Assembly (NCBI RefSeq): GCF_000423425.1
Contig: NZ_AUHY01000016.1
Span: forward strand, 1-50,021
Reading direction: 5' to 3'
DNA: 50,021 nucleotides
Source of the DNA: Meiothermus rufus DSM 22234
Lineage (GTDB): Bacteria; Deinococcota; Deinococci; Deinococcales; Thermaceae
Shown: in pieces, positions 1 through 50,021 of the stretch
Numbering within the stretch: the stretch's first letter is position 1
Layout of the letters: each line of letters opens with the position of its first letter
Position numbers and translations under genes: made by a program
Notes under the pieces: model-generated
Databases searched by the model: none
Told to the model about the DNA's origin: nothing
Seen by the model: the letters and a program-made list of their open reading frames with translations, nothing else

Positions 1-1218
1 TTACTCGATGATCTTGGACACCACGCCAGCCCCTACGGTGCGGCCTCCTTCGCGAATGGCGAAGCGCAGACCTTCCTCCATGGCGATGGGCTTGATGAGC
101 TCCACCGTAAAGGTCACGTTATCCCCCGGCATCACCATCTCCACGCCCTCCGGGAGCTGCACCACCCCGGTCACGTCGGTGGTGCGGAAGTAGAACTGCG
201 GCCGGTAGTTGGTGAAAAACCCGGTGTGCCGACCCCCCTCTTCCTTCTTCAGCACGTACACCGAGGCCTCGAACTTGGTGTGCGGCGTCACGCTACCGGG
301 CTTGGCCAGCACCTGGCCCCGCTCCACATCCTCCCGGCCAATCCCCCGCAGCAACAGCCCTACGTTGTCCCCAGCAATCCCCTCGGTCAGGGTCTTGCGG
401 TGCATCTCCACCCCGGTCACCACCGTCTTCTGGGTCTCGCGCAGGCCTACGATCTCCACCTCGTCCCCGGTCTTGATCTTGCCCCGCTCGATCCGCCCGG
501 TGGCCACCGTACCCCGTCCGGTGATGGTAAATACGTCCTCCACCGGCATCAAAAAGGGCTTATCCACATCCCGTTGGGGCGTGGGAATGTACGAGTCAAT
601 GGCGTCCAAAAGCTCCCAGATCCGATCCACCCACTCGTTCTCCCCACGCTGGGTCTTGGGGTTGGCCATCATGTGTTCCAGCGCCTTCAGCCCAGAGCCC
701 CGGATGATGGGGGTCTCATCCCCGGGAAACTCGTACTGGTTCAGAAGGTCGCGAATCTCCATCTCCACCAGGTCCAACAGCTCCGGGTCATCCACCATGT
801 CCACCTTGTTCAGGAAGACCACAATGTAGGGCACCCCCACCTGCCGCGACAGCAGAATGTGCTCCCGGGTCTGGGGCATGGGACCGTCGGTCCCCGAAAC
901 CACCAGAATGGCCCCGTCCATCTGGGCCGCCCCAGTGATCATGTTCTTCACGTAGTCCGCGTGCCCCGGGCAGTCCACGTGGGAGTAGTGCCGTTTCTCC
1001 GTCTCGTACTCCACGTGGGCCGTGTTGATGGTGATCCCCCGGGCCTTCTCCTCCGGCGCCTTATCGATCTGGTCGTAGGCCTGTACCTCCACGTTAGGGT
1101 TGGCCGCCGCCGCTACGTAGGTAATCGCCGCCGTCAGGGTGGTCTTCCCGTGGTCTACGTGTCCGATGGTCCCCACGTTCACGTGGGGTTTGGTGCGCTC
1201 AAATACGCCTTTCGCCAT
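1..1218 (-). CDS. tuf: Elongation factor Tu
   Basis: EF-Tu delivers aminoacyl-tRNA to the ribosome as a GTP complex. The 405-residue protein matches the usual bacterial length. It shows the G1 P-loop GHVDHGKT near residues 19-26, the G3 motif DCPGH, the G4 motif NKVD, and the beta-barrel domains 2 and 3 ending in VVSKIIE. The frame stays open upstream to 1341, but [14 protein letters not shown] at 1218 is the conserved N terminus and is preceded by a good Shine-Dalgarno (AAAGGAGG), so I start there. The stop codon TAA occupies the first three bases of the window. It lies directly downstream of four tRNA genes on the same strand and is probably cotranscribed with them. Identification is certain. 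Confidence 0.98.
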
Positions 1219-1260
1219 GTGTTTCGCCTCCTTTGGCTTCCGCTGGGTGTCTTTCAGGAA

Positions 1261-1292
1261 CACACCGCCCGCAGCGGTGAACGGGCGGTGTG
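1261..1292 (-). other. 11-bp stem-loop between tRNA-Thr(GGT) and tuf
   Basis: CACACCGCCCG at 1261-1271 is perfectly complementary to CGGGCGGTGTG at 1282-1292, with a 10-nt loop. It lies 4 nt downstream of the tRNA-Thr 3' end and about 43 nt before the tuf start codon. No T-run follows in the direction of transcription, so it looks more like an RNA processing or stabilising element, or a partial attenuator, than a terminator. Confidence 0.6.
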
Positions 1293-1296
1293 GGTT

Positions 1297-1372
1297 TGGA
1301 GCTCGGGATCGGGCTTGAACCGACGACCTCACCCTTACCAAGGGTGTGCTCTACCAGCTGAGCTACCCGAGC
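1297..1372 (-). tRNA. tRNA-Thr (anticodon GGT)
   Basis: A 76-nt cloverleaf including an encoded CCA. The acceptor stem is GCTCGGG/CCCGAGC, the D arm is GCTC...GAGC, the anticodon stem CACCC/GGGTG carries loop TTGGTAA (anticodon GGT), and the T arm contains GGTTCAAGC. It decodes ACC/ACU and is the tRNA closest to tuf, as thrT is to tufB in Escherichia coli. Confidence 0.95.
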
Positions 1373-1436
1373 AGGCTTTAGGGCGCGACCTGGGGCACAC
1401 GAGGCGCAACCCAGCTTTGTCGCGCCCTCTAGCGCT

Positions 1437-1512
<76 letters not shown>

Positions 1513-1603
1513 ACGTAGCGCTTTACGCTGCCTGGGCCCGGCGCTTGACGTCGGAAGCAGGGCCCGACGCAGGCTGGAGGCACACAGCGCACCGTAGGCG
1601 CTT

Positions 1604-1689
<86 letters not shown>

Positions 1690-1692
1690 ATG

Positions 1693-1768
<76 letters not shown>

Positions 1769-1831
1769 CCGGCTTGCTGTTCTTCCGATGGTGCGCTTTG
1801 GACAGAGGGGTCGAACCTTGTCCAAGTCGTA

Positions 1832-1860
1832 AGGTTACAACACGCGCAAAGGGCTGTCAA
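1832..1860 (-). promoter_or_regulatory. Promoter of the tRNA-tuf operon
   Basis: On the minus strand a perfect -35 TTGACA (1855-1860) is separated by 17 nt from -10 TAACCT (1832-1837), giving a predicted transcription start near 1825, about 55 nt before the first tRNA. This is the best sigma-70-type promoter in the window, as expected for a highly expressed translation operon. Confidence 0.8.
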
Positions 1861-1926
1861 GCTGGGTAAAGAGCGCGTGAAAGGCAATAGCAACTGCGTG
1901 GGAAGGCGCTTTGGTACAGTAGGCCC

Positions 1927-3270
1927 ATGCAAATAACAGCTTTTGGCGCAGCCCAGACCGTCACAGGGAGCTGCCACCTGGTTGAACACAAGGGCTTCCG
2001 ACTGTTGCTGGACTGCGGGGCCTACCAAGGGGCTGACGAGGAGCGCAACACAGACACCTTTGGCTTCGACCCCCGAACAGTAGATGCCGTGCTCATCACC
2101 CATGCTCACCTTGACCACATTGGCCGCCTGCCCCGCTTATTGCGGCGGGGCTATTCCGGCCGGGTGTATGTGACTGAACCTACCCGGCTTATCCTACCGG
2201 TCATTTTGCAGGATGCCCTCAAGCTGATGCTGGAAGAGCGGGAGCGCCTTTTGCGCAAAGGACGTCCAGCCCCCCCATTGCCCTGGGACGAGCCCGATCT
2301 GGTGGAGCTATATGACCGTTTAGAGGAGGTCGTCCTTTACCAGACCCGGGATTTGGGCCCATTCCGCTACCGTTTGCGCAATGCCGGGCACCTGCCAGGA
2401 AGCGTTTTTGTTCAGCTGGAAGCCGAGGGACGCAGTCTGATTTTCAGCGGTGATCTAGGTCACCGGCGCAAGGATGTACTGCCTGATCCAGACTATCCTA
2501 CCCAGGCTGATCTGGTGGTTTGTGAGGGCACCTATGGTGACCGCGCCCACCGCCCTTTTGCCGCTACCGTAGAGGAGCTTGCTCGAATTTTGCGAGAGGT
2601 GTTGGGCCAAGGAGGCAAAGTTTTCATCCCCTCTTTTGCCCTCGAGCGTACCCAGGAGGTATTGTTTTACATCCGCGAGCTCGAGCTGCGTGGGGCTATC
2701 CCTAGCGTACCGGTGTTTGTGGACTCGCCCATGGCCTCTAAGATTAGCGAAATCTACCCCAAGTTGCGCGACTTTTTTAGCCCTGAGGTTCAGCATATCT
2801 ACGCTCAGGGGCTCGATCCCTTCCGGCCCCAACAGCTGGAGTACACCCAAAGCGTAGAGGCCTCTAAAGCCCTCAACTTTAGGGAAGGGCCACTCATCGT
2901 TATTGCGGGCAACGGCATGCTCTCGGGCGGGCGTATCCTGCACCACCTTCGGCTGGGCTTACCGGACAGCAAGAATGCTGTGATTATTTTAGGCTATCAG
3001 CCTAGGGGCGGTCTGGGGGAGTTGCTCATCCACGGGGCCGATAGGGTGCGCCTATTTGGTGAAACCGTGTCCGTGCGGGCCAGAACCCACACCCTAGGAG
3101 GCTTTTCCGGGCACGCGGGCCGGGATGAGCTACTGGACTGGCTAGATGGTCAGCCCCGGGTGGCCTTGGTGCATGGGGAGAAGGACAAGCTGGAAAGCCT
3201 AGGAGGGGCTTTGCACGAGCGAGGCCAGCAAGCTTTTCTAGCCCATTGGGGCCAGGCGATAGAAGTGTAG
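1927..3270 (+). CDS. Metallo-beta-lactamase/beta-CASP ribonuclease
   Basis: Predicted RNA-processing nuclease of the MBL-fold beta-CASP family, close in length and motifs to the Thermus thermophilus RNA-degrading enzyme TTHA0252 (431 aa; 447 aa here). The zinc motif THAHLDH is at residues 58-64, motif 4 is SGDLGH, the beta-CASP part carries FIPSFALERTQE and VDSPMASKI, and the C-terminal motifs GFSGHAG and VHGEKD are present. It is probably cytoplasmic and dinuclear zinc dependent. A -10 TACAGT at 1915-1920 ends 6 nt before the ATG with no Shine-Dalgarno, so the mRNA is probably leaderless. It faces away from the tRNA operon and ends 4 nt from actF, convergent. Confidence 0.9.
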   Translation: MQITAFGAAQTVTGSCHLVEHKGFRLLLDCGAYQGADEERNTDTFGFDPRTVDAVLITHAHLDHIGRLPRLLRRGYSGRVYVTEPTRLILPVILQDALKLMLEERERLLRKGRPAPPLPWDEPDLVELYDRLEEVVLYQTRDLGPFRYRLRNAGHLPGSVFVQLEAEGRSLIFSGDLGHRRKDVLPDPDYPTQADLVVCEGTYGDRAHRPFAATVEELARILREVLGQGGKVFIPSFALERTQEVLFYIRELELRGAIPSVPVFVDSPMASKISEIYPKLRDFFSPEVQHIYAQGLDPFRPQQLEYTQSVEASKALNFREGPLIVIAGNGMLSGGRILHHLRLGLPDSKNAVIILGYQPRGGLGELLIHGADRVRLFGETVSVRARTHTLGGFSGHAGRDELLDWLDGQPRVALVHGEKDKLESLGGALHERGQQAFLAHWGQAIEV

Positions 3271-3274
3271 CCCT

Positions 3275-4381
3275 TCAGCCTCCTTGGCTTTGGTTTTCCC
3301 TAAAACTTCTGGCCAAACCGCGCAGGAAAACCAAAAGCCACAGCCCACCCACCCCCAGCAACGCAGCCAGGTCGGCCCAGCTGGGTGCGCGTTGGAAGGA
3401 GGGCAAAACCGTCCAGGCATGATCCACCAGGCGAAAAGCCACAATCCACAAGGCGATGTAAAAAAGTACCCGGGGTTCCCGCTTGGGGGGGTTGGTGAGC
3501 AAAGCCAAGAAGGGCAGGAAGAACTGGCCCAGCAAGAGGGAAACCGCCACCCCGCCCCAGAGGCCTTGGGTGCGGGGCAGGTAGTACTCCGCCTCGTGGG
3601 GTAGATCGGCTCCCCAGATGATGATGAAGGTGGTCAGGGCCAGGTAGACCCAGATGATACTCAAAGCCAAAAGCAGGTTGGCCTGGTTTTGCAGGTTGCG
3701 GCGGGAAAGCCAGGCGGCCACCGCGGGGCTGCGCGTGGCTAAGGCTACCGCCAGGGCCAGACCACCCAGGGCATGCCCCACCACAAACAAAGCCCCATAG
3801 GAAGCAGAGAAGAAGTGGGCCTCGAGGCCCATCAGTAGATCGAAGGCCAGAAAGGTGCCGCCCACCATCAATAGAGCCAGCCCCCAGGCGGCGGTCTCGG
3901 TGCGCCGCTGGGCTACGGCTCCTTCAGCTTGGCCCCAGCGGGTCATGCGCCCGGCCAGGAAGAGGAAGAGGGCAAAGTACAGCACCAGCCGTATGGCAAA
4001 GAAGATGGGGTTGTTGTAGGGCTGCCGGTGCTGCAGGATGGGATCCTCGGCGACCTGGGTGGGCCGGGCCCAGGGATAAAGCTCCGGCAGGAAAAGGAAG
4101 AGGGGTAGGGCCAGGAGGGCCAGGAGGGGCAGGGTAGAGACCGAGGCCTCTAGAAAGGGTTGCAAGGCTAGCCCCCACTGGCTGCGCAGCAAGTGGTGCA
4201 GGAGTAAAACAGCCAGGGTACCTACGGTTAGGGCTAGGAAGAAGGTATACCCAAACAGATAGGCCTGGGCCACTGGTGCGCCTAAGATCAGGCCTAGCAA
4301 GAGCGTCGCCCCACCGGCTAGGGCTAGGGCTAGGCCCAGCCGGTTTAGGCCGGTAGAGCGTTCAGGGAGAACCTGCTGCAT
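3275..4381 (-). CDS. actF: Alternative complex III membrane subunit ActF
   Basis: Integral membrane protein of 368 aa with about ten hydrophobic helices. It is the last gene of a six-gene cluster in canonical actABCDEF order, and its size and topology fit ActF, the smaller quinol-side NrfD-related subunit of alternative complex III (ACIII). The start ATG has a Shine-Dalgarno (GGAGGT) and lies inside the end of actE, overlapping it by 20 nt, which suggests translational coupling. The name rests mainly on gene order and topology, since the sequence itself has few diagnostic residues. Confidence 0.85.
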   Translation of the reverse strand: MQQVLPERSTGLNRLGLALALAGGATLLLGLILGAPVAQAYLFGYTFFLALTVGTLAVLLLHHLLRSQWGLALQPFLEASVSTLPLLALLALPLFLFLPELYPWARPTQVAEDPILQHRQPYNNPIFFAIRLVLYFALFLFLAGRMTRWGQAEGAVAQRRTETAAWGLALLMVGGTFLAFDLLMGLEAHFFSASYGALFVVGHALGGLALAVALATRSPAVAAWLSRRNLQNQANLLLALSIIWVYLALTTFIIIWGADLPHEAEYYLPRTQGLWGGVAVSLLLGQFFLPFLALLTNPPKREPRVLFYIALWIVAFRLVDHAWTVLPSFQRAPSWADLAALLGVGGLWLLVFLRGLARSFRENQSQGG

Positions 4382-4889
4382 GGCTACCTCCAGGGCAGTT
4401 GTTTTTCTGAATGCATTCCTTGATGTAGGCCACGGCCGCCCAGCGGTCTTCGGGAGGGATACGCGAGGCGTAGCCCATCATCCGGCCAAACCCTTGGGTG
4501 GCGGCGAGGAAAAAATAACCCGGCGGGGCGGCCAACAGGCGCTCGCTGGTGAAGGAGGCGGGCTGGGGGAAGCCCCGGGCCACTGCGGGGCCGTTGCCTG
4601 CACCCTGGGCTCCGTGACAGACGGCGCAGAAGATCTGGTAGACCTCTTTTCCCCGGGCCAGATTCACCGCAATGGGTACGCTTTCCAGCAGGCCCTGGGG
4701 CCCTTGGCCGGTGTAAAAGCCCGGCACCGGTTCCAAGTGCCCTCGGGCCACGCTGCCTTGGGGGGCGGGGCGGCCTGTTTGTCCATCGGCAAAGAAGCCG
4801 CTTTCGGCAAAGGCCTTGGCCTTAGGTTGTTCCCACATCCAGCCACACCCGGCCAAAAGCAGCCCTAGAAGGAGGAGCAAGGGCCTCAA
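4362..4889 (-). CDS. actE: Alternative complex III monoheme cytochrome c lipoprotein ActE
   Basis: A 175-aa exported cytochrome with one heme-binding CAVCHG motif, a hydrophobic signal and a lipobox LLAGC near residue 15, so it should be lipid-anchored on the outer face of the membrane. In ACIII this subunit passes electrons on to soluble cytochrome c or an oxidase. The start is TTG, overlapping the actD stop as TTGA, with Shine-Dalgarno GAGGAGGT upstream. Candidate axial methionines lie in the segment RMMGYASRIP. The family call is secure from the motif, lipobox and operon position. Confidence 0.88.
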   Translation of the reverse strand: MRPLLLLLGLLLAGCGWMWEQPKAKAFAESGFFADGQTGRPAPQGSVARGHLEPVPGFYTGQGPQGLLESVPIAVNLARGKEVYQIFCAVCHGAQGAGNGPAVARGFPQPASFTSERLLAAPPGYFFLAATQGFGRMMGYASRIPPEDRWAAVAYIKECIQKNNCPGGSHAAGSP

Positions 4890-5407
4890 CGGGACACCTC
4901 CTCTACCTCGGCCCCCAGGGTTTGCAGAAATGCCCGGGTGGCCTCCAGGTCAAAGCGGGGGTCTCGAGCCTCCAGGTATAGGGCAAAGTGGTCGGTCAGG
5001 GCCTGGCGGTAGCCTGGGGCCTGGGTCACCGGATGGTAGGCCAGGGGGAGGTTGTTGAGGGCCAAAAGGCTCACGAAGAGGCCCAGGGTAATGGTCAGGA
5101 TGGTGAGCTCGAAGGTGATGGGCACGTAAGCCGGCCAGGCCAACAGGGGCTTGCCCCCAATGTTGAGCGGGTACCCCACCACCTGGGTCCAGGCCTGCAT
5201 GCCGAAGCCCACCAAGGCCCCCACCACCCCCAGGCTGAAGGCAATCCAGGGGATGCGCTCGTCGCGCCGACCCAGAGCGTCTGCCAGCCCCTCGACCGGG
5301 AAAGGGGTATAGGCCTCGAGGTAGCGGTACCCCGCGGCCCTAACCCGAGGAATCGCCTCCAGAAGCTCCTCGGGGGTTTTGAAGTAGGCCATCAGACCGT
5401 GCAGCAT
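4886..5407 (-). CDS. actD: Alternative complex III subunit ActD (DUF3341)
   Basis: A 173-aa protein with a soluble N-terminal part (MLHGLMAYFKTPEELLEA) followed by two transmembrane helices near residues 60-80 and 95-130. This is the ActD/DUF3341 architecture of ACIII. I start at the ATG at 5407, because upstream codons in this frame read as non-coding shadow of actC. This places the first 68 nt of actD inside the end of actC, an unusually long overlap for the operon. A second ATG at 5392 is possible. Confidence 0.85.
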   Translation of the reverse strand: MLHGLMAYFKTPEELLEAIPRVRAAGYRYLEAYTPFPVEGLADALGRRDERIPWIAFSLGVVGALVGFGMQAWTQVVGYPLNIGGKPLLAWPAYVPITFELTILTITLGLFVSLLALNNLPLAYHPVTQAPGYRQALTDHFALYLEARDPRFDLEATRAFLQTLGAEVEEVSR

Positions 5408-6770
5408 GGCTTTCCTCCTTGTGGAAGCGCAGCTTGTGCAAAAGGTGGAGCATCTCCGCCACCGCGATGGGGGGGAAGATGCGGATGAAAAGGGCAATGC
5501 CCAGCACAAAGAAGCCGAAGGTACCGATGAACAGGCCCCAGTCTACCCAGGTGGGGTGGAAAAGCTTTGCGCTGGAGGGCAGGAAGTCGCGCGATAGGCT
5601 GATGATGACGATAACGTAGCGCTCGAGCCACATCCCCACGTTGGCCAGCACCGAGATCAGGAAGAGCCAGGGCAGGCTGTGGCGGAAGCGGGGAAACCAC
5701 AAAAGCTGCAATATCCCTACGTTGATGAGCATCATGGCCCAGAAATAGGGGGCATAGGGCCCGTTAAAACGCCAGGCCTGTTGGCGTAGCTCGTAGGGCT
5801 CGGCAGAGTACCAGGCCACGAAGAGCTCAAGCAGGTAAATGTAGGCCACCCCTAAGCCGCTGGCCAGCATCACCTTGGCCATCCAGTCCAGGTGCCGCAG
5901 GGTGATGACCTCCTCCAGCCGGTACCACTTGCGCAGGGGGATGATTAGGGTCAGGGCCATGGCGAACCCGGAGTAGATGGCCCCTGCAGCGAAGAAGGGG
6001 GGGAAGACGGTGATGTGCCAGCCGGGCACCAGCCCGTAGGCAAAGTCCAGGCTCACCACCGAGTGTACCGAGATCACCACCGGGGTGGCCAGCCCGGCCA
6101 GCAGCACGTAGGCTGCCCGGTAGCGGTGCCAGTGGGTAGCGCTGCCCGTCCAGCCTAAGGAGAGCGCCCCGTAGAAGGCTCGAGCCAGCCGGCTTTTGGC
6201 CCGCTCGCGCAGCAGGGCCAGGTCGGGGATCAGGCCCAGGTAGAGGAAAAGGGTGGAAATGGTGAGGTAGGTCATGATGGCCAGCACGTCCCAGGCCAGG
6301 GGGCTTTTGAACTGGGGCCACATGGCCAGGCTGTTGGGGTAGGGCAGCAACCAGTAGAAATACTGCGGGCGACCCATGTGGATGAGGGGGAAGATAGCGG
6401 CGCAGAGTACAGCAAAAAGGGTCATGACCTCGGTCAGGCGGTTCAGCGAGTCGCGCCAGTCTTGGCGCATCAGCACCAGGATGGCCGAGATCAGGGTACC
6501 CGCGTGGCCAATCCCAATCCACCAGACAAAGTGCACGATGTCGAAGCCCCAGGCTACCGGGATGTTAATCCCCCAGGTGCCTAGCCCCTGCAAAAAGGTC
6601 ACCAGGATGGCGTAGAGCAGAAAAGCCGTGCCCAGCCCCCCCAGCAGGACTAGGGGCCACCAAATGCGGGGTGGGGGTTTTTCCACCACCCCGACTAGCT
6701 TGTCGGCCAGGCTCTGGTAGGTGTGCTCGCCCTGGATGAGGGTGGTGTCTCCGGTGGGTTTAGCTTGCAT
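5340..6770 (-). CDS. actC: Alternative complex III membrane subunit ActC (NrfD family)
   Basis: Polytopic NrfD/PsrC-type protein of 476 aa with about ten transmembrane helices. In ACIII the ActC subunit binds menaquinol and couples to the iron-sulfur subunit ActB. I prefer ATG 6770 over GTG 6776 because AAGGAG sits 7 nt before the ATG. The start overlaps the end of actB by 11 nt. The C-terminal tail after FHKEESHAARS is low in hydrophobicity and is read through the actD start region. Together with actB and actF this forms the energy-coupling core of the complex. Confidence 0.92.
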   Translation of the reverse strand: MQAKPTGDTTLIQGEHTYQSLADKLVGVVEKPPPRIWWPLVLLGGLGTAFLLYAILVTFLQGLGTWGINIPVAWGFDIVHFVWWIGIGHAGTLISAILVLMRQDWRDSLNRLTEVMTLFAVLCAAIFPLIHMGRPQYFYWLLPYPNSLAMWPQFKSPLAWDVLAIMTYLTISTLFLYLGLIPDLALLRERAKSRLARAFYGALSLGWTGSATHWHRYRAAYVLLAGLATPVVISVHSVVSLDFAYGLVPGWHITVFPPFFAAGAIYSGFAMALTLIIPLRKWYRLEEVITLRHLDWMAKVMLASGLGVAYIYLLELFVAWYSAEPYELRQQAWRFNGPYAPYFWAMMLINVGILQLLWFPRFRHSLPWLFLISVLANVGMWLERYVIVIISLSRDFLPSSAKLFHPTWVDWGLFIGTFGFFVLGIALFIRIFPPIAVAEMLHLLHKLRFHKEESHAARSDGLLQNPRGASGGDSSG

Positions 6771-9636
6771 CGCCACGCTCCTTCAAAGCAGGGTTGGGGT
6801 TGCGCACCCGGCCTAGGTAGGTGGTGCGAGGCCGGGTGTTAATCTCGGAAAGTAGGGTGAAGTGCCGCGGGTCCTGGCGCAGCGCAGCCACAGCGCTGTC
6901 CGGGGCTTTGAGGTCGCCGAAGACGATGGCTCCCGAGGGGCAGGCCTGCTGGCAGGCGGTCTGTACCTCACTGGGCTGGATAGGCCGCCCCTCTTTGCTG
7001 GCTTGGACACGGGCTTCCTCGATGCGCTGCACGCAGTAGGTGCACTTTTCCATCACCCCGCGGCTACGCACGCTCACCTGAGGGTTCATCAACAGGGTGA
7101 GGGGGCTTTGCTGGGCAGCCCGGGGGTCGCCCTGGCCGATGAAGGCCTCTGCATAGGGGAAGAAGTTAAAGCGGCGCACCTTGTAGGGGCAGTTGTTGGA
7201 GCAGTACTTGGTGCCCACACAGCGGTTGTAGACCATCAGGTTGAGCCCCTCGCCCGAGTGCACCGTGGCGGCTACCGGGCAGACCGGCTCGCAGGGGGCT
7301 TTTTCGCAGTGCTGGCAGGGTACAGGCTGGTGGTGTACCCGGTCTTCGTGATGGTAGCGCTCGATGCGTATCCAGTGCATTTCCCGTCCCCGCAGCACCT
7401 CCTCCTTGCCCACTACCGGGATGTTGTTCTCGGCCTGGCAGGCCAGCACACAGGCGTTGCAGCCGGTACACAAGGAGCTGTCGATGACCATAGCCCAGGC
7501 ATGGGGTTCCGAGGGCCATTCAGGATAAAGGGAGGGGGTGGGCTTGGCCTTGGCCGCGGTGGCCTGGTAAGCGGACAAAGGCTCGTCGTGGAAGATCTCG
7601 AGCCCCTCCAGATTGAAGTGCTGCTGGGTGCTGGCCAAAGGGTAGCGTCGCCCGGTAGGTTGCACCGTCACCCCCGCCACGTAGTCGGGATGCGCCTGGG
7701 TGCGCAGCCGGTAGGCGTCGAAACCTACCTTGTTGCCCACCTGTCCGGCCCGGGTGCGGCCATGCCCTAAGTACAGGGTGAAGCAGCCTTCCGGGTGGTT
7801 GGGGGCCACCCAGAGGGGTAGCTCGAGCCGCCGTCCTTCAGCTTCCAGGGCTACCACGGGCCGCTCGGGGGCGAAGCGGGCCTCGGCCTGGCGTATCGGC
7901 CCCAAGAGGCCCAAAGCTTCGGCGGTCTGGGGGCCACAGATTAGGGCGTTGTCCCAGGTGAGGTGGGTGAGGGGCTTGGGGGCTTCCTGCAGCCAGGCGT
8001 TGTTGGCAAAGCGCCCATCGAAGAGCATGGGGTCGGGGCGGAAGGCCAGCTCCAGCCCTTCCTGGGGTTGGTAGGCTGGCAGGCTTTGGGCCCAGCCGGG
8101 CTGCAAGGCCACCTGCCGGGGCGCGGGGGCTGAGCCCGCGACCAGCCCGTCGTGCACAGCTTTCTGCCAGCGGGCCTCGAAACCGGTAGCTCCCCAAAGG
8201 GCCTGGTAATGGCTTCGCAGCAGCTCGTAGCTACTTTGCGGGTTACCCAGGGCTAGGCTCAGCACCTCAGCGGCGCTTTTCCCGCCGTACAGGGGTTCGA
8301 TGAGCGGCTGAATCAGGCTTAGGGTGCCGTCGTGGGCCCGGGCATCGCCCCAGGCCTCGAGGAAGTGGGCTTCGGGTAGGTGCCAGGTGGTATGGGCTGC
8401 GGTTTCATCGGCATAGAGGCCCAGGTGGACGCTGAAGGGCACTTGGGCCAAAGCCTGGGCGAACTCGAGGTCGGCGGGGGCGGTATAGACGGGGTTGGCC
8501 GAGAGGATTAAAAGCGTGTCTACCTGCCCTGTTTGCATCTCTTGTACCAACTCGGCTAAGCTGCCCTCGGGGCGGGCCTCCAGGGGTGGCAGGTAGGTCA
8601 CCGTGCGGCCCTGGTTGCCGAGGCTTAGGTTGAGGGCTTGGGCGATGGCCTGCACAGCCGGGCTGGTCTGGGGGCCGGCCACGACCAGGCTGGCTCCGCG
8701 GTGGGCCTCCAGGTCGGCGGCCAGGGCCTTAAGCCAGGTGGCCTGCTCGGGCAGCAGGGCTGGGCCGGGCAACAGGCCTAGGTAGTGGGCCAGATCGCGG
8801 GCTAGGGCCTCGAGCTGGCTGGGTTTGAGCCCCAGCCGGTGGTCGGCTACCGCCCCGGTGAGGCTTAGCCCCGACTCTACCGCGTACAACCGGTTCATGC
8901 CCTCCCCAGGCCGGCGCCCCTGGGCGAAGGCCTGCTGGTAGGCTACGCTGCCGGGGAAGGCGTGCAGGAAGTCGGCCTCCAGGGCCAGAATCACCTGGGC
9001 GGCCTCCAGCCGGTAGACCGGCCAGAGGGGCTGCCCCAAGGCCAGGCGGGTTCCGCTATAGAGGCTGTCCCAGGCGATGGGTTCGTAGCTGATCCAACGG
9101 GCCTGGGGGTAGGTTCGCAACAGCTGGCGCAGCAGAGCCTCGAGGCTAGGCGAGGTCACCCGCTCGGTCAGGATGCGCAACCCCCTACCCCCGCTGGCCT
9201 GCTGCTGGGCCAGCCGCTCCTTTAGGGCCTGGCCGAAGGCCTCCCAGGTGCTGGGCTGGCCCTGGCGCAGCACGCTTTGGCTGCGGTCAGGGTCGTAAAG
9301 GCCCAGAAGGGCCGCTTGGGCTAGGGCGTCGCTTTTGCCCCGGCTCGAGGGGTGCTCGGGGTTGCCCTCCAGCTTGATGGGCCGCCCATGGTAGCTCTTG
9401 GCCAGAAGGCCCTGGGCAAAGCCCCCCAGGGTAAAGGCGGTAGCGTAGTAGGCCACCCCACCCTCCACCACCCCTGGGGGCTGCTTGACATAGGGCACAG
9501 CCTTGCGCCGGGAGACTGGCGTACAGGCCACCAGCCCCCCCAAGGCCAGCGAGGCGGCCATTAGCTGTAAAAAGCGCCGTCGGTCGAACTCGGGCCACCC
9601 CCAGGCCCGCCAGAAAAACTCTTCATCGCGCGACAT
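6760..9636 (-). CDS. actB: Alternative complex III iron-sulfur/molybdopterin-like subunit ActB
   Basis: Large extracytoplasmic subunit of 958 aa. The N terminus has a twin-arginine type signal (DRRRFLQLMAASLALGG) running into GLVAC, which could be a lipobox. A long domain related to molybdopterin oxidoreductases follows, which in this family does not hold Mo. A four-cluster ferredoxin domain occupies about residues 723-905, with CTGCNACVLAC, CQHCEKAPC, CSNNC and CTYC...CQQAC. It wires electrons from quinol at ActC to the heme subunits. I start at ATG 9636 with GGAGG 5 nt upstream rather than the GTG at 9642, which lies within the Shine-Dalgarno. Confidence 0.93.
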   Translation of the reverse strand: MSRDEEFFWRAWGWPEFDRRRFLQLMAASLALGGLVACTPVSRRKAVPYVKQPPGVVEGGVAYYATAFTLGGFAQGLLAKSYHGRPIKLEGNPEHPSSRGKSDALAQAALLGLYDPDRSQSVLRQGQPSTWEAFGQALKERLAQQQASGGRGLRILTERVTSPSLEALLRQLLRTYPQARWISYEPIAWDSLYSGTRLALGQPLWPVYRLEAAQVILALEADFLHAFPGSVAYQQAFAQGRRPGEGMNRLYAVESGLSLTGAVADHRLGLKPSQLEALARDLAHYLGLLPGPALLPEQATWLKALAADLEAHRGASLVVAGPQTSPAVQAIAQALNLSLGNQGRTVTYLPPLEARPEGSLAELVQEMQTGQVDTLLILSANPVYTAPADLEFAQALAQVPFSVHLGLYADETAAHTTWHLPEAHFLEAWGDARAHDGTLSLIQPLIEPLYGGKSAAEVLSLALGNPQSSYELLRSHYQALWGATGFEARWQKAVHDGLVAGSAPAPRQVALQPGWAQSLPAYQPQEGLELAFRPDPMLFDGRFANNAWLQEAPKPLTHLTWDNALICGPQTAEALGLLGPIRQAEARFAPERPVVALEAEGRRLELPLWVAPNHPEGCFTLYLGHGRTRAGQVGNKVGFDAYRLRTQAHPDYVAGVTVQPTGRRYPLASTQQHFNLEGLEIFHDEPLSAYQATAAKAKPTPSLYPEWPSEPHAWAMVIDSSLCTGCNACVLACQAENNIPVVGKEEVLRGREMHWIRIERYHHEDRVHHQPVPCQHCEKAPCEPVCPVAATVHSGEGLNLMVYNRCVGTKYCSNNCPYKVRRFNFFPYAEAFIGQGDPRAAQQSPLTLLMNPQVSVRSRGVMEKCTYCVQRIEEARVQASKEGRPIQPSEVQTACQQACPSGAIVFGDLKAPDSAVAALRQDPRHFTLLSEINTRPRTTYLGRVRNPNPALKERGDAS

Positions 9637-9645
9637 CCCCACCTC

Positions 9646-10299
9646 CTAGCGATGGCAGACCGAGCAGTCGTCCAGGTTGGCGGTCTGCACCTTGTGGGCC
9701 TCGAGCAGGCGTTGGCCCAGGGCCAGCAGTTCCGCCGGCGGCTGGTAGTTCATGTTGAAAACCTCCTCTTTGGGCCGCAAGAAGGCCGCTGGGTTGCGGT
9801 GGCACTCCAGGCAGAAGCGCATCTCGAAGGCCTGGTGGAGTACCAGAACTTGCATCTGGTGCACCGGCCCATGGCAGGTGGCGCATCCCACCCCTTTGGC
9901 TACATGAATGGCGTGGTTGAAGTAAACGAAATCGGGTACCCAGGCCACTCGGTTCCAGCGCAGGGGCTGGCCGCTCTGCCAGCTTTCCCGCACAGGGGCC
10001 AGCAGGGGGCTTTGGGCCTTGATCTGGCTGTGGCAGGTCATGCAGGTCTCAGTGGGCGGTAGCCCGGCGTAGCTGGCCCGCTCCACTGCGCTGTGGCAGT
10101 AGCGGCAGTCCATCCCGAGCTGGCCTACGTGCAGGGCATGGCTAAAGGGTACCGGCTGCTCGATGGTCACTCCTACCCGTGGGTCGAACCCCCCCACGGC
10201 CACGCCGGAAAAAACCACCACCAGCAGCACCCCAAGCCCCAGCAGTGCCCCGTAGAAAAGGGCCTTTAGGCGGAAATTGCGCGAGCGTAGTCGTCGCAC
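9646..10299 (-). CDS. actA: Alternative complex III pentaheme cytochrome c subunit ActA
   Basis: First gene of the ACIII operon, 217 aa. One N-terminal membrane helix (about residues 13-33) anchors a periplasmic domain with five CxxCH motifs: CRYCH, CMTCH, CATCH, CLECH and CSVCH. This equals the pentaheme ActA of Rhodothermus marinus. The start is GTG with GGAGG about 9 nt upstream. The stop TAG lies 9 nt before actB. Promoter and operator candidates lie upstream at 10355-10384. Confidence 0.93.
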   Translation of the reverse strand: MRRLRSRNFRLKALFYGALLGLGVLLVVVFSGVAVGGFDPRVGVTIEQPVPFSHALHVGQLGMDCRYCHSAVERASYAGLPPTETCMTCHSQIKAQSPLLAPVRESWQSGQPLRWNRVAWVPDFVYFNHAIHVAKGVGCATCHGPVHQMQVLVLHQAFEMRFCLECHRNPAAFLRPKEEVFNMNYQPPAELLALGQRLLEAHKVQTANLDDCSVCHR

Positions 10300-10354
10300 A
10301 CTAAAGCACCTCCTGGTTTGGGTCTTGTTCTAACTATCGTATAGGCCCTGGCAA

Positions 10355-10384
10355 ATCCTAGGGACATTTGTCCTTATAAAGCAA
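10355..10384 (-). promoter_or_regulatory. Candidate actA promoter with embedded operator
   Basis: On the minus strand -35 TTGCTT (10379-10384) and -10 TAGGAT (10355-10360) are 18 nt apart. Between them lies the perfect inverted repeat GGACA-NN-TGTCC (10362-10373), a natural place for a regulator to block or adjust initiation. The predicted 5' leader is about 50 nt. The regulator is unknown. Confidence 0.45.
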
Positions 10385-10491
10385 CTGTAAAATGTGGGCT
10401 TATTCATAAAAAGAACTTATATAGGGCGTAACAGGCTTACCCGGCGGAAGCGTTGCAACCCGGGATAGCTCTTGGGTAGGCTCTAAGGTCG

Positions 10492-11097
10492 ATGAATGTG
10501 CTCATCGTCTATGCCCATCCCAACCCTCATTCCTTCAACGCGGCTATGCGGGAGGTGGCGGTGGGCACCCTGAGCCGTGCCGGGCACAGTATTCTTCTTT
10601 CCGATCTATATGCCATGCGCTTCAATCCGGTGCTCAGTGCGGAGGAACTCCAAGGCGACCTAAGCGCCATCCAGCCGGAGATAGAAAAGGTGCGCCGGGC
10701 CGACCTGCTGCTTTTTCAGTTCCCCAACTGGTGGTACGGGATGCCGGCCATCCTCAAAGGCTGGATGGATCGGGTTTTTGCTTGCGGTTTTGCCTACGAC
10801 GAGGCCCACTCCTTCGAAAATGGCCTTCTAAAGGGCAAAAAGGCCCTACTTAGCCTTACTGTGGGGGCCCGGGCCGACTACTACCAGCAAGCCCCGGAAC
10901 GCGACTTGCTGCGGGTGCTGGAGCCCATTCACTATGGCTGCCTGGCCTACTGCGGAATGGAGGTTTTGCCGCCTTTCATTGTCTATGGGCCCACTGAAAT
11001 GAGCGAGGCCGAGCGTAAGGCAGCCCTCGAGGCCTACCGGCAATACCTGCTGGCGTTGCCCCAGCTAAGGCCGCTGCGCTTCAGCCATATGGGCTAA
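10492..11097 (+). CDS. NAD(P)H dehydrogenase (quinone), flavodoxin-fold family
   Basis: A 201-aa FMN/FAD flavoprotein of the NQO1/KefF (Flavodoxin_2) family. It starts with the typical VLIVYAHPNPHSFN loop that binds flavin phosphate and has the signature FPNWWYGMPAILKGWMDR near residues 77-94. It probably reduces quinones or electrophiles by two electrons in the cytoplasm. Upstream, -35 TTGCAA (10453-10458) and -10 TAGGCT (10477-10482) are 18 nt apart, leaving a leader of only a few bases. It is divergent from actA and is followed 9 nt later by a serine hydrolase gene. Confidence 0.88.
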   Translation: MNVLIVYAHPNPHSFNAAMREVAVGTLSRAGHSILLSDLYAMRFNPVLSAEELQGDLSAIQPEIEKVRRADLLLFQFPNWWYGMPAILKGWMDRVFACGFAYDEAHSFENGLLKGKKALLSLTVGARADYYQQAPERDLLRVLEPIHYGCLAYCGMEVLPPFIVYGPTEMSEAERKAALEAYRQYLLALPQLRPLRFSHMG

Positions 11098-11106
11098 GCT
11101 GTGGCT

Positions 11107-12129
11107 ATGCACCGGCGCACCTTGCTTAAGGGTTTTTTAGCCGCTTTGGGGTTGGGCTCGAGGGCCAACCCACTGAACCCCCGCTATCATCGCTTGGCGG
11201 CGGCCTATTCGGCAGCCCACCGGGGGATTGCCCTGCTGGTTATGGTCGAGGGCCAGGTGGTGTTCGAAGACTATCCCAACCAGGGCCAGCCTCAGCGGGC
11301 CCACGAGCTGGCCAGCGGCACCAAGAGCTTCTGGGGGGTGCTGGCGGTTGCGGCTCAGCAGGATGGACTGCTTACCCTGGACGAACCTTTAGCCCAGACC
11401 CTAGAGGAGTGGCGGGCCGACCCCTGGCGGAGCCAAATCAGCCTGCGCCAGCTCTTGAATTTGACCAGCGGTATTCCTGGAGGCCGCTTAGCCCGCCCAC
11501 CCACCTATGCTGAGGCCATAAAGACCCCGGCCGAGGCCCCACCAGGAACCCGCTTTTCCTATGGGCCGATTCCCTTTCAGGTTTTCGGCGAGGTACTGCG
11601 CCGCAAGCTAGGGGGCGACCCCCTCGAGTACCTTCAGCGCCGCATCTTCCGGCCCATTGGCCTAGAGTACGCCTTCTGGCGCCGGGGCCCAGATGGCCTG
11701 CCCCACCTGCCCTCTGGGGCTTTTCTGACCGCACAAAACTGGGCGCTGTTCGGTGAGCTGGTGCGCCGGGGTGGGCTTTGGCGGGGGCAGCGGGTTGTGG
11801 AGGCAGGGCTGCTCGAGGCCTGCTTTGTGCCCTCCGGGGTCAATCCCCTTTACGGCCTGACCTGGTGGTTGGCCCGGCCCATTGATCCAGCACAGCGTAG
11901 GGCCCTTGGCCCCACTGGCCGTGCCTTGGATCCCCTGGCCTCCACCCCGGGCCTGCCCGACGACCTGGTGCTGGCGGCTGGAGCGGGCGACCAGCGGCTT
12001 TACGTGAGCCGCAAGCTGGGCCTGGTGGTGGTGCGCCAGGCCGAGGGTATCGCCGATGCACTTTTGGGTCAGCGCAGCGGTTTTTCTGATGCCGTATTTC
12101 TCCGGCTTTTGTTGACCGGCGAGGGCTAA
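11107..12129 (+). CDS. Beta-lactamase-fold serine hydrolase
   Basis: A 340-aa protein of the class C beta-lactamase/DD-peptidase/esterase group. The N terminus MHRRTLLKGFLAALGLG resembles a twin-arginine signal, so it is probably exported. The SxxK motif is SGTK (nucleophile serine) in ELASGTKSFWGV. The second motif appears as YGP in RFSYGPIPFQ instead of the usual YxN, so true beta-lactamase activity is doubtful. The start at ATG 11107 is chosen because -10 TAAGCT (11095-11100) ends 6 nt upstream, the leaderless pattern seen elsewhere here. A GTG at 11101 is the alternative. The substrate cannot be told from sequence. Confidence 0.82.
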   Translation: MHRRTLLKGFLAALGLGSRANPLNPRYHRLAAAYSAAHRGIALLVMVEGQVVFEDYPNQGQPQRAHELASGTKSFWGVLAVAAQQDGLLTLDEPLAQTLEEWRADPWRSQISLRQLLNLTSGIPGGRLARPPTYAEAIKTPAEAPPGTRFSYGPIPFQVFGEVLRRKLGGDPLEYLQRRIFRPIGLEYAFWRRGPDGLPHLPSGAFLTAQNWALFGELVRRGGLWRGQRVVEAGLLEACFVPSGVNPLYGLTWWLARPIDPAQRRALGPTGRALDPLASTPGLPDDLVLAAGAGDQRLYVSRKLGLVVVRQAEGIADALLGQRSGFSDAVFLRLLLTGEG

Positions 12130-12150
12130 GGCCTGTGGGAAAATAACCCT

Positions 12151-12732
12151 ATGACCCAAGGTGAGGTACGGGAGCTAGTCTGGGGGGCCTTGGCCCAGTA
12201 CCACGCTGCGGCCTACCCCACCCCGCCCCATGGCCACCACCCCAACTTCATAGGGGCCCGCCGGGCGGCCGAGCGCTTGATGGGCCTTTCCGCTTGGCAG
12301 CGGGCCCAGGTGGTGTTGGCGGGCCCCGATCAGGTGCTCAAACCTTTGCGCGAGGCTGCGCTGCGCGAGGGCAAGCGCCTGCTGATGCCCCACCCCGACC
12401 GGGCTGGGCGCTACCTGAGCCTCGAGGGCCTGCAGCCCCAAGCCCTTAGGCGGGTGCGGGAGATCGCCCGGCTAGGGCGGCCCATCGAACTAAGCCAGAT
12501 GCCTATAGACCTGGTGTTGGTAGGCAGCGTGGCGGTGGATGCACAGGGCCGCTGGTTGGGCAAAGGGTATGGTTTTCCCCCCAGGGGGCTCGAGGTGGCC
12601 GCACCCTGGGCCACCCTAGCCCATACCCTGATGTTTTTCGACGAGCTGCCCTGCGAGGCCGAGCGCACCATGGACCTGATCGCCACGCCCCATCAGGTGC
12701 TGGGCCGTCCGTACGGAGCGCCTATCGTGTAG
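12151..12732 (+). CDS. 5-formyltetrahydrofolate cyclo-ligase family protein
   Basis: A 193-aa protein resembling 5-formyl-THF cyclo-ligase, which uses ATP to convert 5-formyl-THF into 5,10-methenyl-THF. Supporting features are KRLLMPHPD, the central LVLVGSVAVD strand, and GRWLGKGYGFPPRG, which matches the conserved GxGxGYxD-type loop, although the tyrosine-aspartate part is altered. The alteration fits the MTHFSD-like branch, whose activity is less certain. It lies 14 nt upstream of sufU and close to folE2. Confidence 0.78.
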   Translation: MTQGEVRELVWGALAQYHAAAYPTPPHGHHPNFIGARRAAERLMGLSAWQRAQVVLAGPDQVLKPLREAALREGKRLLMPHPDRAGRYLSLEGLQPQALRRVREIARLGRPIELSQMPIDLVLVGSVAVDAQGRWLGKGYGFPPRGLEVAAPWATLAHTLMFFDELPCEAERTMDLIATPHQVLGRPYGAPIV

Positions 12733-12746
12733 GCTATAGCCAGAGC

Positions 12747-13181
12747 ATGGGTCTTTTAGATGAACTATACAAAGAGATCATCCTGCGCCACTACAAGTCC
12801 CCCCGCAACTTTGGCGAGCTGCCGGGGGCCAACCTGCGGGTAATGGGCGATAACCCCTCCTGTGGCGATCAGGTGGAACTTTTTGTGCTGACCGATGGGA
12901 CGCGCATAGCCGATGTGCGCTTTCGTGGGCAGGGGTGTGCTATCTCCCAAGCCTCGGCCTCGCTGATGACCGAGCTGGTCAAGGGCAAGCCCTGGACGGA
13001 AGCCCTGGCACTAAAGCAGCAGTTCAAGGCCGTGGTGGTGGATGGGGCCGCCCCCACCCCGGCCCTGGGCGATCTGGCCGCCTTGGCTGGGGTGCACAAG
13101 CTAGCAGCCCGGGTTAAGTGCGCTACCCTGGCCTGGAACGCCCTCGAGCAGGCCGCGCGGGAGGCGGGAGTGCTAGATTGA
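12747..13181 (+). CDS. sufU: Fe-S cluster assembly scaffold/sulfur acceptor SufU
   Basis: A 144-aa NifU/IscU-like protein of the SufU type. Three cysteines in conserved positions (NPSCGD near residue 38, GQGCAIS near 66, RVKCATLAW near 126) with aspartate in NPSCGD are the zinc/sulfur-accepting set. The insertion between the second and third cysteines is typical of SufU rather than IscU. The partner desulfurase SufS is not adjacent. The 3' end overlaps the convergent folE2 by 9 nt. Confidence 0.92.
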
Positions 13182-14204
13182 GATAGGGTTGGCAAAATCG
13201 CTGAAGTCGGCGCGGAAACCCCCGGGCACCCCCTTGACGATGACCGAGACGGCGTCGTGGGAGTGCAGGCTCTCGAGGTGGGCGCAGGCTACCTGGAAGT
13301 CGCGGATGCGCCCATCGGTGTTGAGCTCCTGGTAAAGCAGCCGGGCGGCGTCCTCTACGAACTTAACGTAGGCCCCATTCAGCTCGGCAAAGGCCTGTTC
13401 GTCTTCCCGTTTGACCATCACCTGGGTTTCGGTTTTCAGCGCCTGGCGAGCGTGCTGGATGAGGTCTTCTAGGTGCAGGCGGGCCCCTGGGGCTACCTCA
13501 ACCCGGAGGCGGGCTTTGGAGCGCTGGCTGTGGGGGATGGCGTAGACCCCCCGGGTGTCGCGGGCGTGCTCGGCTAGCTCAGCCGAGCAGGGGCAGGCCG
13601 AGGAGTAGACAAAGTCCAGCGTGATGAAGCGGCGGATGGGCTTAGCGCCTTCGGCCAGAGCCTCATAGCTGGCGTCGTAAAACTGGTAACCCTCCAGCCC
13701 CGAGCGCAGCGAGGGAACCAGGGTGGGATAGCTGAAGCTCACCTTGATCCGGGCATCCAGGCTTTCCAGCTCGCGCTGGTAGTCGCGCACCAGGTGGGTC
13801 AGGGTCTCCAGGGTAAAGACCTCATCCTTGCGGGTATAAAAGGTGCGGATAATCCGGCTCATGTTGATGCCCTTGAGGTTGGCCTCGAGCGAGACTGTTC
13901 CGGTGATCCGGGCCTCGAGGGTCAGGGCCTCGCCGGTGGGGGTAGCGAACCTGAGCGGCAGCCGAAAACCACAGATGCCGACCTGCTGGATGGCCACATT
14001 AGCCCCCTCTACCGAGTCCACGGTCTCGGTCATGTCGGGTAGGCTAGCCCTGTAGGCTTCATCGGGCTGGAAATGGGCGTCGTAGTGGCGGGTGAGGATG
14101 GGTTCGGCTCCGTCGGTATTGCGGAAGAGATAGGCTTTTTTGCTGCTCTTTTTTTCTAGGAATGCGGGTGGTTCGAGGGTTTGCTTGTTGTCGTAGCTAA
14201 GCAA
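13173..14204 (-). CDS. folE2: GTP cyclohydrolase IB (FolE2)
   Basis: A 343-aa member of the FolE2/MptA (COG1469) family, which converts GTP to 7,8-dihydroneopterin triphosphate for folate and queuosine-type pathways and can replace zinc-dependent FolE. The metal and active-site cysteine lies in [10 protein letters not shown], followed by a conserved histidine in the [11 protein letters not shown] segment, and [15 protein letters not shown] is a family helix. The start is TTG at 14204 with Shine-Dalgarno AGGAG 6 nt upstream. The protein is somewhat longer than the usual 260-300 aa because of an N-terminal extension. A highly structured leader precedes it. Confidence 0.92.
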
Positions 14205-14219
14205 GGGCGGCTCCTTTTT

Positions 14220-14341
14220 CCGTCAGCAACCTCGAGGAGTCTGACGGTCGGTTGAGATTCGAAGGGAACATCCCCGCTCTCGCACCCGAAGCATTTCCCT
14301 TCAGCCTGCTTCAGGCGGTGGTGCGGCTTGCCCACCGCACC
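14220..14341 (-). promoter_or_regulatory. Structured 5' leader of folE2 (candidate cis-regulatory RNA)
   Basis: Four stem-loops tile almost without gaps, in mRNA order: GGTGCGG/CCGCACC (14320-14341, 7 bp); GCCTG/CAGGC with a 3-nt loop (14304-14316); GAAGGGAA/TTCCCTTC (14261-14302, 8 bp with a purine-rich interior); and CCGTCAG/CTGACGG (14220-14247, 7 bp). The last ends exactly before AAAAAGGAG, the Shine-Dalgarno of folE2, so a switch between structures could hide or free the ribosome site. It does not match, by eye, the TPP, cobalamin, FMN, SAM, preQ1, ZTP or THF-I riboswitch consensus. Confidence 0.55.
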
Positions 14342-14412
14342 CCCCCAGGATGCCACCTTGTACAAGGAGTAAACGTAAGCTAGACAATGGTTCACCGCAG
14401 AAGGAACGCGGC

Positions 14413-15126
14413 CTAAAGATTCCATCCCCCAGCTACCTCCAGCACCTGCCCGGTGAGGTAGTTGCTGGCCTCATCTACGAAGAAAAGCACCGCCCGGGCC
14501 ACCTCCTCCAGCCGGGCCAACCGCCCCATGGGAATCTGCGTTAGCGGTTGGGAAAGGGAGTTTTCTGCCACCCCTGGGGCAACCACGTTGACCGTAACAC
14601 CTTGGCCAGCCAGGCGCAGCGCCAGGGCTTTGCTGTAGAGGATGAGCCCGGTTTTGGCGATGACATAAGGGGCAATTTCCCCACGGGCTAGCAGGTGCTG
14701 TGCGCCAGCAAAGCCGAGGTTCACCACCCGCCCATACCCGGTCTGGCATAGGTAGGGCAAAGCGGCCTGGGTCAGGTAGAAAGGGGCGTTGAGGTTGGAG
14801 TCCAACATCCTGTGCCACTCCTCCAGGCTGACCTGCTCGATGGGTTTTTTGAGGTAATCGCCCACATTGTTGACCAGCACCTGCAAACCGCCGAGTTGTT
14901 CTGCGGTGCGCTGGATGAGCTGCCGGGCTGCTTCTGGCTGGGTTATGTCCGCGGCTAGGGCGATGGCCCGCACACCCCGCTGCTGTGCTTCTTGACGGGT
15001 TTGCTCGGCCTGGGTATGGCTTTGCCGGTAGTGCACGACCACGTCGAAGCCCTGCTCGGCCAAGGCCAGCACGATGGCCCGGCCAATGCCTTGGGCAGAG
15101 CCAGTGACCAAGGCTACCCGGCCCAT
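14413..15126 (-). CDS. SDR-family oxidoreductase (possible pteridine reductase-like)
   Basis: A 237-aa Rossmann-fold short-chain dehydrogenase. The cofactor motif TGSAQGIG is at residues 8-15, NNVG at 86-89, and the catalytic YVIAK has Tyr154 and Lys158. Arg in VHYRQS after the second strand suggests NADPH preference. The expected catalytic serine, 13 residues before Tyr154, is glycine (Gly141). The start at ATG 15126 is the conserved MGRVALVTG, overlapping the Nudix gene by 13 nt. Its place directly upstream of folE2 and the HYRQS sequence suggest a FolM/PTR1-type pterin reductase, but this is inference; a FabG-like role is possible. Confidence 0.8.
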   Translation of the reverse strand: MGRVALVTGSAQGIGRAIVLALAEQGFDVVVHYRQSHTQAEQTRQEAQQRGVRAIALAADITQPEAARQLIQRTAEQLGGLQVLVNNVGDYLKKPIEQVSLEEWHRMLDSNLNAPFYLTQAALPYLCQTGYGRVVNLGFAGAQHLLARGEIAPYVIAKTGLILYSKALALRLAGQGVTVNVVAPGVAENSLSQPLTQIPMGRLARLEEVARAVLFFVDEASNYLTGQVLEVAGGWNL

Positions 15127-15524
15127 GGGTAGCCCTCCAGGAGCAAGCGGGTGATGCGGTTGAGGGGGTAGGAGAGGGCCTCTTGGGGGCTGACCCAGGC
15201 CCATTGCCGGATTTCCTCGTTGGGGGTGATTTCTTCCCGATCGGTATCGGCATAGTAGTTCACGAACAGAAAGTGCATGGGCCGGTAAAACTCTGGGTCG
15301 AACACGCCTTCCATCAGCCGGGCCAGGCGAAGGTTGTAAAGCGGCAGGCCCACCTCTTCATAGAACTCGCGCCTTAGGGCTTCCTCGAGGCTCTCGCCCC
15401 AGGCCACCTTGCCGCCTGGCACGCCCCACAGCCCCCGCCACTTGCCGGTTTGCACCAGGAGCACCCGACCCGAGGGGCCGCGCACCAGTGCGCCCACCGT
15501 GGGAATGGGGTAAGGGTTTTCCAC
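15114..15524 (-). CDS. Nudix hydrolase
   Basis: A 136-aa protein with a complete Nudix box, GGKVAWGESLEEALRREF followed by YEEVGL (about residues 32-55), which binds Mg and hydrolyses nucleoside diphosphate-X substrates. It starts at GTG 15524 (VENPYPIPTVGALV); the frame is open much further upstream, but that part has the composition of a shadow frame. No clear Shine-Dalgarno is visible. It lies 59 nt downstream of the IrrE-like gene and overlaps the SDR start. A Nudix enzyme next to folE2 could dephosphorylate dihydroneopterin triphosphate, but no residue proves this. Confidence 0.85.
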   Translation of the reverse strand: MENPYPIPTVGALVRGPSGRVLLVQTGKWRGLWGVPGGKVAWGESLEEALRREFYEEVGLPLYNLRLARLMEGVFDPEFYRPMHFLFVNYYADTDREEITPNEEIRQWAWVSPQEALSYPLNRITRLLLEGYPWAG

Positions 15525-15583
15525 AGAAGCGCAGCTTAAGGCTTTTTTTGCTGGGCGATGGTAACTTGGCCGCAGGTTTGGGG

Positions 15584-16303
15584 CTAAGGCTGTAGCCGCT
15601 TGTACACCGCGTAGACGCGCTTTCCCTTGGGATAGGCCTCGAGGCTGTACAGGCCGCTGTGGTTGGGTAGGCGGGTCTGGATATGCTGGGGTAGGCCGGT
15701 CTCGGCAGCCACCACCAGGGGGTCGTTGCGGTGGAAGCCCATTCCCCGAGCCAGCCGGCCTTCGAGCTGGGGGTGGTGGGCGCTGAAGTAGACCCGCAGG
15801 GGCCGACTTCCGGCCATCAGGACTAGGGAAGGGATGGGGCCGCGTTCGGCCAGGGCGATAATGGCTACCTCTTCCGAGACCTGGTACCGCTCGGCCAGCT
15901 CGGGGATAAGCCGGGGGGTCTGGCCCTTTTGCCCCAGGGCCGCCTCCACGGCCTCGCCCGGCAGCAGCATCTCCGCTGCTCCCAGGTTGCACAAGGCCTC
16001 GAGCTGCCGCTCTAGGGCCTGGCCGGTGTGGGTTTCGTGCAGTTCAGAGAGCAGATCCTCATCGTGCTGGATGAGAAAGTGCATCACCTCGTGGGCCAGG
16101 GTAAAGCGCTGGCGCTTAGGGGGGGAGGTTTGCTCGATGAGGATGAGTTTTTTCTCCGGTAAGAAAGTACCGAACTGTCCTTCGGGCAGCCGGGTGTAGG
16201 CCAGACGGGCCCCGATGCCCCCAGCTAGGCGCTCGGGGGTGAGGGGGGCGTGGGCCCGGCGGTAGTCCTGGGCTAGCTCGAGGACCCGATGGCGCAGGCT
16301 CAT
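15584..16303 (-). CDS. ImmA/IrrE-family metallopeptidase
   Basis: A 239-aa predicted zinc protease related to Deinococcus IrrE/PprI. The motif HEVMH (His71, Glu72, His75) is followed 27 residues later by Glu102 in EALCN, the spacing of the third zinc ligand in IrrE. A helical linker then leads to a C-terminal region (about 140-239) that looks like the GAF-like domain of IrrE. In Deinococcus, IrrE cleaves the repressor DdrO after DNA damage. No DdrO/XRE repressor gene is next to it here, so its target is unknown. The start ATG overlaps the stop of the GyrI-like gene as ATGA, showing coupling. The open frame extends upstream but that part is shadow. Confidence 0.85.
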   Translation of the reverse strand: MSLRHRVLELAQDYRRAHAPLTPERLAGGIGARLAYTRLPEGQFGTFLPEKKLILIEQTSPPKRQRFTLAHEVMHFLIQHDEDLLSELHETHTGQALERQLEALCNLGAAEMLLPGEAVEAALGQKGQTPRLIPELAERYQVSEEVAIIALAERGPIPSLVLMAGSRPLRVYFSAHHPQLEGRLARGMGFHRNDPLVVAAETGLPQHIQTRLPNHSGLYSLEAYPKGKRVYAVYKRLQP

Positions 16304-16767
16304 ATGGCTACGAAAAGGGAGGTGCGTTGGGGCTCTTGGTGCACCTCGAAGTCGTAGGTGTAGGCCCTGGGAGGAGCCCCTGGTTGGGCAAAATAGGCCT
16401 GGATTTCTCGCCAGGCCTGGGCTAGGGCCTGGGGCTTCGGGCCCGAGGCGGTGAACATCAGGTAGCGCCCGGCAGGTACGTACAACCCGCCTAGACCCGG
16501 GGGCACCTCCTCCTGGCCCGCCACCTGGTAGCCCAGCAAAACCGAGTAGGCCCCCCGCCCGGCTGCTTCGTAGTCGAAGTACACTACAAAAGGCTTTCCT
16601 CTGGCCAGGCGGCGGGGCAGTAGGCGCTCGAGGGCCCCGCTTTCCATCTGGCGCCACAAGGCGGGCAGCCTGGCTTGCTGGGGATCTGCCTCCAGCCCTG
16701 GGTGGGTGCGCACCTGGTAGCCCGCCACAAAAAAGCCCGACTCGGTGGTGCGGACAGGTTTATCCAT
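16300..16767 (-). CDS. GyrI-like small-molecule-binding domain protein
   Basis: A 155-aa stand-alone GyrI/BmrR-C-type effector-binding fold. The pattern VYFDYEAAGRGAYSVLLGYQV, a Gly/Pro-rich turn, the strand GRYLMFTASG and a C-terminal YTYDFEVH carrying the conserved acidic residue all fit this family. Such proteins bind hydrophobic ligands or act as small hydrolases. The promoter box TAAGAT (16774-16779) ends 6 nt before the ATG, so the transcript is probably leaderless. It heads a coupled pair with the IrrE-like protease and may sense its signal, but this is only suggested by the overlap. Confidence 0.75.
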   Translation of the reverse strand: MDKPVRTTESGFFVAGYQVRTHPGLEADPQQARLPALWRQMESGALERLLPRRLARGKPFVVYFDYEAAGRGAYSVLLGYQVAGQEEVPPGLGGLYVPAGRYLMFTASGPKPQALAQAWREIQAYFAQPGAPPRAYTYDFEVHQEPQRTSLFVAI

Positions 16768-16835
16768 AGGGCTATCTTAGGCTACGCCAGGGTTCTAGGG
16801 GCTTCAACGGGGCTTTAGCCGGTACAATGGCAGCC

Positions 16836-17348
16836 ATGTCCGAAAGCAGCGCCCAACACAAGGCTATTGCCAAGGCTCGAGGGCCCGTGCGCATTGCCAT
16901 CGTCACGGCCTCCGATACCCGCACACCCCAGACCGACACCAACTACCACTACCTGAAGCCCGAGATCGAAGCCCTGGGGCACCAGATCGTGGGCTACCGC
17001 ATCGTGAAAGATGAGCCCGATCAGGTGGCCCAGGCCTTAGAGGAGATGGTCGAGGCGGGGGCCCAGATCATCCTTTTCAACGGTGGCACGGGCATCGCCC
17101 CCCGCGACACCACCTACGACGTGCTGGCCCGCCGGATTGAGAAGCCCATGCCGGGCTTTGGCGAGCTGTTTCGCATGCTTTCCTATGCCGAAGTGGGGGC
17201 GGCGGCCATGCTCTCGCGGGCCATGGCCGGAACCTATCGGCAGAAGGTGGTCTTTTCCATGCCGGGCTCGCCCAATGCGGTCCGGGTGGCCTGGGAGAAG
17301 CTCATCAAACCCGAACTGGAGCACCTGGCCTGGGAGGTGGCCCGCTAG
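16836..17348 (+). CDS. moaB: Molybdenum cofactor biosynthesis protein MoaB/MogA family
   Basis: A 170-aa MoaB/MogA-fold protein that adenylates molybdopterin before Mo insertion. Typical elements are IVTASDTR at the start of the fold, [17 protein letters not shown], and the C-terminal [15 protein letters not shown], a molybdopterin-binding loop. An ATG at 16827 lies inside a -10 box TACAAT (16823-16828); 7 nt later comes ATG 16836, which I take as the start of a leaderless mRNA. Its product would serve the Mo-dependent sulfite dehydrogenase 4 kb downstream. It is followed 28 nt later by mutS, which has its own promoter box. Confidence 0.92.
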
Positions 17349-17376
17349 GCGGTGGTAGGGGCGTATCATAGGGGGT

Positions 17377-19908
17377 ATGACCCTCAAGGGCCAAGGGCCG
17401 GGGCCCTTACCCCCCTTACTTGAACAGTACGTGGAACTGCGGGATGCCTATCCCGAGTACCTGCTGTTGTTCCAGGTGGGTGATTTCTTCGAGGCTTTTG
17501 GTGAGGATGCCGAGCGGCTTGCGCGGGCTTTGAACCTTACCCTTACCCATAAGAGCGCCAAGGACTTCAGCACGCCCATGGCCGGTATCCCGGTGCGCTC
17601 GCTGGACGTGCACCTCGAGCGCCTCTTGAAGCTAGGCTTCCGGGTAGCGGTGGCCGAGCAGATGGAGCTAGCCGAGGACGCGGACAAACTGGTGCGGCGC
17701 GAGGTAACCCAGCTTCTGACCCCCGGCACCATCCTGCGGGAAAACCTGCTCAAGCCGGAGGCTAACTACCTGGCTGCCCTCAGTACGGGCGATGGCTATG
17801 GGCTGGCCTTGCTGGATGTTTCCACCGGGGAGTTCTGCGGGAGCGTGCTATATAGTAAAAGTGCCCTCTACGACGAACTTTTTCGCTATCGGCCTGCCGA
17901 GGTGTTGCTGGCCCCGGAGCTGTACCGCAACGAAGCCTTTCGCCAGGAGTTTCAGCGGCGCTTCCCGGTGATGCTCTCTGAAGAGGGCTTCGAGGAAGAA
18001 GTCGCCCGTTCAGCTTTAGCCCGGCAGTTTGCCCACCTGCCCCCCGGTCTGGATCACCCCGCCCTTTGGCGCGCGGCAGGGGCGGTACTGGCCTACGCCA
18101 TGCGGGTACAGGAGGAAGGGCTGCCGCAGGTGCGGGGCTTTGTACGGCACGACCCCAGCGCGTTCATGCAGCTTGGCGAGGCGGCCATTCGCACGCTGGA
18201 AATTTTCGAGCCCAGCGCGGTAGGGGATCGGAGCGAGGCGTGCACCCTAGTGGGGGTACTGGGTCTGACCCGTACGGCCCCGGGGCGCAGGCTCTTGCGG
18301 GCCTGGTTGCGCCACCCATTGGTAGAGGAAGCGCCCTTGCAAGCCCGGTTAGATGCAGTCGAGGCGTTGGTGCGGGATGGGGTGTTGCGCAGCGAGGTCC
18401 GCAAGATTCTCTACCGCATGCACGACCTCGAGCGCCTAGCCGCCCGTCTTTGGGCAGGCCGGGCTAGCGCCCGGGATCTTTCGGCGTTGCAGCGCAGTCT
18501 GGCCCTTTTGCCCGAGCTAGCCGAGCTGCTGGAGGGGTTGGGGCCCTTAAAGAGCCTGCGCGAGCGGCTGCCCGGCCTGGGCCAGGTGGCCGAGCGCATC
18601 GCGGCGGCCTTGGTAGCCGACCCTCCCCTCAAGCTTAGCGAGGGGGGGCTGATCCGTGAGGGCTACGACCCCGAGCTAGATGCCCTACGGCAGCGGGCCG
18701 AGGAAGGGCGGGGCTGGATTGCCCGCCTCGAGGCTATCGAGCGAGAGAAGACCGGTATTTCCAACCTCAAGGTGGGCTACAACGCGGTGTTTGGTTACTA
18801 CCTCGAGGTCACCCGCCCGCACTACCCCCTGGTGCCCAAGGATTGGCGGCCCCTGCAAACGCTCAAGGATCGCATGCGCTTTAGCACCCCTGAACTCAAA
18901 GAGCAGGAGCGCAAAATCCTCCAGGCCGAGAGCGAAGCCGTCAAGCGGGAGTACGCGGTCTTTTTAGAGCTGCGTGAGGCGGTGGCCCAGGCTGCCGAGG
19001 AGGTGCGTCAGGCCGCGGTGGTGCTGGCCGAGCTGGATGTGTACGCGGCCCTGGCCGAGGCCGCGGTGGACTACGGCTACACCCGCCCCCGCTTCAGCAA
19101 GGAGGGTACGCTTTCGATCGTGGCCGGGCGGCACCCGGTGGTGGAGCGGAACAGCGCCTTTATCCCCAACGACCTGAGCATGGGGCCTTCGGCCCGGCTA
19201 TTGATTCTGACCGGGCCCAACATGGCGGGAAAGTCCACCTATTTGCGCCAGACCGCCCTGATTGCCCTGATGGCCCAGATAGGCTCCTTCGTGCCGGCGG
19301 AGTCGGCCGTGCTACCCCTTTTTGACCGCATCTATACCCGCATCGGAGCCGCGGACGACATCGCCGGAGGCCGCAGCACCTTCATGGTAGAGATGGACGA
19401 GCTGGCCGCTATTTTGCGCGGGGCCACCGCCCAGAGCCTGGTGCTGCTCGACGAGGTGGGGCGCGGCACCAGCACCTACGATGGGCTGGCCCTGGCCTGG
19501 GCGGCCTGTGCGCACTTGCACGACCGGGTGGGGGCCTATACCCTCTTCGCCACCCACTATTTTGAGCTCACCGCCCTGCCCGAGCGCCTGCCCGCCGCGC
19601 GTAACGCGCATGTGGCGGCCAAGGAAGAGGCGGGGGGGTTGGTCTTCTATCACCAGGTGCTGCCGGGGCCAGCCAGCAAAAGCTACGGCCTCGAGGTGGC
19701 CCGGCTGGCCGGCCTGCCGCCAGAGGTGTTGCAGCAGGCCCAAGCGGTGATGGCTGCCCTGGAGGCCAGCCAGAAGGGCCTTTCCCAAGCCTTGCTGGAG
19801 GAGCTGTTGCACCTCGATCTGAGCCGCACCAGCCCGCTGGATGCCCTCTTGTTCCTGCGGCGCCTGCAGGAGCAGCTTAGGGGGCTCCCCTTGGCCGAGA
19901 AGGTATGA
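17377..19908 (+). CDS. mutS: DNA mismatch repair protein MutS
   Basis: An 843-aa mismatch recognition ATPase. The mismatch-reading Phe-x-Glu is in VGDFFEAFGEDA (Phe37, Glu39), the Walker A GPNMAGKST is near residue 613, the Walker B region is LVLLDEVGRGTSTYDG, and FATHYFEL follows. Domain order and length match MutS1. The -10 TATCAT (17364-17369) ends 7 nt before the ATG, again a leaderless pattern; the intervening AGGGGGT is too near to act as a good Shine-Dalgarno. Its stop overlaps the mutL start as ATGA. Confidence 0.97.
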   Translation: MTLKGQGPGPLPPLLEQYVELRDAYPEYLLLFQVGDFFEAFGEDAERLARALNLTLTHKSAKDFSTPMAGIPVRSLDVHLERLLKLGFRVAVAEQMELAEDADKLVRREVTQLLTPGTILRENLLKPEANYLAALSTGDGYGLALLDVSTGEFCGSVLYSKSALYDELFRYRPAEVLLAPELYRNEAFRQEFQRRFPVMLSEEGFEEEVARSALARQFAHLPPGLDHPALWRAAGAVLAYAMRVQEEGLPQVRGFVRHDPSAFMQLGEAAIRTLEIFEPSAVGDRSEACTLVGVLGLTRTAPGRRLLRAWLRHPLVEEAPLQARLDAVEALVRDGVLRSEVRKILYRMHDLERLAARLWAGRASARDLSALQRSLALLPELAELLEGLGPLKSLRERLPGLGQVAERIAAALVADPPLKLSEGGLIREGYDPELDALRQRAEEGRGWIARLEAIEREKTGISNLKVGYNAVFGYYLEVTRPHYPLVPKDWRPLQTLKDRMRFSTPELKEQERKILQAESEAVKREYAVFLELREAVAQAAEEVRQAAVVLAELDVYAALAEAAVDYGYTRPRFSKEGTLSIVAGRHPVVERNSAFIPNDLSMGPSARLLILTGPNMAGKSTYLRQTALIALMAQIGSFVPAESAVLPLFDRIYTRIGAADDIAGGRSTFMVEMDELAAILRGATAQSLVLLDEVGRGTSTYDGLALAWAACAHLHDRVGAYTLFATHYFELTALPERLPAARNAHVAAKEEAGGLVFYHQVLPGPASKSYGLEVARLAGLPPEVLQQAQAVMAALEASQKGLSQALLEELLHLDLSRTSPLDALLFLRRLQEQLRGLPLAEKV

Positions 19909-21536
19909 TTCGCCGGCTGCCTCCCGAACTGGTGCGCGAGATTGCCGCGGGCGAGGTCATCGCCAGCCCCGCCGATGTGGTGCGGGAGCTGTTGGAAAAC
20001 GCCCTGGATGCCGGGGCTACCCGCATCCACCTCGAGCTTTGGGGCGGGGGGCGTGACCGTATCGTGGTCGCCGACAACGGCCTAGGCATCCCCCGGGAGG
20101 AGCTAGCCCTGGCCTTAGAGGCCCATACCACCAGCAAGCTCACCGACCTGGCCCGCATCACCACCCTGGGCTTTCGCGGGGAAGGGTTGTGGGCCATCCG
20201 CCAGGCGGGGCGGGTGCGCCTGACCTCGAGGCCCGCCCACCAGCTTGGAGGGGCCACCCTGACGGCCTTCCAGGAGGAGATTCAGCTCGAGGAACACCCC
20301 GCCCCTGCGGGTACCCGGGTCGAGGTAACCGCTCTCTTTCACCATTTACCTGCCCGCCGTAGTGCGTTGGAATCCCCAGCGGCTGAGGGGCGCAAGGTGG
20401 TACAGCTGGTTGCGCGCTACCTGCTGCACCGCCCGGAGGTGGCTTTGCGGCTGGTGGTGGACGGCGAGGAGCGGATTGCCCATGCCGGAGGGAGCTTTGC
20501 CGAGGTGGCCAAATTGCTTTGGGGGTCGGTGGTGGCCAACCGCCTGCTGCCTTTGGAGGCCGCCGAGGGGCCTTTTCACCTGAGGGGTCTGCTCTCCCGC
20601 CCCGAGCTTTCCCGCCCCCGGCGCGACCGGCTTTTCCTGGCCCTACAGGGCCGCCCGGTGGAGTGGCCCGAACCCTTGCTCCAGGTGCTGCTTTCGGCCT
20701 ACCGGGAGCTTTTGCCCCGGGGCCAGTTCCCCCTGGGCGTGCTCAACCTGGAGCTGCCACCGGAGCACCTTCTGGTTAATACCTCGCCCGACAAGTCGCG
20801 GGTGCGGCTTATCAGCCCAGAGCCGGTACTGGGGTTTGTAGGGCGGGCGGTGCAGGGCTTGCTTTCGGCCCACCCCCTGGCCCGGGCCTTGCCCGAGCCC
20901 ACCCCTCTGAGCGGCCCCGCCCCGGTATCGCGGGCGGCCTTTCCCCGTCTGCGCTACCTAGGCCGTTTCCGTGAACTATACCTCTTAGCCGAGGCGGAGG
21001 ACGAACTATACGTGGTGGATCAACACGCCGCTCACGAGCGTATCCTCTTCGAGGAACTAGCGCGCCGTTTTCGCGAGGAAGCCCCCCTCGAGCTTTCCCA
21101 CCCCGAGCTGCTCACCCTTGGCTTGGGCGAGGAGATGAGCTATGCCGAGCGGGCCGAGGCGCTGGCGGAGGTCGGGCTGTGCTTGGAACCCTTTGGCCCC
21201 GGCACCTATCGTATCCGCAAGGTGCCGGCCTTTTTGGCGGGGCATCCCTCCCTTATCCCCGAGGTGGTCAAAGGCAGCCTTGGCGCTGCGAGTTTCCAGC
21301 AGGCCTGGCGCCAGGTGCTGGCCCGGCTGGCCTGCCTGCCGGCCATCAAGGCTGGGCATCCACTGGCCCAGGCCTCGGCCCAGGCTCTGCTGGATACCCT
21401 GGCCCAGTGCGAGCTGCCCTGGGTCTGCCCTCACGGGCGGCCCACGGCCTTGGTGATGCGAGAACTCGAGCTGGCCCGGCGCTTTGGCCGGCGGGGGTTG
21501 CGGGCGGTGGAGCGGGCTAGGGTTGAAAAAACATAG
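19905..21536 (+). CDS. mutL: DNA mismatch repair endonuclease MutL
   Basis: A 543-aa GHKL ATPase and nicking endonuclease. N-terminal motifs are ELVREIAAGEV, ELLENALDAGA (ATP-binding Asn), DNGLGI and TTSKL. The C-terminal domain has the endonuclease metal motif DQHAAHERILFEE (about residue 372) plus ACLPAIKAG and CPHGRPT near residue 508. This is the nicking type of MutL found in organisms without MutH. It is translationally coupled to mutS by a 4-nt overlap. Confidence 0.97.
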   Translation: MIRRLPPELVREIAAGEVIASPADVVRELLENALDAGATRIHLELWGGGRDRIVVADNGLGIPREELALALEAHTTSKLTDLARITTLGFRGEGLWAIRQAGRVRLTSRPAHQLGGATLTAFQEEIQLEEHPAPAGTRVEVTALFHHLPARRSALESPAAEGRKVVQLVARYLLHRPEVALRLVVDGEERIAHAGGSFAEVAKLLWGSVVANRLLPLEAAEGPFHLRGLLSRPELSRPRRDRLFLALQGRPVEWPEPLLQVLLSAYRELLPRGQFPLGVLNLELPPEHLLVNTSPDKSRVRLISPEPVLGFVGRAVQGLLSAHPLARALPEPTPLSGPAPVSRAAFPRLRYLGRFRELYLLAEAEDELYVVDQHAAHERILFEELARRFREEAPLELSHPELLTLGLGEEMSYAERAEALAEVGLCLEPFGPGTYRIRKVPAFLAGHPSLIPEVVKGSLGAASFQQAWRQVLARLACLPAIKAGHPLAQASAQALLDTLAQCELPWVCPHGRPTALVMRELELARRFGRRGLRAVERARVEKT

Positions 21537-21576
21537 CGCTAGAGCATTTTTGATACCTCTCTTGGGTATACAAGTA

Positions 21577-21589
21577 GTTACAGTGTAAC
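21577..21589 (+). promoter_or_regulatory. Inverted repeat upstream of the sulfite dehydrogenase gene
   Basis: GTTAC-AGT-GTAAC sits in an AT-rich 130-nt gap, about 77 nt before the start codon. A loose promoter, TTGGGT with TAACGT 18 nt later, overlaps it. It may be an operator for the sulfite oxidation genes. No regulator can be named. Confidence 0.35.
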
Positions 21590-21665
21590 GTTGTTGTAAA
21601 TCACAAATCAAAACCTTGGAGCCTGGAAAAATACTCTAAGCCTAAGTTTCCCAAAGGAGGCTTGC

Positions 21666-22916
21666 ATGGAAAAGCAAGGTAAGGAGTCGTTGCTCTCTGC
21701 AGGGATGGATCGCCGTACCTTCTTGAAAAAAACCGCCGTAACCGGCGCGGCCATGGGCCTGATGGGCATGGGTATGGCCCAGCAGCAGCCCACCGCCGAC
21801 CAGGTGGTACGGGGTAAAAACGCCGCGCTCAAAGTGCTTTCCAGCCGCCCGGTAGTGCTGGAGTCCACCCTCGAGCTTTTGCGTGCCGAGCGCATCACCA
21901 GCAAGGCCAACCTTTTTGTGCGCAACAACATCGACCTGCCCGGCTTCAACACCACCGAGGCGATGATGCAGCCAAGCTGGGTGGTGGAGGTGGGGGGCTT
22001 GGTGGATCCTCCCTTCCGTATCACCGTGGAGGAGCTGGCCCGGCTGCCTCAGACCGAGGTCACCAGCGTGCTGCAGTGCTCGGGCAACGGGCGGTCTTTC
22101 TTCAACCCGCGCCCTTCGGGTAACCCCTGGACCTACGGTGGGATTGGCCAGGTCACCTGGCGGGGGGTCTCGCTCAAGACCCTGCTCGAGGCCAAGGGGG
22201 CCAAGCTCAAAGAGGGGGCCCGCTTCATCACCATGAACGCCTCGACCCAGGGCGGGGCCCAGCCTTACGAGAAGAGCTATCCCATCTTCGTCCTCGATAC
22301 CGCCTTGCTGGCCCTAAGCATGAATGGGGAGCCCCTACCGGCGGTGCATGGCGGGCCGGTGCGCCTGGTGGCCCCGGGAACCTTTGGCACCGCCAACGTC
22401 AAGTGGCTGGCCAAGCTCGAGTTCACCGCCAACGAGAGCCCCGGCAACGAGCAGGTGCCGCGCTACCGGGTGGCTACCGTCCCTGGTTGGAATATCCCTA
22501 TCCTGCCCACCCAGCCAGGTAGCCGCTACAACTACACCCTGGAAAACTCCCGCTCCAACTGGGGGGCCAACATCAACTCCTTCATCCTCTTCCCCTTAGA
22601 GGGCCAGACCGTGCAGGGCCGGCGGGTGGAGGTGCGGGGCATTGCCTGGAACGACGGCCTCTCGCCCATCGAAAGCATCGAGGTCTCAACCAACGGGGGC
22701 ACGAGCTGGCGCCGGGCCCTCATCGAGGGTAACTCGGGCCGCTTTGGTTGGTACTTCTGGGTGGCTCCGCTGCTGCTTTCGGCGGGCGAACACCAGGTGA
22801 TGGTTCGGGCCACCGACGCGGTAGGCCGCACCCAGCCCCTCGACGGCAACGTTTGGTGGAACGAGCGCGGTTACGAGTGGAACGGGGTGATGCGGGTCAA
22901 GTTTAAGGTTACTTGA
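21666..22916 (+). CDS. Sulfite dehydrogenase/oxidase molybdopterin subunit (SorA-like)
   Basis: A 416-aa Mo-enzyme of the sulfite oxidase family, exported through Tat (MDRRTFLKKTAVTGAA, residues 14-29). The Mo-coordinating cysteine is Cys138 in SVLQCSGNGRS. The family signature continues with GGIGQVTWRGVSL, PAVHGGPVRLVAPG and a C-terminal dimerisation domain carrying IESIEVSTNGGTSW. With the diheme cytochrome gene downstream it forms a sulfite:cytochrome c oxidoreductase that removes toxic sulfite and feeds electrons to the respiratory chain. Shine-Dalgarno AAAGGAGG lies 5 nt before the ATG. SoxC-like use in thiosulfate oxidation is less likely without other sox genes nearby. Confidence 0.88.
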   Translation: MEKQGKESLLSAGMDRRTFLKKTAVTGAAMGLMGMGMAQQQPTADQVVRGKNAALKVLSSRPVVLESTLELLRAERITSKANLFVRNNIDLPGFNTTEAMMQPSWVVEVGGLVDPPFRITVEELARLPQTEVTSVLQCSGNGRSFFNPRPSGNPWTYGGIGQVTWRGVSLKTLLEAKGAKLKEGARFITMNASTQGGAQPYEKSYPIFVLDTALLALSMNGEPLPAVHGGPVRLVAPGTFGTANVKWLAKLEFTANESPGNEQVPRYRVATVPGWNIPILPTQPGSRYNYTLENSRSNWGANINSFILFPLEGQTVQGRRVEVRGIAWNDGLSPIESIEVSTNGGTSWRRALIEGNSGRFGWYFWVAPLLLSAGEHQVMVRATDAVGRTQPLDGNVWWNERGYEWNGVMRVKFKVT

Positions 22917-22958
22917 AGCGGGGTCACTCCTGTTCAAGCCTTAGAGCGTACATACTTG

Positions 22959-22986
22959 AAGCGGGCTGGGAGTGCCCAGCCTGCTT
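22959..22986 (+). other. Hairpin and direct repeat between sulfite dehydrogenase and cytochrome genes
   Basis: AAGCgGGCTGGG pairs with CCCAGCCtGCTT around a 4-nt loop: 12 pairs with one mismatch. There is no T-run. The 13-mer TACTTGAAGCGGG occurs both at the 3' end of the preceding gene (22910-22922) and at the base of this hairpin (22953-22965). It may attenuate or protect the mRNA between the two genes. Confidence 0.45.
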
Positions 22987-23012
22987 GACCTGTAAGTACT
23001 GAGGGTTCAGCG

Positions 23013-23729
23013 ATGAAGAAAAAAGGTTACTGGTTGGCAACCCTGACGACAGCCCTCTTGTTGGCCTCCTGGCTGGGTTTAGGGCAGAACGCCCTGCCCG
23101 AAGGGCCGGGTCGGGAGCTGGTGCTGCAAAAGTGCCAGACCTGCCACGAGCTGGGTTTCGTGACCCGTGAGCGGCAGACCCGCGAACGCTGGGACAGCAT
23201 TCTGAGCGAGATGCAAAGCTATGGCTTACGCCTTTCCCCTGAGGAGCGGGCCCAGATTCTAGACTATCTGGCCACCTACCTGGCCCCTGGGGCCGCCGCC
23301 CCTGCCCAACCCGCCCCTGCGGCCAGCGCCGCAGTGAATGGGGCCCAGGTGTACAACAACTGCGTGGGCTGCCACCAGGCCAATGGGGCAGGCATCCCCG
23401 GGGCTTTCCCTCCGCTGGCCGGGCACATTCCCCAGGTTTTGGCCCTCTCCGGCGGGCGGGAGTGGCTCATCCAGGCCGTGCTTTTTGGGTTGCAGGGGCC
23501 CATCACCGTACGGGGCAATAACTACAACGGGCTGATGCCAGCCTATCCCCAGCTCAGCGATGCCGAGATTGCCGCGGTGCTCAACCACATTGCCACCCAG
23601 TGGGGCAATACCTTTCCCCAAGGCCAGGCCCCCTTCACCCCGGCAGAGGTGCAGGCCCAGCGGGGCAAGAACCTGAGTACAGGGCAGGTTTACCAGGCCC
23701 GCCAGCAGCTTGGTATTCCCACCCGTTAG
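23013..23729 (+). CDS. Diheme c-type cytochrome, sulfite dehydrogenase partner
   Basis: A 238-aa exported cytochrome. After a signal peptide (about residues 1-25), the first heme site is CQTCH at 41-45 in a short SorB-like domain, then an Ala/Pro-rich linker (about 92-107), then a class I cytochrome c domain with CVGCH at 117-121 and a methionine ligand candidate in YNGLMPAYPQL. The linker and two-domain layout suggest a fusion of an electron acceptor for the Mo-subunit with a carrier domain. It lies 96 nt downstream of the Mo-subunit gene. Confidence 0.88.
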   Translation: MKKKGYWLATLTTALLLASWLGLGQNALPEGPGRELVLQKCQTCHELGFVTRERQTRERWDSILSEMQSYGLRLSPEERAQILDYLATYLAPGAAAPAQPAPAASAAVNGAQVYNNCVGCHQANGAGIPGAFPPLAGHIPQVLALSGGREWLIQAVLFGLQGPITVRGNNYNGLMPAYPQLSDAEIAAVLNHIATQWGNTFPQGQAPFTPAEVQAQRGKNLSTGQVYQARQQLGIPTR

Positions 23730-23733
23730 GGGA

Positions 23734-24186
23734 ATGGCCCGGGTTATCTCGTTACACGCAGGGGCAGGCCAGAGCCTGCCCAAGCCCCCCCTGGTGCAGG
23801 CCCACCTGGTGGCGGGCATGGGGGTGGTGGGCGACCGACACTTCGGCAAGCATCCCGACCGGGCGGTGTTGGTAGCCGGTGTGGAGGCCTATGCCCTGGC
23901 GGCCCAGGTGGGCCTAAAGCTGCCCTGGGGGGCCTTGGGCGAGAACTTGCTCATAGACCTCGACCCCCATCGACTCGAGGCCGGGGCACGGTTGGCCATT
24001 GGGCCGGTTCTGCTTGAGCTTACCTCGGTTTGTACCGTCTGTGAGGCCCTTTCGGTTTTCGATCTGCGTCTGCCCAAGCTCCTGTATGGCCGGCGGGGCC
24101 TGTACGCCCGGGTGTTGCAGGGGGGTGTGGTGCGGGTTGGGGATGCCCTCGAGGTGTTGGCTCCAGAGGCCCGCAGGGTAAGCTAA
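23734..24186 (+). CDS. MOSC domain protein
   Basis: A 150-aa protein of the MOSC family (molybdenum cofactor sulfurase C-terminal-like). Seen features are the N-terminal IxxLxAG strand (ARVISLHAGAGQ), GDRHFGKH, WGALGENLLIDLD and the cysteine-bearing strand LTSVCTVCEAL, where the conserved cysteine is expected to carry sulfur. It may act on molybdenum enzymes, which fits its place just after the sulfite dehydrogenase genes. The start is uncertain: ATG 23734 lies 4 nt after the cytochrome stop, and an in-frame start at 23710 overlaps it. Confidence 0.82.
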   Translation: MARVISLHAGAGQSLPKPPLVQAHLVAGMGVVGDRHFGKHPDRAVLVAGVEAYALAAQVGLKLPWGALGENLLIDLDPHRLEAGARLAIGPVLLELTSVCTVCEALSVFDLRLPKLLYGRRGLYARVLQGGVVRVGDALEVLAPEARRVS

Positions 24187-24190
24187 AGCC

Positions 24191-25078
24191 ATGCGCTCTT
24201 TTTCGGCGGAGGAAACCGCTGCTTTACTGCCCTACACCGCGCTGGCGGAGGCCATTGCTCAGGTGCTGGCCGAGCGGGCGCGGGTGATAGCCCCAGAGCG
24301 CCTGGTAGTGGGCTTGCCGGGTGGGGCTACTTTGCTTCTAATGCCTGCTGCCGACCCCCAGATCAGCGTGACCAAGCTGGTCACGGTACACCCCCAGGCC
24401 CGCCCCAGTGTGCGGGCCGAGGTCTGGGTGATGCGCACCGATAGCGGGGAGCGTTTGGCCCTGCTGGATGGGGCGGTGCTCACTGCCCGGCGTACGGCGG
24501 CGCTTTCTTTGCTGGCTGCACAGACCCTGGCGCCTGAGCCCGAGGGGCCGCTGCTCATCATCGGGGCTGGCGTTCAGGGCCGAAGCCACCTCGAGGCCTT
24601 CGCCGAGGGGCTGGGGGTGGACAAGGTCTACGTTTGCTCGCGCACCCCGGAGCATGCCGAAGCCCTGGCTGCGTATGCCCGAGGGCGGGGTCTTTTGGCC
24701 CAAGCCCTTTCACGTATCGAGGGAGTGCTGGACGAGGTACGCCTGATCGTCTGCGCCACCACCAGTCCCACCCCAGTGCTGCACTGGGCGGCGGAGGGGA
24801 GCTTCATCGCTGCGGTGGGGGCCTACCGTCCCGAGATGGCCGAGGTGGACCCGGCCTTGGTGCAAGAGGCCCAGGTCTATGTGGACACCTTAGAGGGAGC
24901 CCGAGCCGAGGCGGGTGACCTTTTGCAAGCCGGGGTGGACTGGTCTGGCGTGCGGCCCCTGGAGGCTGCCCTGAAAGCCCCCCGTCCCCAGGGAGGACGG
25001 GTGCTTTTCAAAAGCGTGGGCCATGCCCTGTGGGACCTGGCCGCGGCCCGGCTAGCGGTGCGCGCACTGGGCGGGTAG
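24191..25078 (+). CDS. Ornithine cyclodeaminase/mu-crystallin family protein
   Basis: A 295-aa NAD(P)-dependent protein. The family motif GAVLTARRTAALSLLAA (residues about 96-112) binds the substrate carboxylate, and the Rossmann loop is IIGAGVQGRSHLEAF. Members are ornithine cyclodeaminases, alanine dehydrogenases or pyrroline-2-carboxylate reductases; the sequence alone does not choose among them. The -10 TAAGCT (24179-24184) ends 6 nt before the ATG (leaderless type) and overlaps the end of the MOSC gene. Confidence 0.87.
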   Translation: MRSFSAEETAALLPYTALAEAIAQVLAERARVIAPERLVVGLPGGATLLLMPAADPQISVTKLVTVHPQARPSVRAEVWVMRTDSGERLALLDGAVLTARRTAALSLLAAQTLAPEPEGPLLIIGAGVQGRSHLEAFAEGLGVDKVYVCSRTPEHAEALAAYARGRGLLAQALSRIEGVLDEVRLIVCATTSPTPVLHWAAEGSFIAAVGAYRPEMAEVDPALVQEAQVYVDTLEGARAEAGDLLQAGVDWSGVRPLEAALKAPRPQGGRVLFKSVGHALWDLAAARLAVRALGG

Positions 25079-25087
25079 ACTACGGGC

Positions 25088-25417
25088 ATGTTCTGGTTGG
25101 TGCTCTGTACCGCGCCGGAAGGGGAGACCGGTTCCCGGTTGGCCCGTACCCTGGTGCACGAGGGGTTGGCGGCCTGTGTGAACCTGGTGCCGGGTCTGGC
25201 CTCGGTCTACCGCTGGGAAGGGCAGGTGGAGGAAAACCGCGAGAGCTTGCTTCTCATCAAAACCCACCAGAAGCGCTACCAGGCCCTAGAAGCCCGCATC
25301 CGTGAACTCCATCCCTACCAGGTGCCGGAGATCGTGGCCATCCGGCTCGAGGCGGGCCTACCCGCTTACCTAGACTGGCTGGCCCAGAGCGTTCTTGGGC
25401 TGGGTTCTGATGTTTGA
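25088..25417 (+). CDS. cutA: Divalent cation tolerance protein CutA
   Basis: A 109-aa ferredoxin-fold trimeric protein. Diagnostic segments are EGLAACVNLVPGLASVYRW near residues 26-44, ESLLLIKT, and HPYQVPEIVAI. CutA binds copper and other metals, and its exact role is unsettled. The -10 TAGACT (25076-25081) ends 6 nt before the ATG, another leaderless arrangement. Confidence 0.95.
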   Translation: MFWLVLCTAPEGETGSRLARTLVHEGLAACVNLVPGLASVYRWEGQVEENRESLLLIKTHQKRYQALEARIRELHPYQVPEIVAIRLEAGLPAYLDWLAQSVLGLGSDV

Positions 25418-25460
25418 CTGACACCTCGAGGTTTACAATTGGCAAGGCTTAGGAGGAGAT

Positions 25461-27131
25461 ATGCAGCGAAGAGAGGTTCTCAAAGCGGGTTTGTTGGGCG
25501 GGGCGGCCCTGGCCGGGCTTACCCGGGCGCAAGGCAACGGTAACTTCACCCTGACCATTGTCCACATCAACGACACCCACGCCCACCTCGAGCCCACCGG
25601 CGGTCTGACCCTAGGTGGGCAGCGCGACCAGCGCCTAGGCGGCTTTGCCCGGGTGATTGCCTTCTTCGACCGGATGCGGGCCACGGCCACCAACCCGTTG
25701 TTCTTGCACGCGGGGGATGTCTTCCAGGGAACCTTGTACTTCAACCAGTACCAAGGCCTGGCCGACCGTCATCTCCTGCACCGCATGGGCATTCGGGCCA
25801 TGGCCCCGGGCAACCACGAGTACAACCTGGGGCCAGAAGGTCTGGCCAACTTCCTCAGTGGGGTGCGCTTTCCGGTGGTCTCGGCCAACACCGATGTTTC
25901 GCGCGAGCCCAAGCTGGCTGGGCGCATCCGCCCGTATGCTGTGGTGAACGTGGGTGGACAGAAGGTGGGCATCATCGGCCTGACCATCCCCGAGACCACC
26001 ATTCTCTCCAGCCCCGGCCCCAACGTGCGCTTTACCGACCCAGTGCCCGCCACCCAACAGGCGGTGGTGGAGCTTCTGGCCCGGGGGGTGAAGTTCATCG
26101 TGGTTCTTTCCCACCTGGGCTACCTGCAGGATCAGGAGCTGGCCCGCCGGGTCACGGGGGTTCAAGTGATTGTGGGAGGGCACAGCCACACCCTGCTGGG
26201 CCAGACACCCTTCCCCGAGCTACGCCCAGGTGGGGCCTATCCCACCATCGTCAAGAACCCCGAGAACAAGGATGTGTTGGTGGTGCAGGCCTGGGAGTGG
26301 GCCAAGGTGGTGGGCCGCTTGCAGGTGACTTTCAATGCCCAGGGCGAGCTGGTGGCCCATCAGGGCGAGGTGGTGCCCATGACCGCCAACCTGCCCGAGG
26401 ATCGTTTTGCCCTGGATGCCATTGCAGCCTACAGCCTCCCCATCGCTGCTCTCAGAGCCCAGGTGGTGGCCCGGGCTGCGGTAGCCCTCAATGGCGAACG
26501 CAACGATGTGCGCCGCCGCGAGACCAACCTAGCCAACCTCATCGCCGATGCCATGCTGTGGAAGACCCGCCAGGCTGGGGCCACCATCGCCCTGCAGAAT
26601 GGCGGGGGTATCCGTGCCACCATTCCGGCAGGAAACATCACCGTGGGCCAGGTCTATGAGGTGCTGCCTTTCGGCAATACCCTGGTGGTCCTCGAGCTCA
26701 AAGGCAGCGAGATTCTGGCCGCTTTGGAAAATGGGGTTTCCCAGTGGGAGCAGATTGCAGGCCGTTTCCTTTCGGGAGTGGCCGGTATCCGCTACACCTT
26801 CGACCTCAGCCGCCCGGCGGGCAGCCGCATCACCCGGGCCGAGGTGCAGACCCCTACCGGCTTCCAGCCCTTGGACCCCAACGCCACCTACCGGGTGGTC
26901 ACCAACAGCTTTACCGCAGCCGGGGGCGATGGCTTCACCTCTTTCCGCGATGCCAAAGGCTTCCGGGTGGACACCGGTTTTAGCGATGCCGAGGTGCTCA
27001 TCGAGTACCTGCGCACCCAGCCTACCTGGGAACCCCGCCTGGAAAACCGTATCACCATCCTCAACGAGCCTCGGGGCCAGCTTTGGGAAGGGCCTTTTTA
27101 CTCGGATCGCTTCCTGCGCGTAGGCGTGTAG
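25461..27131 (+). CDS. Secreted 5'-nucleotidase/metallophosphoesterase (UshA family)
   Basis: A 556-aa exported enzyme. The N terminus MQRREVLKAGLLGGAALAG is Tat-like with cleavage probably near LTRAQG. The metallophosphoesterase domain holds IVHINDTHAH, HAGDVFQG, PGNHEYN and GGHSHTLLG; the C-terminal nucleotidase domain holds ALQNGGGIRA and GDGFTSF. It is expected to release phosphate and nucleoside from nucleotides outside the cytoplasm. SoxB belongs to a related branch, but the neighbours and the NDTHAH form favour a nucleotidase. Shine-Dalgarno AGGAGGAG is clear. A strong terminator follows. Confidence 0.9.
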   Translation: MQRREVLKAGLLGGAALAGLTRAQGNGNFTLTIVHINDTHAHLEPTGGLTLGGQRDQRLGGFARVIAFFDRMRATATNPLFLHAGDVFQGTLYFNQYQGLADRHLLHRMGIRAMAPGNHEYNLGPEGLANFLSGVRFPVVSANTDVSREPKLAGRIRPYAVVNVGGQKVGIIGLTIPETTILSSPGPNVRFTDPVPATQQAVVELLARGVKFIVVLSHLGYLQDQELARRVTGVQVIVGGHSHTLLGQTPFPELRPGGAYPTIVKNPENKDVLVVQAWEWAKVVGRLQVTFNAQGELVAHQGEVVPMTANLPEDRFALDAIAAYSLPIAALRAQVVARAAVALNGERNDVRRRETNLANLIADAMLWKTRQAGATIALQNGGGIRATIPAGNITVGQVYEVLPFGNTLVVLELKGSEILAALENGVSQWEQIAGRFLSGVAGIRYTFDLSRPAGSRITRAEVQTPTGFQPLDPNATYRVVTNSFTAAGGDGFTSFRDAKGFRVDTGFSDAEVLIEYLRTQPTWEPRLENRITILNEPRGQLWEGPFYSDRFLRVGV

Positions 27132-27141
27132 CCCATAAAAC

Positions 27142-27168
27142 AACCCCCCGCGCCAGCGGGGGGTTTTC
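27142..27168 (+). terminator. Rho-independent terminator
   Basis: AACCCCCCGC-gcca-GCGGGGGGTT forms a perfect 10-bp stem with a 4-nt loop, followed by TTC on the plus strand. On the minus strand the stem is followed by GTTTTA, so it may also serve sdrP, whose stop is 6 nt away. Confidence 0.9.
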
Positions 27169-27173
27169 TGGTG

Positions 27174-27782
27174 CTATGCAGCCTCTTTGGAGAGGCGTTC
27201 GAGGCCAGCGGGGTTTTCCAGAACCAGCTTGCCGTAGCCCGAGCGGATGTACCCTTCGCGGGTAAGCTCGCCAATCACCTTAGTCACGGTCTCCCGTACC
27301 GAGCCCACCGCCGAGGCGATCTCGTCGTGGGTAGCCCGAACGCCTACCCGCCCGTTTTTCTCTACAAAGGCCACGGGGGTGCGGGAAAGCTCGAGCAAAG
27401 CGGCAGCAATGCGGTTTTTGAGGCGCTGACTGGAGATGCGCTGGATGGTCTGGTAGGTCTGGCCCAAGGCCCGGACTAGTCCTTGCACCAACTGGGCCAT
27501 TTCCTGAGGGGAAAGCTGGCTGGGGGCCAGGGCATCCACTTTGCTTTCGGTAACGGCCTCGGCAAAGTAGCTGCGGGCCGTACCGGAGAGTACTTCTTCG
27601 CCAAAGAACTCTCCTGGGCGCACAAAACGCAAGGTCAGCCCGTTGCCTTCGTCGTCCACACTTTGCAGGCGCACCAGACCCTCCCGCACCCGGTAGAGCA
27701 GATCCTTGGGGTTGGGTTCACCGGGGTAGAGGATAATCTCGCCCGGGTCAAAGGTTAGGGTATCTAGAAGGCTGGTCTGCAT
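27174..27782 (-). CDS. sdrP: CRP/FNR-family transcription activator, SdrP-like
   Basis: A 202-aa regulator with an N-terminal cyclic-nucleotide-type beta barrel (residues about 10-95, including FVRPGEFFGEE), a dimerisation helix, and a C-terminal winged helix with THDEIASAVGSVRETVTKVI. Its length and sequence match Thermus thermophilus SdrP, which activates stress and stationary-phase genes without needing an effector. The cAMP-binding Arg-Ser set of true CRP is not evident, supporting SdrP. The start ATG has GGGGAG upstream and its own strong promoter. Possible targets in the window are unknown. Confidence 0.82.
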   Translation of the reverse strand: MQTSLLDTLTFDPGEIILYPGEPNPKDLLYRVREGLVRLQSVDDEGNGLTLRFVRPGEFFGEEVLSGTARSYFAEAVTESKVDALAPSQLSPQEMAQLVQGLVRALGQTYQTIQRISSQRLKNRIAAALLELSRTPVAFVEKNGRVGVRATHDEIASAVGSVRETVTKVIGELTREGYIRSGYGKLVLENPAGLERLSKEAA

Positions 27783-27805
27783 GGCTATTCACTCCCCTAA
27801 GCTGA

Positions 27806-27834
27806 ACTATAGCAGGCCGGCCCGATTTTGTAAA
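27806..27834 (-). promoter_or_regulatory. sdrP promoter
   Basis: On the minus strand -35 TTTACA (27829-27834) and -10 TATAGT (27806-27811) are spaced by 17 nt, with a leader of about 17 nt carrying a Shine-Dalgarno. The AT-rich stretch upstream (to 27861) could hold regulator sites. Confidence 0.72.
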
Positions 27835-27861
27835 CATTTATGTTGATTTATTTGGGGAGGG

Positions 27862-28770
27862 TTACCACCAGCCGCGGCTCTTCATCCACCAGGCCAGGCT
27901 TCCCCCAATCAGCACCAGTCCACCCCAGAAAAAGGCCCTTCCGTGGGGCCAGTGGTACTCGGTGAAGGTTTCAAAATTGGTTCCGTAGATGCCGGCCCAC
28001 AGGGTCATGGGCAAAAACAGCACCGAGATCACCGTAAGGGCCTGTACCACCCGGTTGAGCCGGTTGCTCTGGGCCGATAGATGAACCTCCAGTACGTTGG
28101 AAAGCTCGTCGCGGGAAGCATCCAGCCCTTCGTAGACCCGGCCCATGCGGTCGGTGAGGTCGCGGAACAGGTAGGCCTCGCTGCCTAGCTCGGGCAGGCG
28201 CTCGAGGTGCAGCAGGGCCTCGCGGGCCTGGGAGGCCAGCCGGCGAATACGCAGTACCTCGCGGCGTGCGGAAAAAACGCGGCGGGGGGTTTCGGGGCCG
28301 TTGTCCCCGTTTAGGGCCAGCTCTTCTAGCTCCTCGACCCGGTCGGTGAGGGCATCAATGTATTCAAAGAAGGTCTGCACGCCCTGATCCAGAAGACGCT
28401 GCCACAGCCGTAGGCAAGGCCCTCCGCGGAAGGTATCCCAAATTTGCTCGAGGTAGTCTACCGGTTCGTTGCGGTAGGTCAGGACCACCTGGGTTTCGGG
28501 GAAGTAGAAGTACGAGACCCGTTCGGTGCGGCTGTGGGCGTTTTGGGGGGCCTCGAGGGTTCTGAAAATCAAAAAAAAGTGCCGGGGATATTCCTCGAAC
28601 CGGCTCCAGTGCCCGATCTCCTGCGCATCGGCCAGGGCCAGGGGATTGAGGGGGTAGTGCGCTTGAATGAGGGCCAGTTCCTCAGGGGTGGGGGTTTCCA
28701 CGTCCACCCAGACCTGTTCTGGTAGAAGGCCGCAGGTCATCCCATTGGCAAGCTGTTTGGCCCGAATCAT
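27862..28770 (-). CDS. corA: CorA-family divalent cation transporter
   Basis: A 302-aa CorA-type channel with a long cytoplasmic helical domain (about 1-235) and two C-terminal membrane helices. The signature loop after the first helix is YGTNF (262-266) instead of the usual YGMNF, so the selectivity motif is GTN. The C terminus MKSRGWW is short and basic. I start at ATG 28770 because -10 TATGCT (28778-28783) ends 7 nt before it; an ATG at 28782 overlaps the -10 itself. Cation preference (Mg, Co or Zn) cannot be fixed with the altered motif. Confidence 0.88.
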   Translation of the reverse strand: MIRAKQLANGMTCGLLPEQVWVDVETPTPEELALIQAHYPLNPLALADAQEIGHWSRFEEYPRHFFLIFRTLEAPQNAHSRTERVSYFYFPETQVVLTYRNEPVDYLEQIWDTFRGGPCLRLWQRLLDQGVQTFFEYIDALTDRVEELEELALNGDNGPETPRRVFSARREVLRIRRLASQAREALLHLERLPELGSEAYLFRDLTDRMGRVYEGLDASRDELSNVLEVHLSAQSNRLNRVVQALTVISVLFLPMTLWAGIYGTNFETFTEYHWPHGRAFFWGGLVLIGGSLAWWMKSRGWW

Positions 28771-28831
28771 GTGCCTTAGCATATCGCCTGGCGGTCTGTG
28801 GTCGCCTTGCTTTTGCAGTATGCTTTGGTAT

Positions 28832-29548
28832 ATGCCGGTTCCTGTGGTTTTTCTGCATGCCTTTCCCTATAGTCCAGCCATGTGGGAAGCCCAGCAAAGC
28901 GCCGTGATAGGGCACCCCTTGCTGCTGCCGGATATCCTGGGCTACGAGAGCTTGGAGGGAGCGGCGGCCCATGTGTTGGTGGAGATGGACAACCTGGGCT
29001 GGGAAAAGGCGGTGTTTGTGGGGCTTTCCATGGGAGGGTACGTGATCTTTCGCCTGTGGAACCTCGAGCCCGAGCGCTTTGTGGGGATGGTGCTGGCCGA
29101 TACCCGGGCGACCCCCGACACCCCAGAGCAACAAGCAGCGCGAGTACAGCTTGCCGAGCGTATCCTGGCTGAAGGGATGACGGTCTTTCCCCCGCTCAAC
29201 CTACACACCCATTTGGGCCAGACCAGCCTGAAGGAGCGCCCACTCCTAGTCGAGCAGGTACGCCGGATGCAGCTTGCCGCCGATCCGGCCAAAACTGCAA
29301 GTAGCCTCAAGGCCTTAGCCAAGCGCCCCGATTCGCAACCCTTGCTTTCCGAGATTTCGGTACCGGCCTTGCTGCTGGTCGGCGAGGAGGATGTGCTCAC
29401 CCCACCCGCTGAGGCAGCGGGGATGGCCGCCCAGATTCCCGACAGCCGGATGCTGATTATTCCTAAGGCCGGTCACCTGAGCAATCTGGAAAACCCCAAG
29501 GCCTTCAACACCGCTCTAAGGGGCTTTTTGAGTGAGCTTTCGGCCTAG
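28832..29548 (+). CDS. Alpha/beta hydrolase
   Basis: A 238-aa alpha/beta-hydrolase-fold enzyme. The oxyanion region is FLHAFPYS, the nucleophile elbow GLSMGGYV (serine), the acid is in GEEDVLTPP and the histidine in KAGHLSNLENP, so the triad is complete. It resembles 3-oxoadipate enol-lactonase-like esterases; the substrate is unknown. The -10 TATGCT (28819-28824) ends 7 nt before the ATG. It is divergent from corA, and its stop shares the CTAG tetranucleotide with the convergent mrpG. Confidence 0.85.
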   Translation: MPVPVVFLHAFPYSPAMWEAQQSAVIGHPLLLPDILGYESLEGAAAHVLVEMDNLGWEKAVFVGLSMGGYVIFRLWNLEPERFVGMVLADTRATPDTPEQQAARVQLAERILAEGMTVFPPLNLHTHLGQTSLKERPLLVEQVRRMQLAADPAKTASSLKALAKRPDSQPLLSEISVPALLLVGEEDVLTPPAEAAGMAAQIPDSRMLIIPKAGHLSNLENPKAFNTALRGFLSELSA

Positions 29549-29913
29549 GGTTTCTCGCTGGGGCGGGGCGACTCCAGCTGGTGATTGACCCGGTAGTGGC
29601 CAGCCAGCTCGTCTACATAGGTTTCCTCGCTGGGCTTGACCCCCGATAGATAGGCGGCCCGGCCTAGGGCATGGGCCGCTACCGGAGCCGTTAGGATGAT
29701 GAAGGCCAGCCCGGAGAGGGCCCGCGCGGCCACCGAGAGTTCCTGGTAAAAGACCGCCACCGCCAGCAGGATAAGCCCCACCCCTAGGGTGCCAGCCTTG
29801 GAGGTGGCGTGCATACGGTTGTAGAGGTCGGGCATCCGCACCACCCCCACTGCCGCTACAAACAGGAAAAAGACGCCTCCGCTCACCAGTAGGTAAACCA
29901 GCCAGTCCAACAT
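29545..29913 (-). CDS. mrpG: Na+/H+ antiporter subunit MrpG
   Basis: A 122-aa protein with three membrane helices; RMPDLYNRMHATSKAGTLG is the family signature. It is the last gene of the seven-subunit Mrp antiporter operon. The hydrophilic C-terminal tail (about 30 residues) is somewhat long. The start ATG lies 1 nt after the mrpF stop. Confidence 0.94.
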   Translation of the reverse strand: MLDWLVYLLVSGGVFFLFVAAVGVVRMPDLYNRMHATSKAGTLGVGLILLAVAVFYQELSVAARALSGLAFIILTAPVAAHALGRAAYLSGVKPSEETYVDELAGHYRVNHQLESPRPSEKP

Positions 29914-29914
29914 C

Positions 29915-30178
29915 TCACTCTCCTTGGCGGTGGTACTCGATGTAGCGGGCCAGCCCCAAGGTGGCCAGGAAAGCGAACAGGGCCAGGGCGATGGCCACAT
30001 CTAAAAAAGCGGTCTGGCCGCTAACAATGGCGTAAAGGGCAGCTAAAGCTACCGAGACCGAGGTGATGAGGTCCAGCCCCACCACCCGGTCGGCCAGGGT
30101 GGGCCCCCGCACCAGCCGGTAAAGGGCGAAGGGCAAGGTCAGGGCTAGGGCCAGCAAAGCCCCTTCCAGAAAACTCAT
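29915..30178 (-). CDS. mrpF: Na+/H+ antiporter subunit MrpF
   Basis: An 87-aa protein with three helices and the typical RLVRGPTLADRVVGLDLI segment (about residues 22-39). It overlaps mrpE by ATGA. MrpE, F and G form the accessory membrane part that is needed for the antiport module to assemble. Confidence 0.93.
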   Translation of the reverse strand: MSFLEGALLALALTLPFALYRLVRGPTLADRVVGLDLITSVSVALAALYAIVSGQTAFLDVAIALALFAFLATLGLARYIEYHRQGE

Positions 30179-30654
30179 CGTGTCACCTCCAGAACAGCTT
30201 TTTCCAGGCTTTCGTGGATAGAGCGGGCCACGGCCTGGGGGTCGTCCACGAACATCCCGTGGACATAAAGCACCTTGCGGTCGTGGGAGACATCCAGGCT
30301 GAGGGTACCGGGGGTGAGGGTGATGAGGTTGGCCAGCAGGGTGATTTCTAGGTCGCTTTTGACCTCGAGGGGGTAGGCGATGATGCCGGGCTGGATCTTC
30401 ATGCGGGGAGAGAAGACCGCCTGGGCCACCCGCAGGCTGGAAAGAACAATCTCCCACAGCATGAGTAAAGCGAAGCGGGGCAGCTTCCAGAAGAGGGTGA
30501 AGTAGCGCCTCGAGGCCTCATCGAAGAGGGGGCGGGCCAGGAGCAGGATGAGAAACGAGAGGGCAAAGCCCACCAGAAAGTTACCCAGGGTGAAAACCTC
30601 GGTAACGGCCAGCCAAAAAATGGTCAGCAAGAGATTGTAGGTAAAGGCCCTCAT
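30175..30654 (-). CDS. mrpE: Na+/H+ antiporter subunit MrpE
   Basis: A 159-aa protein with two or three N-terminal helices and a cytoplasmic C-terminal domain containing LLANLITLTPGTLSLDV and the later LYVHGMFVDD, both MrpE hallmarks. The ATG at 30654 overlaps the mrpD stop as ATGA; upstream in-frame sequence is shadow. Confidence 0.93.
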   Translation of the reverse strand: MRAFTYNLLLTIFWLAVTEVFTLGNFLVGFALSFLILLLARPLFDEASRRYFTLFWKLPRFALLMLWEIVLSSLRVAQAVFSPRMKIQPGIIAYPLEVKSDLEITLLANLITLTPGTLSLDVSHDRKVLYVHGMFVDDPQAVARSIHESLEKAVLEVTR

Positions 30655-32126
30655 CGGCTCACCCCCAGCACCGCCTGGATATAGCCGCTGGGCTCTAGCA
30701 GCTCTAAAGCGGCTTTTTGGGAGAGGCGCAGCAGCGGCTCGGCCCACAGCCCCAGCCCCAGGGCCAGCAAGGCCAGCAGGGCGATGGGTAGGGCCTGAGC
30801 GGCCCAGCCTCTGGCCTCGAGGTTTGCGCTCGCTTTAGGTGGCTCTTTCCAGAAGGCTTCGGCGAAGACGATACCCATGGAAAGCAAGGTGAGCAGCCCT
30901 ACCAGCAGGGCCACCGCCACAATGCCGTACTGACCGGCCTCGAGGCCTGCAGCGGCCAGGGTGAACTTAGCCCAGAAGCCCGAGAAAGGCGGTAGGCCGG
31001 CTAGGGAAAAGGCCGGCAACAAGAACCAGACCGCCAGCCAGGGCTGCTGCCGGTATAGCCCCCCCAGCCGAACCAGCACCCCACTGCCCCCTAGGCGCTG
31101 GATAAGCCCGGCCACCAAGAACAAAGCCGAAATAACCAGCATGTGGTTTAGTGCGTAGAAGACCGAGCCGGTTAGGGCCAGGGGGCTCAGGAGGCCCAGC
31201 CCCATGAGCATGTACCCGATGTGGCTTACCAGCTGGAAGGATAGGATGCGCCGTAGCTCTCCCTGGGCCAAGGCCAGTAGCGCTCCTACGAGGAGGGTTA
31301 GCCCAGCCACCCACAGGATGACCTGGTGGGTAAAAGCGGTTTCGTAGGTGAAGAGCAGGGTGAAGACCCGGATCAAAGCGTAGACCCCTACCTTGGTCAG
31401 AAGGCCAGCGAACAAGGCTGAGATGGTGACCGGAGGGGCTGGGTAGGAAGCCGGCAGCCAGAAGAAGAAGGGGAAGACGGCAGCCTTTAGGCCGAAGGCT
31501 ACCAAAAACAGCATGGCCAGCGCGCTCCGTAGCCCTGGGGCCAGGGCTTCGACCCGGGTGGCCAGGTCGGCCAGGTTCAAAGCCCCTGTGGCCCCGTAGA
31601 GCAGCCCTACCGCCGAGAGGAAGAGGATTGAGGATAAAAGCGAGACGGCAAAGTACTTTACCCCACCCGATAGCTGGGCCCGCTCAGCGCCCAGAACCAT
31701 CAGCACGAAGGAGGAGATCAGCAAAACCTCGAACCAAACATACAGGTTGAAGATATCCCCGGTGAGGAAGGCTCCGTTGACCCCTACCAGCAGAAAGTGG
31801 ACCAGGGCATGGTAGCCCTGGCGCTCGCGGGGAGCATCGTTTTCCTCCAGGGCGTAGAGGGTCACCGCCACAGCCACCACCCCGGTAACGAGCACCAGCA
31901 AAGCCGAGAGGTGGTCGGCTACAAAGGTGATGCCGAAGGGAGCGGGCCAGTTGCCCATCTGCATTACCTGGATGCCATCCTCGAGCTGGGTGAGCAGGTA
32001 AAGACCTGCCGCCAACAGGGCCAGGGCCCCAGCCAGGCTTAAGTAGCGCTGTGCTGTGCGGTAGGGCACCACCAGGCACAAAATGGCGGTGGTGAGGGGA
32101 ACCAGAAGAGGTAGGATGACGCTCAT
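30651..32126 (-). CDS. mrpD: Na+/H+ antiporter subunit MrpD
   Basis: A 491-aa polytopic protein (about 14 helices) of the antiporter/NADH dehydrogenase ND2-ND5 family. It has the conserved Glu in helix 5 (YVWFEVLLISSFVLMVLG) and a lysine helix in FGLKAAVFPFFFWLP, which form the proton path in this family. It couples to MrpA in the complex and overlaps mrpC by ATGA. Confidence 0.94.
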   Translation of the reverse strand: MSVILPLLVPLTTAILCLVVPYRTAQRYLSLAGALALLAAGLYLLTQLEDGIQVMQMGNWPAPFGITFVADHLSALLVLVTGVVAVAVTLYALEENDAPRERQGYHALVHFLLVGVNGAFLTGDIFNLYVWFEVLLISSFVLMVLGAERAQLSGGVKYFAVSLLSSILFLSAVGLLYGATGALNLADLATRVEALAPGLRSALAMLFLVAFGLKAAVFPFFFWLPASYPAPPVTISALFAGLLTKVGVYALIRVFTLLFTYETAFTHQVILWVAGLTLLVGALLALAQGELRRILSFQLVSHIGYMLMGLGLLSPLALTGSVFYALNHMLVISALFLVAGLIQRLGGSGVLVRLGGLYRQQPWLAVWFLLPAFSLAGLPPFSGFWAKFTLAAAGLEAGQYGIVAVALLVGLLTLLSMGIVFAEAFWKEPPKASANLEARGWAAQALPIALLALLALGLGLWAEPLLRLSQKAALELLEPSGYIQAVLGVSR

Positions 32127-32527
32127 GCGGGAACGCGCTCCTGTGGGGTTTGGGGTTCATCTACCAGCGAAGGAAGCGGGGCTGTCTCAAACTGCTCGGG
32201 CATGGCCTCGCCGTTCAGGGTGCCTAGTTCCTGCTGGGCACGGAAAAACAGCACAATACCAAAAGCCGCTAGACCGAAACCGATCACGATGGCGGTGAGG
32301 ATTAGGGCCTGAGGCAGGGGGTTGGCGATAGGCTCGAGCAACTCCCCTCCCGGAGGCACCAGGGGGGGAAACTGGCTGCCCAAGCGACCTGCGGTGAAGA
32401 TCAATAGATTAGCGGCGTTACCCACCACCAGAAAACCGATCAGAAATTGGATGAGGTGAGGGCGGAGCATCAAGTAGACGCCCACGGCGAAGAGCCCCCC
32501 GACCAGAAACGAGAGCAAGACCTCCAT
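32123..32527 (-). CDS. mrpC: Na+/H+ antiporter subunit MrpC
   Basis: A 134-aa NuoK-like protein with three helices; IGFLVVGNAANLLIF and LPQALILTAIVIGFG are the conserved parts. The hydrophilic tail is about 25 residues. Its start codon A immediately abuts the mrpB stop. Confidence 0.93.
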   Translation of the reverse strand: MEVLLSFLVGGLFAVGVYLMLRPHLIQFLIGFLVVGNAANLLIFTAGRLGSQFPPLVPPGGELLEPIANPLPQALILTAIVIGFGLAAFGIVLFFRAQQELGTLNGEAMPEQFETAPLPSLVDEPQTPQERVPA

Positions 32528-32940
32528 CAGCGAACCTCCTTAGCGCTTTCCTCCAGGGCGAAGATGGCCGAAAGCAGTGCTCCAAACACGGTCAAGTAGA
32601 CCCCGATGTCGAAAATCACCGGGGTACCTAGCTTAAGGCCCAGAACCTTGAACCAGACCCCGGTCATGAAGGGCTGCTGGTTTAGTAACCCCACCAGCCC
32701 ACTCAACAAGGCGATCAGCAGGCCTAGGCCCACCAGGCGCAAAGGGGGCAGTGGCAGCAGCTGGCGAGCCGCAGATAGGCCGTGGGCCAAAGCATAAAGG
32801 GCGTAAGCACCCACTGCCACCAAGGCCCCAATAAAGCCCCCGCCTGGCTCGTTATGCCCGCGCAGCAACAGGAAGATCGAAAGCAAAAGCAGAAGGGTGA
32901 AGAGGAACCTCGAGGTGGTCTGGAGTATCAGCGTGTTCAA
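32527..32940 (-). CDS. mrpB: Na+/H+ antiporter subunit MrpB
   Basis: A 137-aa membrane protein; [15 protein letters not shown] near residues 28-42 and the C-terminal [15 protein letters not shown] are MrpB signatures. The start is TTG, overlapping the mrpA stop as TTGA, with AGGAGG 4 nt upstream. Confidence 0.92.
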
Positions 32941-35189
32941 TGCTCCTCCTTGCGCCGCCGCAATAGGGCGTAAACCCCCAGGCCAGCCAGCCCCACCACC
33001 GCAATCTCGCCGAAGGTGTCCAGACCACGGAAGTCGACCAAAATGACGTTCACGATATTCTGACCGAAGCCTTCCGGCAGACTTTTCTCGGCGAAGAAGC
33101 GGCTTAGGTGTGGGGCGATAGGTTGGCCGAGCATATGCAGCATCAGAAGGGTTATCAGCCCTCCAAAGGCCAGGGCCACCAGCTTATCCAAAGGCCGGCC
33201 TGGGGGCACTCTGCCCAGGCGGGGGATCTGCAACAGCACCAGGGCAATGAGAATAGCAGTCAGGGTCTCTACCAAGAACTGGGTAATGGCCAGGTCGGGG
33301 GCATTTTGCAGCAGGAACAACAGGGCTACCCCTGCCCCTACAATGCCTACCACCACCACCATGCCCAGGTGCGAGCGCAGCCGCAAAGCGGCTAGGGCCC
33401 CCAGCAGCATCAACCCCACCAAAAGGCCCAGGGCTGGCTTAAGCGGAGCAGCCCCCTGGGGCCAGGCCAGCCCCTTTGGCAGCAGGGCCAGGCCCACCAG
33501 GCCCACCAGGCCAGCGAAGGTCCAGACGAGGTAGGCCCGTAGGGAGCCGTTTTGCAGCAGACGGGCCAGCCCCACTGCTAGCCGCATCAGGCCACGCAGC
33601 AGAGCATTGTAGGCGTTTTCCGGCCCAGGCAGGGGGTCGGTGGCCATCCAGGCCCATAGGCGTGGGTAGAGGAAATAAAGCCCCAGCCCCAGAAGTACCG
33701 TTAGCAAACTCAGCAGCAGGGCCAGGTTGAAGCCAGGCCAGAGCTTCAGGTGATACTCCACGGCCTTGCCCTTGACCGCGCTGGCTACGGCGTCGGCCAG
33801 GGGGTTGTATAGCCCTGGGAACAAGCCCACCAGAAGGCCCAGGCCCGCCAGCACCAAGGGGCCTAGCCAGAGGCTGGGGGACCCTTCATGGACCCCTTCA
33901 GGGGGCTGGCCACGGAAAAAGGGCACCACCAGGAGGGTGGCCAGGGTGGCTCCCACAGCAAAGCCCAGCACCGCCAGTCCCACCATCCAGGCTGGGGCGG
34001 CTTGCAGCGAGGCCATGTACAGCACTTCCTTGCCGATAAAGCCCAGTACCGGCGGCAGGCCAGCCAGTGAGAGCGCGGCCAGCCCCACCGCCACCCCGGT
34101 GATGGGCATTACCCGGAACAACCCCGAAAGCTGGTGGATGTCGCGGGTCCCGGCCTCGTGGTCTACTGCACCTGCGGCCATGAACAGCCCACCTTTGTAC
34201 AGCGAGTGGGCCAGCAGAAAGGTGGCGAACCCCACCGCTCCGTAGTAGCTGGTGAGGGGCACCAGGCCGATGGCAAAGACCAACGCCCCTAGGGCCGCTA
34301 CCGTGGAGTAGGCCAGCAGGCGCTTGAGGTCGGTGTGGCGGAAGGTGAGGGTGGCCCCGGTGAGCAAGGTGACCAGACCAAAGGCCATTAGCACGCTACT
34401 CCAGACCTCGCTGCTGCCTAAGCTGGGCTGGAGCCGGGCCAGCAGGTAGACCCCAGCCTTGACCATGGTGGCCGAGTGCAGGTAGGCCGAGACCGGGGTG
34501 GGGGCCTCCATGGCGTTTGGGAGCCAGAAATGAAAGGGAAACTGGGCTGACTTGGTGAAGGCCCCCAGCAACACCAACACTAGGGCGCTCAGGTACAAAG
34601 GATGCTGCTGCAGGGCCGGTAACTCGGAGAGGTAGGGGGTACCGGCCATACCGCTGAGCAGGATTAGCCCAGCTAACAAGGCCAGGCCGCCCCCAGCGGT
34701 GACCAGCAAAGCCTGCAAGGCCGCCCGGCGCGAGCGAAACTCGCGGTGGTTGAAGCCAATGAGCAGGTAAGAGGTGAGGCTGGTTAGCTCCCACATCACG
34801 AACAAAGTTACGAAGTGGTCGGCCAGCACCAGGCCTAGCATGGAGGCCATGAAAAGCAGGATGATTAGGTAGAACCGGCCCAGGTCAGGGTGGCCCTTCA
34901 GGTAGCCCCCGGAGTAGATCACGATGAATGTGCCAATGCCACAGATCAACAGGGCAAAGAGCAAGGAAAGCCCGTCGAGGTAGAAAGAGAGGCGAACCCC
35001 CAGGGTGGGAACCCAGTCCACACTGTGGCGTAAAGGGGCCCCCTCGAGCACGGCGGGCAGCAGGCTGGCGAAGTAGATCGTGAGGCCCAAGGGTAATAGT
35101 GCCAGCACCCAGTTGGCCTGCTTTAGGTTGCGCTCGACCCAAGGTGCCAACAGCGCACCCAAAAAAGCGATAAGAACAGCCCCTATCAC
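32937..35189 (-). CDS. mrpA: Na+/H+ antiporter subunit MrpA
   Basis: A 750-aa subunit, first gene of mrpABCDEFG. The N-terminal two thirds is an ND5-like antiporter domain with the helix-5 Glu in [20 protein letters not shown] and a lysine helix in [14 protein letters not shown]. The C-terminal part (about 600-750) carries the MrpA-specific DUF4040 region ([16 protein letters not shown]) and a final [15 protein letters not shown] segment. The complex exports Na+ in exchange for H+ and supports alkaline and salt tolerance. The start is GTG with AAAGGAG 10 nt upstream. Confidence 0.95.
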
Positions 35190-35225
35190 AGCTTGTGCAC
35201 TCCTTTTGCAAGGTCGAAGACCCCA

Positions 35226-35255
35226 AGTTTAGTGCTACCTTGCTACAAACAGCAA
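35226..35255 (-). promoter_or_regulatory. Candidate mrp operon promoter
   Basis: On the minus strand -35 TTGCTG (35250-35255) and -10 TAAACT (35226-35231) are 18 nt apart. The predicted leader of about 35 nt holds a small hairpin GGTC-TTC-GACC and the AAAGGAG Shine-Dalgarno of mrpA. Confidence 0.45.
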
Positions 35256-35337
35256 AGTCCGCCCTAGTGTATTACAGGCTAATCGGGCTGGGCAAATCGG
35301 TTACCGCTTGGGGGAGCACCCGGTGGGCAGAGGGGGA

Positions 35338-36555
35338 TCAGGCCACTGGTTCGCGACCCAGCATCTGGTGCACCGCCCGCCCCAGCCGGCGGATGCCCTC
35401 CTCGATCTGGGCCTGGGTGGCGCTGGAGAAGGAGAGGCGCAGGGTGTGTTTTCCACTGCCATCGGCGTAAAAGGGCTGCCCCGGCACAAAGGCGGTCTTT
35501 TCGGCCACGGCGCGTTGCAACAGCTCGAGGCTATCTACCGCTTCGGGCAGGCTAAGCCAGAAGAACATCCCTCCCTCGGGCACAATCCAGCGCACCTCAG
35601 GGGGCATGTATTTTTGCAAAGCGGCAAGCATCCAGCGGCTGCGGGTCTGGTAGGTTTGGCGAATTTTGTCTATCTGGGCACGATACCACTCACCCTCCCG
35701 CACCAGCTCGTAGACCAGCATCTGGTTGAGGGTGGGGGAGTGTAGGTCGGCCCCTTGCTTGGCGTAGACGATTTTCTGAATGACCGGCTTGGGCCCCACC
35801 ACCCAGGCCACCCGAAGCCCAGGGGCCAGGGTTTTGGAGGTGGTGCTGAGATAGATGACGTTGCCCCCGCCCAGCGCGTGGTCGAGGGCGTAGAGGGTGG
35901 GCAAGGGCTGGCCGTTGAAGTAAAGCTCCGCGTAGGCGTCGTCTTCCAGGATGGGGGTCTGGTACTTGCGGGCGAGCTCGACAATGGCTTGGCGCCGCTG
36001 TAAGCCCATCAGGCGGCCCGAGGGGTTTTGGAAGGTGGGCATTACGTACAGGAAGCGGGGAGCTTGTTGTTTCAGGGCGGCCTCGAGTGCGTCTAGGCAA
36101 AGCCCTTGGTCGTCCATGTCTACCGCGATGTACTGCGGTTCATAGGGGTTGAAAGCGCTCAGTGCCCCTAGGTAGGTAGGGGCTTCCACCAGCACGGGGC
36201 TACCAGGGTCGATGAGTACCTTGCCGATGAGGTCAAGGCCTTGCTGCGAACCGGAGACAACCTGGACGTTTTCGGGGCTGGCCCCGGGCATCCGCTGGGC
36301 GATCCACTCGCGCAAGGGTAGGTAGCCCTCGGTGGTGCTGTACTGGAGGGCCTGGGCGCCGTGCTCGAGCAGAATGCGCTGGGTGACCTGGGCCATGCGT
36401 TCGATGGGGAAGAGGTCGGCGGCGGGCAGCCCCCCGGCGAAGCTGATGAAGCCAGGCTGGGTGGTTAGCTTGAGCATCTCCCGGATGGTCGAGGCCTGGA
36501 TGCGCCGGGTACGGGCAGCAAAGCGCTGCTGATAGTAGGTTTCTAGGGTTTCCAC
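35338..36555 (-). CDS. PLP-dependent aminotransferase, LysN/2-aminoadipate type
   Basis: A 405-aa fold type I aminotransferase. The N-terminal ASTIREMLKLTTQPGFISFA and SFAGGLPAADLFP match Thermus LysN, the alpha-aminoadipate aminotransferase of lysine biosynthesis. The PLP lysine is in STTSKTLAPGLR, and the distal arginine is in TLRLSFSS. Paralogues with wide amino-acid range (branched chain, aromatic) are common, so the substrate is not certain. The start is GTG, with -10 TAGACT (36562-36567) ending 6 nt upstream: a leaderless transcript starting on GTG. Confidence 0.82.
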   Translation of the reverse strand: METLETYYQQRFAARTRRIQASTIREMLKLTTQPGFISFAGGLPAADLFPIERMAQVTQRILLEHGAQALQYSTTEGYLPLREWIAQRMPGASPENVQVVSGSQQGLDLIGKVLIDPGSPVLVEAPTYLGALSAFNPYEPQYIAVDMDDQGLCLDALEAALKQQAPRFLYVMPTFQNPSGRLMGLQRRQAIVELARKYQTPILEDDAYAELYFNGQPLPTLYALDHALGGGNVIYLSTTSKTLAPGLRVAWVVGPKPVIQKIVYAKQGADLHSPTLNQMLVYELVREGEWYRAQIDKIRQTYQTRSRWMLAALQKYMPPEVRWIVPEGGMFFWLSLPEAVDSLELLQRAVAEKTAFVPGQPFYADGSGKHTLRLSFSSATQAQIEEGIRRLGRAVHQMLGREPVA

Positions 36556-36610
36556 CCTTCTAGTCTACCCCGCAAATATGACGGTTTCCATAGTTTCTGC
36601 CGCAAAGGCG

Positions 36611-37027
36611 TTAGGGCTGGTAGCCCAGGCCCAGGGCCTGGTCTTCCTGAATCAAAGCATCCAGGATTTCCTGGCCCTTTTCCTGGCTTTGCTTTATGTA
36701 GGCCAGGAGGTCTTTGGCCCGGATGCGGCGGTGGGTGCCCACTTTGCGGTGGGCAATCTGCCCCTTCTCTAGCAGGCGAATCAGGTAGGGACGGGAGACC
36801 CCCAGTAGATCGGCGGCTTCCTGGGTGGTGAGTTCGGCTTCGAGAGGGATAACCTGTACAACCTCGCCCCGTGCCAGAGGCTCGAGGTAGGCCCGTAGAA
36901 CCTCGGCCAGCGCGGGGGTGATTTCCAGGGTTACCTCCCCCACCCTGAGCCTTGCCTGCGGATGGATGTTTTGCAGAAGGGTTCGCAGGTTCTCTTGTTG
37001 GGTTTGTGGAAGATAGACCCTTGCCAT
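36611..37027 (-). CDS. Excisionase-type HTH protein, probable antitoxin
   Basis: A 138-aa DNA-binding protein. After an N-terminal region of about 70 residues that resembles the start of PIN-associated antitoxins, residues about 71-120 form a MerR/excisionase winged helix: LTTQEAADLLGVSRPYLIRL then GTHRRIRAKDLLAYI. It lies 76 nt downstream of a PIN-domain gene on the same strand; such pairs are toxin-antitoxin modules. A private promoter overlapped by four 9-bp iterons lies just upstream, consistent with autoregulation. The function is inferred from pairing. Confidence 0.8.
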   Translation of the reverse strand: MARVYLPQTQQENLRTLLQNIHPQARLRVGEVTLEITPALAEVLRAYLEPLARGEVVQVIPLEAELTTQEAADLLGVSRPYLIRLLEKGQIAHRKVGTHRRIRAKDLLAYIKQSQEKGQEILDALIQEDQALGLGYQP

Positions 37028-37036
37028 AACGCCCTT

Positions 37037-37083
37037 ATTGTAGTAGCCAACCGAAATAAACGCAATAAGCGAAATAAGCGAAA
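37037..37083 (-). promoter_or_regulatory. Iteron operator and promoter of the HTH antitoxin
   Basis: Four tandem 9-bp units on the plus strand: CAACCGAAA (37048-37056), TAAACGCAA (37057-37065), TAAGCGAAA (37066-37074) and TAAGCGAAA (37075-37083); the last two are identical. They overlap the -35 TTGCGT (37060-37065) of a minus-strand promoter with -10 TACAAT (37037-37042) at 17-nt spacing, 9 nt before the HTH start codon. This is the layout of a self-repressing operator. Confidence 0.7.
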
Positions 37084-37103
37084 CAAAAACCTAGTCCTAT
37101 GGT

Positions 37104-37703
37104 CTAAAGATGAGGGATGAATTGTCTGATGAGCTGAACGAAGCGCACTAGTCCTGCCCGCTTAAGACTGTCGAGGAATTCCTCTGGGCTTAGGGGAGGT
37201 TTTTTTAGGGCGCTGCGCTGACGGCGCAGGGCGTGGACAAGCTCTTGGGGTAGGCTCGAGTCCCGAATGAGTTTTTCGGCTAGGTCTAGCAGGTAATCGT
37301 CTGGGTGAATGGCCACTAGATCGAAAGGATCCAAAGCGTTTTGTGGGAAATCGCGCAGGTTGAAGGTTAGGATAGCCTCGGCTTTTCCCACAACCGCAGC
37401 AGCGACCACATGGGCATCGTCAGGGTCGGGAAGGGTGATCTGAGCGATCAGATGCTCGTAACCCTCGACCACCGGCTCTTGGTGTTCTAAGGCCTCGGCC
37501 ATCCGCGATGGAATGCGCCAGAGGCGGTGTTGCTCGGAAGGGGTGTTTGTGTTTGCCCGAAGAAAAGCAGAAATCCACTCTTCCTGCACCCGTTGGCTCC
37601 AGCAAAGGCGTACCAAGTCTTCCAGGGCCAGGTGCATAAAGATGTTTCGAGTAACCGCAGGATATAAGACGCTAGCATCGAGGAAGAGCTTTTTTGCAAG
37701 CAT
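37104..37703 (-). CDS. PIN-domain protein, probable RNase toxin
   Basis: A 199-aa protein with PIN acidic residues in FLDASVLYP (Asp near residue 8), in the VQEEW region, in LPDPDDAHVVAAA and in FNLRDFP, a full metal-binding set. PIN toxins cleave tRNA or mRNA. Only 9 nt separate it from the dgt stop and I see no good Shine-Dalgarno (the only GGAG is about 20 nt upstream, inside dgt), so translation probably depends on dgt. A C-terminal helical extension (about 130-199) is longer than in VapC proteins. The toxin precedes the antitoxin, the reverse of the usual order. Confidence 0.82.
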   Translation of the reverse strand: MLAKKLFLDASVLYPAVTRNIFMHLALEDLVRLCWSQRVQEEWISAFLRANTNTPSEQHRLWRIPSRMAEALEHQEPVVEGYEHLIAQITLPDPDDAHVVAAAVVGKAEAILTFNLRDFPQNALDPFDLVAIHPDDYLLDLAEKLIRDSSLPQELVHALRRQRSALKKPPLSPEEFLDSLKRAGLVRFVQLIRQFIPHL

Positions 37704-37712
37704 AGCCGTTGG

Positions 37713-38864
37713 TTAGCGGTGAAACTCCGGTTCAAAGAGCCGGGCATACTCGTCCAGGGCGAAGCGGTCGGTCATGCCGGCGATGTAGTCGCAGGCTGCG
37801 CGGTGGATGCCCTCGGTCTCGGCGGCTTTTTGCACCTGAGGGGGCAGGATGTGGGGGTCGTGGGTGTAGGCCTCAAAGAGCTTTTCCAGCACGAAGCGCG
37901 ACTTGCCCACCTGCCGCACCACGTAGTAGTGGCGGTAGAGGTTGGCGTACAGAAACTCCCGCAAGGCTTTGAGCTGCAGGGTCAGGCCCTCGGAGTAGAC
38001 CGCCAGGGGGCCAGGGTGATGCCGCACGGCCTCGAGACTTCCGATCTGGTGCCGCTGCAAAAGGGCATGGGTGGCGGTGATGGTGTCGGTGATGATCAGC
38101 CCCAGCAACTCCCGGACGAAAACCCGGCGGCCCATCTCGTCGAAGCGGTCGGGGGAGAGGCCCAGTTCGCCCAGCAAATCCCGTAACAGCTCCACCTCCC
38201 ATAGCTGGCCGGCCACCAGCAGCCCCGAGCGCAGGCCGTCGTCGAGGTCGTGGGCGTTGTAGGCGATCTCGTCGGCCAGGTTGACGATCTGGGCCTCGAG
38301 GCTGGGGCGCAGGTGGGGTTCGTACCCCTCGGCATTGGGCAGGTCGTAGCGGGTCTCGTGTTTGATGATGCCTTCGCGGGTCTCCCAGCACAGGTTCAGG
38401 CCGCGAAAGCCGGGGTAGCGCTGCTCGAGGTAGGTGACGATGCGCATGGACTGCTGGTTGTGGTCGAAGCCGCCGTGTCCTTGCATCAGGCCATCCAGCA
38501 CCGCCTCGCCCGAGTGGCCGAAGGGGGGGTGCCCCAGGTCGTGGGCAAAGGCGATGGTCTCGGTGAGTTCCTGGTTGAGGCCCAGGGCTCGGGCGATGGA
38601 GCGGGCGACCTGGGCGACCTCGAGGGTGTGGGTTAGCCGGGTGCGGTAGTAGTCGCCCTCGAAGTTCACAAAGACCTGGGTTTTGTACTGCAAGCGGCGA
38701 AAGGCGGTGGTGTGCAGCACCCGGTCGCGGTCTTTCTGGAAGGGGGTACGGAAGTGCGACTCCGCTTCGGGGTGCTCCCGCCCCCGGCTCTGGCTCGAGC
38801 GAACCGCATAGGGGGCCAAGTACTGGTCCTCTAAGGCCTCGAGGTGGGTACGTTCGAACAACAT
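37713..38864 (-). CDS. dgt: Deoxyguanosinetriphosphate triphosphohydrolase-like dNTPase
   Basis: A 383-aa HD-domain enzyme that splits dNTPs into deoxynucleoside and triphosphate. Metal-binding residues appear in RLTHTLEVAQ and FAHDLGHPPFGHSGE, with the aspartate in NLADEIAYNAHDLDD. It resembles the Thermus dNTPase family that is activated by several dNTPs. The -10 TACACT (38871-38876) ends 6 nt before the ATG, so it is a leaderless type transcript. It is followed by the PIN gene. Confidence 0.93.
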   Translation of the reverse strand: MLFERTHLEALEDQYLAPYAVRSSQSRGREHPEAESHFRTPFQKDRDRVLHTTAFRRLQYKTQVFVNFEGDYYRTRLTHTLEVAQVARSIARALGLNQELTETIAFAHDLGHPPFGHSGEAVLDGLMQGHGGFDHNQQSMRIVTYLEQRYPGFRGLNLCWETREGIIKHETRYDLPNAEGYEPHLRPSLEAQIVNLADEIAYNAHDLDDGLRSGLLVAGQLWEVELLRDLLGELGLSPDRFDEMGRRVFVRELLGLIITDTITATHALLQRHQIGSLEAVRHHPGPLAVYSEGLTLQLKALREFLYANLYRHYYVVRQVGKSRFVLEKLFEAYTHDPHILPPQVQKAAETEGIHRAACDYIAGMTDRFALDEYARLFEPEFHR

Positions 38865-38962
38865 GGGCCCAGTGTACGCTTGGGTTGTTGCTGCCTACAA
38901 ACCCGACTTCTCATGGGCAAGCCCTCATGCATTTTGCGAAGGCTCGAGGTATCAAGGTCTGG

Positions 38963-39268
38963 ATGCCTCGAGTGTTGTGGCTGGCCTCAATTCTGCTAGC
39001 GCTTGTGGCTTGTGCCCCCAGCCAGGCCAACCTGCGGCGCTTCGACCTGATTGTGCAAAACCAGTGCACCGGCCCCAACCAGACCGTTTACTTTTACATC
39101 AATGGCGAATTTATCGGAACCGTGCGGGGCTCGAGGCTCTTTCCCGGCCTGCGCGAAGGGCGCTACGAGCTACGCGCCGAGGGCACCCAGCCCGGCCAGC
39201 CGGGGCACCTGCGCTTCAGCCGCTCGCTTTTGCTGGATCGGGATACGGTCTGGACGCTGTGCCCCTAG
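38963..39268 (+). CDS. Small lipoprotein, hypothetical
   Basis: A 101-aa exported protein with a signal and lipobox (LLALVAC near residues 11-17). The mature part has a beta-rich look (LIVQNQC, TVYFYINGEFIGTV, RLFPGLREGRYELRAEG) and two further cysteines, one at the extreme C terminus, which may form a disulfide. I recognise no family; a PEGA-like or transthyretin-like fold would fit the YFYINGEFIGTV strand pair. The start at ATG 38963 is chosen for the lipobox spacing and AAGGT upstream; in-frame starts at 38885 and 38927 exist. The stop shares CTAG with the next, convergent gene. Confidence 0.7.
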   Translation: MPRVLWLASILLALVACAPSQANLRRFDLIVQNQCTGPNQTVYFYINGEFIGTVRGSRLFPGLREGRYELRAEGTQPGQPGHLRFSRSLLLDRDTVWTLCP

Positions 39269-40452
39269 TCGCTGCCCTGCAAACCGGTTACGAGCTTGTC
39301 CAGGTCGGTTTGGGTAGTGTAGTGGGCAATGGAGGCCCGGATGGCCCCCTCGGGCCACAGGCCCAGGGCCTGCATGGGCATGGTGGCGTAGTAGTGTCCG
39401 GCGGCCACCCCCACCCCCACCTGGGCCAGCCGCTCGGCCACGGCCAAAGGAGGGTGGCCTTTCAGGTTGAAGCAGAAGGTGCCTACCCGGCCCTGGGGGG
39501 TGGGCAGGCCATACAGCTCCAGGCCGGGGATGCCCTGTAGCCGCTCTATGGTCTGGGCCACCAGGGGTTGTTCGATGGCCTCGATCTGCTTGTAAGCCTC
39601 TAGCAGGCCCTCGCGCCTCGGCTTTCCGCCCCCCAGTTCGTTGCGCAAATACTCGAGGGTGCCCAGCCATCCGGCCATACACTCGTGGTTGTTGGTGCCA
39701 GGCTCGAACTTGAGCAGGCTGTCCTGGGGGATGAACCACAGCTTGTCGGTGGGCAGCAGGGGGATGAGCGCCTCGCGCACGTACAAAAAGGCGATGTGGG
39801 GGCCAAACACCTTATAGGCCGAGAAAAAGGCCATATCCACCCCGGAAGCCTGCACATCGGGGAGGTGGTGGGGGCTGTAGTGCACCATGTCGGTGATGCA
39901 CCAGGCCCCCACCTGGTGGGCAATTTCGGCCGCAGCGGCCACATCCGGCACAGTGCCCAGTGAGTTGGCCGCCGAGGTGACGGCCACCAGGCGGGTTTTG
40001 GGTGTGACTAGGGCCTTTAAATCGGCCGGCTCCAGCCGACCGCCCTGATCCCAACGGGCTTTCCAGACCCTGACCTGCACCCCTTTTTCTTCCAGGTTGC
40101 GCCAGGGTGAGGCGTTGGCCTCGTGCTCGAGCTCGGAGATCACCACCTCGTCGCCCTCGCTAAAGAGCCGCGAAAAGGCCCTGGAGAGGATGAAGGTCAG
40201 CGCGGTGGCGCTGGGGCCGATGGCCACCTCGGAGGGCTTGCAGTTGAAGAAGAAAGCAGTCTCCTGGCGGGCCTTGTCCCGCACCAGGGTTGCGGCCCTC
40301 GAGCCGGGGTAAGGCATGCCCACATTGCAGCTCGAGGTGGCCAGAAACTGGGCCATGCCCTCGATGCATTGCCGGGGCACCTGGGCCCCGGCGGCGTTGT
40401 CCAGAAAGCTAAAGCCTGTGGCCAAAGCAGGAAACTGGGCCTGGATGGACAT
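39265..40452 (-). CDS. Class V aminotransferase, cysteine desulfurase-like but lacking the catalytic Cys
   Basis: A 395-aa PLP enzyme of the SufS/NifS fold. The PLP lysine is Lys214 in SAYKVFGPH, and the aspartate is in CITDMVHYSPH. Where SufS has the sulfur-carrying cysteine (RTGHHCAQP) this protein reads AAGHYYATMP, with Tyr355 in place of Cys. It therefore should not act as a normal desulfurase; it resembles the VC1184-type 'cysteine desulfurase-like' group of unknown reaction. The -10 TAGAAT (40459-40464) ends 6 nt before the ATG, so it has its own leaderless promoter although it follows fabF closely. Confidence 0.85.
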   Translation of the reverse strand: MSIQAQFPALATGFSFLDNAAGAQVPRQCIEGMAQFLATSSCNVGMPYPGSRAATLVRDKARQETAFFFNCKPSEVAIGPSATALTFILSRAFSRLFSEGDEVVISELEHEANASPWRNLEEKGVQVRVWKARWDQGGRLEPADLKALVTPKTRLVAVTSAANSLGTVPDVAAAAEIAHQVGAWCITDMVHYSPHHLPDVQASGVDMAFFSAYKVFGPHIAFLYVREALIPLLPTDKLWFIPQDSLLKFEPGTNNHECMAGWLGTLEYLRNELGGGKPRREGLLEAYKQIEAIEQPLVAQTIERLQGIPGLELYGLPTPQGRVGTFCFNLKGHPPLAVAERLAQVGVGVAAGHYYATMPMQALGLWPEGAIRASIAHYTTQTDLDKLVTGLQGSD

Positions 40453-40468
40453 GTCCCGATTCTACGCC

Positions 40469-41698
40469 CTACACCCTTTTGAACAGCAGGGTGGCGTTCA
40501 TCCCACCGAAGGCAAAGGAGTTCGAGAGGGCGTAGTCGACCTGCTTCTCTTTCGGCGTGTTGGGTACGAAGTCCAGGTCGAGTTCGGGGTCGGGGTCGTC
40601 CTGGTTGATGGTGGGGGGCAGGATGCCGCTGTAGAGGGCCTGCACCGTAGCGATGGCCTCGATGGCCCCGGCAGCCCCCAGCAGGTGGCCAATCATGCTC
40701 TTGGTAGAGGAGACCGAGAGCTTGTAGGCATGGTCGCCGAAGACCCTCTTGATGGCCAGGGTCTCGGCCCTGTCGCCTACCGGGGTGGAGGTGCCGTGGG
40801 CGTTGATGTAGCCTACCTGTTCGGGGTTGATCCGGGCGTCTTTGAGAGCGGCCTGCATGGCCAGGGCCGCGCCGGCTCCTTCGGGGTGGGGCTCGGTAAT
40901 GTGGTGGGCGTCGGCGCTGCGGCCAAATCCCACCAGCTCAGCGTAGATGCGGGCACCCCGGGCCTTGGCCCGCTCGTACTCTTCCAGCACCAGTACCGCA
41001 GCCCCCTCCGAGAGTACGAAGCCGTCGCGGCTTTTGGTGAAGGGGCGGCTGGCTTTTTCGGGTTCATCGTTGCGGGTGGAGAGGGCCCGCATCACCCCAA
41101 AGCTGCCAATGGCCATCTCGGTGACCACCGCCTCGGTTCCGCCGGTGAGCATGACATCAGCCTCGCCCAGCTGGATTACCCGAAAAGCGTTACCAATGGC
41201 ATCCGAACCCGTCGCACAGGCCGTGACCACGGTGGAGGAAGGCCCCATTAGGCCGTACTTCATGGCCAGTTGGCCCGAGGCCATGTTGGCAATCATCATG
41301 GGGATGAAGAAAGGGGAGAGCCGGGTGCCGCCTTTTTCAAAGAGGATGCGGCTTTGTTCCTGCCAGGTGTGCATCCCCCCAATACCAGTACCGATCAGGG
41401 TGCCGATGCGGGTGCGGTCTTCTTTGTCGAGCTCGAGGCCAGCGTCTTGCAAAGCCAAGTGTGCGGCGATGAGGGCTAGCTGGGTGAAGCGGTCCAGGCG
41501 GCGCAGCTCGCGTTTATCAATGTAGGCCTCAGGATTGATGTCCACCTCGCCGGCGATCTGTACTGGGTAGGCAGAGGCATCGAACTGGGTAATCCGGCGG
41601 ATGCCGGATTTGCCCGCGAGTTGGGCTTGGTGGAAGGCCTCGGCCCCGATGCCGTTGGGGGCTACTGGGCCGATACCGGTCACAACAACACGACGCAT
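40469..41698 (-). CDS. fabF: 3-oxoacyl-ACP synthase II
   Basis: A 409-aa condensing enzyme of fatty acid elongation. The active-site Cys161 is in [10 protein letters not shown], with histidines in [11 protein letters not shown] and [10 protein letters not shown] and lysine in SSTKSMIG. I start at ATG 41698: a consensus -10 TATAAT (41706-41711) ends 7 nt before it, so the upstream in-frame ATG at 41707 would be only partly transcribed. It is not next to acpP or fabG. Confidence 0.96.
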
Positions 41699-41801
41699 AG
41701 GCGTCATTATAGCCTACCCGTCGGGGGCCCTAGCGACGGGGCCAGGCCCAGCGTGCAAAACCCTGAGAAAAGCCCATCTTTTTCCGCTATACTCCAGGTG
41801 G

Positions 41802-42899
41802 ATGCGGGCGTATGCCTTTCTGCTGCTCTTTTTGGCTCAAGCCCTGGCCTTTCCCCGCCTAGGGCTGCACGAAGGCTACACCCGCCTAGTGTTCGACCTA
41901 AGCCCCAGCGCCACCTACCAGATAGCCCAGACCCCCGACACCCTAACCCTGCGCTTCAGCGGGGTGGCCGCAGCGGCCAGTGATACCGATGTAGGCTCGC
42001 CTCAGGTGGCCTCCTACCAGGTGGTGCCGGGGGCCAATGGGGCCACGGTTTTCGTGCGCCTAAAGCCGAATGTGGAGGTCAAAACCTCCCTTCTAACCGA
42101 TGCCGACCGGCGGCGGCTGGTGGTGGATGTGCTGAGCGTAGCGCCCGTGCCCGCCCCAAAGCCCGCGGTAGCGGCTACGGTTCCCCGGCCTCGTCCTCAG
42201 CCCATCGTGGTGGTCCTGGATCCGGGGCACGGCGGTGTGGACCCCGGGGCGGTGGGGTTTGTGGTGGAGAAAGAGGTGACCCTAGACCTGGCCTTGCGGG
42301 TGCGTAGCCTTTTACAGGCCCGGGGCCTCGAGGTCATCCTCACCCGCGGGCGCGATACCCACCTTTCGCCCGATAAGGCTACCGACCTGGGGATGCGGGC
42401 CGAGATGGCCCACTCCAAGCGCAATTTGTTTGTTTCTATCCACGTTAACAGCGCGCCTAATGTGGCCCAAGGCATCGAGACCTACTACTTCGGCCACACT
42501 ATCGACCCCAGTCTGCTGGCCCAGGTGATCCGGGAGAACGGTGGGGGTGAGCTAGGCCAGCGCCTGACCCGCGAGGCCCAGAGTGTGGCCGAGCGGCTGG
42601 TGCGTGACCTGATTGCCCAGTCCAACCTCAGATTTTCCCGCCTGCTGGCCCAGCAGGTGCAGGGGGCTTTGCTCGAGGCCACCGGGGCGGTGGATCGGGG
42701 GGTGCGCCAGGCACCCTTTTATGTGCTGCGCAACGCCCGAATTCCGGCCATCCTGGTCGAGGTGGGCTTTGCCAACCATCCGGTGGAAGGACGGCGCTTG
42801 CAGACGAGCGAGTACCGCCAGGCCCTGGCTGAGGGGCTGGCCCGGGGCATCCTGCGTTTTCTAAGCAACGGGGGGGCGTTGGCCCCGGCTTTGCCATAA
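41802..42899 (+). CDS. N-acetylmuramoyl-L-alanine amidase (AMIN + Amidase_3)
   Basis: A 365-aa exported cell-wall amidase. A signal peptide (about 1-16) is followed by an AMIN-type beta domain (about 17-115) that targets the septum or envelope, a Pro-rich linker, and an Amidase_3 catalytic domain with zinc ligands in LDPGHGGVDPGA (His), the following EKEVTLDLA (Glu) and VSIHVNSAPN (His), plus catalytic Glu in LVEVGFANHPVEG. It probably helps daughter-cell separation (AmiC type). The -10 TATACT (41788-41793) lies 8 nt before the ATG. The 3' end overlaps the convergent HAD gene by 39 nt. Confidence 0.93.
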   Translation: MRAYAFLLLFLAQALAFPRLGLHEGYTRLVFDLSPSATYQIAQTPDTLTLRFSGVAAAASDTDVGSPQVASYQVVPGANGATVFVRLKPNVEVKTSLLTDADRRRLVVDVLSVAPVPAPKPAVAATVPRPRPQPIVVVLDPGHGGVDPGAVGFVVEKEVTLDLALRVRSLLQARGLEVILTRGRDTHLSPDKATDLGMRAEMAHSKRNLFVSIHVNSAPNVAQGIETYYFGHTIDPSLLAQVIRENGGGELGQRLTREAQSVAERLVRDLIAQSNLRFSRLLAQQVQGALLEATGAVDRGVRQAPFYVLRNARIPAILVEVGFANHPVEGRRLQTSEYRQALAEGLARGILRFLSNGGALAPALP

Positions 42900-43547
42900 G
42901 GCGATGGGCAGTAGTTCCCATAGCGGCAGGTCGTCCAGGCTGGTCAGCACTAGGTCGGCCTGGCTCAGGTCAAGGTGTCGGGTTAAGGGGTTGGGGACGG
43001 CCACGGTGAAAGCCCCGGCAGCCTTGGCCGCCCGTACCCCATTGAGGGAGTCCTCTAGCACGATGGCTTGCTGGGGGGATACCCCCAGGTCCTCTGCTGC
43101 CCGCAGGAATAAGGCCGGGTCGGGTTTGGTACGGGGTACATCCTCCTTGGTGCAGATGACCGTGAAGTGCTCCAGCAGGCCCACCCGGGCCAGATGCCCT
43201 TCGACCCAGGCCCGGCTCGAGCTGCTGGCTACCGCTAGCTTCAGGCCCATGGCCTGGGCGGCCTCGAGGTAGTCCAGCACTCCGGGAAGGGGTTTTAGGG
43301 CCTGGTTGAGTGCCTCTTTGCGTGCCTCTACCTGCTCTAACAGCCGAGGCCGGTCGAGCGGCTGGCCGAGCTGCCGCTCGAGCTCGCTCAAGGGGTCGAA
43401 GTGGGGGGCGTTTTGGCCAATGAAGGGTAGCCAGTACGCCAAGCTTAGCTGGGCTCCGTAGGACTGAAAAACCTCCTGCCAAGACTGAAATTCGCTGCTT
43501 TCGGTATCCAGGATAGTGCCGTCGAAGTCGAAGATTAGGGCCTGCAT
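42861..43547 (-). CDS. HAD-superfamily phosphatase (beta-phosphoglucomutase-like)
   Basis: A 228-aa HAD subfamily I hydrolase. Motif I is FDFDGTILDTE (nucleophile Asp), motif II is VASSSSRAW, and motifs III/IV are KPDPALFL and LEDSLNGVRAAKAAG. The small helical cap fits phosphatases acting on sugar phosphates or phosphoglycolate; the substrate is unknown. The -10 TACAAT (43556-43561) is 8 nt before the ATG. Confidence 0.9.
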   Translation of the reverse strand: MQALIFDFDGTILDTESSEFQSWQEVFQSYGAQLSLAYWLPFIGQNAPHFDPLSELERQLGQPLDRPRLLEQVEARKEALNQALKPLPGVLDYLEAAQAMGLKLAVASSSSRAWVEGHLARVGLLEHFTVICTKEDVPRTKPDPALFLRAAEDLGVSPQQAIVLEDSLNGVRAAKAAGAFTVAVPNPLTRHLDLSQADLVLTSLDDLPLWELLPIALWQSRGQRPPVA

Positions 43548-43660
43548 AGGGCTGTATTGTACTGCTTAGCTGCCAGCCAGGGGCTTATTGGATGGCTACT
43601 CGTGGCTAGAGCCTCGAGCGGATTTATTTCTGAGGCAAAGGGGTGTAAGCTTGAGGGCGT

Positions 43661-44536
43661 ATGAAACGCGGCCTGTTTCTTTTGTTGGCCTTGTTGGCGG
43701 TCAGCTTCTCTGTGGGTCTGGCCCAGAACCCCATCAAGGTGCGCATCGGTTTCAACCCCACCCAAAACTCCGACCAGCTCCGCCCGGCAGCCCGAGCCAT
43801 TGCTGACTACCTCGAGCGCCGTTTCCAGGGGGCCATCGAGGTGGAAATCTTCATCCCCACCGAGTACCGGGGCCTGATCGAGGCCATGCGCGGGGGTAAC
43901 CTCGACTTTGCCTTCTTCCCGCCCGACGGCTATGTAATCGCCAACCAGGATGTGGGCGCCCAGGTGCTCCTCAAGAGCGTCCGCGGCAACAGCCCCTTCT
44001 ACTGGAGCGCTATCGTGGTACGCAAAGATTCGGGTATTAAGAACCTGCAAGGTCTCGACGGCAAGAGTATTGCTTGGGTGGATAAAAACTCGGCGGCAGG
44101 GTATGTCTTTCCCCGGGCGGCCATTGTGGGCGCTGGCTTCGACCCGGATAAGCTCTTTGCCAAGCAGACCTTTGCTGGTCGGCACGATGCTTGCGTGCTG
44201 GCCGTGCTGAATAAATCAGTGGATGCTTGCGCCACCTTTGCCAACGACACCCGCAACAAGAGTGGGGCCTGGACCCAGTTCCTCAAACCGGAGGACGCAG
44301 CCCAGCTCACCGCCATCTTCTACTCTCGGCCTATTCCTGGTGATACCTTTTCGGTCTCTAAGCAGTTCATCACCAAGTATCCCACCCTGGCCCGCGGGAT
44401 TGCTGCAGCCTTGCAAGGCATCCGTACCCCCCAGAGCAACCTCCTGATGAACCTCTATCGCATCGACTACATGATTCCAGCTCAAGACTCCGATTACGAC
44501 GTGGTACGCCAGGCGCGCAAGGTGGCTGGGCAGTAA
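43661..44536 (+). CDS. Phosphate/phosphite/phosphonate-type ABC substrate-binding protein
   Basis: A 291-aa PhnD/PtxB-type periplasmic binding protein with signal peptide MKRGLFLLLALLAVSFSVGLA. The family parts are IGFNPTQNSDQLRPAARAI, LDFAFFPPDGYVIA and SIAWVDKNSAAGYVFPRA, which includes the Ser-Ala-Ala/Gly ligand-binding loop. No C-P lyase, phosphonatase or phosphite dehydrogenase gene is nearby, so the ligand may be phosphonate, phosphite, phosphate or another oxyanion. Weak Shine-Dalgarno GAGGG and a -10-like TAAGCT at 43646-43651 precede it. Confidence 0.87.
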   Translation: MKRGLFLLLALLAVSFSVGLAQNPIKVRIGFNPTQNSDQLRPAARAIADYLERRFQGAIEVEIFIPTEYRGLIEAMRGGNLDFAFFPPDGYVIANQDVGAQVLLKSVRGNSPFYWSAIVVRKDSGIKNLQGLDGKSIAWVDKNSAAGYVFPRAAIVGAGFDPDKLFAKQTFAGRHDACVLAVLNKSVDACATFANDTRNKSGAWTQFLKPEDAAQLTAIFYSRPIPGDTFSVSKQFITKYPTLARGIAAALQGIRTPQSNLLMNLYRIDYMIPAQDSDYDVVRQARKVAGQ

Positions 44537-44560
44537 GACCAGCAAGGGCTTAGATGGAAT

Positions 44561-44583
44561 GCCCCCAGATAGGTGCTGGGGGC
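44561..44583 (+). terminator. Intercistronic attenuator-like hairpin
   Basis: GCCCCCAG-ataggtg-CTGGGGGC, an 8-bp GC-rich stem, followed by TTATGATTT. It lies 24 nt after the binding-protein stop and before the ATPase gene. It would lower read-through so that the binding protein is made in excess, a common device in ABC operons, or end the first transcript before a new start at the TATGAT box. Confidence 0.65.
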
Positions 44584-44596
44584 TTATGATTTGGGG

Positions 44597-44662
44597 ATGG
44601 CACAACCGGGAGGAAGAATGACTTGCACAAAGGAGTGGAAAAATCTGTGGGGGTGCGCATGA
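44597..44662 (+). CDS. Possible 21-codon leader ORF coupled to the ABC ATPase gene
   Basis: A -10-like TATGAT (44585-44590) lies 6 nt before this ATG, the spacing seen at leaderless genes in this window. The ORF encodes 21 residues, contains an inner ATG at 44618 with a strong GGGAGG Shine-Dalgarno, and its TGA overlaps the ATPase ATG as ATGA. It may be a regulatory or coupling peptide. It has no recognisable homology and could be chance; an alternative is that GGGAGG serves an earlier TTG start (44623) of the ATPase. Confidence 0.4.
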   Translation: MAQPGGRMTCTKEWKNLWGCA

Positions 44663-45417
44663 TTGAGGTGCGCAACCTCAGCCAGACCTTTCAAACCGCC
44701 AAAGGCCCCTTACAGGTGCTAACGGATGTGAATTTGGATATTCCTCGAGGCGACTTCGTGGCGGTGATTGGACGTTCGGGGGCCGGTAAGAGCACCTTCT
44801 TACGCACCTTGAATGGGCTTTTGATTCCTACTGCAGGAAGGGTGGTGGTGAACGGCACCGACATCACCAGGCTGTCCAAACGCGAATTGCAGAAATATCG
44901 CCGCACGGTGGGCTTCATCTTCCAGCAATTCAACCTGGTGAACCGTTTGAGCGCCCTGGATAACGTGCTGCATGGCCGACTGGGTTATCTGTCCGCCTGG
45001 CGGGGCTTGCTGGGCTTGTATACAGAGGTGGATTATCGGATTGCCCGGGAACAGCTTCAACGGGTGGATCTGGCTGCCAAGGAGAGCGCTCGAGTGGATT
45101 CGCTTTCTGGGGGACAGCAGCAACGGGTGGCTATTGCCCGCGCCATGGCCCAGCAGCCTACCCTGATGCTGGCCGACGAGCCTGCGGCCAACCTTGATCC
45201 AGTGCTCTCGGAGGAAGTGATGCGTACACTCAAACGCTTCAACGAGCAGGATGGGGTAACGGTGGTTATCAACATCCACGCCTTGGACTTGGCCCTGAAG
45301 TACGCTAAACGCATCGTTGCATTTAAGCGGGGTCGGGTAGTTTTCGATGGGGCCCCCGAACAGCTTTCCCAAGACCTGGTGGACGACCTCTACGAGCGCA
45401 AGGAGATGCTGGTATGA
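44659..45417 (+). CDS. phnC: ABC transporter ATPase, PhnC type
   Basis: A 252-aa importer ATPase. The Walker A GRSGAGKST, Q-loop FIFQQFNLVNRLSALDNVL, signature LSGGQQQRVAIARAM and Walker B LMLADEPAANLDP are complete. The segment YLSAWRGLLGLY is typical of PhnC. ATG 44659 is the start matching the family N terminus (MIEVRNLSQTF); in-frame TTG/GTG codons at 44623, 44635, 44647 and 44653 leave it somewhat uncertain. It overlaps the permease gene by ATGA. Confidence 0.92.
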   Translation: MIEVRNLSQTFQTAKGPLQVLTDVNLDIPRGDFVAVIGRSGAGKSTFLRTLNGLLIPTAGRVVVNGTDITRLSKRELQKYRRTVGFIFQQFNLVNRLSALDNVLHGRLGYLSAWRGLLGLYTEVDYRIAREQLQRVDLAAKESARVDSLSGGQQQRVAIARAMAQQPTLMLADEPAANLDPVLSEEVMRTLKRFNEQDGVTVVINIHALDLALKYAKRIVAFKRGRVVFDGAPEQLSQDLVDDLYERKEMLV

Positions 45418-47045
45418 GCGGGCTGCTCTTCTATGTACTGCTGGGGTTATTGCTGGCGGTGCTGGCAGGGGTGGCCAAGGGCTCGATGCGACGCTGGGTG
45501 GTTGGGGCCGGATTGGCCTTGCTGGTGGTCTTTGCTGCCTTTCCCTTCAGCCGGGCCAGGGGCTTTTTGAGCCGCGACACAGTAGACCCCACCCTGCTGG
45601 CGCTGGTGCCTACCTTCCCGTTGTTGCTGCTAGTTCCACTGAGCGTGTTGGTGGCACTGGTGCTGGCTCGTTGGGGCGGACGGGCTGCTGGGCTGGGGGG
45701 TGTGCTGGGTGGCGTAGCAGCGATTATCGCCGCAGGCTGGTGGTATGCCCAGCCCGCCCAGATTGTCCGGCTGCACCCTGTCGAGGGTCTGATTGAGTTG
45801 CTGATCGCCCTGGGGGTGGCCGCCTCGATTGCCCTGTTGTCTTTCAGCCGCCCTAAGCAGCGCGTTCCAATTCTGATAGGTGCGGTGGTGGCCGGGGTGC
45901 TGGCTTTTGTGTGGTTTCACGCGCCCCAGGGGGGTGGGGTCTACCTGCCCAAGAGCCTGGGCTACTACAAGCTGCTTTTCCCTACGCCGCCAGCCACCCA
46001 ACAGGAAATTGCCGAGGCTTACAACCGCGCGCTACCCGAGCTAAACGCTATTCGTAAGGAGCTGGGCCAGGATGAGCTACAGCCTATCCGAAGCCTGGCC
46101 GACCTGCAGGGGGCCCTTCCCCAGCAGGCCTCGAGCCAGGGCTACCGCCTGGTGCAGCCTGCGACTACCCAGTACGGTGCTTTCGCGGTCTTCTTTCTGG
46201 CCGGCCTGATGCTGGGGGCGGGGCTGATGCAGCTTGGCAGCCCCCGCCTGCAAGAACCCGACGACTTCCGCGCTGGCATTCTGATTGCCCTGGTGGCCAG
46301 CTTCCTGATTCCGGCCTTCGATGCCACCGAGTTCGACCTGAACAAGCTGGTCGTGGGCTGGCCTTTCCTGCAGCAGTTCGCCGATAGAGCCTGGCCGCCT
46401 TTGCTGGCCGACCCCGCCGCTGAGCGCTACCCTTTGCAAGAAGTGCTGAGCCAGATTGCCGTGACGGTGCAGATGGCCCTGGTGGGCACCTTCCTGGCAG
46501 CTATTTTTGCCATGCCCCTCTCGTTTCTGGCGGCCCGCAACGTGACTGCGGGTACACCCTTAATGCGCTCGGTGTTCTATGCCACCCGCTTGTTCTTGAA
46601 CGTGCTGCGCGGGGTTCCTACCCTGATCATCGCCCTTATTCTGGTGGCTGCGGTGGGCCTGGGGCCTTTTGCCGGGGTGATGGCCATTGCCATTCACTCC
46701 CTCACCGAGCTGGGGAAGCTCTACTCGGAGGCCATCGAGAACGCCGACAAGGGGCCGGTGGAGGCCCTCGAGTCTACCGGGGCGGCAGGGGTCAACGTGG
46801 TGCGCTGGGCCATTCTGCCCCAGGTCTTGCCGCTGTTTATCTCCTATACCATCTACAACTTCGAGATTAACTTCCGCTCCTCGCTGGTGCTGGGGCTGGT
46901 GGGGGCCGGAGGGATTGGCTACTTCATCAACGAGAAGATGGCTTCGGGGCAGTACGATCAGATGATGGTGGGGGTCATTGCGATTGTGGTTGTAGTAAAC
47001 ATCATCGACTTCGCCTCCTCGTGGCTGCGCAGCAGGCTGGTATAA
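45414..47045 (+). CDS. phnE: ABC transporter permease, PhnE type with long N-terminal membrane extension
   Basis: A 543-aa permease, about twice the normal PhnE length. Residues about 340-543 are the binding-protein-dependent permease domain with the EAA loop (EALESTGAAGVNVVRWAILP) and VGAGGIGYFINEKMASG. The first about 335 residues contain some six further hydrophobic segments and an external-looking stretch (about 185-245) but no second EAA motif, so this is not a fusion of two permeases. The role of the extension is unknown. A strong terminator closes the operon. Confidence 0.88.
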   Translation: MSGLLFYVLLGLLLAVLAGVAKGSMRRWVVGAGLALLVVFAAFPFSRARGFLSRDTVDPTLLALVPTFPLLLLVPLSVLVALVLARWGGRAAGLGGVLGGVAAIIAAGWWYAQPAQIVRLHPVEGLIELLIALGVAASIALLSFSRPKQRVPILIGAVVAGVLAFVWFHAPQGGGVYLPKSLGYYKLLFPTPPATQQEIAEAYNRALPELNAIRKELGQDELQPIRSLADLQGALPQQASSQGYRLVQPATTQYGAFAVFFLAGLMLGAGLMQLGSPRLQEPDDFRAGILIALVASFLIPAFDATEFDLNKLVVGWPFLQQFADRAWPPLLADPAAERYPLQEVLSQIAVTVQMALVGTFLAAIFAMPLSFLAARNVTAGTPLMRSVFYATRLFLNVLRGVPTLIIALILVAAVGLGPFAGVMAIAIHSLTELGKLYSEAIENADKGPVEALESTGAAGVNVVRWAILPQVLPLFISYTIYNFEINFRSSLVLGLVGAGGIGYFINEKMASGQYDQMMVGVIAIVVVVNIIDFASSWLRSRLV

Positions 47046-47060
47046 CCAGCCAGAGCTAGG

Positions 47061-47091
47061 CCGGTACAGCCCGGGCTGTACCGGTTTTTTT
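47061..47091 (+). terminator. Rho-independent terminator
   Basis: A perfect 24-nt palindrome, CCGGTACAGCCC/GGGCTGTACCGG (47061-47084), is followed by seven T residues. It ends the phn-type operon. There is no A-run on the other side, so it acts mainly on plus-strand transcripts. Confidence 0.93.
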
Positions 47092-47102
47092 CTGGAGCAA
47101 TC

Positions 47103-48050
47103 TCAGTTTTGGTATTGGCCTAGCCCCCGGAAGCGGCGGTAGCGATCCTCGAAAAGCTCCTCTGGCCCCAGGTGGGCCAGCTCGGCCAGGGTTTCTAGCA
47201 GGGCCTGGCGGATGCCCGCCATGGCTGCGGCAGGGTTGCGGTGAGCCCCACCGTCGGGCTCGGGGATGATGCGATCCACGATACCTAGGCTTAATAGGTC
47301 GGGGGCGGTGAGCTTGAGGGCTTCGGCGGCCTTGGCCGCCTCCTTGGCATCGCGCCACAGGATGGCCGCGCAGGATTCAGGCGAAATAACCGAGTACCAG
47401 GCATTTTCTAGAATCAAGACCCGGTTGCCCACCCCAATGGCCAGGGCCCCGCCCGAGCCCCCTTCGCCCAAGATAACCGCAATAGCCGGTACCCTGAGAC
47501 GGGCCATACGCTGAATGCTCTGGGCAATCACCCAGGCCTGGCCACGCTCCTCGGCCGAGATACCGGGGTAGGCCCCAGGGGTGTCGATAAAGGCGATAAA
47601 GGGGCGGCCAAAGCGGTCGGCCAGGTCCATCAGACGCATAGCCTTGCGGTAGCCCTCGGGGTGGGGCATGGCGAAGTTGCGCCGGATGTTTTCCTTGGTA
47701 TCGCGGCCTTTTTGGTGGCCCACTACCACCACCGACTGCCCTTCCAGGCGGGCTAGGCCCCCCACCACAGCCGCGTCGTCGCCGAAGGTGCGGTCGCCTG
47801 AGAGTTCGACGAAATCGCTCATGATGCTGCCAATGACGTCGAGGGTGGTGGGGCGCCCTGGGGCTCGAGCGAGCTGGACCCGCTCCCAGCGCGATAGATT
47901 GCTGAAGGTTTCCGCCTTGAGCTGGGCCAGGCGTTCGCGCAGCACCTGTAGTTCGTCGGAAAGGTCTACCCCGCTGCTGGCGGCGAACCCCTCGAGCTCG
48001 GCGATTTTGGCCTCGAGCTCCTCGATGGGTTTTTCGAACTCAAGCGGCAT
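47103..48050 (-). CDS. accA: Acetyl-CoA carboxylase carboxyltransferase subunit alpha
   Basis: A 315-aa carboxyltransferase alpha subunit; with AccD it moves the carboxyl group from biotin-AccB to acetyl-CoA. Conserved parts are [65 protein letters not shown] and [13 protein letters not shown]. It lies 8 nt downstream of accD. Normal length. Confidence 0.97.
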
Positions 48051-48058
48051 CGGCCCTC

Positions 48059-48913
48059 CTAGCCCACGCGGTTCACCGTGCTGGGGTGCAGCAGTTTGAG
48101 GACCTGGGCCACCGTTCCTTTGAGCTGGCGCCGGTCCACCACCTGGTCGACCATGCCGTGCTTGAGCAAAAACTCCGAGCGCTGGAAGCCCTCGGGCAGG
48201 TCTTGGCGGATGGTCTGCTTGATCACCCGGGGTCCGGCAAAGCCGATTAGGGCGCCGGGTTCGGCCAGGATGACATCGGCCAAGGCGGCAAAACTAGCGG
48301 TGACCCCACCGGTGGTAGGGTCGGTAAGGATGGAGACATAGGGGAGCCGGCGGGCCCACAGCCGGTCCAGGGCCAGGGTGGTCTTGGCCATCTGCATTAG
48401 CGAAAGGGCCGCCTCCTGCATGCGGGCCCCGCCCGAGACGGCCACAATCACCACCGCGCGCCCTTCTTGGGCGGCTTGTTCCACCCCACGGGTGATCTCC
48501 TCCCCCACCACGCTGCCCATCGAGCCTCCGGCGAAGGCGTAGTCCATCACCAAAAGCACGCTGGGCACCCCACCGATGGTACAACGCCCCCCCACGATAG
48601 CGTCGGGGCGGCCAGCCTCCCGCTGGTAGCGCTCGAGGCGTTTGGGATAGGGCTCGGTGTCTACGAAGCCCAAGGGGTCGGTGGGTTTGAGGCCGGTGAT
48701 CTCTTCGAAGCTACCGGCATCGGCTAGCATGGCCACCCGCCGGTCGGCGGGCATGCGCAGGTGGTGGCTGCATTTGGGGCAGACGTAGAGGTTGGTCTCG
48801 AGGTCTTTCTTGTATATCTGCGCGTCGCATTTGGGGCACTTGGTCCACAGCTCGGGTATATCCCGTGCCTCCCCCTGTGCCCGGCGACGGCGGAAAAGTC
48901 GCTCTAAGGCCAT
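48059..48913 (-). CDS. accD: Acetyl-CoA carboxylase carboxyltransferase subunit beta
   Basis: A 284-aa subunit with the four-cysteine zinc ribbon of AccD (Cys26, 29, 45, 48 in CPKCD...CPKCSHH), then the crotonase-fold domain with [19 protein letters not shown] and [18 protein letters not shown]. The promoter box TAAGAT (48922-48927) is 8 nt before the ATG, so the mRNA leader is at most a base or so. It forms a two-gene operon with accA. Confidence 0.97.
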
Positions 48914-48999
48914 AACGCCCTATCTTATACCCCAGAATGAGAAACAGGCGAAGCCCCCCTTGCTTGAACGGGGTTCAATCTGTAGGGCCAATGTTGAAG

Positions 49000-49021
49000 C
49001 CCCGGCATGAAAGTACCGGGG
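49000..49021 (-). other. Hairpin downstream of the rhodopsin gene
   Basis: CCCCGG-N10-CCGGGG, a 6-bp GC stem, lies 33 nt after the rhodopsin stop within the 141-nt gap before accD. No T-run follows, so it is at best a weak terminator or an mRNA 3' stabiliser. I see nothing else in this gap apart from the accD promoter box. Confidence 0.4.
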
Positions 49022-49054
49022 TAGGTAAAGGGCCGTGTTTATGGTTGGCTGAGC

Positions 49055-49864
49055 TTAGCCTCGAGCCACGGCAGCAAGGCCCTCCTCGTCGAACTTAGGA
49101 TTGTCCGCAAGGGTTTTTTCACGGGCGATAGCGTAGAGCAGGAAACCAAAGATAGGCTTGGCTAGGATGTCGGCCAGGCTGTAGCCGACCTGTAGGCCCA
49201 CGATTCCTATCGCTTCCCCCAGACCCAGTGTGGGCAGCAGATAGGCAATGGGGTAGAAGCCCCAGGAGCCCAACAAGAGCAGGCGCATGTTGCGGGTGAG
49301 CAGCTTGACCCGCTCCGGTTGGCGCTCGAGGGCCTTGGTTAGTTCTACCCAGAGCACGTAGAGGATGTAAACGAAGGGGATGGTGGAAAGAGTGCCCCAC
49401 AGCCAGCGGGTGGCATTATCGGTGGAAACCTCGCCCGGATAGCCCAGCACCAGCATCAGGATGGCCGCGGTGACCAGTTTGAAGATCAGGTTATGGGTGA
49501 TGGCCCGGGCTAAGCCTAGCACCAGCACCAACTCTGCCAAAAGGAGCGGTACTGTGAGCAGCCAGTCGGCGTAGCGGTAGGCATCGTTGAACAACTTTCC
49601 GCTGGGTAGATACAGACCTGCTTGATCCCCAGTACCCACCGCATAAGCGTCCTGCCAGCTCAGGAAGATGCGGAAGTAGTGATAGGCAGCGATCCAGCAG
49701 ACCAGGGTCGAGAAGTACAACGCCAGGTGGTACTTAGGGGCGATGAAATTGCGGGCAAACAGGAAGAAGATACCAGCTGCCCCCATTGCCGCGATGGTTA
49801 GGGACATCACGTTGTAGACCAGGAGGTATTGCCCTGTGGTAAGGGGTGTATCGGCTCCAATCAT
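49055..49864 (-). CDS. Light-driven proton pump rhodopsin (thermophilic/xanthorhodopsin-like)
   Basis: A 269-aa seven-helix microbial rhodopsin. Retinal binds Lys236 (ADILAKPIFG). Helix C has Asp100, Thr104 and Glu111 (YADWLLTVPLLLAEL), the DTE set of outward proton pumps with a carboxylic proton donor. Arg97, Asp232 and His62 complete the counterion network. Leu108, at the proteorhodopsin 105 position, predicts green absorption. Gly157 (RWLWGTLS) replaces the bulky residue equivalent to bacteriorhodopsin Trp138, opening the fenestration used by carotenoid antennas in xanthorhodopsin. It closely resembles Thermus thermophilic rhodopsin. Shine-Dalgarno GAGGAGGT lies 7 nt before the ATG. No blh or crt gene is visible on this side. 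Confidence 0.95.
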   Translation of the reverse strand: MIGADTPLTTGQYLLVYNVMSLTIAAMGAAGIFFLFARNFIAPKYHLALYFSTLVCWIAAYHYFRIFLSWQDAYAVGTGDQAGLYLPSGKLFNDAYRYADWLLTVPLLLAELVLVLGLARAITHNLIFKLVTAAILMLVLGYPGEVSTDNATRWLWGTLSTIPFVYILYVLWVELTKALERQPERVKLLTRNMRLLLLGSWGFYPIAYLLPTLGLGEAIGIVGLQVGYSLADILAKPIFGFLLYAIAREKTLADNPKFDEEGLAAVARG

Positions 49865-49882
49865 TCTTGTGACCTCCTCGAA

Positions 49883-49924
49883 TGACTCGAGCCTGGCCAG
49901 GTTCGTGAGTCAAACCCATTTATA
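49883..49924 (-). promoter_or_regulatory. Rhodopsin promoter -10 and 5'-terminal mRNA hairpin
   Basis: On the minus strand -10 TATAAA (49919-49924) predicts a start near 49912. The first 30 transcribed bases (49883-49912) would form an imperfect palindrome centred on CCTGG/CCAGG with outer TGACTC/GAGTCA arms, just before the Shine-Dalgarno. No good -35 is visible, which suggests an activator-dependent promoter. Confidence 0.45.
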
Positions 49925-50014
49925 AGCAAATAGGAGTTACGCAGTTGCAGTTGACTGGACATTCTTCTGTGTGCTAGGAGGAGAGTGCTTAGCCAAGCTT
50001 CTCCAAAGGGGGTG

Positions 50015-50021
50015 ATGCCCA
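50015..50021 (+). CDS. Possible start of a divergent gene, cut by the window edge
   Basis: ATG at 50015 is preceded by AAAGGGGG at a plausible distance, and a GTG at 49985 in the same frame is preceded by AGGAGG only 3 nt upstream. At least one may be the start of a plus-strand gene divergent from rhodopsin. Only two codons are visible, so nothing can be said of its product. Confidence 0.3.

Follow-up and report, generated by a model that had tools for sequence, protein, structure and literature searches.

Two classes of folate riboswitch, THF-I and THF-II, are described in the cited literature (PMC6800512, PMC9881143). THF-II has been reported only from Rhizobiales and metagenomes, where it precedes folE1 (PMC6800512, PMC9881143). 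An asymmetric internal bulge between P1 and P2 contains its conserved bases, and the ribosome site forms the right arm of P1 (PMC6800512). Among open-access papers that mention folE2 together with riboswitches, none dealt with RNA control of folE2 according to title and abstract. The folE2 leader considered here stems from heat-loving Meiothermus, in which folE2 starts folate (vitamin B9) synthesis; it is almost certainly a real structured cis-element and probably tunes the amount of the enzyme.

The window, i.e. the whole stretch of 50,021 nt that was analysed, belongs to a genome of 2.74 Mb, and the named relatives in the protein search were members of Meiothermus, among them M. taiwanensis, M. 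hypogaeus and M. luteus. The gene taken to be controlled, folE2, encodes a type IB GTP cyclohydrolase at 13173..14204 on the minus strand, with a TTG start and matches to PF02649 (231.7 bits) and to the FolE2 equivalog model NF010200 (285.5 bits, cut-off 215). Upstream on the same strand lies an SDR gene (14413..15126) for a TmpR-type dihydropteridine/dihydrofolate reductase, which scored 393.2 bits with NF012208, above the cut-off of 325; the TmpR model represents a bifunctional enzyme with both activities. A NUDIX hydrolase gene is found farther upstream of the SDR gene, and four tRNA genes are clustered at 1300-1768 of the window, minus strand. The 208-nt gap reported by the first-pass annotation was confirmed at 14205-14412, from the SDR stop to the folE2 TTG. 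Because both flanking genes are on the minus strand, the leader is to be read on that strand, and all features below are given accordingly. A plus-strand reading was rejected in view of the gene orientation and a free-energy z of -0.01.

The gap had been annotated as densely folded, with four perfect stems in a row. All four were present at exactly the positions assigned to them, at 14335-14341/14320-14326 (7 bp), 14312-14316/14304-14308 (5 bp), 14295-14302/14261-14268 (8 bp) and 14241-14247/14220-14226 (7 bp), and the last of them does stand directly before the Shine-Dalgarno sequence, ending 3 nt ahead of AAGGAG (14211-14216). The density of folding did not hold up, as the folding energy was unremarkable (z -1.1 to -1.5): the minus strand of the gap gave a z of -1.13, with 24 of 200 shuffles folding equally well, and the predicted transcript gave -1.46 (18/200). 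Such values are what fortuitous folding of a GC-rich gap would yield. However, the energy z-score is uninformative as evidence here because the pseudoknot described below is not nested, and chance folding, to which we attach next to no credence, is refuted by covariation far above that of shuffled, slid and tree-aware controls.

Eighteen genomes of the genus Meiothermus were compared. Sixteen carry folE2, and the leader was kept in all 16 of them. Alignment A1 comprised 15 leaders from promoter through start, and A5 added a sixteenth whose contig begins inside the leader. In A5, 95.3% of pair cells were standard pairs, compared with at most 51% in slid controls and a match in 0 of 500 shuffles, and 14 of the 24 pairs had changes on both sides. 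Since pair counts can mislead among kin sequences, a tree-aware simulation was made, in which the tree was built from folE2 coding sequences and 3000 simulated alignments kept the number of changes per column but scattered them randomly over its branches. Across the whole alignment, the strongest 8-bp helix was the pseudoknot helix S1, which the null matched in 0 of 3000 simulations; taken singly, S1 was reached in 1/3000, S2 in 0/3000 and hairpin C in 0/3000. An R-scape-like all-pairs test, underpowered at n=16, brought no single pair to E 0.05 because the sequences were few (16 for the pseudoknot, from one genus, and 3 for hairpin C from a second family), and the helix-level scan was therefore used. 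Neither comparative result that the first-pass annotation had named as refuting it, a lack of covarying pairs in orthologous leaders or an absence of the stems from close relatives, was obtained.

Three of the four stems were conserved across relatives. The 5-bp stem was not: it was 68.8% paired in the 16-genome alignment, 419 of 500 shuffles did as well, and it was discarded as part of the conserved structure. Its 5' strand coincides in part with that of the 9-bp helix S1, and in the alignment reading it pairs instead with TGCTTCGGG, so that S1 crosses the 8-bp stem S2. In place of four tandem hairpins, the core consists of an H-type pseudoknot and a hairpin with a conserved loop, hairpin C.

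The predicted leader RNA spans 14205..14349, with a putative start at about 14350 and a match of 111.4 bits to the longer model R2 at 14202-14349. It is ordered as a variable hairpin H1, the H-type pseudoknot, hairpin C, the Shine-Dalgarno sequence and the TTG start. H1 (14320..14341) keeps its location with variable sequence, according to per-sequence folds of most of the 15 leaders. The pseudoknot in the window has an S1 of 9 bp, an L1 of 4 nt, an S2 of 8 bp, an L2 of 1 nt and an L3 of 16 nt. S1 joins CCTGAAGCA (14307..14315) to TGCTTCGGG (14285..14293), with 89.6% paired and 8/9 pairs changing on both sides; S2 joins GAAGGGAA (14295..14302) to TTCCCTTC (14261..14268), with 99.2% paired and 3/8 pairs changing on both sides. 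Sequence is thus kept in S2 and variable in S1. The unpaired loops of the pseudoknot drift (L3 mean 0.46, zero invariant columns), leaving it without a conserved unpaired core, a feature that most aptamers have. Hairpin C (14220..14247; 49.7 bits with its own model, R1) has a 7-bp stem and the 14-nt loop ACTCCTCGAGGTTG (14227-14240), of which 13 of 14 columns are invariant in the genus, with the nearly invariant sequence ACUNCNCGAGGUUG. The loop segment shares CTCGAGGTTGC with the 3' coding ends of the SDR gene in relatives (L144, L146); this sharing may be chance, as strings similar to CTCGAGGTTGC are found repeatedly in these genomes, or may hint at the origin of hairpin C. All six positions of the Shine-Dalgarno AAGGAG (14211..14216) are invariant in A1, and GGAG is invariant in A5. 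A conserved CCCTTG (14202..14207) overlaps the start codon, and pairing of its CCTT with the Shine-Dalgarno AAGG was predicted in many folds. The start codon can also fold back onto the folE2 coding sequence as a hairpin (TTGCTT...AAGCAA, 14181-14204), which is kept in most relatives and could add to masking of the start site.

The distribution of the element was examined with R1 and R2 in 111 Deinococcota genomes. R1 reached 38 bits or more at 19 sites, one per folE2 genome and each a folE2 leader, with everything else at or below 24.7 bits; R2 returned 16 sites of 97.5-148.2 bits, all before folE2. Neither model placed the element before any other gene in these genomes. Exact loop C matches in two genomes (G001 and G062) fall in or over coding sequence. 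The scan of genome contigs covered Deinococcota alone, with other phyla lightly sampled: hairpin C was absent from seven plasmid-borne folE2 loci of Proteobacteria and from 80 folE2 loci on viral contigs, and the 71 viral matches to the loop C pattern were without the stem, scoring 23.9 bits at best. Viral contigs hold at least 240 stretches encoding FolE2 relatives, the best 80 of which (L171-L250) are 50-56% identical to the FolE2 of the window, none with hairpin C. Three genomes from a second family (L017-L019) have hairpin C before folE2, with 9-bp stems that differ yet still pair and with the same loop, so that its stem covaries with this family included; the pseudoknot is lacking there. 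In the same three loci, part of loop C (GAGGU) recurs in the Shine-Dalgarno region, and an ACC(C) tract in between could pair with either copy, a possible decoy switch.

Upstream of the leader, a promoter-like conserved block (14350..14385) was delineated by alignment, by pattern search and by comparison with folE1 upstream regions. It reads GTCTAG, 17 nt, TACAAG and then GTGGCAT, and includes TTACGTTTA (14370-14378). The -10-like TACAAG lies at 14357-14362 with GTCTAG 17 nt upstream, a fit to a promoter that the consensus promoter scan did not report and that would place the RNA start near 14350. Wherever the contig of a folE2-bearing Meiothermus genome extends over that region, folE2 is preceded by the block TTACGTTNA-N6-GTAYA. 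The block recurs with one mismatch in G001, 82 bases upstream of the folE1 match, and it probably precedes folE1 in G017 too, where one contig ends with the block and a different contig begins with folE1; the version in G020 and G023 is more divergent. A GTCCARNYTACGTTCAAGTTTTGTATAAAGG-like block was likewise seen ahead of the GTP cyclohydrolase gene, folE1 or folE2 alike (14350-14385 in the window; L144, L146, L147, L148). Among 61 genomes, folE1 and folE2 were mutually exclusive and never occurred together, and in G001, G018, G020, G022 and G023 folE1 comes after the apparent end of the same SDR gene. Because the SDR gene and the upstream block are the same, folE1 and folE2 occupy one operon slot. 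The common block suggests that folE2 replaced folE1 in place behind the SDR gene with the promoter retained, a promoter that would then be common with the ancestral folE1 gene. The structured leader occurs with folE2 only and not with folE1: within one operon slot, the gene was exchanged, the promoter block was kept and the RNA leader is found with folE2 only.

Such a shared block raises the alternative that the DNA, through a transcription factor or the promoter itself, regulates the gene, and that the RNA structures, sensing nothing, only lend the mRNA stability or expose its start site. Its presence before folE2 in every covered genome, and before folE1 in G001 and probably G017, would fit this account. 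Nevertheless, it leaves the covarying helices and the invariant loop downstream unexplained, and hairpin C is found in the second family without the block; we regard regulation by the DNA block as improbable. Metal control, which had been suggested for folE2, is now weakened: folE2-bearing genomes have no GTP cyclohydrolase I other than FolE2, and a role as a low-zinc backup was rejected since folE1 is absent from them. Zinc shortage is a less likely signal than a pterin or folate, given that the sole GTP cyclohydrolase I is encoded beside a pterin/folate reductase. With the leader tied to folE2 alone, the locus offers a well-delimited system in which control of the folate pathway can be tested in Deinococcota.

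Taken as a whole, we lean towards reading the leader as an element that controls folE2 in cis, probably at translation, as feedback on pterin/folate synthesis, and that is recognised through loop C. Transcription would start near 14350, and the RNA would fold into H1, the S1/S2 pseudoknot and hairpin C, a fold backed by covariation. Loop C is invariant, the pseudoknot loops drift and the second family has hairpin C without the pseudoknot, which together suggest that loop C is the part recognised and that the pseudoknot is an added platform. The loop may recognise a product of the pathway, most likely a pterin or folate, as in a feedback riboswitch. The output is probably on folE2 translation: no intrinsic terminator was found on the minus strand, and terminator-based output was dropped. 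A leader peptide was likewise rejected, since the leaders have neither a start nor a reading frame in common. On opening of the pseudoknot, the freed S2 3' strand (UUCCCUUC) could serve as an alternative partner that masks the Shine-Dalgarno sequence; this pairing (-3.4 to -6.3 kcal/mol as a duplex) would account for the constant sequence of S2 beside a varying S1. Alternatively, the conserved CCUU over the start codon may mask the Shine-Dalgarno AAGG. The predicted Shine-Dalgarno pairings are weak, and the masking balance would be tipped by a ligand or protein bound to loop C. That the leader is a pterin/folate riboswitch proper is a possibility to which we give somewhat less than even weight. 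Still more tentative is a new FolE2-specific riboswitch class for pterin or folate, in which the 14-nt apical loop would be a sensor common to two families and the H-type pseudoknot an expression platform added in Meiothermus.

The small size of loop C makes a protein site equally conceivable. Hairpin C would then be an operator at which translation is repressed by an RNA-binding protein, for which FolE2 itself and a PyrR-like regulator are conceivable, and the pseudoknot would be a scaffold or stability element. Protein operators usually look like this, a rigid stem close to the ribosome site and capped by one invariant loop; conservation is limited to loop C, and its GAGGUU recalls the loop consensus of PyrR-binding RNA, ARUCCNGNGAGGYU. 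The PyrR version in particular is contradicted, however, by separate PyrR-like sites elsewhere in the same genomes, which score 31-44 bits with RF00515, whereas a search of 18 genomes at E up to 1 listed no RF00515 match for the folE2 leader. The resemblance to PyrR-binding RNA (RF00515), a stem with a conserved loop containing GAGGYU, was accordingly rejected as the identity of the leader, and a protein operator in general seems to us rather unlikely next to the feedback element recognised through loop C.

Among catalogued RNAs, the leader had no gathering-score match in Rfam 15, THF-I included, and a cmscan of 19 leaders at E up to 10 gave scattered unrelated matches, none to THF-I. It thus fits no catalogued family, as the first-pass annotation had supposed; its proposal of an undescribed cis-regulatory RNA for folE2 stands on a conserved, covarying leader without an Rfam match, but not in its four-stem architecture. 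The leader has the general marks of a candidate riboswitch, namely a conserved covarying structure and a consistent gene association (folE2 in 19/19). Like preQ1-II and SAM-II, it places an H-type pseudoknot in a translational leader; the pseudoknots of those riboswitches include the ribosome site and conserved unpaired bases, whereas that of the folE2 leader has neither and matches nothing in Rfam. It resembles THF-I as a folate-gene leader containing a pseudoknot, but differs in an H-type pseudoknot without a conserved unpaired core and in the lack of a cmscan match. With THF-II, the folE motif, it shares a short RNA before a GTP cyclohydrolase gene, near the ribosome site, with proposed translational control (PMC6800512, PMC9881143). 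Compared by the description of THF-II, in contrast, the conserved unpaired bases of this leader lie in the apical loop of hairpin C and not in a bulge, AAGGAG follows the hairpin C stem after 3 nt and thus stands outside it, a pseudoknot stands upstream, and the gene and phylum are folE2 and Deinococcota.
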